A stretch of DNA of 38,595 nucleotides, from contig REDT01000108.1 in assembly GCA_007693295.1 (NCBI GenBank), positions 1 through 38,595 of the forward strand, given 5' to 3'. A program made the position numbers and the translations under genes. The notes beneath the pieces were generated by a model. That model ran no database searches, had not been told where the DNA came from, and saw only the letters and a program-made list of their open reading frames with translations. Origin of the DNA: Balneolaceae bacterium. GTDB taxonomy: Bacteria; Bacteroidota; Rhodothermia; Balneolales; Balneolaceae. Numbering within the stretch: position 1 is the stretch's first letter; each line of letters starts with the position of its first letter. Below, one piece after another: positions 1 through 38,595 of this stretch.

Positions 1-225
1 GTTCGCTTCGGCTCCGCAGAACGAATCCAAGGCCCCGCCTTGTTAACTACCAACTCATAGTAAGATCAAACCCTGCGTGGCTTAGGATTCGTAATGCACT
101 GCTCCACCTAACGAACCGGGAATTCAAGGCCGGAAAATTTCAAAGTAGAAAATGCGGAAGTCAGTAAAAAGATATTGCCGAACAGTCCGTTTCCACGTCT
201 TTAGAAGAGGATTAAGAGAATCTTT
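1..225. other. Non-coding left edge with nested short inverted repeats
   Basis: No convincing gene is visible. Short dyads are packed into the first 92 bases: CAAGGC/GCCTTG at 28-33 and 37-42 with a 3-base loop, and ACGAATCC/GGATTCGT at 21-28 and 85-92. This resembles the end of an intergenic hairpin repeat cut by the window edge. It lies just downstream of the minus-strand glycerophosphotransferase gene and could help end its transcript, but no T-run follows on the minus strand. Confidence 0.4.
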
Positions 226-1434
226 TCATCCTGTTGTTTCATTCGTATTCCTTTTACCGGGAATGCTCTTCTCAAGCAGCTTAATTACGTTTTCGGTAGC
301 ATTGCCGTCAGTTGTGGAAAAAAACAGACTTTTCACTCTCTCCATTTCACTTTCATAGCGTTCTTTATGATCAAGTGTGGTCTTTAGCGAAGATAGAAAC
401 TCTGTTTGATTGAGAACTTTGTCGCCGGGTGTGGTTTCATGGTAATTGAAGGGCAGGCCGCGTTCATATGATTCAATATCATACGGGATAAAGATGGATG
501 GTATATCTCTGAGTAATCCTTCAATATAGATGCTGCTGTAGTCTGTGATTATGGCATCCGTGATCAGTAAGAGTGAATAAACGTCTTCAATGGTCTGTTG
601 ACTTGCATCCATGAAGCGGTCACTGATTTTTTTAAATTCAGAGATATCGAATGGTTCATTGGGATGAGGCCTCATCAACATTAAAATGTTCTCTTTTTCA
701 AGAAAACGGGAGAGTACTTCAGGTTCAAAATCGTCAAAAGGGAACCACTTTGTTTTAGAAAATTTCCTGTAGGTAGGAGAGTAAAGAACAATTTTTCGAT
801 ACTTGGGAGCCTCCGGCCAGAGGTTATCGATCAGCTCCGGATCCGGTTTGTCTTTTATAAGTTTATCATAGCAGGGATAACCGGTTTCAGCAAACTGTTC
901 TTTACTAAGGCCAAATCGTTGAGAAAAGATATCTGATACAAATGGTGATGTGGATAAAAAACAGTCGATCGGTTTAAAACGGTACTTCAAAATGAGTTTG
1001 TGGAAGAAAATGGGCGGCCGTTCACTTTTCGGCCTCATGTACTCTCCACGCTTGGTGGGAAGGCCGTGATAGGTTTGAATTTTTAAAGCGCGTCGCGGCA
1101 GCCGGAGAAAGGGGAAGTCGCTGGTGCCATGAGTAAACAGGATTGCAGAAGCCGAGGCGAGGGATTTCAGGCCGGCAAATGAATAGGTTAAAGCGGCTGT
1201 TTCATCTCCGAATTTTGATTTTATTTGATCTACAACTTTCCTTTTACGGCTCAGCCACACAGGCCGGAAATATGAATGCTCACAAAGCTGTTCAAAGATG
1301 ACCTTGGTGTTACCCCTGTATCCATCTCCATGAAATGAGGTGAGAACTATTCTCTTTTCATTTTGCTTGAGAAATTTTGGCAAGAAAACGGAAATAATCC
1401 CGGCAACCCACTGAAGCGGGTACGTGGTATTCAT
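226..1434 (-). CDS. CDP-glycerol glycerophosphotransferase family protein (TagB/TagF-like)
   Basis: 402 residues. Proteins of this family (PF04464) transfer glycerol-phosphate or ribitol-phosphate from a CDP-activated donor to a glycan or polymer at the cytoplasmic face of the membrane, in wall teichoic acid or capsule synthesis. Seen here: the YHGLPTKRGEY stretch near residue 120, a PHPNEP motif around 258, and the conserved C-terminal DYSSIYIEGLLRDIPSIF followed by YERGLPFNYHETTPG, which matches the donor-binding half of the family. There is no signal peptide. The ATG overlaps the stop of the upstream nucleotidyltransferase by 4 bases (ATGA), so the two are translationally coupled. Inference: together they add a phospho-linked residue to a surface polymer. 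The family call is firm; donor and acceptor are unknown. Confidence 0.9.
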   Translation of the reverse strand: MNTTYPLQWVAGIISVFLPKFLKQNEKRIVLTSFHGDGYRGNTKVIFEQLCEHSYFRPVWLSRKRKVVDQIKSKFGDETAALTYSFAGLKSLASASAILFTHGTSDFPFLRLPRRALKIQTYHGLPTKRGEYMRPKSERPPIFFHKLILKYRFKPIDCFLSTSPFVSDIFSQRFGLSKEQFAETGYPCYDKLIKDKPDPELIDNLWPEAPKYRKIVLYSPTYRKFSKTKWFPFDDFEPEVLSRFLEKENILMLMRPHPNEPFDISEFKKISDRFMDASQQTIEDVYSLLLITDAIITDYSSIYIEGLLRDIPSIFIPYDIESYERGLPFNYHETTPGDKVLNQTEFLSSLKTTLDHKERYESEMERVKSLFFSTTDGNATENVIKLLEKSIPGKRNTNETTG

Positions 1435-2216
1435 TCAGAAAAGTCAGGTTGGAGTTCTTTATTCAACAACAAATGTTTTTGCCATTTCAAGGATTTATTA
1501 ACTCGAGATAAATCATCCGGCGTGTCGATCTCATCCCACCAGGTGTCCTTAAAAGAGACCACTTGGAGTGAGATATCTCCTTTTTCTACAAGACGCTGTA
1601 TAGCTGCCTCATAGAACCCATTCACTTCGCCAGCTTCGATAAATCTGTTCATTTCAGACTTTAACAGGTTCCATGTATTCTGAGAAAATGAGTAGATGTT
1701 AACCGTTTTATAGATATCTCTGTTTTCAGGTGGGTCTGCTTTTAAGTAAAGTTTTTCCAGGTATAGATTTTCGTCAATAGTTGCTGTTGTTCCGTAGTGT
1801 TTTTCACTCGAAAAGAGATCAAGTGCGATCCGGTCCGGGCTTAAAAAATGCTTGAGGATTGACGATTCAAGTATAATATCCGATTCAATTAGAGTGAATC
1901 CATTTTGGATATATTCCGATACAAGCCACAGAGAGTAAATATTATTGGTTTCATCGTAAACATCATTATAGATGGTTTTGATATTCATTGATGTAGGATA
2001 ATCAATGAGAAAACTTTCTATTTGATCATTTCTATAGCCGGTAACTACGATAAGGTTTTCGAAACCATTCGATTCAAGAGCATCAACGGTGTGAGCAATC
2101 AGGGGTTTTCCGTTTAATTCCACCATACATTTCGGAATGTTGTTTGTGAATGGTTTTAATCGGTTACCCATTCCGGCAGCAAGTATAACAGCCGTATCAA
2201 TTTTGGTCTGGTTCAT
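1431..2216 (-). CDS. LicC-like sugar-phosphate/choline nucleotidyltransferase
   Basis: 261 residues with the nucleotidyltransferase signature AVILAAGMGNRLKPFT at residues 9-24, then IPKCMVELNGKPLI, a YNDVYDETNNIYSLWL stretch near 83-100, ESDIILE (probable metal-binding acidic residue) near 112, and WWDEIDTPDDL near the end. This order (GxGxRLxPxT, PK, YN...NN.YSL, xxDxxxE, EIDxxxD) is that of LicC-type CTP:phosphocholine cytidylyltransferases and related aminoethylphosphonate or sugar-phosphate nucleotidyltransferases. It probably makes the CDP-activated donor used by the overlapping downstream transferase. The substrate (choline, glycerol or other phosphate) cannot be read from sequence. Start ATG at 2216; the protein is cytosolic, without signal peptide. 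Confidence 0.85.
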   Translation of the reverse strand: MNQTKIDTAVILAAGMGNRLKPFTNNIPKCMVELNGKPLIAHTVDALESNGFENLIVVTGYRNDQIESFLIDYPTSMNIKTIYNDVYDETNNIYSLWLVSEYIQNGFTLIESDIILESSILKHFLSPDRIALDLFSSEKHYGTTATIDENLYLEKLYLKADPPENRDIYKTVNIYSFSQNTWNLLKSEMNRFIEAGEVNGFYEAAIQRLVEKGDISLQVVSFKDTWWDEIDTPDDLSRVNKSLKWQKHLLLNKELQPDFSE

Positions 2217-2279
2217 AGATATGTAATCGTAAGATGCCTTTAGATTTTCAGATTTTTCCGTAACTGAGGGTAATAAAAA

Positions 2280-4553
2280 TTAAAAATAGAGCCTGTATAG
2301 AAGGTTGATATTAATGCCCGGTTCAGGGAACACCTCTTTTAATCTGGAGAGATGGTTCCTGTATTCTGTATTTAGAAGATTATTGACAGTCAGTGAAAAT
2401 GTATGAAGTGAATTGCCGGTGGATGAAAAACGGTATTGTGTATGAAGGTCGATAAGACTAAAGGCATCAGTAGGTTCTTCAAAGTCTGCTACCCTATCCT
2501 GTTTGCCTGAATATCGGAACCTGCCTCCTAAGCTGAATTGATTATAATTGTAGGTTAAACCAATTGAAGTGTTAACAGGAGGGATCATAGGAAGAGGGTC
2601 GCGCTGGGATTCAATTCCCGAGGCTTCTCTCTCTTCTTCACTCACATCTCTTGTCCCGATGGTGTAGGCAAATGATGCATTAGCCACAAAATTACCGCTT
2701 AACTGTAACTCAGTTTGTGCTTCCAATCCATAGATTTCAGCCTTTGTAGCTTCATATTGAAATTCATTCAGGCTGGGAAAAGGTATACTCTCCCTGCCGG
2801 TATCTCTCGGGAAAATGTAGTTGGAAAAGTCGTTGTGAAAACCGGCAAGTTCCAGGGTCGCTGTCCCGGATTTGTATCGAAGGAAGAGCTCTTTGCCAAA
2901 ACCTCGCTCCGGATCTAATTCCGGATTTCCGATCTCAAAAGAGTAGGATGCAATATGTGGGCCCTGCGAAAAAAGTTCTTCAGAAGATGGTGGCCGGAAA
3001 GAGTGCATAATCACGGTTCCAAGATTCCAGCCTCTTCCAAGGTCATAAATTAATGAAGCAGATGTGGCAAGGCCTAAGAATGAACGCTGTCGGATATCTC
3101 CAATCAGCTGGCTGAATCTCTCCTCTTTGGGGCGAACTATATTGGCGTCGAGTCGTGCACCGAGCTCAATATGCAGAGGGCCGATGTCAGATTCCTGTAT
3201 GGAGTAAAGGGATCCGCTAAAGCTGTTGGTTTCGATATTTGCACGATCAATAACAATGTAATCTTTAAATTCGCCCCATAATCCTATGATTCCATTTTTC
3301 AGAAAACCAATTTCACGGTGAGATGACTTCAAAGAGGTGTTGATCGAATTGACAATGTATTCCGTACCGATAATATCGGCAGTTTCAAACTCTTTATGAT
3401 TATAGTAGCGATAGGAGAGTTGCGTTTCTATCAGTTTAAAGAAACTATCTCTGACCAAAAACTCATTCCGGTTCTCTACCTGGAACTTTCGCATTTCAAT
3501 ATCCACGCCATTGGGGTGACCGCCTTCAGGGTCGGGAGGAATGCCGTAGTCGCTCAAAAATGTTGATATGGCCAAACCCGAATAACCCCAGGGCCTTATG
3601 TAGCTTACCCCGGCCGAACTGTTTGTGGTAAAAAAGCCTGAATTCTGAATGGTTCCTTCAGGTGAACTGTAATTACCGCCATACCTCCCGTTTAGATCAA
3701 TATTATAGACAAAGTCATTGTGTGGAATAGACAAAAAGCCTGCACCGGAAAGCCCGGTATTAACACTGGACCCCTGCAAGGTAGCCGTTCCGTTAATATT
3801 GGAAGGAATAGTATTCGCAATTTGGTTTCTGACAACATTAATAACCCCTCCAATTGCATTAGAACCGTAGGCAAGGGCTGCAGGGCCGCGGGCAATCTCT
3901 ATTTCGTCGGCTCCGAGGGGATCTATGGTAACGGAATGATCAGCAGAAGTGGCTGAGACATCCCCTGTTCGTTCACCATCCTGAAGGATCAACAGCCGTT
4001 CATCGCCAAGGCCTCTTAAAACCGGCCGGGCAGGAGCAGCACCCATGGTTCTCTGCTCAAAACCGGGCTTATTTGAGAGCGTTTCAGATAGAGTAACGCC
4101 CAAATTCCGTCTCAGGTCGGCACCCGTTACCTTTATGGAAGCGTGCTCCAGGTTTGATCCGCGGAAGTCACCCGCCTGAGCCGTTACCTCCACGGCACTT
4201 CCGGTTAGAATAGTTGGCCGCAGTTCTATCGAAAGCGTAGTGGTTTCATCATCCCGTATGGTAAACGGGTAGGATTTACTGGCATAACCAAGCCTGTGCA
4301 TTAACAGCGTATAGTTTCCGGGTGGGAGATTAGAAATTCTAAACTCTCCATCACGGTTAGTTGTGGTATTTCTGTTTATCTCTTCGAGGTGAATATATAC
4401 AAAGGATATGGGATCACCCGTTTCAGCGTTTTTAACCACACCTTCCAAAACTCCTGAAGCTTCGGTATTGAGAGCATAAAGAGAACCCGGAAAACAGGTG
4501 AAAGCAGCTGCCATAACGGTCAGTATTGCCGCTGCTTTTTTGAATTGGATCAA
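2280..4553 (-). CDS. TonB-dependent outer-membrane receptor, ZnuD-like
   Basis: 757 residues: signal peptide (to about 28), a carboxypeptidase-regulatory-like beta-sandwich (about 34-120, GVVKNAETGDPISFVYIHL), a plug domain (about 125-245, with VLRGLGDERLLILQDGERTG and IEIARGPAALAYGSNAIGGV), then a 22-strand-type barrel ending in LLYRLYF with the C-terminal aromatic expected of outer-membrane proteins. The plug text DHSVTIDPLGADEIEIARGP resembles zinc receptors of the ZnuD group. It is the last gene of a minus-strand cluster with a His/Cys-rich small protein and a lipoprotein, which supports metal uptake. The start is TTG; the first ATG (codon 14) would delete the Lys-Lys of the signal peptide. 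Receptor: sure; zinc as ligand: inferred. Confidence 0.9.
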   Translation of the reverse strand: MIQFKKAAAILTVMAAAFTCFPGSLYALNTEASGVLEGVVKNAETGDPISFVYIHLEEINRNTTTNRDGEFRISNLPPGNYTLLMHRLGYASKSYPFTIRDDETTTLSIELRPTILTGSAVEVTAQAGDFRGSNLEHASIKVTGADLRRNLGVTLSETLSNKPGFEQRTMGAAPARPVLRGLGDERLLILQDGERTGDVSATSADHSVTIDPLGADEIEIARGPAALAYGSNAIGGVINVVRNQIANTIPSNINGTATLQGSSVNTGLSGAGFLSIPHNDFVYNIDLNGRYGGNYSSPEGTIQNSGFFTTNSSAGVSYIRPWGYSGLAISTFLSDYGIPPDPEGGHPNGVDIEMRKFQVENRNEFLVRDSFFKLIETQLSYRYYNHKEFETADIIGTEYIVNSINTSLKSSHREIGFLKNGIIGLWGEFKDYIVIDRANIETNSFSGSLYSIQESDIGPLHIELGARLDANIVRPKEERFSQLIGDIRQRSFLGLATSASLIYDLGRGWNLGTVIMHSFRPPSSEELFSQGPHIASYSFEIGNPELDPERGFGKELFLRYKSGTATLELAGFHNDFSNYIFPRDTGRESIPFPSLNEFQYEATKAEIYGLEAQTELQLSGNFVANASFAYTIGTRDVSEEEREASGIESQRDPLPMIPPVNTSIGLTYNYNQFSLGGRFRYSGKQDRVADFEEPTDAFSLIDLHTQYRFSSTGNSLHTFSLTVNNLLNTEYRNHLSRLKEVFPEPGININLLYRLYF

Positions 4554-4610
4554 GACTTCTTCGTTTAATGATTGAGAGTTTGCAGTTTACTCAGTATTGA
4601 TGTTGAATCA

Positions 4611-5078
4611 CTACTCTTCTGGTGCAACTACCTGAACAGCAAAGTTTCTGGAATCAAAATCTGAGTGACTCACATGGAAAAGTTGAACTGAAAATGATGC
4701 AGAACCTGCTGAAATGCCTACCAGTTGCAGATGCCATTCATTGTTGTTAACCGGATGATTTACATTAAGAACATCCGTGTCGGTAATATTATACTCGAGA
4801 GAGTATCCATCTTCAGTTTCGTACACAACTGGTTCTCCGCTTTCAAGGAAAAATTGTACTTCGATCGCGGATGTGGTTTCGCCTTCTTGAACTGTGATAA
4901 AGTTTGCATCACCGGGATAGGTAATCACTGTTCCTTCCTGGGTTGCAATTACTTCACCATCCATTATCAAGTTGAGGCCAACAGGTGTGGGGCCATGGTC
5001 GTCAGACCCACAGGCTGTTAGGATCAATGCGAGTATCATTATAGGGAATAGTATAAGATTGTTGCTTAGTAGCTTCAT
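4611..5078 (-). CDS. Putative lipoprotein in the ZnuD-like receptor operon
   Basis: 155 residues with a clear lipoprotein signal: MKLLSN start, hydrophobic core and lipobox ILTAC, so Cys23 would be lipidated. The mature N-terminus begins GSDDHGPTPVGLNLIMDGE, a short Asp/His patch that could bind metal. The rest is acidic and beta-strand-like, without a domain I recognise. It lies 57 bases upstream of the TonB receptor on the same strand and is probably co-transcribed. Inference: a surface- or periplasm-facing partner of the receptor that binds or passes on the same metal. I do not know the family; the exact role is open. Confidence 0.8.
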   Translation of the reverse strand: MKLLSNNLILFPIMILALILTACGSDDHGPTPVGLNLIMDGEVIATQEGTVITYPGDANFITVQEGETTSAIEVQFFLESGEPVVYETEDGYSLEYNITDTDVLNVNHPVNNNEWHLQLVGISAGSASFSVQLFHVSHSDFDSRNFAVQVVAPEE

Positions 5079-5206
5079 TTTGTTCGTATGTTTTAAGTTA
5101 AAAATCGAATTGAGATAACTCGATGGTGGGGTTATGAAAATTGAGATATAGGTAGAATCTGCCCGTCTTTGATTGGAGTATATCTGTATTGTATACAGTA
5201 CGGGAA

Positions 5207-5509
5207 TTAACCGATGGAGGGTGGTGCGCGGCCATCTTTAAACTTGCCGATAGGATAGGAGGCGCGTTCAAAAGAGGTGTCAAAGAAAAAGGTTTCAGGT
5301 AAGATCAGCAAACCGGAATAAATTTCTCCGGTAGAGTTATATTTGAATATGGAACCGCAAACTACACAAGTCAGTTCTTCTTCAACTAATACATGTTCTG
5401 TTTTTTCGTTATGATTAGCTGAGTCGTGAACATGCAGCGTGGAGACCGTGACACCAAAAGCTATCACGGCGGCAAAGAAAAATGATATGTATTTATTCAG
5501 CTGCTTCAA
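5207..5509 (-). CDS. Small secreted His/Cys-rich protein (DUF2946-like)
   Basis: 100 residues: signal peptide (MKQLNKYISFFFAAVIAFG...), then HVHDSANHNEKTEH, a CVVCG pair, and a C-terminal GRAPPS like the R-x-PP ending of DUF2946 proteins. Histidines and a CxxC pair in so short an exported protein suggest metal binding, in keeping with the downstream lipoprotein and ZnuD-like receptor. The start codon is TTG; no in-frame ATG lies nearby. A 128-base gap separates it from the lipoprotein gene, so co-transcription is likely but not certain. The DUF2946 assignment is tentative; the export signal and metal-type residues are seen directly. Confidence 0.7.
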   Translation of the reverse strand: MKQLNKYISFFFAAVIAFGVTVSTLHVHDSANHNEKTEHVLVEEELTCVVCGSIFKYNSTGEIYSGLLILPETFFFDTSFERASYPIGKFKDGRAPPSIG

Positions 5510-5521
5510 ATCGATTTTTGT

Positions 5522-5542
5522 AGTGTGTATCGAATATACACT
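5522..5542. promoter_or_regulatory. 21-bp palindrome, candidate operator
   Basis: AGTGTGTAT - CGA - ATATACACT: 9-base arms with one mismatch around a 3-base centre. It lies 13 bases upstream of the TTG start of the small metal-type protein and reads into the divergent spacer. Size and placement fit a dimeric repressor site such as a Fur/Zur-family operator, though it is not the classical E. coli Zur or Fur consensus. Confidence 0.4.
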
Positions 5543-5584
5543 GAAATGTGTCAGACGTTCAATAATTATTTACTTTTTATTGTC

Positions 5585-5631
5585 ACAAAATGTAAACGAA
5601 AGTTCCCGGTAGATATTTGATTACATTTTGT
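5585..5631. promoter_or_regulatory. 11-bp perfect inverted repeat in divergent promoter region
   Basis: ACAAAATGTAA at 5585-5595 and its exact complement TTACATTTTGT at 5621-5631, separated by 25 bases. Centre-to-centre spacing is 36 bases. It sits between the divergent starts at 5509 (minus) and 5700 (plus), so a protein bound to both arms could control either operon. Function is not proven. Confidence 0.4.
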
Positions 5632-5699
5632 TAGTGATTTGTGATGCTTGTAAATCGAAGTAAGACTATCGTTTATGATACTAATTAAACAAGGGTAAA

Positions 5700-6038
5700 A
5701 TGGAATTTATAGACTCAATATATCAATGGTTTTTAGGGTTGAGTGATCAATACGGGGTCAATCCATTTATATTTGGGGCGATTTATGTGGGTGCAATCCC
5801 GTTTTTCACGATTTCGGTAGCATGGATAGTGCGCAACTATAAAAAAAATGTATCCATAACCCTTCCGGTTCTTAGTGCATCGGGCTGTTTTGTATCTGCG
5901 TATATATATCTGATGATAGCCGGTGAAAATGTTCCCTGGTGGGTGTATGCAGTTGTGATTGGCATGCTGGCATATGGAGGCTGGAGCACGTACAATAAAG
6001 TTAGAAAACAAGTTAAAGAGGAGATCAATGAAGTATGA
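5700..6038 (+). CDS. Small three-helix membrane protein paired with a flavoprotein reductase
   Basis: 112 residues with three hydrophobic segments (about 20-44, 54-73, 78-96), the first preceded by a short amphipathic N-terminus, and a charged tail [14 protein letters not shown] recognise no catalytic motif. It overlaps the next gene by 11 bases, and that gene's ribosome-binding site (AAAGAGGAG) lies inside its last codons, so the two are tightly coupled and probably act together, for example as a membrane anchor or electron-transfer partner for the reductase. The start ATG follows an AAGGGTAAA stretch. Confidence 0.75.
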
Positions 6039-7506
6039 TTATGATGCAGTAGCTATAGGGGGCGGAGCAGCAGGGTTAACCACTTCCGGGATAGCGGCAA
6101 ACTTTGGGGCGAAAACATTGATGATCGAAAAAGAGAGGCTTGGAGGCGATTGTACATGGACAGGTTGCGTTCCCAGTAAAACGCTCATAAAAGCCGCCTC
6201 TGTGGTTCACCAAATGAAGCAGGGTGCTAAATACGGGTTGGATATCAGCGGTGAGAAGATCAATACTGCCCGGGTTATGAAACATGTGGATGATATCCGA
6301 AACGAAGTGTATGAAGATGCAGACAGGCCGGAAATATTTGAGGATATGGGTATAGAGGTAGTTTCGGGTGATGCCTCTTTCGTTGATGAGCACACCCTGA
6401 AAATTGTGCGCAGCGATGGCATGATACGAGAAGTAACGTCCAGATACATTTTTATATGTGCAGGAGCGAAGGCATTTGTACCGCCAATTCCCGGAGTAGA
6501 TGAGGTTGATTATCTTACGAATGAATCACTTTTTGAGATCGAAAAACTACCCGGCAGCCTCATCATAGTTGGCGCAGGACCAATTGGGACCGAAATGGCT
6601 CAGAGTTTTCAGCGTTTAGGAACAAAGGTGGATGTTTTGGACATGGCCCCGGGAATTTTAATGAACGACCATCCCGAACTTACATCTCTACTGAAGGATA
6701 GTCTTGAAAAAGAGGGGATAACCTATCACCTGCAAGCCGGCGTTAAAAAACTGGAGAAGAACGGTACCGGGGTGAACGTGCTTTTTGAACAAAATGGAGA
6801 GCAGAAATCAATTGAAGGAGATTCCGTGCTTCTTGCCACAGGCCGGCGGGCCAATATTGATACGCTGAATCTGGATGCAGCTGGGGTAAAGCATACAAAA
6901 TCCGGTGTCACGGTTAATGATAAGTGCCGTACGAATAAGAAACATATCTACGCAGTGGGTGATGTGACGGGGCGCTACCAATTTACCCATATGAGCGAGC
7001 ATATGGCAAAAGTGGCCACAACAAATGCACTGATCAAAGTACCCATGAAAATCGACAGCAAACATGTGCCGTGGGTCACCTATACGGAACCCGAACTGGG
7101 ACATGTGGGGGCTACAGAGAAAGAACTGAAAGAGAAGGGGGTCAAATTTGAAGTGTATCGTTTTCCATTCAGCAAAATTGACCGCGCCATCACCGACAGT
7201 GCCACAACCGGCATGATTCAGGTGTACGCCAAAAAGTGGAGCGGCAAGATTTTGGGTGCTTCCATACTTGGCGCCCACGCAGGCGAGATGATCTCCCAAT
7301 ATGCCCTTGCCATGCGGAACGGCGTTTCTCTTCGCGACTTTGCCGATACCATCCATCCCTATCCCAGTTATGGCCTTGGAGCCAGAAGGGCGGCCGATCA
7401 GTGGTACATCAAAAACCAGTCTGAAGCACTCGTAAAGTGGGTCAAGAGAATATTCAGATACCGCGGAGAGATACCGGATTACAGTGATCCGAACCGGATT
7501 GTATAG
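6028..7506 (+). CDS. Pyridine nucleotide-disulfide oxidoreductase, MerA/Lpd-like
   Basis: 492 residues. Class I flavoprotein disulfide reductase: FAD-binding GGGAAG at 11-16, redox-active disulfide [13 protein letters not shown] with Cys42 and Cys47, NAD(P)-binding [11 protein letters not shown] around 193, a second FAD site in [11 protein letters not shown], and the dimerisation domain with His443 in IHPYPSYG. It lacks the N-terminal metal-binding domain and the C-terminal vicinal cysteines of true mercuric reductase, and IHPYPSYG replaces the HPTxSE pattern of lipoamide dehydrogenase, so the natural substrate is unknown. I chose ATG 6028, which has a good Shine-Dalgarno and starts directly with [12 protein letters not shown]; an upstream extension would lie inside the coupled membrane-protein gene. 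Cytosolic or membrane-associated through that partner. Confidence 0.9.
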
Positions 7507-7536
7507 AAATACGTATTCCGAAATTTCACTGGCAAA

Positions 7537-7586
7537 TTGGCGGGCAGAAGTAGCGTCGCTCTACTCTCTGGCCGGATGCCCGCCAA
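7537..7586. repeat. Long intergenic hairpin
   Basis: TTGGCGGGCA at 7537-7546 and its exact complement TGCCCGCCAA at 7577-7586 enclose a 30-base loop that itself contains AGTAG...CTACT dyads. No T-run follows, so it is not a canonical terminator, but it lies just past the reductase stop and may cap that transcript. The following CTTGTCATGCTGAGGAAGT resembles widespread intergenic repeat text. Confidence 0.45.
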
Positions 7587-7637
7587 CTATTCCAACATCG
7601 CTCTTGTCATGCTGAGGAAGTATCTCCTTTTTCTATA

Positions 7638-7931
7638 TCAATATGTGTCCACACGATAGGGGCATTCGGGATCAGCGTCAGTAACTTTGGATATAGGTAA
7701 GCAAGGGGCAATTTTCTCACAAAGCCCAACGCTGTTCCCCATCGAAATCCCTTTGGGAGAAGTCATATGGGTACGAAGGTTCACGAAGAATCTTCCTTTA
7801 ATCAGATAATCAGAAACATAATTCTGTACAGAGGTTTGAATTAAGTGAACAGAAGCAGGATATTCTTTAATACCGACCAGCTCATATTCTATAAATTTTC
7901 CTGATAAAACCGGAAAAAATAAAACACTCAT
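7638..7931 (-). CDS. Doubtful 97-residue hypothetical ORF
   Basis: An open frame of 97 codons whose ATG overlaps the ATG of the divergent membrane-protein gene through a shared CATG. No domain, signal peptide or membrane segment is recognised. A GGAGG lies 17 bases upstream of the start, too far for a normal ribosome-binding site. It could be a lineage-specific gene, a remnant, or simply an open stretch of an intergenic region; I lean to the last. Confidence 0.2.
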   Translation of the reverse strand: MSVLFFPVLSGKFIEYELVGIKEYPASVHLIQTSVQNYVSDYLIKGRFFVNLRTHMTSPKGISMGNSVGLCEKIAPCLPISKVTDADPECPYRVDTY

Positions 7932-8358
7932 GTATACCGGATTAAAACACCTCCATTCCTTTTTTGCCTATATACTGTTGGCAGTACTGATTTTTTCAAT
8001 AATTTATGTGATCGTTAAATTTGTAAGCGACAGCACATTTAGTGAGAAGGTGCGTAAAGTGGCGTTAATTGGCTTTATTGCCTCTCACCTCCAGCTGCTC
8101 ATTGGAATTGTACTCTATATAATATCACCTGTAGGGCTATCACTATTCTCCTCTGAAGCTATGCAGGATTCACTTTCAAGGCTCTATGTACTTGAGCACC
8201 CGCTCTTGATGATCATTGCAATTGTATCGATCTCCATTGGATATATAAAGGCGAAAAAACCGGGTGATGATGCAAGGAGGTTCAAAACCATAATTTTATA
8301 CTACACGTTGGGACTGTTTCTGATACTGTTGCGAATACCCTGGCAGGTATGGCCTTAG
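7930..8358 (+). CDS. Four-helix integral membrane protein, cytochrome b-like
   Basis: 142 residues with four membrane segments (about 10-31, 43-65, 87-107, 118-138). Histidines sit at or near the membrane faces (LKHLHSFF, ASHLQLLIG, LEHPLLM), an arrangement like small heme-binding four-helix proteins, and relatives in Bacteroidota-type genomes are often labelled cytochrome b. Heme binding is inferred only. The first residues MYTGLKHLHSF place a His pair at the start of helix 1. The gene stands alone; 178 bases with direct repeats separate it from the next gene. Confidence 0.7.
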   Translation: MYTGLKHLHSFFAYILLAVLIFSIIYVIVKFVSDSTFSEKVRKVALIGFIASHLQLLIGIVLYIISPVGLSLFSSEAMQDSLSRLYVLEHPLLMIIAIVSISIGYIKAKKPGDDARRFKTIILYYTLGLFLILLRIPWQVWP

Positions 8359-8450
8359 CAGAGTAGAGGGGTTTTCTTTTTGATATAAATTCTTTTACAT
8401 ACAGAGGTTGGAGACAGTTTGTAAAAAGCTTGAGTATATGGCATATTTAC

Positions 8451-8514
8451 AGCTGCTGTTAACGAAATCTGATTATTGAATGGGTAGTTTATTTATACAA
8501 AGCTACTGTTAACG
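8451..8514. repeat. Pair of 14-bp direct repeats upstream of ggt
   Basis: AGCTGCTGTTAACG at 8451-8464 and AGCTACTGTTAACG at 8501-8514 differ at one base and start exactly 50 bases apart, about five helical turns. They lie 79 and 29 bases upstream of the gamma-glutamyltransferase ATG and could be tandem activator sites or a chance duplication. Confidence 0.4.
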
Positions 8515-8542
8515 TTTAAACGAAGAAGAATACCTGTTGTCC

Positions 8543-10375
8543 ATGACCACACTCTTTCACTTGCCATATGTAAAAATTGCTTCGACAGTAACACTTTTAA
8601 CCTCACTGGTGCTGTTCATTGGCTGCGAGCCATCAGAACGGGAAACCGGTGTAACCTACACTATCCCCGAGCAGCCGGAAATGGCTACCGGCTATACCGA
8701 AAAGCCGGGGTGGGCCACTTCCGAGTTTGCCGTTGCTGCGGCTAATCCGCTTGCAACCGATGCAGGCTATCAAATAATTAAGGCAGGTGGGTCGGCTGTA
8801 GACGCAGCCATTGCCGTTCAGATGGTACTCACCCTGGTTGAACCGCAGTCGAGCGGAATAGGAGGCGGGGCATTTCTTCTTGCGTGGGATGGAGCAGACG
8901 TACACGCTTACAACGGGCGTGAAACGGCTCCTGCTGCGGCAGATGAAAACCACTTTCTGGATGAAGATGGCAACCCGATTCCATTCCGTGATGCAGTAAG
9001 GAGCGGCCTCTCTGCCGGGGTTCCGGGAACAATCGCCATGCTGAAACATGCACATGAACGCCACGGAATACTGCCATGGGCAGAACTGTTTACACCGGCT
9101 ATCACCCTTGCTGAAGAGGGATTCAATGTGAGCCCGCGACTACACGGCTTGCTGGCCGGCGAAGAGGCGCTGCGCGAAGACGATATTGCGGCACAACTCT
9201 ATTATGATGAAAATGGTGAGGCCCGGCCCATTGGATACAACCTTCAAAACCCTGCGCTGGCAGAAATTCTGCGTCAGGTAGCGCTTCGGGGCAATGAGGC
9301 ATTTTATACCGGCGCGGTTGCCGAGAGTATCGTGGAACGAATTCGTGCCCATGAGCGGCCCGGTAATATGACGGTCGAAGATATCAACAACTACCCGAAC
9401 CAGGATTTTACAACAGAGGCCATGTGCAATGAGTGGCGCGCATATCGCATCTGCGGCTTTCCGCCGCCTTCGTCAGGGCACATTGCCATTATGCAGATGC
9501 TGGGCATTATGGAGCACCTTGAGGCGCCTCAGGCAGGGTTCGAAGATGGAACACCTACTGCTGAATGGCTGCATCAATATCTCGAAGCGGCCAAACTCGC
9601 TTTTGCCGATCGAAACCAGTACATAGCAGACCCCAACTTTGTGGAAGCTCCTGCCGGCGACTGGCAGAGTCTGATGAATTCCGATTACCTGGCTGAACGG
9701 TCTTTACTGATCGGTGAAAACAGCATGGGCAGTGCAGAGCCGGGAAATCCGGAAGATGTACTCTCCCTGTTTGGTTTGATGCAGGAACAGCCGGACAAGG
9801 GTACCAGTCATATCAGTATTGTAGACCGTGATGGAAATTCAGTGTCGATGACCACTACTATTGAAAGCGGGTTCGGCAACCGGATCATGAGCGATGGCGG
9901 TACCGGATTGCCGGGGGGATTTTTACTGAATAACGAGCTTACAGACCTCTCCCTGCGGCCTTATGATGATGATGGAAACCCGATTGCCAACCGTGTGGAA
10001 CCCAATAAACGACCCCGGTCGAGCATGAGCCCAACCTTGATTTTTGACAACGAATCCGGTGATTTTCTCGCCAGTGTGGGATCGCCGGGTGGTGCCGCTA
10101 TTATCCACTATACGGCCAAAGCAATTGTGGGTATGTATGATTGGGGCCTGAATGCGCAGGAGGCTATTAATGTGCCTAATTTCTCAAATTTTAACGGCCC
10201 TTCTGTATTGGAAGAGGACAGATTTTCTGATGACATTATTCGAGCCCTTGAAGCAATGGGGCATGAAATAACCGAACGTGCTCAAACCAGCGGCTTACAG
10301 GCCATCCAGGTTACACCGGAGGGACTGTTTGGAGGTGCCGATCCTCGCCGCGAAGGTGTGGTTATGGGCGAGTAG
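8543..10375 (+). CDS. ggt: Gamma-glutamyltransferase, lipoprotein form
   Basis: 610 residues. The enzyme cleaves or transfers the gamma-glutamyl group of glutathione and related peptides and matures by autocleavage into two subunits. Seen: ANPLATDAGYQIIKAGGSAVDAA near the N-terminus, SSGIGGGAFLL, substrate carboxylate Arg region (YNGRETAP), the cleavage site GTSHISIVDRDGN where Thr421 becomes the catalytic N-terminal nucleophile, and GSPGGAAI in the small subunit forming the oxyanion hole. The N-terminus has a lipoprotein-like signal ending FIGC, so it is probably anchored in the cell envelope facing the periplasm. ATG 8543 is preferred; a TTG two codons upstream is an equal alternative. Length is normal for the family. 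Confidence 0.95.
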   Translation: MTTLFHLPYVKIASTVTLLTSLVLFIGCEPSERETGVTYTIPEQPEMATGYTEKPGWATSEFAVAAANPLATDAGYQIIKAGGSAVDAAIAVQMVLTLVEPQSSGIGGGAFLLAWDGADVHAYNGRETAPAAADENHFLDEDGNPIPFRDAVRSGLSAGVPGTIAMLKHAHERHGILPWAELFTPAITLAEEGFNVSPRLHGLLAGEEALREDDIAAQLYYDENGEARPIGYNLQNPALAEILRQVALRGNEAFYTGAVAESIVERIRAHERPGNMTVEDINNYPNQDFTTEAMCNEWRAYRICGFPPPSSGHIAIMQMLGIMEHLEAPQAGFEDGTPTAEWLHQYLEAAKLAFADRNQYIADPNFVEAPAGDWQSLMNSDYLAERSLLIGENSMGSAEPGNPEDVLSLFGLMQEQPDKGTSHISIVDRDGNSVSMTTTIESGFGNRIMSDGGTGLPGGFLLNNELTDLSLRPYDDDGNPIANRVEPNKRPRSSMSPTLIFDNESGDFLASVGSPGGAAIIHYTAKAIVGMYDWGLNAQEAINVPNFSNFNGPSVLEEDRFSDDIIRALEAMGHEITERAQTSGLQAIQVTPEGLFGGADPRREGVVMGE

Positions 10376-10469
10376 CGGGGATGAATATGTTTCGAAGTTC
10401 TCGTTTTGTGTAAGGAGGAGAGATCCGATATTGAATAAAAAATTTAATCCATAAATAACCTATTGTACT

Positions 10470-10742
10470 ATGACTATACTTGAATTTTTACTGCTTCTAT
10501 TTATCGCCGGCGTATGCGGCTCTATCGGCCAGGCCATTGCGGGGTTTTCACGGGGTGGTTGCCTGGTATCGATTGTGCTTGGCTTTATCGGTGCACTTTT
10601 AGGATCATGGATGAGTGCACAGCTGGGCTGGCCTGAACTCTTTAATGTGCAAATAGGCGGTAACACCTTTCCCATCATCTGGTCTATAGTCGGAGCCGTT
10701 GTTTTTGTGATGGTTGTAGGATTGATTACAAGGAGAAGATAG
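10470..10742 (+). CDS. GlsB/YeaQ/YmgE family stress-response membrane protein
   Basis: 90 residues, three hydrophobic segments with the glycine-rich family pattern (GVCGSIGQAIAG, GFIGALLGSWM, IGGNTFPIIWSIVGA) and a C-terminal TRRR. Members are small inner-membrane proteins (formerly transglycosylase-associated) that accumulate under stress; their molecular role is not settled. Its stop is 6 bases before the following serine hydrolase, so they share a transcript. Confidence 0.9.
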   Translation: MTILEFLLLLFIAGVCGSIGQAIAGFSRGGCLVSIVLGFIGALLGSWMSAQLGWPELFNVQIGGNTFPIIWSIVGAVVFVMVVGLITRRR

Positions 10743-10748
10743 CAGGCT

Positions 10749-12110
10749 ATGGCGTTAAAAAGATTGTTGATTGGGTTGATGGTACTGTTTGTGTGTACGC
10801 TGTTTTCATCACCCGTAATCGCCCAGGATAATCGGTTTGCACACGTGGACAGGGAGGCGATCGACGAAATCTTTGCAGATTTTGAAGATCATTTGCCGGG
10901 CTGTGCAGTGGGTGTGGTGGATCATGGTGAATTGATCTTCTCAAAGGGTTATGGCATGGCGAATCTCGATTATGGAATTTCCATCACTCCGGATTCACGT
11001 TTCATGATCGCCTCAATTTCAAAGCAGTTTGCGGCAGCAGCCCTTTTAATGATGAAACAGGAGGGTTTGCTTGATCTGGATGAAGATTTACGGATCTATA
11101 TTCCCGAACTTCCGGAGTTTGATGAACCGATAACGGCACGGCAAATCATACATCACACATCGGGCCTTCGCGATCTGTTTGATATTCTTCATCTGAAAGA
11201 TCTGGGGCTGGATCCAACCACTTCCACGGTAAACGCAATGGCACTGCTCAGCCGGCAACAGCGGCTCAATTTCCGTCCCAATACGCGTCATATGTACAGC
11301 AACAGCGGTTATCTGTTAATGTCAATACTTTCAGAAAACCTGACAGGAATGTCGCTGAACAAGTATACACAAAAACACTTCTTTGAACCTTTGGGAATGG
11401 AGTCAACCCATTTTCATGATGATCTTGGGAGAATTGTACCAAACCGGGTGGAAAGCTATCGTCCGACTGAATCTGGCCCCGGAAGATTTTACAGGGACAA
11501 CATCGACAGGGTTGGCGCCAGGGGGCTCTTTACGACCATCGAAGATTTTGCAAAATGGGATGCCAATTTTATTGAAAACCGCACCCACCTCGAAAACTTT
11601 ACCGAACGTATGACCGAAGTGGGGATATATCGTAACGGCAATGAACACGACTATGCCACCGGGCTGCGCGTTAACCAATACCGAAAACTCGACACGGTTG
11701 GCCATGGGGGCAACTACATGGGATTCAGATCCAGCTATATGCGTTTCCCTGACCATCAGCTTGGGTTTATCGTGTTCTGTAACATGAGTAATATCAACCC
11801 GGCGGGCTTTGCGAGAGATTTGGCAGATCTCTATTTGATGAATGAGTTTTCCGGAATATTTGAAGAGTATACCGGCACATTTCGCAATGACGGGTTTGCC
11901 CGTGAATACAGTCTTCTGATCGAAGAGGGTGACCTCTACCTGCAAAAAGGATTTCGTGATAAAATGAAACTCATATGGCAGGATGATGACGAATTCAGTG
12001 CCGGTGGCTGGGACATTGAGTTTCTTCGTGACCGAAATGACACCATCACCGGATTTACGGTTCAAACCGGAAGAACCGGAAAGGTGACGTTTTATAAAGT
12101 CACCTCATAA
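10749..12110 (+). CDS. Secreted class C beta-lactamase-like serine hydrolase (copy 1)
   Basis: 453 residues with a signal peptide cleaved near SPVIAQ. The beta-lactamase/penicillin-binding-protein fold (PF00144) is shown by the catalytic S89-I-S-K92 tetrad, Y183-S-N185 as second motif, and H319-G-G as third motif, where KTG is usual in beta-lactamases. HGG is common in the esterase/peptidase branch, so this is more likely an esterase, D-aminopeptidase or cell-wall peptidase than a drug-resistance enzyme. The last 100 residues form a separate lipocalin-like beta domain often found C-terminal in this family. AGGAG lies 13 bases upstream of the ATG. A close paralogue follows directly. Confidence 0.9.
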   Translation: MALKRLLIGLMVLFVCTLFSSPVIAQDNRFAHVDREAIDEIFADFEDHLPGCAVGVVDHGELIFSKGYGMANLDYGISITPDSRFMIASISKQFAAAALLMMKQEGLLDLDEDLRIYIPELPEFDEPITARQIIHHTSGLRDLFDILHLKDLGLDPTTSTVNAMALLSRQQRLNFRPNTRHMYSNSGYLLMSILSENLTGMSLNKYTQKHFFEPLGMESTHFHDDLGRIVPNRVESYRPTESGPGRFYRDNIDRVGARGLFTTIEDFAKWDANFIENRTHLENFTERMTEVGIYRNGNEHDYATGLRVNQYRKLDTVGHGGNYMGFRSSYMRFPDHQLGFIVFCNMSNINPAGFARDLADLYLMNEFSGIFEEYTGTFRNDGFAREYSLLIEEGDLYLQKGFRDKMKLIWQDDDEFSAGGWDIEFLRDRNDTITGFTVQTGRTGKVTFYKVTS

Positions 12111-12164
12111 AAGGGGCTTTTACCGCAAAAATTTTCTCAAAGCTTGAAACATGAAATAACACCC

Positions 12165-13562
12165 ATGAGCACACACATCAAAACCTTACCCATACTGCTT
12201 TTTACGGCCGTTTTCTGGATCGCCTCAGGTTCAACCGGCAATGAACCTGAAAGCGTTAATGGAGTCTCTTTCGACAAAATTGAAGAGATCTTTTCTTCAT
12301 ACCACAGCGATAGCACTCCCGGTTGTGCAGTGTCTGTATTTCACGAGGGGAGATCTGTATATAAAAATGCGTTTGGGGTATCAAATCTGGATTATGGGAT
12401 TATGCTCAGCGACACCTCATCGTTCTATATGGCCTCTGTTTCGAAGCATGTGACAGCCGCTGCCGCAGGGTTGTTGGTAATAAGAGAGCAGCTGAACTTG
12501 CACAGTAATGTGAGTGATTATATAGAAGAGTGGCCGGAGTACGCTGCCGGTGTGACTGTTGGCCAGCTCTTTAGCCATACATCGGGCCTGCCCGATATCT
12601 ACGGCTTGATGAATATCGCCGGAATACCGGTAGGAGACTCGATGGATATTGAGGATTATATGGATATCATCCGGCATGGTGAATCCCTGAAATTTGAGCC
12701 GGGAACGGATTACTCTTACACCAACAGCGGTTATACAACATTGGCACATCTGATAGAGGTGATTACTGAAAAACCCTTTACTGAGTTTGTGGATAAAGAG
12801 TTTTTCAAGCCATTCGGGATGAATGTCACCCATTTCCACAGCGACCGTTCGAGGGTGGTGCCGAACAGGGTTATCAGCTATCAGCCAGGAGGTGAGCAGC
12901 AGTTCCGGCGCACTTACCTGGGCATGTTTCAGGGTGTGGGTCCGGGCGGTCTCTACTCAACCCTGAATGATTGGGAGAAGTGGGAAGCGTTTTGGTATGG
13001 AGATCTGGATTGGGAAGGCGGGATAACGGTACTGGAAGCGAATGAACTGAAGGCGAGAATGATCACGCCGGCACTGGCCAATGGCAAATCGGTGGATTAC
13101 GGATGGGGGTTGCAAACAACCACACGAAAAGGCCAGAATTTAATTGGTCATGGCGGTTCGTTTATGGGATTCCGCACCGATTACCGGCGATATCCGCAGC
13201 ATGGACTATCATCAGTTATACTCTGCAACCGCGGCGATGCAAACCCGCAGGATCTCAACAATCAGCTTGCGGACCTGTTTTTGCAGGATGAATTTGAGTC
13301 TTACCTGATGCAATATGGAGGAATTTACCGGAATGATGAATTGCCTGTTGAATATGAGTTAACCGTTGAAGAGGGAAACCTGAAGCTCAATCGCCGAAAT
13401 TCGCCAAATGGATTTATGAACGAAGTTGAAGAAGATAAATGGAGAGCCGGTTCTTGGGAATTCGATTTTGAACGGGATGATTCCGGTGAGGTTACCGGTT
13501 TTACGGTATCAACCGGCCGGGCCAAAGATGTGGAATTCAGGAAGTTGGGAAACTCACGTTAA
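12165..13562 (+). CDS. Secreted class C beta-lactamase-like serine hydrolase (copy 2)
   Basis: 465 residues, same architecture as the preceding gene: signal peptide, catalytic S91-V-S-K94, Y185-T-N187, then IGHGGSFMGF as third motif, and a C-terminal beta domain (QYGGIYRNDELPVEYELTVEEG). The shared text (PGCAVSV, SNLDYGI, MASVSKH, SHTSGLPD, VTHFHSDRSRVVPNRV) shows that the pair arose by tandem duplication. I chose ATG 12165 rather than a TTG seven codons upstream because it gives a better signal peptide. Periplasmic or surface hydrolase; substrate unknown. The 54-base gap suggests co-transcription with copy 1. Confidence 0.9.
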   Translation: MSTHIKTLPILLFTAVFWIASGSTGNEPESVNGVSFDKIEEIFSSYHSDSTPGCAVSVFHEGRSVYKNAFGVSNLDYGIMLSDTSSFYMASVSKHVTAAAAGLLVIREQLNLHSNVSDYIEEWPEYAAGVTVGQLFSHTSGLPDIYGLMNIAGIPVGDSMDIEDYMDIIRHGESLKFEPGTDYSYTNSGYTTLAHLIEVITEKPFTEFVDKEFFKPFGMNVTHFHSDRSRVVPNRVISYQPGGEQQFRRTYLGMFQGVGPGGLYSTLNDWEKWEAFWYGDLDWEGGITVLEANELKARMITPALANGKSVDYGWGLQTTTRKGQNLIGHGGSFMGFRTDYRRYPQHGLSSVILCNRGDANPQDLNNQLADLFLQDEFESYLMQYGGIYRNDELPVEYELTVEEGNLKLNRRNSPNGFMNEVEEDKWRAGSWEFDFERDDSGEVTGFTVSTGRAKDVEFRKLGNSR

Positions 13563-13620
13563 ATTGTAGACAATCAAAAACCATTCACTAAAGAAGTGAG
13601 TTCAGAACCTGAAAACCCCG

Positions 13621-14949
13621 TTATCTCCTTATAAAAACCCGATATCCCCAGGGTTCAATTTCAAGTTGAGTGGTGCTGGTTAATCCTGTCTCTTTATTAC
13701 TGAAATATTCCAGATAGTTTCCATGGTAAAGAGACTCTCTGAATGAGACGTGATGGTTTTGATCTGAGAAGTTCAGAACCGCAAATACCTTGCTTTTATC
13801 ATTTTCCCGCACAAAACTGAGTACATCTGTTTGGGCGCTATTGGGTACTTTGATCATAGTAGCTCCCCATTTTCCATTCCACAAGGCACTATTCTCTTTT
13901 TTCAGAGAGAACAGTTTCCTGTAAAGATCACCTATCGGATGTTCGCGCCATTCAATTTCATCTTTCTCAAAGAATTCAAGTGCCCGGTCATTTCCCGCTT
14001 CTTGTCCATTGTAGATCAGCGGCATACCGTCTCCTGCAACAGAAAGAACAATTGCTGCTTCAAGAGCGTCTCCAAAATTTTCAAACATGGTTCCTTCCCA
14101 TGCATTTTTATCATGGTTGGTCACAAACGTCATTCGGATACTCTCTTTTGGGAAAGCTCTCTCGTTCCATGAATAGTATACAAAGAGGCTGTTCAGGTCT
14201 GCCCGCCCCATTGCAATATTATGGACGGCATCCCACCAGCTCCAGGCATAGGTCATATCAAATGCGGCGGCATGCAGATCTCTCGACTCCCATTCTGCCA
14301 GCATAAATACCGGCTTAATCTTCTCCAACTCTCTTCTGACATTGTTCCAGAAATCGACCGGTACTAATCCGGCTACATCTGCTCTGAATCCGTCAAATCC
14401 GGCTTTCTCTACCCAGTATACCATTGCATCGGTCATATACTCCCTAAGCCCTTCGTGCCCGTAGTCGAGGTCGATTATATCGGTCCAGTCCCACCAGGGT
14501 GTTGGGCGGAAATCTCCCTTCCAGTCGCGAACATACCATTCCGGATGTTCTTCAACCAGGGAACTATCCCAGGCGGTGTGATTGGCAATCCAGTCGAGGA
14601 TGACATACATACCCATTTCATGGGCAGCGGCTATAAATTCTTTAACGTCATCAATGTCTCCGAATTCGGGATTTACGCTATAGTAATCTTTCACGGAGTA
14701 TGGGCTTCCAAGAGTTCCTTTCCGGTTTTTTTCGCCAATTTTATGAATCGGCATCAGCCAGATAATATCAACCCCCAGATCTTTTAATCTTGGTAAATGC
14801 TTGCGCGCGGCATTAAATGTTCCCTCTTTGGTGAATTGCCGGGTATTGATCTGGTAGATCGTGGCACTCTTAATCCACTCCGGATTTTCAAGTGTAACAT
14901 ATGGGGTCGGTTGATAGGGGTTGGTACTGTTTTCAGATTCTGTGCGCAT
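13621..14949 (-). CDS. Alpha-amylase family glycoside hydrolase (GH13)
   Basis: 442 residues forming a GH13 barrel. Family regions are visible: I, VILDWIANHTAW (about 117-128); II, GFDGFRADVAG with nucleophile Asp191; III, FMLAEWES with acid/base Glu219; IV, TFVTNHDKN with Asp280. The C-terminal beta domain ends WGYRVFIRR. There is no signal peptide, so it works in the cytosol, probably on malto-oligosaccharides or a storage glucan. It lies 14 bases downstream of mtnA on the same strand and is probably co-transcribed although no functional link is evident. It is short for an alpha-amylase but normal for cytosolic members. Confidence 0.93.
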   Translation of the reverse strand: MRTESENSTNPYQPTPYVTLENPEWIKSATIYQINTRQFTKEGTFNAARKHLPRLKDLGVDIIWLMPIHKIGEKNRKGTLGSPYSVKDYYSVNPEFGDIDDVKEFIAAAHEMGMYVILDWIANHTAWDSSLVEEHPEWYVRDWKGDFRPTPWWDWTDIIDLDYGHEGLREYMTDAMVYWVEKAGFDGFRADVAGLVPVDFWNNVRRELEKIKPVFMLAEWESRDLHAAAFDMTYAWSWWDAVHNIAMGRADLNSLFVYYSWNERAFPKESIRMTFVTNHDKNAWEGTMFENFGDALEAAIVLSVAGDGMPLIYNGQEAGNDRALEFFEKDEIEWREHPIGDLYRKLFSLKKENSALWNGKWGATMIKVPNSAQTDVLSFVRENDKSKVFAVLNFSDQNHHVSFRESLYHGNYLEYFSNKETGLTSTTQLEIEPWGYRVFIRR

Positions 14950-14963
14950 ACAGTTAGGCCAAT

Positions 14964-16013
14964 TTAAGAAAATAAGCTTTTGAAATTCTTCTCATAATCC
15001 GGCCTGACAATACCCTTTTCGGTAATGATCGCCGTAATCAGTTTATGGGGTGTGATGTCAAATGCGGGATTGTAAACATCTACTTTTTTGGGTGCGGTTC
15101 GCTTATTGCCGAAGTGGGTAACCTCGTCCTCATCACGCTCTTCAATCACAATCTCCTTGCCGGTTGCAAGCTCCATATCTATGGTCGAGTAGGGAGCTGC
15201 TACATAGAATGGGATGTTGTGGGCATTTGCCAGTACGGCCAGATGATAGGTTCCGATTTTATTTGCGGTATCTCCATTTCGGGTAATACGGTCTGCCCCG
15301 GTAATCACCATGTCTACTTTTCCCTGCTGCATCAGGAAAGCGGCAGCAGAGTCGATGTTTAGCGTAAAGGGAATTTCAGCTTTTTGCAACTCCCATGTAG
15401 TGAGGCGCGCTCCCTGCAGCAGGGGTCGGGTTTCATCCACCCAAACTTTTTTCAGTTTACCCGCCTGATGGGCGTGCAGTATCACAGAAAAAGCCGTTCC
15501 GTATTCGCCGGTAGCGAGACCTCCTGTATTGCAGTGGGTTAATATCTGCGCGTTGTCAGATACCAGGTCCAGGCCATTTTCACCAATTGTTTTACAAAGC
15601 CTTCGATCCTCGTCATGTATTGTGATCGCCGTTTCCAGGGCAACCTTTTTTAATTGAGTAACCGGCCTGTCTTTTTCCGCAAAAATGGAGGTGAGAATCC
15701 GATTCAGCGCCCATGATAAGTTTACGGCTGTTGGTCGCGAAGAGTTGAGATATTCAGCAATTCTCTCTGATTCACGATAAAAGGATTGAAAAGAGCTGTC
15801 GGGTAGCTGCTCCATACCCAGGCAGAGGCCATATGCTCCCGCAATACCAATTGCCGGAGCACCTCGCACCCTCAGTTTCTTTATCGCCTCCCACACCTGT
15901 CCGCTGGTATTCAAATCGATATAGACTTCTCTTTCGGGCAGAAATGTCTGGTCGATTATAGTGAGATGATTTTGATTCCATGTAATGGATTGAAACGGGG
16001 CGGTAAAATTCAT
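14964..16013 (-). CDS. mtnA: S-methyl-5-thioribose-1-phosphate isomerase
   Basis: 349 residues. Converts 5-methylthioribose-1-phosphate to 5-methylthioribulose-1-phosphate in the methionine salvage pathway. Diagnostic blocks: RVRGAPAIGIAGAYGL (48-63), THCNTGGLATGEYGTA with catalytic Cys161, VDETRPLLQGARLTTWEL, and TGADRITRNGDTANKIGT with catalytic Asp241. The length fits the bacterial enzyme rather than eIF2B subunits. It is the first gene of a two-gene minus-strand unit. The upstream spacer carries three AGGGTT repeats. No other mtn gene is present in the window. Confidence 0.97.
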   Translation of the reverse strand: MNFTAPFQSITWNQNHLTIIDQTFLPEREVYIDLNTSGQVWEAIKKLRVRGAPAIGIAGAYGLCLGMEQLPDSSFQSFYRESERIAEYLNSSRPTAVNLSWALNRILTSIFAEKDRPVTQLKKVALETAITIHDEDRRLCKTIGENGLDLVSDNAQILTHCNTGGLATGEYGTAFSVILHAHQAGKLKKVWVDETRPLLQGARLTTWELQKAEIPFTLNIDSAAAFLMQQGKVDMVITGADRITRNGDTANKIGTYHLAVLANAHNIPFYVAAPYSTIDMELATGKEIVIEERDEDEVTHFGNKRTAPKKVDVYNPAFDITPHKLITAIITEKGIVRPDYEKNFKSLFS

Positions 16014-16081
16014 ATCAGATTTTTTGTTGGATAAATCAGGTTTTAAAATAGCGAGATCTCAGATTAATTAAAGCAGTAAGT

Positions 16082-16134
16082 AGGGTTTCCCCTTACCCGC
16101 TGTTAGGGTTACATACTAGCTTCTGTTCAGGGTT
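16082..16134. repeat. Three AGGGTT repeats at 23-24 base spacing upstream of mtnA
   Basis: AGGGTT starts at 16082, 16105 and 16129, about two helical turns apart, 69-121 bases upstream of the mtnA ATG. On the coding strand each reads AACCCT. They could be tandem regulator sites; the surrounding text is AT-rich and otherwise featureless. Confidence 0.3.
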
Positions 16135-16255
16135 GCTATGTGAATACAGCGAAGGTAAAGTTACTATTATTAAGCAGTGATTGTGGAGCTAAGTATAAAA
16201 CGATCAAAAAGATTATAAAAAAGTAACTGGTTAATAAATAACGTGAGGTAGAACG

Positions 16256-16462
16256 ATGATTTTAAAAAAGAATGTAGGATATGTTGACTCGATTGTTCGT
16301 GTAGTAGTTGGCGCATCAATTGTAGGAATAGGGCTGTATTTTGATAGCATGTGGGGCTTGGTTGGTTTGATCCCTGTATTCTCCGGAGCTGTTTCATTTT
16401 GCCCGGTATATAGGTGGTTAAGTATAGACACTGCTAAACCAAATGTTGAAAGGGCAAACTGA
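16256..16462 (+). CDS. YgaP-like DUF2892 membrane protein
   Basis: 68 residues. The family pattern is clear: N-terminal MILKKNVGYVDSIVRVVVG (the NVG..DR.iR.vvG signature), two hydrophobic segments, and CPVYRWLSIDT at the C-terminus. Small inner-membrane proteins of this family (PF11127) often accompany rhodanese or sulfur-handling genes; here it stands alone. GAGG lies 7 bases before the ATG, and a strong terminator follows, so it is a monocistronic unit. The molecular function is not known. Confidence 0.88.
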   Translation: MILKKNVGYVDSIVRVVVGASIVGIGLYFDSMWGLVGLIPVFSGAVSFCPVYRWLSIDTAKPNVERAN

Positions 16463-16497
16463 CTCAAGCGGTTTAACTTTCTAAAGCAGCTAAATCG

Positions 16498-16522
16498 TTA
16501 CGGCTGACTCTGTCGGCCGTAA
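16498..16522. other. Short hairpin between the YgaP-like gene and its terminator
   Basis: TTACGGC at 16498-16504 pairs with GCCGTAA at 16516-16522 around an 11-base loop. It is not followed by a T-run and precedes the canonical terminator; it may stabilise the transcript's 3' end. Confidence 0.4.
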
Positions 16523-16544
16523 GTATATTTGTCGAGATAGGTTA

Positions 16545-16580
16545 GGGCTGGTTCTTAGTAAGAGCCGGCCCTTCTTTATT
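16545..16580 (+). terminator. Rho-independent terminator
   Basis: GGGCTGGTTCTT (16545-16556) pairs with AAGAGCCGGCCC (16560-16571) as a 12-base stem including two G-U pairs, with a 3-base AGT loop, followed by TTCTTTATT. It ends the transcript of the small YgaP-like gene. Confidence 0.8.
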
Positions 16581-16627
16581 GCAACTATAGATGTTGCAAA
16601 ATAGAACCAATAATTTCATCTTTGTAC

Positions 16628-17641
16628 ATGGCATTACGACTCATCAAAATTTTACCACCACGGGATTATAAAAACTATGAGAGGCTGATTAACAAAGAGG
16701 TCCTGGTAGATTCCTGGATTGAGGAGTCTGATTCCGAACGGACCTCAGTTAATCTGCTGGCAGATGTTGAGCTCACGGAAAAAATCCTGAATGATCTTGA
16801 CCAGGCCTTTACCGGAAAGGATGATTATAGAATCATTCTGCTGCCTGTATCCGCAACCGTACCCAAACCAGAGGTTAAAGAGAAGGATGAAGAAGTTGTT
16901 GATAAGCAGAAAGATAAGAGAGAAAAAGATAACCGGGTAAGACGAATTTCCAGGGAGGAACTATATGAAGAGATTGATAAAGGGGTGGATTTTTCCTGGG
17001 TTTTCCTTGTATTGATTGCTCTGTCGTGTGTGGTTGCTGCAAATGGATTGATTCGCAACAGCCCGGCTATGGTCATTGGCGCAATGGTGATCGCACCGAT
17101 TTTGGGCCCAAATGTAGGCCTCTCTCTTGCTACGACGCTGGGAGATAAAGGCCTCATGAAGCGATCCATCAAGTCGATCCTGTATGGTTTCTCCCTGGGT
17201 ATGGCACTTTCTATTCTGATGGGAATCCTTTTAGTGATAGACCCCGATGTGCCTGAAATCAATTCAAGAACAGTAGTGAGCTTTGCCGACATTGCACTTG
17301 GCCTGGCTGCCGGTGTAGCCGGATGTCTGTCATTCACCAGGGGGATATCGGCAGCGGTTATTGGTGTGATGGTGGCTGTAGCGCTGCTTCCTCCAATGGT
17401 GGCAACCGGACTGCTGCTGGGCAGCGGCATGTATGAACTTGCCTTTGGCGCCGGACTTCTAACCATAACCTATATTATCTGTGTAAATCTTGCAGGTGTT
17501 GTGACATTCTTGCTGCAGGGTATAAAACCAAAAAGTTTTCATGAACGCCGCGAAGGGGAAGAGTGGAGCCGGTATGCTATAATAATTTGGGTAAGTTTAC
17601 TGGCAATACTGGCGCTGATTATTTACTATCAATATTTTTGA
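16628..17641 (+). CDS. DUF389 / TIGR00341 family membrane protein
   Basis: 337 residues. The N-terminal third is soluble and charged (KEKDEEVVDKQKDKREKD linker around 83-100); the C-terminal two thirds carry about six to seven membrane helices including the DUF389 hallmarks NSPAMVIGAMVIAPILGP and FTRGISAAVIGVMVAVALLPP. Members are found in bacteria and archaea with no established biochemical role, often suspected to be transporters. ATG 16628 is preferred over a TTG two codons upstream. The gene follows a terminator, so it has its own promoter, and it converges on the rRNA methyltransferase gene. Confidence 0.9.
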   Translation: MALRLIKILPPRDYKNYERLINKEVLVDSWIEESDSERTSVNLLADVELTEKILNDLDQAFTGKDDYRIILLPVSATVPKPEVKEKDEEVVDKQKDKREKDNRVRRISREELYEEIDKGVDFSWVFLVLIALSCVVAANGLIRNSPAMVIGAMVIAPILGPNVGLSLATTLGDKGLMKRSIKSILYGFSLGMALSILMGILLVIDPDVPEINSRTVVSFADIALGLAAGVAGCLSFTRGISAAVIGVMVAVALLPPMVATGLLLGSGMYELAFGAGLLTITYIICVNLAGVVTFLLQGIKPKSFHERREGEEWSRYAIIIWVSLLAILALIIYYQYF

Positions 17642-17672
17642 TATCAGCTCTATCCCACTTCAGTTAAAAAAG

Positions 17673-18761
17673 CTACCCGGCCATACTGTTTTCAAAGAGG
17701 ACAAACTTATCATTTCCAGCAACTGTTTCGCATCGGGTAAAAAATTTCTTCAGGAAAGTACGATACCCCAGGTGCTGATTAGCCACACAGAGAAACCGCC
17801 CGCCCGGCTTTAAACTGCCGGCTACTTCTCTGAACAGATCGACAGCGACCTCGGTGTTCACCTCATGCTCAAAATGAAAAGGGGGATTGGATACAACCAG
17901 GTCAAATTTATAATCCCCAATCTCTTCAATGGAATCATTCCAGTGAAAGTGAGTATTCTCAGGGTGCAGATTCAATTTCGATGATTCTACAGCAAGTAGT
18001 GAGTCATCCATAAGGTGCAGTTCTGTTCCGGGTTTTTCCAACTGTATTGCCCTTGCTATAACGCCATTTCCGGATGCGAGGTCGAGAACACAATTCTCAT
18101 TTTCATTCAGCTTCAGATGTTCCATTAAAAACTGTGTGGCGTAGTCAATATGGTCGGAAGAAAATACCCCGGGGTACTGTTTAATCTCCTCTGCTTCGCC
18201 ATTTTTAAAGGTGAAAGGTATTCTGTTCAGAAGCTCTGTCTCTTCAATTGCTTTTCTTTTTTTGAGCGTTAATAACCTCGACTTTTTCCAGGCAAGGCTC
18301 TGATCGGTCTCGTCAAAAAACTCACCGGCTATGGCGAGCATTTGAGGAGTGAAATGGCGAGTCATAAATGAACATATGACTTCTCCGTTCTCATGTAGAC
18401 CGGAGTGAATTTGCCGGAGATAGAGCCGGAACAGTTCCATCGACTTTGGAATGGAGATGATGCCAAGATCGGCCTTTTCGGGCAGCGGCTGCAGAGGGGA
18501 TATCCACTTTGTCGTATCCGGTTTCAGTCCATTTTGCGCCAGATTCTTTTCAATCGATTTCTGCTGGCTTTGCCTCTCAATTACGATAATGGGATCGAGG
18601 TTATGAAGATGACACGTGAGGAATCCAAAAGTATCATTACTGATAACGGCTGTTTTTGATTCAGAAGACCCGTTCTCAAGTCTCTTTAATATATACTCGT
18701 CTGCCGCGCTCCAAGCGCGAAGTGACCGGTTCTGTGTGTGCGGATATCTGGTGATGTTCAA
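17673..18761 (-). CDS. rlmG: 23S rRNA guanine-N2 methyltransferase, RlmG-like
   Basis: 362 residues from the chosen start. Two-domain layout of RlmG/RsmC enzymes: a degenerate N-terminal methyltransferase-like domain (SLRAWSAADEYILKRL, SNDTFGFLTC) and a catalytic C-terminal Rossmann domain with CVLDLASGNGVIARA for AdoMet, and SNPPFHFEHE, the NPPF motif of guanine-N2 methylation. The C-terminus FLCVANQHLGYRTFLKKFF closely follows E. coli RlmG, which modifies G1835 of 23S rRNA; RlmG fits better than RsmC. No ATG lies near the start. TTG 18761 begins at NITRYPHTQNRS, which lines up with the E. coli N-terminus; a longer TTG start at 18848 would add 29 residues that look unlike the family. Confidence 0.85.
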   Translation of the reverse strand: MNITRYPHTQNRSLRAWSAADEYILKRLENGSSESKTAVISNDTFGFLTCHLHNLDPIIVIERQSQQKSIEKNLAQNGLKPDTTKWISPLQPLPEKADLGIISIPKSMELFRLYLRQIHSGLHENGEVICSFMTRHFTPQMLAIAGEFFDETDQSLAWKKSRLLTLKKRKAIEETELLNRIPFTFKNGEAEEIKQYPGVFSSDHIDYATQFLMEHLKLNENENCVLDLASGNGVIARAIQLEKPGTELHLMDDSLLAVESSKLNLHPENTHFHWNDSIEEIGDYKFDLVVSNPPFHFEHEVNTEVAVDLFREVAGSLKPGGRFLCVANQHLGYRTFLKKFFTRCETVAGNDKFVLFENSMAG

Positions 18762-18932
18762 AACGTTGTTTTTTGAGTGGGTATATGTGGTTAGTAAGAT
18801 AACATAAAAATGGCCCCTCTTTTTCCGGAAACCACGGCTGAATCTCAACCCGCCTGCAGATCGTTTTATTCACCGTTATGCAGGGATCGCTTTGGGGAAA
18901 AGCGCGCAAAAGAGATTCAATTAGTCCGCTAT

Positions 18933-20096
18933 CTATTCAATGATACGATGCAGGTACTCTTTATCCAGATTCAGCTCTTCTGTATACCTGACAAGAAGGT
19001 CTCTCTTGTACTTTTCAAGCTCACTGCTTTCACCGTTTACAAGATCAGAAATGATCCGGTTACTGAACAGGTAAACGGCTGTTTCCTGTCCGTACTCCTC
19101 TTCAATTTTCTGTTTAATGGGATCAAAAAAGGCCGATTTAAATTTCTTAAGCTCTCTTTGCTGCTCTCTATAGATTTTCAACTCTTCAGGGGAAGGATAT
19201 TTTTTTGCCGGTTGCTCCTCAGACAATCCCAGTTTATCAGCCTGTTTCCGCGCATCTCTGACCAGGTCAATCAGGTCTGTTTTTGTGTCTTCATTCTTGA
19301 TTGCGCGATAAATACCTTTGGCCTGGTCCCATCCCATCAGGGTTCTGGTTTCTTTGGCTACCTCCATCAAATACTCTTTTTTAATAATCTGGAAAGAGGG
19401 CTTGTTCAATTTTTGAGCCAGCTCTTCCCTGTATGCCATCAATTGTTTATAAATATGCCACTCTACCTCATTAAAATCGTTTTTATCCTTCTCCTTTAGT
19501 ATTCCGTTATTCACTTCATCAGAATAATCGAGCTGATCCCAAACGGTATTCTCTTCATTAATCCAGCCGGTAATATTCATCTCTTCAGCCTGCACAATTA
19601 ATACACTCTTCAGCTCGAAAAGATGAAGCACATCCTGCGCGGCATAGTGGACCTGTTGATCTGTTAACGGCCTTTTATACCAGTTACTGAGCTGTGAAGA
19701 TTTTCCGGTATCAATGCTTAGAATGTCATCTATCAGGTTTACAAGTGATGCCGGCGGATAGTTCAGAAGGCTGGTAGCAATATTTAAATCGTAGATATTT
19801 TTTGGGAAGCAATTAAGAGAATGGAGCAGCCGAAGGTCTTCCCCGAAAGCAAAAACGACTTTCTGAATTTCTTCGTTTTCCAGTACCGGAAATAGAGTTT
19901 CTATCTCGAGATTCTTACTGAGGGGGTCGATCAGATAGCAGTGATCGCCGTCGAAAATCTGTACAAGGCATAGATTAAACCCGTATCGATAGTAATTTTT
20001 GTCGAATTCAAGATCAATTGAAATTTGATTGAGGCCTGAAAGCTTTTGAACAACACTTTGCAATTCGGGTGTTCTATCGATGTATTTGACGGGCAT
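18933..20096 (-). CDS. rnd: Ribonuclease D
   Basis: 387 residues. A 3'-5' exoribonuclease of the DEDDy group that trims the 3' ends of tRNA precursors and other stable RNAs. Exo I ISIDLEFD carries Asp28 and Glu30, Exo II is FAFGEDLRLLH, and Exo III YAAQDVLHLF supplies the conserved Tyr and Asp. An HRDC domain follows (about 215-295, EWHIYKQLMAYREELAQKLN), with a second, more divergent helical HRDC-like region to the end, as in E. coli RNase D. Cytosolic. It lies upstream of rlmG on the same strand with about 170 bases between; both serve RNA maturation. The promoter region contains a MITE-like repeat. Confidence 0.93.
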   Translation of the reverse strand: MPVKYIDRTPELQSVVQKLSGLNQISIDLEFDKNYYRYGFNLCLVQIFDGDHCYLIDPLSKNLEIETLFPVLENEEIQKVVFAFGEDLRLLHSLNCFPKNIYDLNIATSLLNYPPASLVNLIDDILSIDTGKSSQLSNWYKRPLTDQQVHYAAQDVLHLFELKSVLIVQAEEMNITGWINEENTVWDQLDYSDEVNNGILKEKDKNDFNEVEWHIYKQLMAYREELAQKLNKPSFQIIKKEYLMEVAKETRTLMGWDQAKGIYRAIKNEDTKTDLIDLVRDARKQADKLGLSEEQPAKKYPSPEELKIYREQQRELKKFKSAFFDPIKQKIEEEYGQETAVYLFSNRIISDLVNGESSELEKYKRDLLVRYTEELNLDKEYLHRIIE

Positions 20097-20224
20097 AGAG
20101 CAGGTTAATTGATAATATTAATTACGGCAAATGTATGAACTTGATAATTGAATCAAAAACTTACTTTGAACTCGGTTATATTTTCAACCTGAGTTAGATT
20201 AAAAATATGTCGATTGAGGTACTG

Positions 20225-20404
20225 AAAGTCCCCTCCTTCCCAAGGAGGGGCTCATCTTTTTACCCGCGAAGCGATTTCCCCGCAGGGATCCGTCAGCTGA
20301 CGGAAGGGGTGGTTTGAAAAGGCTATGAATCACATTTTAATTTATAGCCATAAAATAATGCAGTGAACCACCCCCGACCCCTCCTTAAGGAAGGAGGGGA
20401 GCCT
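20225..20404. repeat. MITE-like composite hairpin repeat
   Basis: About 180 bases with imperfect terminal inverted repeats (TCCCCTCCTTCC at the left, GGAAGGAGGGGA at the right). Each end is itself a hairpin: CCCCTCCTT/AAGGAGGGG at 20230-20250 with a 3-base loop, and CCCCTCCTT/AAGGAGGGG at 20378-20399. Inside are a perfect 14-bp palindrome CCGTCAGCTGACGG (20290-20303), the shared inner text GGGGTGGTT in inverted orientation, and GGCTAT/ATAGCC (20321-20349). It sits between the divergent rnd and glycosyltransferase genes. A related single unit with the same palindrome occurs at 35639. No coding capacity. Confidence 0.75.
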
Positions 20405-20503
20405 CTTTTTTCGAAATGTTAGTATCGAACTTAGGTTTTCAGACTCATTTTGATGTGAACTATTCCAAAGAGCATATAATACTCAAAATGAATAGCTTCC
20501 AAT

Positions 20504-21781
20504 ATGTTACAATCCATACAAATATTGATCATCGGAACTGTTTGGCCTGAACCGAACTCATCGGCTGCAGGTGGCAGAATGATGCAGCTCATTCAACTTT
20601 TCCGGCAGAGGGAGTGGGATGTTATATTTGCCAGTAGTGCAGCTGAAAGTGAGCATTCAGCTGACCTTGAAAAGCTGGGCGTGGTTTGCAGATCAATAGA
20701 AATGAACTCCTCATCATTCGACCGTTTCATTTCCGGTCTTATGCCCGATGCGGTGATGTTTGACCGGTTTATGACCGAGGAGCAGTTTGGATGGCGTGTT
20801 GCCGAACAGTGCCCCAATGCAATGAGAATACTCGACACGGAAGACCTTCACTGCCTCCGCCAGGCGCGAGAAAAAGCGTGGAAGGAGGGAAGAGAGTTTC
20901 AATCTGAAGACCTGCTTACTGAAGAGATTGCCAGAAGGGAGATTGCCAGTATCTGGCGGTGCGATCTTTCACTGATCATTTCTGAGTTTGAGTATGGGCT
21001 TTTGCAATCGCTCTTTAAAGTAAATGAGTCTCTGCTCCACTACCTGCCTTTTTTGAATGAGCCTGCTGATGAAACGGTAACCCGGAATTGGCCTCCATTT
21101 GAGGCGCGTTCGGGCTTTGTATCCATCGGCAACTTTCTGCACCGGCCGAACTGGAATGCAGTACTTTGGCTGAAGGAAGAGATATGGCCCATGATCCGGC
21201 AAAAACTACCCGACGCTGAATTACATATCTATGGTGCATATCCCTCACAGAAGGTATTCCAGCTTCACAATAAGGGCGAAAAGTTTCTTGTGAAGGGCAG
21301 GGCTGAAGATGCCGGAGATGTACTGCGAAAAGCACGGGTATTGCTGGCGCCGATCAGATTTGGTGCCGGCCTGAAAGGCAAGCTGGTGGATGCAATGATG
21401 AACGGAACGCCAAGCGTGACAACAGATATCGGTGCAGAGGGGATCTATGAAGAACAGAATTGGTGTGGTTCTGTAGAGAATGATCCTGAAGATTTCTTCC
21501 GGTCAGCCGTTCAGCTGTATAAGGATCAAAAATTGTGGGAAAAAGCTCAGATACAGGGAGCAAGAATTCTGAATGACCGTTTTTTAATGGAAAATTTTGC
21601 GGATGAATTCATCCAAAAAATAGTAACTGTAAAAGGTGAACTTCACAGCCATCGTAAAAGAAACTTTATCGGCAGTATGCTGATGCACCATACAGCGGCA
21701 AGCACCCGGTATATGTCGAAGTGGATTGAAGCAAAAAACAGTGCAAACATTGATGTGCAAGATATTGAAACCAAAGAATGA
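20504..21781 (+). CDS. Glycosyltransferase, GT4-type
   Basis: 425 residues, GT-B fold. The N-terminal half begins ILIIGTVWPEPNSSAAGGRM, the C-terminal half holds the donor site: FVSIGNFLHRPN near 205, LHIYGAYPS near 240, and LLAPIRFGAGLKGKLVDAMMNGTPSVTT near 285-315, the family's Rossmann motif before the conserved Glu/Gly. It is likely a cytosolic transferase adding a sugar from a nucleotide donor to a glycan or lipid; specificity is unknown. The next gene starts 3 bases after the stop, so the two are cotranscribed. The upstream spacer holds the MITE-like repeat. Confidence 0.88.
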   Translation: MLQSIQILIIGTVWPEPNSSAAGGRMMQLIQLFRQREWDVIFASSAAESEHSADLEKLGVVCRSIEMNSSSFDRFISGLMPDAVMFDRFMTEEQFGWRVAEQCPNAMRILDTEDLHCLRQAREKAWKEGREFQSEDLLTEEIARREIASIWRCDLSLIISEFEYGLLQSLFKVNESLLHYLPFLNEPADETVTRNWPPFEARSGFVSIGNFLHRPNWNAVLWLKEEIWPMIRQKLPDAELHIYGAYPSQKVFQLHNKGEKFLVKGRAEDAGDVLRKARVLLAPIRFGAGLKGKLVDAMMNGTPSVTTDIGAEGIYEEQNWCGSVENDPEDFFRSAVQLYKDQKLWEKAQIQGARILNDRFLMENFADEFIQKIVTVKGELHSHRKRNFIGSMLMHHTAASTRYMSKWIEAKNSANIDVQDIETKE

Positions 21782-21784
21782 GCC

Positions 21785-22735
21785 ATGAAAATAGTATTTC
21801 TTGATGCTGATACAGTAGGGGATGTTCCAAACCTGAATTCGATTGAAGAGTTTGGAGACGTGACCTTTTATCCAACCACGAAACCCGGTCAAGCCGCGGA
21901 AAGAATCCGTGATGCCGACATTGTTATTACAAATAAAGTGGTTTTGGGTAAGGACCTTATGAAGCAAGCCAAAGAGCTGAAATTAATCTGCGTGGCGGCC
22001 ACAGGAATGAATAATATTGACAGGGAAGCCGCAAAAGAGCTTGACATAGAAGTAAAGAATGTTGCCGGATATGCCTCACAAAGTGTTGCCCAAAGTACAT
22101 TTGCGATGATTCTTCAACTGGTTCAGAACATCCCTTTTTACGACGATTTTGTGAAAAGCGGTGAATATTCAAAGAGCGAGATCTTCACCAACGTGGATCG
22201 TGATTTTGAAGAGATCAGCGGTAAACGATTTGGGATCATCGGGCTGGGAAATATCGGCCAAAAGGTTGCGCAGATTGCGGAAGCATTCGGGGCTGAGGTG
22301 ACATACTACTCCACATCAGGCAAGAATACCGATCAACCATATCTCCTGTTGGGATTGGAGGAGCTGCTGAAAACATCGGATTTCATTTCAATACATGCTC
22401 CATTAAATGAGAATACTCTGGGCCTGATCAGCTATGACCGCATCAAACTTATGAAGTCATCCGCCATTTTAGTGAATACCGGCCGGGGAGGTATTGTTAA
22501 TGAACAAGACTTAGCCAAAGCGATTGATGAAGGGTTGATAAGAGGAGCCGCGATTGATGTATTTGAAACAGAACCCATACCGGATAATCATCGGCTGCTG
22601 AAAGTCAAAAACCGTGACAGGCTGGTTCTTACTCCACACATAACATGGTCGAGCCTGGAGGCCAGAATGGATTTGATTGAGGGGATTAAAATGAACATAA
22701 AGGAGTTTCTAAGCAGAAGTGAAGCGCAGGGCTAA
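21785..22735 (+). CDS. D-2-hydroxyacid dehydrogenase (glycerate dehydrogenase-like)
   Basis: 316 residues. NAD(P)-dependent oxidoreductase interconverting 2-oxo acids and D-2-hydroxyacids. Cofactor site FGIIGLGNIGQKVAQ (Gly153-Gly158), catalytic Arg234 in VNTGRGGIVNE, the acidic partner Glu261 in DVFETEP, and His285 in LTPHITWSS. IGLGNIGQ and the TPHITWSS block resemble hydroxypyruvate/glycerate dehydrogenases more than lactate or phosphoglycerate enzymes. There is no regulatory ACT domain. It is coupled to the glycosyltransferase (3-base gap), an odd metabolic pairing that could reflect use of a hydroxyacid in the glycan, but this is speculation. Confidence 0.92.
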   Translation: MKIVFLDADTVGDVPNLNSIEEFGDVTFYPTTKPGQAAERIRDADIVITNKVVLGKDLMKQAKELKLICVAATGMNNIDREAAKELDIEVKNVAGYASQSVAQSTFAMILQLVQNIPFYDDFVKSGEYSKSEIFTNVDRDFEEISGKRFGIIGLGNIGQKVAQIAEAFGAEVTYYSTSGKNTDQPYLLLGLEELLKTSDFISIHAPLNENTLGLISYDRIKLMKSSAILVNTGRGGIVNEQDLAKAIDEGLIRGAAIDVFETEPIPDNHRLLKVKNRDRLVLTPHITWSSLEARMDLIEGIKMNIKEFLSRSEAQG

Positions 22736-23315
22736 GGCGGTAGAAAATGGAACATCAGATATGGGATGGCCGCATTCCGTGAATAGGATATCCTGATCGT
22801 TGAGCAAGCTGAAAAGCTGTGACTGTGCCATCACTTTAGGATCGTTAATAATTCATAATTGAAACTGATACGCAATAAATTATATGGATCCAATCTTTTA
22901 AGTAATTGAACAGCAGTAAGTTAAATATTTCCACATAAAATCAATAGATCAAGATTAAAACAATCTTATTATGAGTATTCAAGCGAAATTCATTTCTTGG
23001 TGAAGTGAATAAAAAACATAGGTATTTATGCCTATACGTGATTTATTCATTTGTTCTTTTTATTAGCAGGTAGATTTTCCAGGGGGTATAATTTTATTAC
23101 CGGTGAGCCTTAGGGGGCTCATTCATCAATAGAGGATAAAACGTAGATGACAAGAGAGTTTGTTTGCAGTGGCTATTAACAGAAAATTTAGAAATCATTT
23201 CCCGGTATCTGACTGGTACCGGGAATTTTAAATCGGTTTGATACAAAAATTCATGGGTAGTGTTTTTAAAAAAAGGGGAACAAGAAATATCAATTTAGGG
23301 GAGTGAATAAAGGTT
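22736..23315. other. 580-base AT-rich non-coding region with two hairpins
   Basis: No gene longer than a few codons is visible. It holds ATAGG/CCTAT around TATTTATG near 23018, a GAGCC/GGCTC hairpin (23105-23120), a 10-codon frame (23147-23179) after AGAGGATAAA, and a terminator-like hairpin at 23199-23233. A small RNA or leader is possible. Confidence 0.4.
23199..23233 (+). terminator. Terminator-like hairpin in non-coding region
   Basis: TTCCCGGTA (23199-23207) and TACCGGGAA (23217-23225) form a perfect 9-base stem with a 9-base loop, followed by TTTTAAAT. It lies 460 bases past the dehydrogenase stop, so it may end an unrecognised small transcript. Confidence 0.5.
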
Positions 23316-23711
23316 ATGAAACTAAGATTACTAACAGTTACGCTGATATTTATCATTTTGCCAGGGGTGGCATTTGCACAAGAGATTAATCCATCGGCGA
23401 ATGTAAATCATCCTTCCGACACAGAAATTGAATTTGAAGTTCTGAGTAAATATTATTTTGAACAGCAAATAGAAGAGCTTTTTAGTCAAAGAGGGATCTG
23501 TCAAATTTTGTGGGTTTCATGCTATGTTTCGATATCAGAGGCTTCACAAAAATTACATCTGCTGAACTATGAGATCCGGGAGCACTACAGGATTAAACAA
23601 GAGGGTATCAGGAATTTGATTACAATTCTGGAGTCCGATTCACTATCGGGTGATAGTTATACACGAAATCAATTAATGGCTCTAAGAAAGAAACTGGATA
23701 TCAAAGATTGA
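23316..23711 (+). CDS. Unrecognised small secreted protein
   Basis: 131 residues with a clear signal peptide (MKLRLLTVTLIFIILPGVAFAQE, cleavage after AFA). The mature protein is mixed alpha-helical and charged, with one Cys pair in GICQILWVSCYV and a helical C-terminal half (SEASQKLHLLNYEIREHYR). No family is recognised. AAAGG lies upstream of the ATG. It stands alone after the long non-coding region and converges on the PQQ dehydrogenase. Probably periplasmic; function unknown. Confidence 0.65.
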   Translation: MKLRLLTVTLIFIILPGVAFAQEINPSANVNHPSDTEIEFEVLSKYYFEQQIEELFSQRGICQILWVSCYVSISEASQKLHLLNYEIREHYRIKQEGIRNLITILESDSLSGDSYTRNQLMALRKKLDIKD

Positions 23712-23762
23712 CTTGACCTGATCGGTATCTGAAATGTGAAGTGTTGCAATTTCATATTGGGC

Positions 23763-25910
23763 TTATCTCAGGGGCAAAGCAAAAGCCACATAGGTATCAC
23801 CCGACTTAGTCCCCATCTTCCCGCCACCTGCAGCGATCACAACATATTGACGTCCGTTCACTTCATAAACTGATGGTGTGGCATAACCTCCGGCAGGTAG
23901 CCTGGTTTCCCAAAGGAGTTCACCTGTCGACTTATCAAATGCCCTGAATTTTTCATCCTGCGTAGCGCCTATGAACAGGATGCCACCGGCTGTAACAACA
24001 GGACCGCCGTAGTTTTCGGTTCCGGTTTGGGGAATTCCCCTCTCGGTAAGCTCTTCAAATTCTCCAAGTGGTATATTCCAGAGATGCTCACCGGTATTCA
24101 GATTGATAGCGTTTAATGTACCCCAGGGTGGCTTAATGGCCGGGAATCCTTCAGGGTCTAAAAACCGGTTGTAGCCAGTAAATGTGTAAGGCACCCCGGG
24201 TGCACTCTGCATGGTAACTTCCGCAGGTTTTACATCCGGCGCATCGGGATCAATCAAAAAAGCGACAAGTGCTTTAATTTCATCATCTGATAGAAAACTG
24301 AAGGATGGCATGACTCCGACACCACTATTAATGGCTTCATAAATTTCCTTATCACTTAGTCGATCTCTGATGTCCACGAGGGAAGGATTGGCGCCATGTT
24401 GGGCGCCGGTTCGGTTAGATCCGTGGCAGGCAGCGCAGTTTATGGAATATATTCTCTCTGCCTGCGAAAGCAACTGATCCACTGATTCTGTATCCACCAT
24501 TTCAAGAATCCAGGGCATTTCATTGGAGTTTACATAGAGCACTCCTGTTTCAGGGTCAAAAGCTGCGCCACCCCATTCACCTCCTCCGTCAAAACCGGGA
24601 AAGATCAGCGTGCCTTCTGTACTGGGCGGGTCCCATCTGCTGCCGGTTCTGATTTCACGATAGCGTTCCAGAACGGCTTGGTGTGATTCGGGTGAAATAT
24701 CTGTAATATCCTCCTCGCGGAACTGCTGACGGGCATAGGGGGCCGGCAAAACAGGCACGGGCTGGGTTGGCCATACTTCTTCACCGATAAGGTCGGAAGA
24801 AGGAACTTCTTCTTCTGTCATTGGAAAGAGAGGTTCTCCGGTTACCCGGTCAAACACGAACACATGTCCGGTTTTTGTGATTTGTGCCACTGCGTCGACC
24901 AATCTCCCATTGCGTTCAATTGTAACCAGGTTTGGTGCTGCCGGTGGATCATAATCCCAGATATCATGACGTACAAACTGATAATGCCATTTTCGCTCTC
25001 CGGTTGCTGCATTCAATGCAACCAGAGAACTTCCGAAAAGATTCTCGCCAATCCTGTCGCCACCATAAAAGTCGTGTCCGGGTGAGGCAACAGGGATATA
25101 GACAATACCGCGGTCTTCATCCAAACTCATACCTGCCCAACTATTGGCATTCCCGACTCGTGTCCAGGCGTCTGCAGGCCAGGTATCGTAGCCATAATCG
25201 CCGGGATAGGGAATGGTTCGGAAAATCCATTCTACTACTCCTGACCGGACATTGAAAGCACGTATGTGACCGGGTGCCATGTTGTACACCCGTGAGCCGT
25301 GAATCAGAAGATCTTCATAAACGACTCCCGGGCTTGTGGCTGTAACAAGGATATTAACAGCATCACGGTCGAGGCCCACAGAGAAGTCAAGTGAACCATT
25401 ATTGCCAAAGTCATCAGCGGGTTCACCGGTTTTGGCATCAATTGCCCATAATCGAGGGCCGGCAACGTAGAATAATCTTCGGTTACCTTCATCATCGCTC
25501 CAAGTTGCAAGGCCGCGGTTTACACCTCTGGAACGCGGTTCATCTCCCTCAAATGGGTCAAATATCCAGAGGAGTTCTCCCGTTCCGGCATCGAGTGCAA
25601 AAGCTTTTTTAAGAGGTGTGGTGCCGTATAAAATGCCATCAATAATCAGCGGATTTGCCTGGATCTCTGTTCGTTCTCCATCAAGTAAGTCACCGGTGGA
25701 AAATCTCCATGCCACTTCGAGCTGATCAACATTTTCCCTGTTGATCTGGGAAAGGGAAGAGTACTGGGTGGATGCCTTATCGCCCAGGAAAGAGTGCCAT
25801 GTTTTAAAACTCTCCGCGTTAAGATCAATTATCGATTCCGGCTCACTCAGCGTGCAGCTTGTACTTGTAATGGCAAATATGGCGACTATGAACAGGATTT
25901 TGACATACAT
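23763..25910 (-). CDS. PQQ-dependent dehydrogenase with embedded cytochrome c
   Basis: 715 residues, exported: the hydrophobic N-terminus ends STSC (Cys19), suggesting a lipoprotein. PQQ-propeller repeats (ALDAGTGELLW, AIDAKTGEP, ALNAATGERKWHYQ, FDPETGVLYVNSN) cover most of the chain and resume after the insert (AINLNTGEHLWNIP, AFDKSTGELLWETRLP). Between them, about residues 475-560, is a class I cytochrome c with CAACH (Cys492, Cys495, His496) and a likely axial Met in GVMPSFSF. Such quinohemoproteins oxidise sugars or alcohols in the periplasm and pass electrons from PQQ to heme. The substrate is unknown. In classical quinohemoprotein alcohol dehydrogenases the heme domain is C-terminal; here it interrupts the propeller. 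No PQQ biosynthesis gene is in the window. Confidence 0.92.
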   Translation of the reverse strand: MYVKILFIVAIFAITSTSCTLSEPESIIDLNAESFKTWHSFLGDKASTQYSSLSQINRENVDQLEVAWRFSTGDLLDGERTEIQANPLIIDGILYGTTPLKKAFALDAGTGELLWIFDPFEGDEPRSRGVNRGLATWSDDEGNRRLFYVAGPRLWAIDAKTGEPADDFGNNGSLDFSVGLDRDAVNILVTATSPGVVYEDLLIHGSRVYNMAPGHIRAFNVRSGVVEWIFRTIPYPGDYGYDTWPADAWTRVGNANSWAGMSLDEDRGIVYIPVASPGHDFYGGDRIGENLFGSSLVALNAATGERKWHYQFVRHDIWDYDPPAAPNLVTIERNGRLVDAVAQITKTGHVFVFDRVTGEPLFPMTEEEVPSSDLIGEEVWPTQPVPVLPAPYARQQFREEDITDISPESHQAVLERYREIRTGSRWDPPSTEGTLIFPGFDGGGEWGGAAFDPETGVLYVNSNEMPWILEMVDTESVDQLLSQAERIYSINCAACHGSNRTGAQHGANPSLVDIRDRLSDKEIYEAINSGVGVMPSFSFLSDDEIKALVAFLIDPDAPDVKPAEVTMQSAPGVPYTFTGYNRFLDPEGFPAIKPPWGTLNAINLNTGEHLWNIPLGEFEELTERGIPQTGTENYGGPVVTAGGILFIGATQDEKFRAFDKSTGELLWETRLPAGGYATPSVYEVNGRQYVVIAAGGGKMGTKSGDTYVAFALPLR

Positions 25911-25969
25911 CTTTACTATCCAAATTGAATGTGGGACAATTTTCAGGAGGCAGAGTAGTAAATATTTAT

Positions 25970-26016
25970 ATAAATAAAAAAGCCACGCCCGAAGAGGATA
26001 TCTTCCGGGCGTGGCT
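25970..26016 (-). terminator. Rho-independent terminator of the M28 peptidase gene
   Basis: AGCCACGCCCG at 25981-25991 is exactly complementary to CGGGCGTGGCT at 26006-26016, with GAAGA/TCTT extending the stem. On the minus strand the stem is followed by a T-run (TTTTTTATTTAT). It ends the peptidase transcript before the PQQ dehydrogenase gene, which therefore needs its own promoter. Confidence 0.85.
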
Positions 26017-26072
26017 CGTATATGAATGATGTTCTCTAATTAATAAAAAATCATTCCACAATCGGCAGAGTT

Positions 26073-27626
26073 TTAATCTAGCCCGCCTCTGCGATTGGGT
26101 GATCGCATTATGGGCCAGGGCATCTGCTCACCGGTTCTGGGATTTAGAGGCATTTCGCGTTTCTCACGATCGAACGTTTCCGGATCCTCGCTTGCCATGT
26201 AGGCCAGCGTTGCAATCAGGATAACGTTATTACGGAGATCGTCGAACACAATCTTGTCGTATGTATCACGGTTGGTGTGCCAGGTGTAGTTCCAGTACGA
26301 CCAGTTGAGCGATCTCGTAACAAAACCCGGAGCGCCTGCCGCCACAAAAGCTGCATGGTCGGTTCCCCCGCCGCTTGGCATTCCGGGGAATGTGGTTTCA
26401 ATATGACGGGTTACATCCTGAGGAACTGCAGCCAGCCACCGGGCGAAATACTTATAGGAATGGAGAAATCCCTGGCCGTTGATGTCGATCACCCGGCCGG
26501 TTCCATTGTCCTGGTTGAAAAGCGCCTGCAGGCCTTCCACAATTTCGGGGTTGTCTTCAACAAATCCCCGCGAGCCGTTTAATCCCTGCTCTTCACTTCC
26601 CCACAGACCCACAAGAATGGTTCTTTTTGGATTGGGATTTATCTTTTTCAGAATCCTGGCCACTTCCATCATGGTGATTGATCCGGTGCCGTTATCGGTG
26701 GCTCCGGTGCCCGCATCCCACGAATCGTAGTGGGCAGAGAGTATCACATACTCGTCCGGTTTTTCAGTTCCTGTAATTTCGGCGATGGTATTAAACGTGG
26801 GAACCACTCCATGATCGCTGGATTCGGCCCGAACACGGATTACCGGATCGTGCCCGCTTTTTACCAGGCGGTATAACATTCCGTAATCTTCAAGCAGGAT
26901 GTCAATCGTAGGGATGATTTCGGTTTGGGCTCCAAACACCTTGTTGGTTCCGAAACCCTGGCTCCAGTTCGACATGACAATACCCGCAGCACCGGCATTT
27001 TCCAGGGCCTGTACAAGTGTTCGGTTATTATGGCCTGTATTGGCAACACGCTGCCTCCATGCCCGGGTTTGGTCATCACGCATCTCTTTCATCTTCTCGA
27101 ATGACTCTTCGGTGGCGAACTCCTCCCAATTATAGTCGGGACGGCCGGTTGGCTGATGCATGGAGATCATTACAAATTTACCTTCAGCTTTCGGCAGCCA
27201 GGCTTCAAACTCTTCAGCATTCGATACTTCGGGAATGATGACCAGTCCGGCCTCAACGCCACCATCCGGTGTTGCAGGGCTCCAGGCAAGCTGCATGGCT
27301 TCAAGCGTGACCACTCGGGGAGAAATCATATCTACGTGAGTGATGCCTCTCTCCCAGCCGCGCCATTCACCAAACTGTTCATTCCGGGCTGAGATACCCC
27401 AGCTTTCAAACAGCTCAACAGCCCAATCGTGGGCGTGCTGCATCTGAGGTGTACCCACGAGCCTCGGCCCGATTACATCCATCAGATAGTGGCCCAGCTC
27501 TTCAAGCTGGGAGTTCTCGGTTGCTTCAATTACAATCTCATCAACAATCCGGTCCTGATTCTGTGCAACGGCAGTAGCCGAGCTAAACAGAAACAGAACC
27601 ATAAATATTAGTACGTTTCTTTTCAT
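26073..27626 (-). CDS. Secreted M28 family zinc aminopeptidase with PA domain
   Basis: 517 residues with signal peptide (cleavage near ATAVAQ). The dizinc M28 ligands are all visible: His299 in SAHYDSWDAG, the bridging Asp311 in ATDNGTGS, Glu345/Glu346 in WGSEEQGLNG (catalytic base and ligand), Asp373 in NQDNGTGR, and His450 in YTWHTNRDTYD. A protease-associated domain is inserted at about 115-270. The layout resembles secreted plasma-carboxypeptidase-like M28 enzymes that remove N-terminal residues or dipeptides. Periplasmic or extracellular nutrient scavenging is likely. Monocistronic with its own terminator. Confidence 0.93.
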   Translation of the reverse strand: MKRNVLIFMVLFLFSSATAVAQNQDRIVDEIVIEATENSQLEELGHYLMDVIGPRLVGTPQMQHAHDWAVELFESWGISARNEQFGEWRGWERGITHVDMISPRVVTLEAMQLAWSPATPDGGVEAGLVIIPEVSNAEEFEAWLPKAEGKFVMISMHQPTGRPDYNWEEFATEESFEKMKEMRDDQTRAWRQRVANTGHNNRTLVQALENAGAAGIVMSNWSQGFGTNKVFGAQTEIIPTIDILLEDYGMLYRLVKSGHDPVIRVRAESSDHGVVPTFNTIAEITGTEKPDEYVILSAHYDSWDAGTGATDNGTGSITMMEVARILKKINPNPKRTILVGLWGSEEQGLNGSRGFVEDNPEIVEGLQALFNQDNGTGRVIDINGQGFLHSYKYFARWLAAVPQDVTRHIETTFPGMPSGGGTDHAAFVAAGAPGFVTRSLNWSYWNYTWHTNRDTYDKIVFDDLRNNVILIATLAYMASEDPETFDREKREMPLNPRTGEQMPWPIMRSPNRRGGLD

Positions 27627-27921
27627 AGGATTTACTTTCAGGTTATGTTTTGGAATAATTATGATGGTATTTAATGTAGTTATTCAACAGGGAAGTTTTC
27701 GTAAAAAACCATTTACATATCAGGATTCTGTATGATCAGATTTTAGGTTGAAAAAAGAACTTTCAAAATAGCTTAAAAACCTTTTTTGAGAAACAGTGAT
27801 GTTCCACGATATTTAGCTTTGGTTTAAATCGGTGTATTCATTGAAACTTTAAGGGATATATCTGCTTTATACCTTTTCATTTGAATTAAAGAAGAATCCT
27901 CCTTGCAGCAGTCCGGAATAC

Positions 27922-29397
27922 ATGAAATCCTTTCAATCTGTTCTATTATTACTGTCTATCATCTTCTTCTCCGGATATCCGATGAGCATTGTTGCTCAGG
28001 CTGTTCTTGAAATCGATTCAATCTCATCCGAAGCTCTATTGGATCAGGAGAAGCGTCTGCCGGGTACCCTGTTTACCTGGGAAGCGGAACAGTTTCCTGA
28101 CCCTGCAAAGATAGTTGCAGATGATGATGTTGCGATATTTTCTTTTTCGGAGAGGCCGCCTTTACCGTTTACCGGTTTGGCAATCGGCTGGGAGGTTGAT
28201 GGAGAGACTCCGCATGCTCACCATTTCCAGCTTGAGATCCGGTCGAGAATGCAGGGCGAGGAGTGGCCTGACCGGGTCTTTACAAATGGGTATCTCAATC
28301 CTGAGGATTCACCTTCCGGGCTCTATTGGGCAATGCTCTATGTAACACCTGATGGAAATGCACATGAAGAGTTTGAAGTGAGAATCTCTTCGCCTGCCGG
28401 CACCGCAATCTCTTTTTTAAGAATTACGGCAGCTGATGCCCGGTTTGAAGCTGCACCCGGTAAAAAGAAAGAGTTTTATATTGAATCGGACGAACCCGAA
28501 ATGCCGGAAATCATCAGCAGGGAAGGGTGGTGGGGAAATCTGCCGCCCGGGGAGATGGAGCCTGGATATACTCCCCAACAAATCAATATTACTCATGCAG
28601 CGGTTCACCACACCGTAACCTCCAATTCACCACCCGATCCGGCCCAGGTAGTACGCCAGATTTGGGATTGGCACGTAAACGACAACGGATGGCTTGATAC
28701 CGGTTACAATTTCCTGATCGATCATACCGGAAATATCTACCAGGGGCGCTATAATCCATGGCTCGAAACCACGGACGTTCGCGGTGCTCATGCAGGTCAG
28801 GCTAACAGCAGCAGCGTTGGTATTGCGCTGTTGGGTCAGTTTGAACCGGGAGCCAACCCACAGGTGGGTAACCCGGCTTCTGTTGCGCTTGATGCGCTGA
28901 TAAAACTGATCTCATGGCGCTTCACGCAAAAAAATATCGATCCTCAGGCTGAGGCTCCAATTCCGGTTAACCCATCCGGCACCCGGATTTTACCCACTAT
29001 CCTGGGGCACAGGGACGTGAGTGCAACGGCCTGTCCCGGAGTAAATCTCTACACGCTCCTTCCCGATATTCGAAATTCAACAGAGGGCGGAACCGGTGAA
29101 TTTGAAGATCCCGATGATGAAGATGTGATTGCCGGTCCGTTTCGGCTGTTCCAAAATTATCCCAATCCATTCAGCGGCGAAACGACCATTCCATTTGAGC
29201 TTGAGCAGGCCAGGGAAATTCGTGTGGAGCTATATAGTGTAAATGGTGATCACATCAGAACCTTGTACTCCGGGTGGTTCGACAGGGGAGATCATGACGT
29301 TTCGGTGAGTTTGGCCGGCCTGGCCAGCGGGGTCTATTTTTATGAACTGGTTACCAGAGATTTTCGCCAGATGAAACAGATGGTGTTTTTCAGGTGA
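27922..29397 (+). CDS. Secreted N-acetylmuramoyl-L-alanine amidase with type IX-style sorting domain
   Basis: 491 residues: signal peptide (to about 26), an N-terminal beta-sandwich (about 45-180), an amidase_2/PGRP domain (about 190-385), and a C-terminal sorting domain (about 405-491). Zinc ligands of the amidase are His229 or His230 (AAVHHTVT), His363 (GHRDVS) and Cys371 (ACPG). The tail FRLFQNYPNPFSGETTIPFE ... LASGVYFYEL is the conserved domain that directs proteins through the type IX secretion system or related routes in FCB bacteria. It should hydrolyse peptidoglycan amide bonds outside the cell or at the surface, perhaps in lysis of other cells. The ATG is preceded by CCTCCTTGCAGCAG with no clear Shine-Dalgarno. 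Confidence 0.92.
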   Translation: MKSFQSVLLLLSIIFFSGYPMSIVAQAVLEIDSISSEALLDQEKRLPGTLFTWEAEQFPDPAKIVADDDVAIFSFSERPPLPFTGLAIGWEVDGETPHAHHFQLEIRSRMQGEEWPDRVFTNGYLNPEDSPSGLYWAMLYVTPDGNAHEEFEVRISSPAGTAISFLRITAADARFEAAPGKKKEFYIESDEPEMPEIISREGWWGNLPPGEMEPGYTPQQINITHAAVHHTVTSNSPPDPAQVVRQIWDWHVNDNGWLDTGYNFLIDHTGNIYQGRYNPWLETTDVRGAHAGQANSSSVGIALLGQFEPGANPQVGNPASVALDALIKLISWRFTQKNIDPQAEAPIPVNPSGTRILPTILGHRDVSATACPGVNLYTLLPDIRNSTEGGTGEFEDPDDEDVIAGPFRLFQNYPNPFSGETTIPFELEQAREIRVELYSVNGDHIRTLYSGWFDRGDHDVSVSLAGLASGVYFYELVTRDFRQMKQMVFFR

Positions 29398-30198
29398 GCG
29401 ATCGGGGTGCCTTCGGTGTAGAATTGTAGAATTGACGAACCGTAGACCTGCCCCTTAGGGACTCCTTCGGAGACAGTATTCCCGCGCTTTTTCGGGTTTC
29501 TGCCCCATTGGGATTCCTACGGAATCAGCGTCGAATTTAGGGGAGGAACTGTGGAATCGTAGAGCTGCCCAGAAGGGATCGCTATGCGAAAATTTAATTT
29601 ACCCAGGGCTGTGTTGTATGACGCCTTCAGCGTCGGATTTTACCCTTTTTACAAAATCTAAATCTACATGTGGATTCACTACAGGTATCTGTTCGTCACG
29701 TTCTGTAGGAACGTTTGCTCGGTAACTAAGAGATGGCAAAAAAACCAAACCTCCGGCCCGAATCTTAGAATAACCACGGGATATTATTCCGGAGGGTGTT
29801 CGCGGGGTTCTGAATTGGGCTACGGGGCATAGATCCGTAGAAAGGGTTTTCCCGTCAAACCCTCGATTCTGATTTGGTCGTTGATATGGATCCGGCCTCG
29901 GTGGTATAGATGGAGAGGTCGTATCCATATGTTTTTCGAAAATTAAACAGTTAAACTTGCACTCCTGAATATAATTCTGAATCTTTACAAGAGTTAGAAA
30001 ATGAAATGGGTTAATTTGATAAATTACCAACATTCGATATATGAAGAGTGTAGTAGTATATCCAAAGTTTTCCTATAACAAGCAAACCAAGCGGTCGCAT
30101 TTGCAGTTAATTGCTTGTATTCAGGTACTAAACCGCACCGCTAATTTCTCAGGCCTTTGTACTGGCCAGATGTCCTCTATTGCAGAGAGGTGGACGCA
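29398..30198. other. 800-base non-coding region rich in small hairpins
   Basis: No gene is supported. The left part holds a series of short dyads: CTCC/GGAG (29462-29472), CCCG/CGGG (29481-29496), GATTCC/GGAATC (29512-29526, 3-base loop), GACGC/GCGTC (29620-29634), ACGTTC/GAACGT (29698-29714), and a GTAGAATT tandem near 29418. A 144-codon open frame on the minus strand (29599-30033) has no recognisable protein features. At 30076-30109 lies a nested hairpin described separately. This looks like degenerate repeat DNA at a site open to insertions. Confidence 0.5.
30076..30109. repeat. Nested TAAC...GTTA hairpin upstream of the foreign gene
   Basis: TAAC(30076-30079) aa GCAA(30082-30085) ... GCG(30091) gt CGC(30096) ... 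TTGC(30101-30104) a GTTA(30106-30109). Three nested stems with unequal unpaired bases recall an integron attC site but are shorter than known ones, and the core after GTTA (ATT) does not fit GTTRRRY. An alternative pairing is ACAAGCAA/TTGCTTGT (30078-30085, 30111-30118). Confidence 0.3.
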
Positions 30199-31671
30199 AT
30201 GACCGAAAAATGTGATACTTGCATCGTGGGCGCCGGAATCGCCGGCCTGAACGCGCTGTTCGTCGCCAGCCGGTATCTCTCCCGCGACCAGCGGGTCATC
30301 CTGGTTGACCGCCGTTCCCGCGCCGGTGGTATGTGGGTCGACACCTACGACTATGTCCGCCTCCATCAGCCTCATCCGTTCTTTACTGCCGGGAACATCG
30401 AATGGACCCTCGGCAAGGCACAGGAGCACCTCGCGACCAAGAATGAGGTCCTCGACCATTTGCAGCACTGCCTGGAGGTGATCAAGCGGCGCATCCGGGT
30501 CACCGAGTTGTTCGGCTGCGAGTTCGAGAATGCCGAGGAGGTCGGCGGGATGGTGCGAATAAACTGCATCTCCGGCGAAGGCCGTGAAATCGAAATCGAG
30601 GCCGACCGGCTGATTAAGGCATACGGGCAAGGGGTAGAAACAAACGCGCCGCTCGAGCTGTCGAGCACCCGCGCCCGCTCGGTCTCACCGGATTACTTCG
30701 ACGTGCGGGGGCCGGAGATGCAGGCCAGCGATGCGCCGGTGTGGATCGTCGGCGGTGGCAAGACCGGCATGGACACGGCCCACACGCTGATCACCGGGCA
30801 GCCCGGCAGGGAGGTCAATCTGGTTGCCGGGCCGGGCACGTTCTTTACCAGCCGTGATCGATTATTCCCGAGTGGGGCGAGCCGGTGGTACAAGGGCGAG
30901 CTCACGAGCTCGGCCTTCACCGGGATGGCTCGCCGCTTCGACGGTACAAACGAGGCCGAGGCCATGGATTGGTTCCGCGAAAATTACGGGGTCTGGCTGA
31001 CACCGGAGACCGGGAACTTCCTGGGCGCATATCTCTCGGAGGCCGAGAACGATACCATCGCGGCCGGACTGAACGAGGTTGTCATGGGATATCTCGCTGA
31101 CGTGGTCGATCATGACGGCGCTGCCGAGGTTATCCTCCGGTCCGGGGCCACGATGCCGTTCGAGCCGGGCAGCTGGGTCATTAACTGCACCGGATCCCTG
31201 ATTCGCGGTGAGAATCCATACGAACCTTACACGTCAGCAAGCGGTAGGATCCTGTCGATTCAGAACCGTTCCGTGACGATCCCCTTCCCTTCGGGCGGCA
31301 ACGCCGCGTACTTCCTCACCCACCTGCTGTTTCTCGGCAAGCTGACCCAGGTGCCCCTCTACGCAGTGGACGCTGAGGACCTCCGCCGGAAAGCCCCCCA
31401 ATTGGTAATGGTCGCCGCGTTCGGATCGCTTCAGCTGTACAATCTCAGTCTGATCGCGGAGGCGGTCCCGGGAGGGCAATTCAATAAGATCGTCTCCCAG
31501 AACGGGCTCGACTTCGACCGCTGGTTCCCGCTCCCGCGACGCCTGCGGGCATCGGTCCGGTTCATACTAACCCACAAGCGCGACCGCGAGCACCACAGGC
31601 GTTCGCTGGACACTGTCGCGGAGCGCTTCGGCTTTCGCGGTGGCCCGGTAGTCGGCGCCGGCCGGGTATGA
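30199..31671 (+). CDS. Horizontally acquired FAD/NAD(P)-binding oxidoreductase
   Basis: 490 residues. Flavin-monooxygenase-like: N-terminal FAD site CIVGAGIAGLNALF (Gly10-Gly15), VDRRSRAGGMWVDTY, LHQPHPFFTAG, and a second nucleotide site WIVGGGKTGMDTAHTL near 185, as in two-dinucleotide flavoproteins; the substrate is unknown. Base use is unlike all neighbours: 42 of 60 bases are G or C at 30241-30300 and 44 of 60 at 31501-31560, against 27 of 60 in the next gene (32041-32100), and third codon positions are mostly G/C. The frame is intact with GAGAGGTGG upstream of ATG 30199, so transfer is recent or the gene is selected. The donor is probably a high-GC organism such as an actinobacterium or proteobacterium (inference). 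Confidence 0.85.
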   Translation: MTEKCDTCIVGAGIAGLNALFVASRYLSRDQRVILVDRRSRAGGMWVDTYDYVRLHQPHPFFTAGNIEWTLGKAQEHLATKNEVLDHLQHCLEVIKRRIRVTELFGCEFENAEEVGGMVRINCISGEGREIEIEADRLIKAYGQGVETNAPLELSSTRARSVSPDYFDVRGPEMQASDAPVWIVGGGKTGMDTAHTLITGQPGREVNLVAGPGTFFTSRDRLFPSGASRWYKGELTSSAFTGMARRFDGTNEAEAMDWFRENYGVWLTPETGNFLGAYLSEAENDTIAAGLNEVVMGYLADVVDHDGAAEVILRSGATMPFEPGSWVINCTGSLIRGENPYEPYTSASGRILSIQNRSVTIPFPSGGNAAYFLTHLLFLGKLTQVPLYAVDAEDLRRKAPQLVMVAAFGSLQLYNLSLIAEAVPGGQFNKIVSQNGLDFDRWFPLPRRLRASVRFILTHKRDREHHRRSLDTVAERFGFRGGPVVGAGRV

Positions 31672-31998
31672 GCGGTGCGTTTATCTGCATTTATTATTGC
31701 TGTCTCACAATTTCTATTTGTTAACGTGGACTTTGTTGCTTCAGGTAAACGTGGCATGCTGACGCAGTACCCGGTACAATATTACTAGCTCTCACTTTGG
31801 ATAGTGTAGCCTTTAGCTGTTACCGACCAAAGACTCCTCCGGAGCCATCATCAATAGACTCATGGATTCGGAAGTGTCTTTGGTCAAAAAAACCGTCAGC
31901 CTTCATAACACAACAAATCATTCAATACTTCTTCCTACCTTACGTTTTCAGAACAGTACCAAAAAATTCAACTTCAACTTCTGAAATAACCATTCAGC
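31672..31998. other. Spacer after the foreign gene with a long inverted repeat
   Basis: Base composition drops to AT-rich at the foreign gene's stop. A 10-bp perfect inverted repeat GACCAAAGAC (31825-31834) / GTCTTTGGTC (31876-31885) with inner TCCG/CGGA forms a roughly 60-base hairpin. It is followed by an A-run rather than a T-run, so it is not a plus-strand terminator. An 82-codon frame crossing into the next gene is not convincing. Confidence 0.4.
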
Positions 31999-33561
31999 GT
32001 GAAAAAAGAACTTCAGTTACGTGTGCCGCCCGAAACCGCCGGTGAGCCGGATAAACTCCGATCTTACATTTCGCATAAAGAGAACATCCCTGAAAGTGAG
32101 ATTACTCATGTAGAGATTTTGAAACGCTCCATTGATGCCCGCCAAAAGGATGTTATTATTAATTTAAAGGCAGTAGTATATGCCGGGGAGCCATTCGTAG
32201 AAGAGCCTGTATCGATCCCCGACTACCCTGATGTAACGAATGCAGAAGAGGTGTTGATTGTGGGGATGGGGCCTGCCGGACTCTTCGCGGCATTAAAACT
32301 GATTGAACTGGGCAAAAAACCGGTGATTTTTGAGCGTGGAAAGGACGTAAAAGCCCGCATCAAGGATCTTAAAAGTATTAACGTAGATCATATCGTTAAC
32401 GAAGACTCCAACTACTGTTTTGGAGAAGGCGGGGCGGGTACCTATTCAGATGGCAAGCTCTATACCCGGAGCAAAAAAAGGGGCGATGTGGACCGTATCC
32501 TGAAACTGCTGGTGGGATTCGGTGCGGTCAGGAATATCATGGTGGAGGCACACCCGCATATCGGAACCAATAAACTGCCTCCCATTATTTCAGCGATGCG
32601 GGAGTGTATAAAACAGCAGGGGGGAGAGATCCATTTTGATACGCGCGTGACGGATTTAATCCTGGACGGAGATCAGATTAAGGGCTTAAAAACCCTTTCC
32701 GGTGATACATATCGCTCTGACAAGGTTATTCTTGCTACAGGGCACTCCGCTCGTGATATTTTTGAGCTGCTACATCGAAAAGGGATTGAAATCGAATTAA
32801 AACCACTGGCGATGGGAGTTCGGGTAGAGCACTCTCAAGAGCTGATAGATTCTATACAGTACAGTTGCGAAGATCGCGGTGAATATTTGCCTCCGTCACC
32901 CTACAATATTTCACGGCAGGTGGATGGAAGAGGGGTCTATTCGTTCTGCATGTGTCCGGGTGGAGTGATTGCCCCCTGTGCCACAAGCCCCGGCGAGATT
33001 GTTACCAACGGCTGGTCTTCATCGCGGAGGGCACGGGCAACGGCCAATTCGGGAATCGTGGTGGAGCTCAGGGAGGAGGATTTTAAACCGTTTGCTGATC
33101 ATGGCCCGCTGGCAGCCATGGAGTTTCAAAAATCTATTGAGCAGAAAGCCTGGCTTGAAGGCGGCAAAACCCAAACCGCCCCTGCTCAGCGCCTGGTTGA
33201 TTTTGTAGAGGGGAGAGTCTCATCTGATTTGCCCAACACCTCTTATGCTCCGGGAATCAGGTCGGTTGAACTGAAAGAGGTGCTGCCGGATTTTATCCAC
33301 AGGGCACTTGTTCATGGCTTCAAAGAGTTTGAAAGGTCAATGAGAGGATATCTCACCAATGATGCGGTCGTTCACGCTCCTGAATCGAGAACTTCATCGC
33401 CGGTACGAATTCCGCGCGACTGGAAAACACTTGAGCACATTCGAATTAAAGGGCTCTATCCGTGCGGAGAGGGCGCGGGTTATGCCGGTGGGATTGTATC
33501 GGCCGCTATGGATGGGGAAAAATGTGCACTGGCCTCTGCAGGGATACGAACAGGCGGCTAA
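31999..33561 (+). CDS. FAD-dependent dehydrogenase, COG2509 family
   Basis: 520 residues starting at GTG. The N-terminal 80 residues form a small alpha/beta domain (ISHKENIPESEITHVEILKR). FAD-binding VGMGPAGLFAALKLIELG lies near 90-107, followed by FGEGGAGTYSDGKLYTR, the family's signature, GVRVEHSQELID, and CPGGVIAPCATSPGEIVTNG. The C-terminus holds the second FAD contact CGEGAGYAGGIVSAAMDG. The family is widespread and conserved but biochemically uncharacterised. It is host-like in composition, unlike the preceding gene. The stop codon opens a perfect inverted repeat shared with the convergent gene. Confidence 0.92.
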   Translation: MKKELQLRVPPETAGEPDKLRSYISHKENIPESEITHVEILKRSIDARQKDVIINLKAVVYAGEPFVEEPVSIPDYPDVTNAEEVLIVGMGPAGLFAALKLIELGKKPVIFERGKDVKARIKDLKSINVDHIVNEDSNYCFGEGGAGTYSDGKLYTRSKKRGDVDRILKLLVGFGAVRNIMVEAHPHIGTNKLPPIISAMRECIKQQGGEIHFDTRVTDLILDGDQIKGLKTLSGDTYRSDKVILATGHSARDIFELLHRKGIEIELKPLAMGVRVEHSQELIDSIQYSCEDRGEYLPPSPYNISRQVDGRGVYSFCMCPGGVIAPCATSPGEIVTNGWSSSRRARATANSGIVVELREEDFKPFADHGPLAAMEFQKSIEQKAWLEGGKTQTAPAQRLVDFVEGRVSSDLPNTSYAPGIRSVELKEVLPDFIHRALVHGFKEFERSMRGYLTNDAVVHAPESRTSSPVRIPRDWKTLEHIRIKGLYPCGEGAGYAGGIVSAAMDGEKCALASAGIRTGG

Positions 33562-33643
33562 CCCATATTTCCTGGTGAGCTTCGGGCGAAGCGAAACTCC
33601 ACCAGGTGCTCGTTATTTTGACGTAACAGCGCAATATGGGTTA
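33559..33643. terminator. Bidirectional terminator-like inverted repeat between convergent genes
   Basis: TAACCCATATT (33559-33569) and AATATGGGTTA (33633-33643) are exact complements and contain the stop codons of the two convergent genes at their outer ends. Nested inside are CCTGGTG/CACCAGG and a CTTCG/CGAAG hairpin. The symmetry and position suit a two-way transcription stop, although T-runs are weak. Confidence 0.5.
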
Positions 33644-34588
33644 ATTATGTCTGGCCCACCTTCTGCGCTCTCGCCGGCTCATTTCTGATGTAATTACATC
33701 TTCAGGATGGATACTGATGTATTCCTGGTTTACTTCTATGAGTTCACTTTCTGATGCTGCAGTTCTGAATAGCGGTTTTACATATTTCCAATTATGAACC
33801 CCATCCACATCCCCACGGTGAAATGAAATGGAAGCATCATTTCTGTAATAGACCATTACTCGGATCTGATTCCCAAAGCGATATTCACTTCCGGCAACCA
33901 TACCGATTGGATCGCCCGGATAGAGATAGTCTCCCTCTTTAACATAGATTCCATTCTCCCGGAATGTAGAGTAGCGCGCAAAGGTGCAATCATCATGGAG
34001 CAGAGTCACATAATTACGATCTGTAGTAAACAGCAGATTTTCACTAGTTGTATTTTCGGCATCACGCACGGCAATAACCCTTCCCTTTCGGATTGCTGTA
34101 ATTTCAGTGTCTTGCTCTTCATCAACATAAAAAACAACCGAATACCAATCCTCAGGCGGATCTTGTCCAATCCAATCACTAATGTTGCTTAACCGGCCAC
34201 CAACTGCTTTTTTACCCTCCGGATAGGGTAACAGGTATTCAATATTTTCAGGATTGGTTCTGAGGCATCCGGAATGATATCTGTAGCTATAGCGGAAACT
34301 TGTTCTTTGACCGCTTATAGTTGGTGACAAATTTACCAATCGGGATCGGCCCGGTGAAACATTTGCAGAATAGGGCAGGGGTCGGCCTGAGTTTAAGTTA
34401 AACAGTGCTGTAAAATTTATAGTGACCACGTAGGGCAGAGGGGAAGAATTTTCTGCATAAAACGTGTAGCTGTCATTACTGTTTTTTTCAGAAGTGATTT
34501 TGATGGGTGAGTGCTGCGCCGATAGTTCTACAAACGACAAAAAACAGATCAGAAAAAGTGCCAGTCCTTTACATACAATTAAATTCAT
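33641..34588 (-). CDS. LytM/M23-like protein lacking zinc ligands
   Basis: 315 residues with a signal peptide ending ELSAQ. An N-terminal beta domain is followed by a LytM-like fold (about 135-265): TEITAIRKGRVIAVRD, NYVTLLHDDCTFARYSTF, VKEGDYLYPGDPIGMVAGSE and RFGNQIRVMVYY. In active M23 peptidases these blocks read HxxxD, YxH and HLH; here YSTF and NQIRV occupy the latter two, so zinc binding and peptidase activity are probably lost. Such degenerate LytM proteins usually activate amidases or bind peptidoglycan. Exported to the periplasm. The basic tail SRRERRRWARHN is notable. Confidence 0.8.
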   Translation of the reverse strand: MNLIVCKGLALFLICFLSFVELSAQHSPIKITSEKNSNDSYTFYAENSSPLPYVVTINFTALFNLNSGRPLPYSANVSPGRSRLVNLSPTISGQRTSFRYSYRYHSGCLRTNPENIEYLLPYPEGKKAVGGRLSNISDWIGQDPPEDWYSVVFYVDEEQDTEITAIRKGRVIAVRDAENTTSENLLFTTDRNYVTLLHDDCTFARYSTFRENGIYVKEGDYLYPGDPIGMVAGSEYRFGNQIRVMVYYRNDASISFHRGDVDGVHNWKYVKPLFRTAASESELIEVNQEYISIHPEDVITSEMSRRERRRWARHN

Positions 34589-34757
34589 ACTGTATTTTTC
34601 GAGAAAAAATTAACAGATTAATTAGAACATTATGACCGGGAGAAGAAGCAGCTGTTTAGAAAATGAAATTTACCGTAGCAGATTGACCTGTTGGAACATT
34701 CTGGGATATCTCAGGTAATAATATATGTTATCGCTAATTAAATTAATAGGATAAACA

Positions 34758-34949
34758 ATGAGTAATTTAAATTTTAAGGGAAATTGGAATGAGGTAAAAG
34801 GGAAGCTGAAACAGAAGTATGGAGAGCTGACAGATGATGATCTTGCCTACGTAGAGGGAAAAGAGGACGAACTGTTGGGTAATCTCCAGAAAAAACTGGG
34901 AAAGAAGAAAGAAGAGATAGCCTCGGAAATAAAGGGGTTGACTGATTAA
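34758..34949 (+). CDS. CsbD family stress protein
   Basis: 63 residues, the typical length. Family pattern is complete: NFKGNWNEVKGKLKQKYGELTDDDLAYVEGKEDELLG then a lysine-rich helix. Members are small helical, highly charged cytosolic proteins raised by general or envelope stress in many bacteria; the mechanism is unknown. AGGATAAACA precedes the ATG. It is the first gene of a three-gene stress cluster. Confidence 0.95.
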   Translation: MSNLNFKGNWNEVKGKLKQKYGELTDDDLAYVEGKEDELLGNLQKKLGKKKEEIASEIKGLTD

Positions 34950-34980
34950 TAACAAAAACAATAAAACGAAAGACAGAGAA

Positions 34981-35385
34981 ATGAAATCTAATAATTTATC
35001 AGCATTTATAATTACAGCTTTATTACTGATTGGATCACTTTTTATGGTTCAATGTGGAGATGCTTCTGATGAGTACGGAAGTACTTTTGAAGAAGAACGT
35101 GAAGAGCTTTTAAGTGATCTTGAAAGCTTGAAGGAAGATATGGACGAACAGATCGAAGATCTTGCATCACGAATTGAAGATGCCGGTGACGAGGCAGATG
35201 AAGGGCTTGAAGAAGCTTATGATGAACTTCGCGATGACCGTTCTGAGCTTGAACGTGCAATTGACAACGTAAAGGATGCATCAGAAGATACCTGGGCTAA
35301 TGTAAAATCTGAAACTGAAGACCTCTATGAGAATATTTCATCGAGGTTCAGTGAGTGGAGAGATGACATCTCAGATCGCCTTTAG
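34981..35385 (+). CDS. Acidic coiled-coil lipoprotein-like stress protein
   Basis: 134 residues. A hydrophobic N-terminus ends FMVQC, a poor but possible lipobox, so the protein may be lipidated at Cys26. The rest is almost entirely charged helix with heptad spacing (EEEREELLSDLESLKEDMDE, then SELERAIDNVKDASED), predicting a coiled coil. It resembles sll1863-like stress proteins. It lies 31 bases after the CsbD gene and 50 bases before the lmo0937-type gene, on the same strand, and probably shares their regulation. Inference: an envelope-anchored stress factor. Confidence 0.75.
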   Translation: MKSNNLSAFIITALLLIGSLFMVQCGDASDEYGSTFEEEREELLSDLESLKEDMDEQIEDLASRIEDAGDEADEGLEEAYDELRDDRSELERAIDNVKDASEDTWANVKSETEDLYENISSRFSEWRDDISDRL

Positions 35386-35435
35386 ATAATGATCTGTAAA
35401 TATCAATCAAACCTAACTTTAAAAAACACAAGATT

Positions 35436-35591
35436 ATGAGATCACTACTCTATTTAATCGCGGTAATAATGATAATCGGCTGGCTTATTGGTGTGGTAGG
35501 CTACTCACTTGGCGGCCTGATTCACTTCCTGATTGTAATTGCAATCATATCTGTTCTTCTAAGCCTTATCGGTGGCAGAAGGGCGATTTAG
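35436..35591 (+). CDS. lmo0937-type small membrane protein (51 residues)
   Basis: 51 codons: MRSLLYLIAVIMIIGWLIGV then a glycine linker YSLGGLIH and a second hydrophobic helix ending SLIGGRRAI. This is the two-helix pattern of the lmo0937/DUF5670 family, tiny stress-associated membrane proteins. It follows the CsbD and coiled-coil genes and completes the likely stress operon. The ATG lies after a poor AAAACACAAG ribosome site. Confidence 0.85.
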   Translation: MRSLLYLIAVIMIIGWLIGVVGYSLGGLIHFLIVIAIISVLLSLIGGRRAI

Positions 35592-35638
35592 CGTTTAGTT
35601 AAGTGAAGTGAGTTTAATATTAGAACAATGGTTCAAAA

Positions 35639-35706
35639 AGTCCCCTCTTCCGTCAGCTGACGGATCATTCGGGGCAAGAGGGGATTTAGGGGTGTGTTCG
35701 TGAAGG
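35639..35706. repeat. Second copy of the intergenic hairpin repeat
   Basis: CCCCTCTT (35642-35649) / AAGAGGGG (35676-35683) encloses the palindrome CCGTCAGCTGACGG at 35650-35663, identical to that at 20290-20303, and is followed by TTTAGGGGTGTGTTCG, related to GGGGTGGTTTG of the first copy. This is a single unit, while the copy at 20225 is a composite of two inverted units. Confidence 0.7.
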
Positions 35707-35762
35707 GAATATCATTGTTTGTAGCCCAAAAACACCATTTTTAAAAATCTGTCACCGGTAGG

Positions 35763-35788
35763 CCCCAGTCAGTGTTTTCTGGCTGGGG
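35763..35788. other. Intergenic hairpin
   Basis: CCCCAGTCAG (35763-35772) pairs with CTGGCTGGGG (35779-35788), a 10-base stem with one G-U pair and loop TGTTTT. No T-run on either strand. The following AGGGATGGCTATGCCAAAG resembles AGGGATCGCTATGCGAAAA at 29574, hinting at another dispersed repeat. Confidence 0.45.
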
Positions 35789-35854
35789 TCGCCCGTAGGG
35801 ATGGCTATGCCAAAGAATCTCTATTCAATAAGTGTAAAACTTCGACTAAGTTTT

Positions 35855-36307
35855 TTATTCTTTAGTTTGAAAAACAAGCACCTCTTCAGACTCCTCATCA
35901 GTTAAAACCAATAACTGGTCGTTTTCATCAATTTCAAAAGTGGTCACATTTTCAATCTGTTTGTAAAAGGTTTGTTCAATTTCCATCTCAGGACATGCCA
36001 TTTTAGTGGAAGCGATACTTGAAAATTCAATACTATTATCATCACCAATCAAAAAAGAGCCGGTATATTGATTGCAGCCGCCAAAGCCGTACACTCTTAA
36101 CTCCTCAAGGTTGAAATTAAGTGTGGGTTGATTATCGATAACCTCTGTTTGAGTGAGATCACCGGTTTGAAGGCGGATCAATTTCCACTCGGTGTTCATC
36201 AATGTTACATGTGTAATCCCCTCTTCGGCCTCAACTTGAGTATCCGGCTGATCACCGCAGCCATATAGAAGAATCAGAATGATTAGAGCTGAAAACGCGC
36301 ATTTCAT
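35855..36307 (-). CDS. META-domain lipoprotein
   Basis: 150 residues. Lipoprotein signal with lipobox LLYGC (Cys17). The mature part is one META/HslJ-like domain: NTEWKLIRL, RVYGFGGCNQYTGSF (the GxxGCNxYxGxY core) and ASTKMACPEMEIEQTFYKQI. In E. coli, HslJ is a heat-inducible outer-membrane lipoprotein linked to novobiocin resistance; the biochemical role is unknown. Minus strand, single gene, converging on the stress cluster. Confidence 0.9.
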   Translation of the reverse strand: MKCAFSALIILILLYGCGDQPDTQVEAEEGITHVTLMNTEWKLIRLQTGDLTQTEVIDNQPTLNFNLEELRVYGFGGCNQYTGSFLIGDDNSIEFSSIASTKMACPEMEIEQTFYKQIENVTTFEIDENDQLLVLTDEESEEVLVFQTKE

Positions 36308-36538
36308 AAGTGGACAGTTTTATTGATTACATGGATAATGTTGCAGAGTGCACAATGTATATCTAAGAACGTAATGGGCTGAATTTAAGTCTTATTTGAT
36401 ATCTTTTAACATGATCAGGCTCTATTTTGTGTCCCGATTCTTGATTTGCGAAGAACATGAAGGTAGTTTGTTACGTTTATTATAAATTGCATCTCTGTAA
36501 ACGCAGAAATCTGGATTTTTCAAAACTAAATAATCAGG

Positions 36539-37690
36539 ATGAACTCAGGCAGGATCTTAATCGTGTTATTGGTAATAACGGGCGTTGTAGTCTGGTGGGG
36601 TGTTTATGCTTATTCAGACGGTGAATCCGGTCTGCCGCCGCTGCATACAGAAACTGTCGACACCGGTGATATATCACAACGGGTAGTTGCATTTGGTTCG
36701 CTTCAGCCGGTGCAAAAGGTTACGGTAGGCAGCCAGGTATCCGGTATTATTGATGAGATTTTTGCTGATTTTAATTCAATGGTGAAGAGGGGGGATGTAA
36801 TTGCACAGATTGATCCATCAACCTTCGAGGCCGAAGTAAGTTCGGCTCAGGCAGAGCTGGAATCGGCCGAAGCGGGGCTTGAGCTGGCACAAATGCAGTA
36901 TAACAGGATAAATGAGCTTTTAGAGCGCCAATTTGTGGCCCCATCAGAAGTAGAGCAGGCAAGCGCTACGCTTCGACAGGCCGAAGCCCAGGTTAGGGTT
37001 CGGCGGCATGCACTGGAACGCGCCCAGCGGGAGTTAGACCGTACTACCATTAAAGCCCCTGCCGATGGGATGGTCATTTCAAGAGAGGTGGATGTTGGCC
37101 AAACCGTAGCCGCCAGCCTGAATGCTCCGATTCTGTTTGAGCTTGCTTCTGATCTGAGTAAAATGTGGATCCATGCCAAAGTTTCAGAGGCTGATATCGG
37201 AACTATTGAAGATGCACAGCGTGTGCGATTTCAGGTTGACGCTCACCGCAACAGAAGTTTTGAAGGGGAAGTGATCCAGGTTAGGAATGCGCCTCTGATT
37301 GAAGACAATGTGGTTCACTATGAAACCATCATTGCAGTAGACAATAGTGAAAGACTGCTGAAGCCGGGAATGACTACAGAGGTTAACATTATTACGGATG
37401 AAACACATGATGTTATTCGCGTGAGAAATACAGCACTACGGGCACGTTTGCCGGACACTATCCGGCCGGAAGACCCGCCGGAACAGGAGGGAATGAACGG
37501 GATTGTCTATTTTCTTGAGGAGAATCAGATTATTGCCAAACGGGTTAAAACCGGATTGAGTGATGGTGTTTTCACTGAGATCATTGAAGGCCTTGAACCG
37601 GGCAATCGCCTTATTGTTGGACTATCTCTTACAACCGGAAGTGAGAATCAGCGCCGAAGCCTTTTTAGCGGAAACCAGGCTCAATATTAA
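36539..37690 (+). CDS. MacA-like periplasmic adaptor (HlyD/RND-type)
   Basis: 383 residues. An N-terminal membrane anchor (about 5-25) is followed by a membrane-fusion-protein layout: lipoyl half VTVGSQVSGIIDEIF, a long coiled-coil hairpin (about 85-160, EVSSAQAELESAEAGLELAQ ...), the second lipoyl half IKAPADGMVISREVDVGQTV, a beta-barrel and a C-terminal membrane-proximal domain. In MacAB-type systems the adaptor links an inner-membrane ABC transporter to an outer-membrane TolC-like channel to export drugs, toxins or peptides. It is first in an operon with the ATPase (17-base gap) and permease. No TolC gene is in view. Confidence 0.92.
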   Translation: MNSGRILIVLLVITGVVVWWGVYAYSDGESGLPPLHTETVDTGDISQRVVAFGSLQPVQKVTVGSQVSGIIDEIFADFNSMVKRGDVIAQIDPSTFEAEVSSAQAELESAEAGLELAQMQYNRINELLERQFVAPSEVEQASATLRQAEAQVRVRRHALERAQRELDRTTIKAPADGMVISREVDVGQTVAASLNAPILFELASDLSKMWIHAKVSEADIGTIEDAQRVRFQVDAHRNRSFEGEVIQVRNAPLIEDNVVHYETIIAVDNSERLLKPGMTTEVNIITDETHDVIRVRNTALRARLPDTIRPEDPPEQEGMNGIVYFLEENQIIAKRVKTGLSDGVFTEIIEGLEPGNRLIVGLSLTTGSENQRRSLFSGNQAQY

Positions 37691-37707
37691 CCAACCGATC
37701 CATACCT

Positions 37708-38469
37708 ATGGAGATTGCAGTTCTCAAGGATATAACAAGGGTTTACAGATCCGGAAAACTTTCGGTGGAGGCGGTGCGCGGTATCGATCTGACCGTGAGA
37801 GCGGGGGAATTCACCTCTATAATGGGGGCCAGCGGATCGGGTAAATCCACACTGATGAATATTTTAGGCTGCCTGGATAAGCCCACAAGCGGGAGTTACA
37901 TGTTAAATGGCGAGGATGTATCGAAATTTAACAAAGACAAGTTGGCAAGTGTCAGAAACCAAACGCTTGGTTTTGTTTTTCAAAGTTTCCATCTGCTGCC
38001 CAGAACTTCAGCACTTGAAAATGTAGAGTTACCGCTAATCTATAGTGAAAAGAATCTCAGCTGGAAACAGATTCACAAAATGGCCAAAGAGGCCCTGGAA
38101 ATTGTTGGATTGGGCGACCGGGTAAAGCACACTCCCAATGAACTCTCCGGCGGACAACAGCAGCGGGTTGCCATAGCCAGGGCACTGGTTTCAAAACCCG
38201 GGTTACTTCTCGCAGATGAGCCCACCGGAAACCTTGACAGCCGTACCAGCCTCGAACTCATTGAGCTCTTCCAAAGATTGAACCGTGACGGCCTTACCGT
38301 ATTAATGGTTACGCATGAACCGGATGTGGCCCGGTTTTCTGAACGAATTGTAACACTGCGTGACGGATTGATTCGATCTGATAAAAAAATTGAGCCCCGG
38401 GATGCCGTTGAAGCCCTTACCAACTGGAAGGATGAAGAAGATATTGAACTGATAAACGAGGGATATTGA
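37708..38469 (+). CDS. ABC transporter ATP-binding protein, MacB/LolD type
   Basis: 253 residues. Walker A MGASGSGKSTLMN (about 36-48), Q-loop FVFQSFHLLP, signature LSGGQQQRVAIARAL, Walker B LLLADEPTGNLD, and H-loop VLMVTHEPD. The MacB/LolD/FtsE subgroup is shown by LMNILGCLDKPTSG. It powers the adaptor and permease encoded on either side; ATPase and permease are separate proteins here, unlike fused E. coli MacB. Cytosolic, bound to the permease. Confidence 0.95.
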   Translation: MEIAVLKDITRVYRSGKLSVEAVRGIDLTVRAGEFTSIMGASGSGKSTLMNILGCLDKPTSGSYMLNGEDVSKFNKDKLASVRNQTLGFVFQSFHLLPRTSALENVELPLIYSEKNLSWKQIHKMAKEALEIVGLGDRVKHTPNELSGGQQQRVAIARALVSKPGLLLADEPTGNLDSRTSLELIELFQRLNRDGLTVLMVTHEPDVARFSERIVTLRDGLIRSDKKIEPRDAVEALTNWKDEEDIELINEGY

Positions 38470-38470
38470 G

Positions 38471-38595
38471 ATGAAATGGTCAGCCGTTCCATATGTAGCT
38501 GTAAAAGCCCTGCAAAGAAACCGGATGCGAACACTGCTCACGGCACTGGGTATCATTATTGGTGTGGCGGCGGTTATTACCATGGTTGGCCTGGG
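38471..38595 (+). CDS. ABC transporter permease, MacB-type (5' part only)
   Basis: The first 41 codons are visible, with one further partial codon, starting 1 base after the ATPase stop. MKWSAVPYVAVKALQRNRMR followed by TLLTALGIIIGVAAVITMVG is the conserved N-terminus and first membrane helix of MacB_PCD/FtsX permeases. The rest lies outside the window. It completes the adaptor-ATPase-permease efflux operon. Confidence 0.9.
   Translation, partial: MKWSAVPYVAVKALQRNRMRTLLTALGIIIGVAAVITMVGL

Follow-up and report, generated by a model that had tools for sequence, protein, structure and literature searches.

The flavoprotein gene and its flanks

In the window (the whole stretch of 38,595 nt that was analysed), a predicted FAD/NAD(P)H-dependent oxidoreductase gene of high GC content, referred to here as the flavoprotein gene, lies at 30199-31671 between two host genes and inside a host repeat that it appears to interrupt. 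The features of the locus are given below; G000 denotes the window genome, and C156, C120, and C27 are other contigs of G000.

27922..29397, + strand: left flanking gene (host), secreted N-acetylmuramoyl-L-alanine amidase with a T9SS sorting tail (PF01510, PF18962)
29444..29933, + strand: left part of the host repeat (hairpin-rich region), split by the insert; 90% identical to G000:C156:522-1029
29931..29933, + strand: left junction triplet GTT, which recurs at 31819-31821
Insertion point: GTT-bearing candidate integrase target, AAGTTACC
29934..30071, + strand: AT-rich left part of the insert, read as a cassette tail; 60-base GC ∼0.28-0.35
30072..30162, + strand: decayed integron attC site, GTT core mutated (CCTTTG for CCGTTA)
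30156..30198, + strand: 5' leader with ribosome-binding site, common to other Balneolaceae copies and beginning at the attC crossover
30199..31671, + strand: flavoprotein gene, intact, high-GC, 490 aa (PF07992 and PF13450)
31672..31818, + strand: 3' tail of the insert; a cassette would normally carry its attC here, but none was recognised
31819..31862, + strand: right part of the split host repeat, first bases GTT; 93% identical to G000:C156:1027-1070
31825..31885, no strand assigned: inverted repeat at the end of the host repeat, outside the insert (arms 31825-31848 / 31862-31885)
31999..33561, + strand: right flanking gene (host), FAD-dependent protein with PF21688 C-terminal domain (Pfam; orthologues in congeners)

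The frame is undamaged, as a sequence-only reading of the window had stated, and 490 codons are read through 30199-31671. An upstream TTG at 30157 was rejected as start codon in favour of ATG 30199, with which both the homologues and the ribosome-binding site agree. The GC content of the gene is 62.9% (GC1 0.633, GC2 0.464, GC3 0.790), compared with 0.36-0.53 (GC3 0.33-0.56) in the other 24 main ORFs and a mean of 0.458 over the whole window. The high GC content noted in that reading is therefore real, but its value of 70-73% is a local maximum and not the gene-wide mean. The neighbours are at ∼46% GC; the 45% ascribed to the next gene did not hold on measurement, the ORF at 31999-33561 giving 50.0%. 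The composition changes within ∼60 bases of the gene at both ends, in agreement with the reported shift close to the gene ends. GC at fourfold sites (GC4) is 0.81 in the flavoprotein gene and 0.507 ± 0.053 in 20 host genes, a difference of ∼5.7 SD. The codon-use comparison that had been proposed gave a better fit to high-GC bacteria (log2 per codon, Nitriliruptoraceae -1.53 and Natronospiraceae -1.54) than to the host (-1.86). Every one of the 20 host genes tested was far closer in codon use to the host than to Nitriliruptoraceae.

Orthologues of the right flanking gene are found at 73-83% identity in most congeners. The amidase and FAD-protein genes are adjacent in five of them, separated by 239 (G015), 119 (G019), 511 (G023), 1538 (G024), and 1773 bases (G009); the corresponding gap in the window is 2.6 kb. 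The flavoprotein gene is absent from all five of these gaps, so that the search for an empty site proposed from the sequence alone found the same two flanks without the gene. The closest relative, G001 (rpoB 97%), is uninformative on this point, its contig stopping shortly past the amidase gene. Profile searches with Pfam and NCBIfam assigned none of the main ORFs in the window to a transposase or integrase family, which bears out the earlier statement that no such gene accompanies the flavoprotein gene.

A chimeric assembly or a binning error was considered as well, since metagenomes are the source of the assemblies of the window genome and of the relatives that matter most here. On its 38.6-kb contig the gene is internal and is flanked on both sides by genes with conserved synteny in relatives, and copies with 77-78% identity occur at other loci in two further MAGs. 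Because these related copies also sit in low-GC flanks, we consider an artefact very unlikely.

The interrupted host repeat and the limits of the insert

The ends of the insert were mapped by comparison with the repeat copy on contig C156, which is uninterrupted. The left 490 bases of the repeat in the window align with C156 with small gaps, and the C156 copy continues directly into the sequence that is found to the right of the insert. Where the window has two GTT triplets, the uninterrupted paralogue has a single one, within AAGTTACCGACC; the same AAGTTACCGACC is present in C120, another copy of the repeat. Since the C156 repeat runs unbroken with one GTT at the break, the insert measures ∼1.9 kb, about 29934-31818, with the flavoprotein gene as its main part. 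The description of the locus as a single-gene island thus stands as far as a foreign piece is concerned, but not in the strict sense of one gene, the insert also including an AT-rich part with the attC relic and a 3' tail. Likewise, the hairpin-rich region and the inverted repeat between which the gene had been placed are both there, but the inverted repeat belongs to the pre-existing repeat that was split and not to the insert. Its 24-nt arms are 83% complementary, and its first half is found in the uninterrupted C156 paralogue.

The AT-rich left part (29934-30071), attC part aside, had no match in the 28 genomes of the genus; the tail at 31672-31818 had none among congeners, and an Rfam search of the insert returned nothing of note. 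A 15-nt inverted pair (30131-30145 / 31668-31682) was considered as terminal repeats and set aside, being near chance level.

The host repeat belongs to MITE-like intergenic repeats with complementary ends (CGGTAACT ... AGTTACCG) that recur in the genus. Copies were seen in the window (29444-29933 and 31819-31885), G000:C156:522-1070, G000:C27, G000:C120, and locus L110. This repeat is the source of the hairpin-rich region noted in the sequence-only reading.

Relatives, distribution, and predicted function of the flavoprotein

The window protein is 78 and 77% identical to the copies in two other MAGs of the genus (L009 in G007 and L010 in G013, respectively), 73% identical to a homologue in a Natronospiraceae MAG (Gammaproteobacteria), and 70-71% identical to homologues in Nitriliruptoraceae MAGs (Actinomycetota); identities of 40-60% are found in Nocardia, Mycobacterium, Gordonia, Roseobacter, and others. 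In the protein tree, the window protein groups with L009, L010, and L011 in a clade of Balneolaceae and Natronospiraceae (support 99/99), whose sister is a pair of Nitriliruptoraceae (100/100), all within an actinobacterial group. The phylogeny suggested as a means to find the donor thus groups the gene with a gammaproteobacterium and gives Actinomycetota as the sister group of that clade. We concluded that the flavoprotein gene was almost certainly acquired horizontally from distantly related high-GC bacteria, as judged from composition, phylogeny, the empty site in congeners, and the patchy distribution described below.

Homologues from different phyla are also paired at two other places in this tree, Gemmatimonadota with a Balneolales MAG and Nitriliruptoraceae with Wenzhouxiangella (both 100/100). 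The members of the Gemmatimonadota/Balneolales pair (L034 6001-7455 and L035 4327-5835) come from the same set of sediment samples. A 46% identical homologue in a MAG labelled Klebsiella pneumoniae (L032, CAMCBY010000016.1) groups with Gemmatimonadota and Balneolales; the Klebsiella pneumoniae label or the bin may be wrong. The records of close relatives carry the sample labels CSSed and T1Sed, which we take to be Kulunda soda-lake sediments. The family radiates mainly in high-GC Actinomycetota and appears to circulate between phyla in soda-lake sediment.

Full copies of the flavoprotein gene are present in 3 of the 28 genomes of the genus, with fragments in two more, and among 394 genomes sampled from the phylum the gene was found in the window genome only. 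The fragments are a 5'-truncated relic in G009 (L169 2368-2862 on G009:C98; residues 324-488, 78% identical) and a short piece in G014 (L170 2033-2161 on G014:C188; 53% over 47 residues), from which it appears that the gene decays after its arrival in congeners. The three full Balneolaceae copies (window, L009, and L010) have unrelated neighbours and lie at different loci. Their fourfold-site divergence is lower than that of rpoB in every genome pair: 0.336 vs 0.597 for G000-G007, 0.359 vs 0.542 for G000-G013, and 0.352 vs 0.450 for G007-G013. The gene therefore moved after the species split, with a source outside or within the genus.

These data bear on the possibility of a single gain in the ancestor of the genus, followed by vertical descent in which the gene changed place and was lost many times. 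The AU test does not reject a grouping of the three Balneolaceae copies as one clade (p 0.258), and the composition of L009 and L010 is partly ameliorated (GC4 0.75 and 0.74, respectively), both of which would fit an old gain. The silent-site divergence, lower than in rpoB for each genome pair, the three unrelated sites, and the lack of the gene in most congeners argue against it, and we regard an ancestral gain as very improbable.

Copies at unrelated loci in three genomes would be expected of any mobile element, including a transposon, phage, plasmid, or ICE that delivered the gene and was later lost. The window holds no gene of a transposase, integrase, or phage family, however; visual inspection of the mapped insert ends showed no terminal inverted repeats, viral contigs yielded no relative, and the plasmid matches were only distant (22-42% identical). 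Delivery by such an element is unlikely, if somewhat less so than ancestral gain.

The window protein contains pyridine-nucleotide-disulphide oxidoreductase and Rossmann domains in Pfam (PF07992 and PF13450), and no NCBIfam model reaches its cut-off. Two GxGxxG Rossmann motifs (FAD, NADP) are present, GAGIAG at residue 11 and GGGKTG at residue 185. AlphaFold2 confidently predicted two dinucleotide-binding domains followed by a helical C-terminal part (mean pLDDT 92), in a fold that resembles that of class B monooxygenases. In structure comparison the best solved matches were the Stenotrophomonas maltophilia FMO (Z 21.6) and Bdr/YpdA (Z 21.2), with rmsd 3.8 Å over 293-306 residues at 12-17% identity; other class B monooxygenases matched as well. 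The window protein shares with class B flavoprotein monooxygenases and their relatives (S. maltophilia FMO 4a9w/4c5o and Bdr/YpdA 7a76) the order of the two dinucleotide-binding domains, but differs from them in an extra helical C-terminal part and in lacking the FMO/BVMO/NMO fingerprint: FxGxxxHxxx(Y/F/W) is absent in all 36 proteins checked, the window protein and 35 relatives. Invariant residues include those of GMW, LHQP, GKT, and DT. The enzyme is probably an NAD(P)H- and FAD-dependent oxidoreductase acting on a small molecule, which it would oxidise or reduce, and it is possibly a monooxygenase. In the genomes examined, the relatives have different genes beside them, which offer no functional context, so the enzyme probably works alone. 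There is a weak likeness over the N-terminal 190 residues to the ArsO family of NAD(P)H-dependent flavin monooxygenases (NF040505), of which the protein is not a member (25.8 bits vs the curated cut-off of 425).

The attC relic and the route of entry

A search of congeners with the left part of the insert gave one match outside G000, in G008, over 30076-30158. The match sits directly after a gene and its last bases are CCGTTA. The G008 sequence recurs at 87-91% identity in G020 and G003 on contigs with an integron integrase, where the recurrences form arrays with a spacing of ∼0.35-2.7 kb. In an alignment of 20 sites, 90.5% of the cells are paired and 74 cells have changed on both sides, with a covariation score of 0.449 vs 0.141 for shuffles. 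We read the recurrent sequences of G008, G020, and G003 as attC sites because this alignment supports an attC hairpin. The strict attC pattern was abandoned as a search tool; it gave almost no matches, since the cores of this genus differ from it, and a covariance model built from integrase-linked sites of the genus was used instead.

With this model, the segment 30072-30162 scored 26.5 bits (E 3.2e-5), the next hit in the window having 11.2 bits (E 1); by BLAST it is 76-77% identical to attC sites of G020 and G008 (E 1e-11 to 1e-12). The site is decayed: the core GTT is now TTT and several pairs are broken. Its hairpin folds no better than shuffles, and the relic was therefore judged by sequence and model. 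The sequence-only reading had called the entry route unknown, which is partly superseded by this decayed attC at the front of the gene, in spite of the missing 3' site described below. The model places the attC core G at 30156 (now T), and BLASTN homology with the leaders of both L009 and L010 begins at 30156, so that the attC crossover and the first base of the shared leader agree to within one base. L009 and L010 share ∼15 extra leader bases upstream of the leader start of the window copy; hence the start at 30156 may be a truncation. GTT is present at both insert ends in addition to the shared leader from the crossover, the three bases being weak evidence by themselves.

Between the stop codon and 31818 the attC model found no site, also when the tail was searched alone, and the hairpin energy of the tail is no better than that of shuffles. 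In L010 a convergent gene starts 3 bases past the stop codon, which leaves no room for a 3' attC; 1.8 kb upstream, on the same strand, 15 consecutive bases are identical to the attC 3' end (∼0.01 expected over the stretch scanned), the whole site not being significant with the model (E 2.5). No attC was found at L009, on a contig of only 6.3 kb.

Integron integrases over the TIGR02249 curated cut-off are encoded in 15 of the 28 genomes of the genus (G002-G004, G006-G009, G015, G016, G019-G023, and G027), among them G007, which also carries the flavoprotein homologue L009; the window genome has none over this cut-off. Matches to the attC model were found in 27 of the 28 genomes, nine of them in G000. 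A literature search gave no earlier report linking integrons to Balneolaceae, a genus of which is shown here to be rich in them. In G005, two near-identical copies of a different, shorter FMO-like flavoprotein gene were seen (L168 2986-4032, and L167 from ∼2830); in L168 the gene is located between attC sites at 1379-1468 and 4803-4895, and integron arrays of the genus thus carry flavoprotein genes.

Integrase secondary sites have GTT as their conserved core, and insertion of cassettes into them is known from cases in the laboratory and on plasmids (PMC10127599). On the strength of the attC relic at the gene front, the GTT ends, and the integrases and attC sites of the genus, we favour, with some confidence, the reading that the gene reached its site as an integron gene cassette inserted at a secondary site. 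In the source piece, the leader and gene of the flavoprotein would have come directly after the AT-rich end of another cassette, attC included; the inserted DNA would thus be a cassette pair or a piece of an array. It would have entered the host repeat between the amidase and FAD-protein genes at a GTT triplet serving as integrase secondary site, and the attC would have decayed afterwards. The junctions were presumably made by an integron integrase, and a 3' attC presumably once existed and has since been lost.

Like the known secondary-site cassette insertions, the locus has a single gene outside an array, GTT at both ends, an attC in the inserted DNA, and integrases and arrays elsewhere in the genus. 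It differs from them in that the recognisable attC is 5' of the gene and decayed, that a 3' attC is not seen, and that the host belongs to Balneolaceae. The main competing explanation also accepts horizontal gain but has the incoming DNA joined by an illegitimate or microhomology-mediated event, e.g., after transformation, the attC being merely co-carried with no integrase action. It would account for the missing 3' attC, a junction overlap of only 3 bases, a window genome with no integrase over the cut-off, and the occurrence of L009 and L010 outside recognisable arrays. The position of the attC crossover within a base of the shared leader start and the GTT at both insert ends speak against it, and we give this explanation a smaller, though appreciable, chance than secondary-site insertion of a cassette.

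Foreign genes that stand alone, with no mobile element beside them, are frequent finds, and how they entered can usually not be traced. At this locus the uninterrupted repeat copy fixes the ends of the insert, and the relic at the gene front points to a concrete, testable route. A complete integron, with integrase and array, has been reported in Salinibacter ruber M1 (IntegronFinder 2.0, PMC9024848), which is also a halophile of the wider Bacteroidetes group, whereas the window locus is an isolated gene beside a relic site. Actinobacteria reportedly lack complete integrons (PMC9024848); if so, the gene would have turned into a cassette only once it was outside its actinobacterial hosts. Hypersaline soda-lake metagenomes contain integrons and attC clusters (PMC7923331). 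As a tentative proposal, which we think doubtful in its full extent, the chromosomal integrons of soda-lake Balneolaceae might act as a hub, taking up actinobacterial-type genes from the sediment and scattering single-gene insertions at GTT secondary sites; outside the array such foreign genes would become permanent while their attC erodes. The flavoprotein belongs to an uncharacterised oxidoreductase family that, within a single type of habitat, appears to move among Actinomycetota, Gammaproteobacteria, Gemmatimonadota, and Balneolota.

Elsewhere in the window, two adjacent beta-lactamase-fold genes (PF00144; 10749-12107 and 12144-13559) follow a gamma-glutamyltranspeptidase gene.
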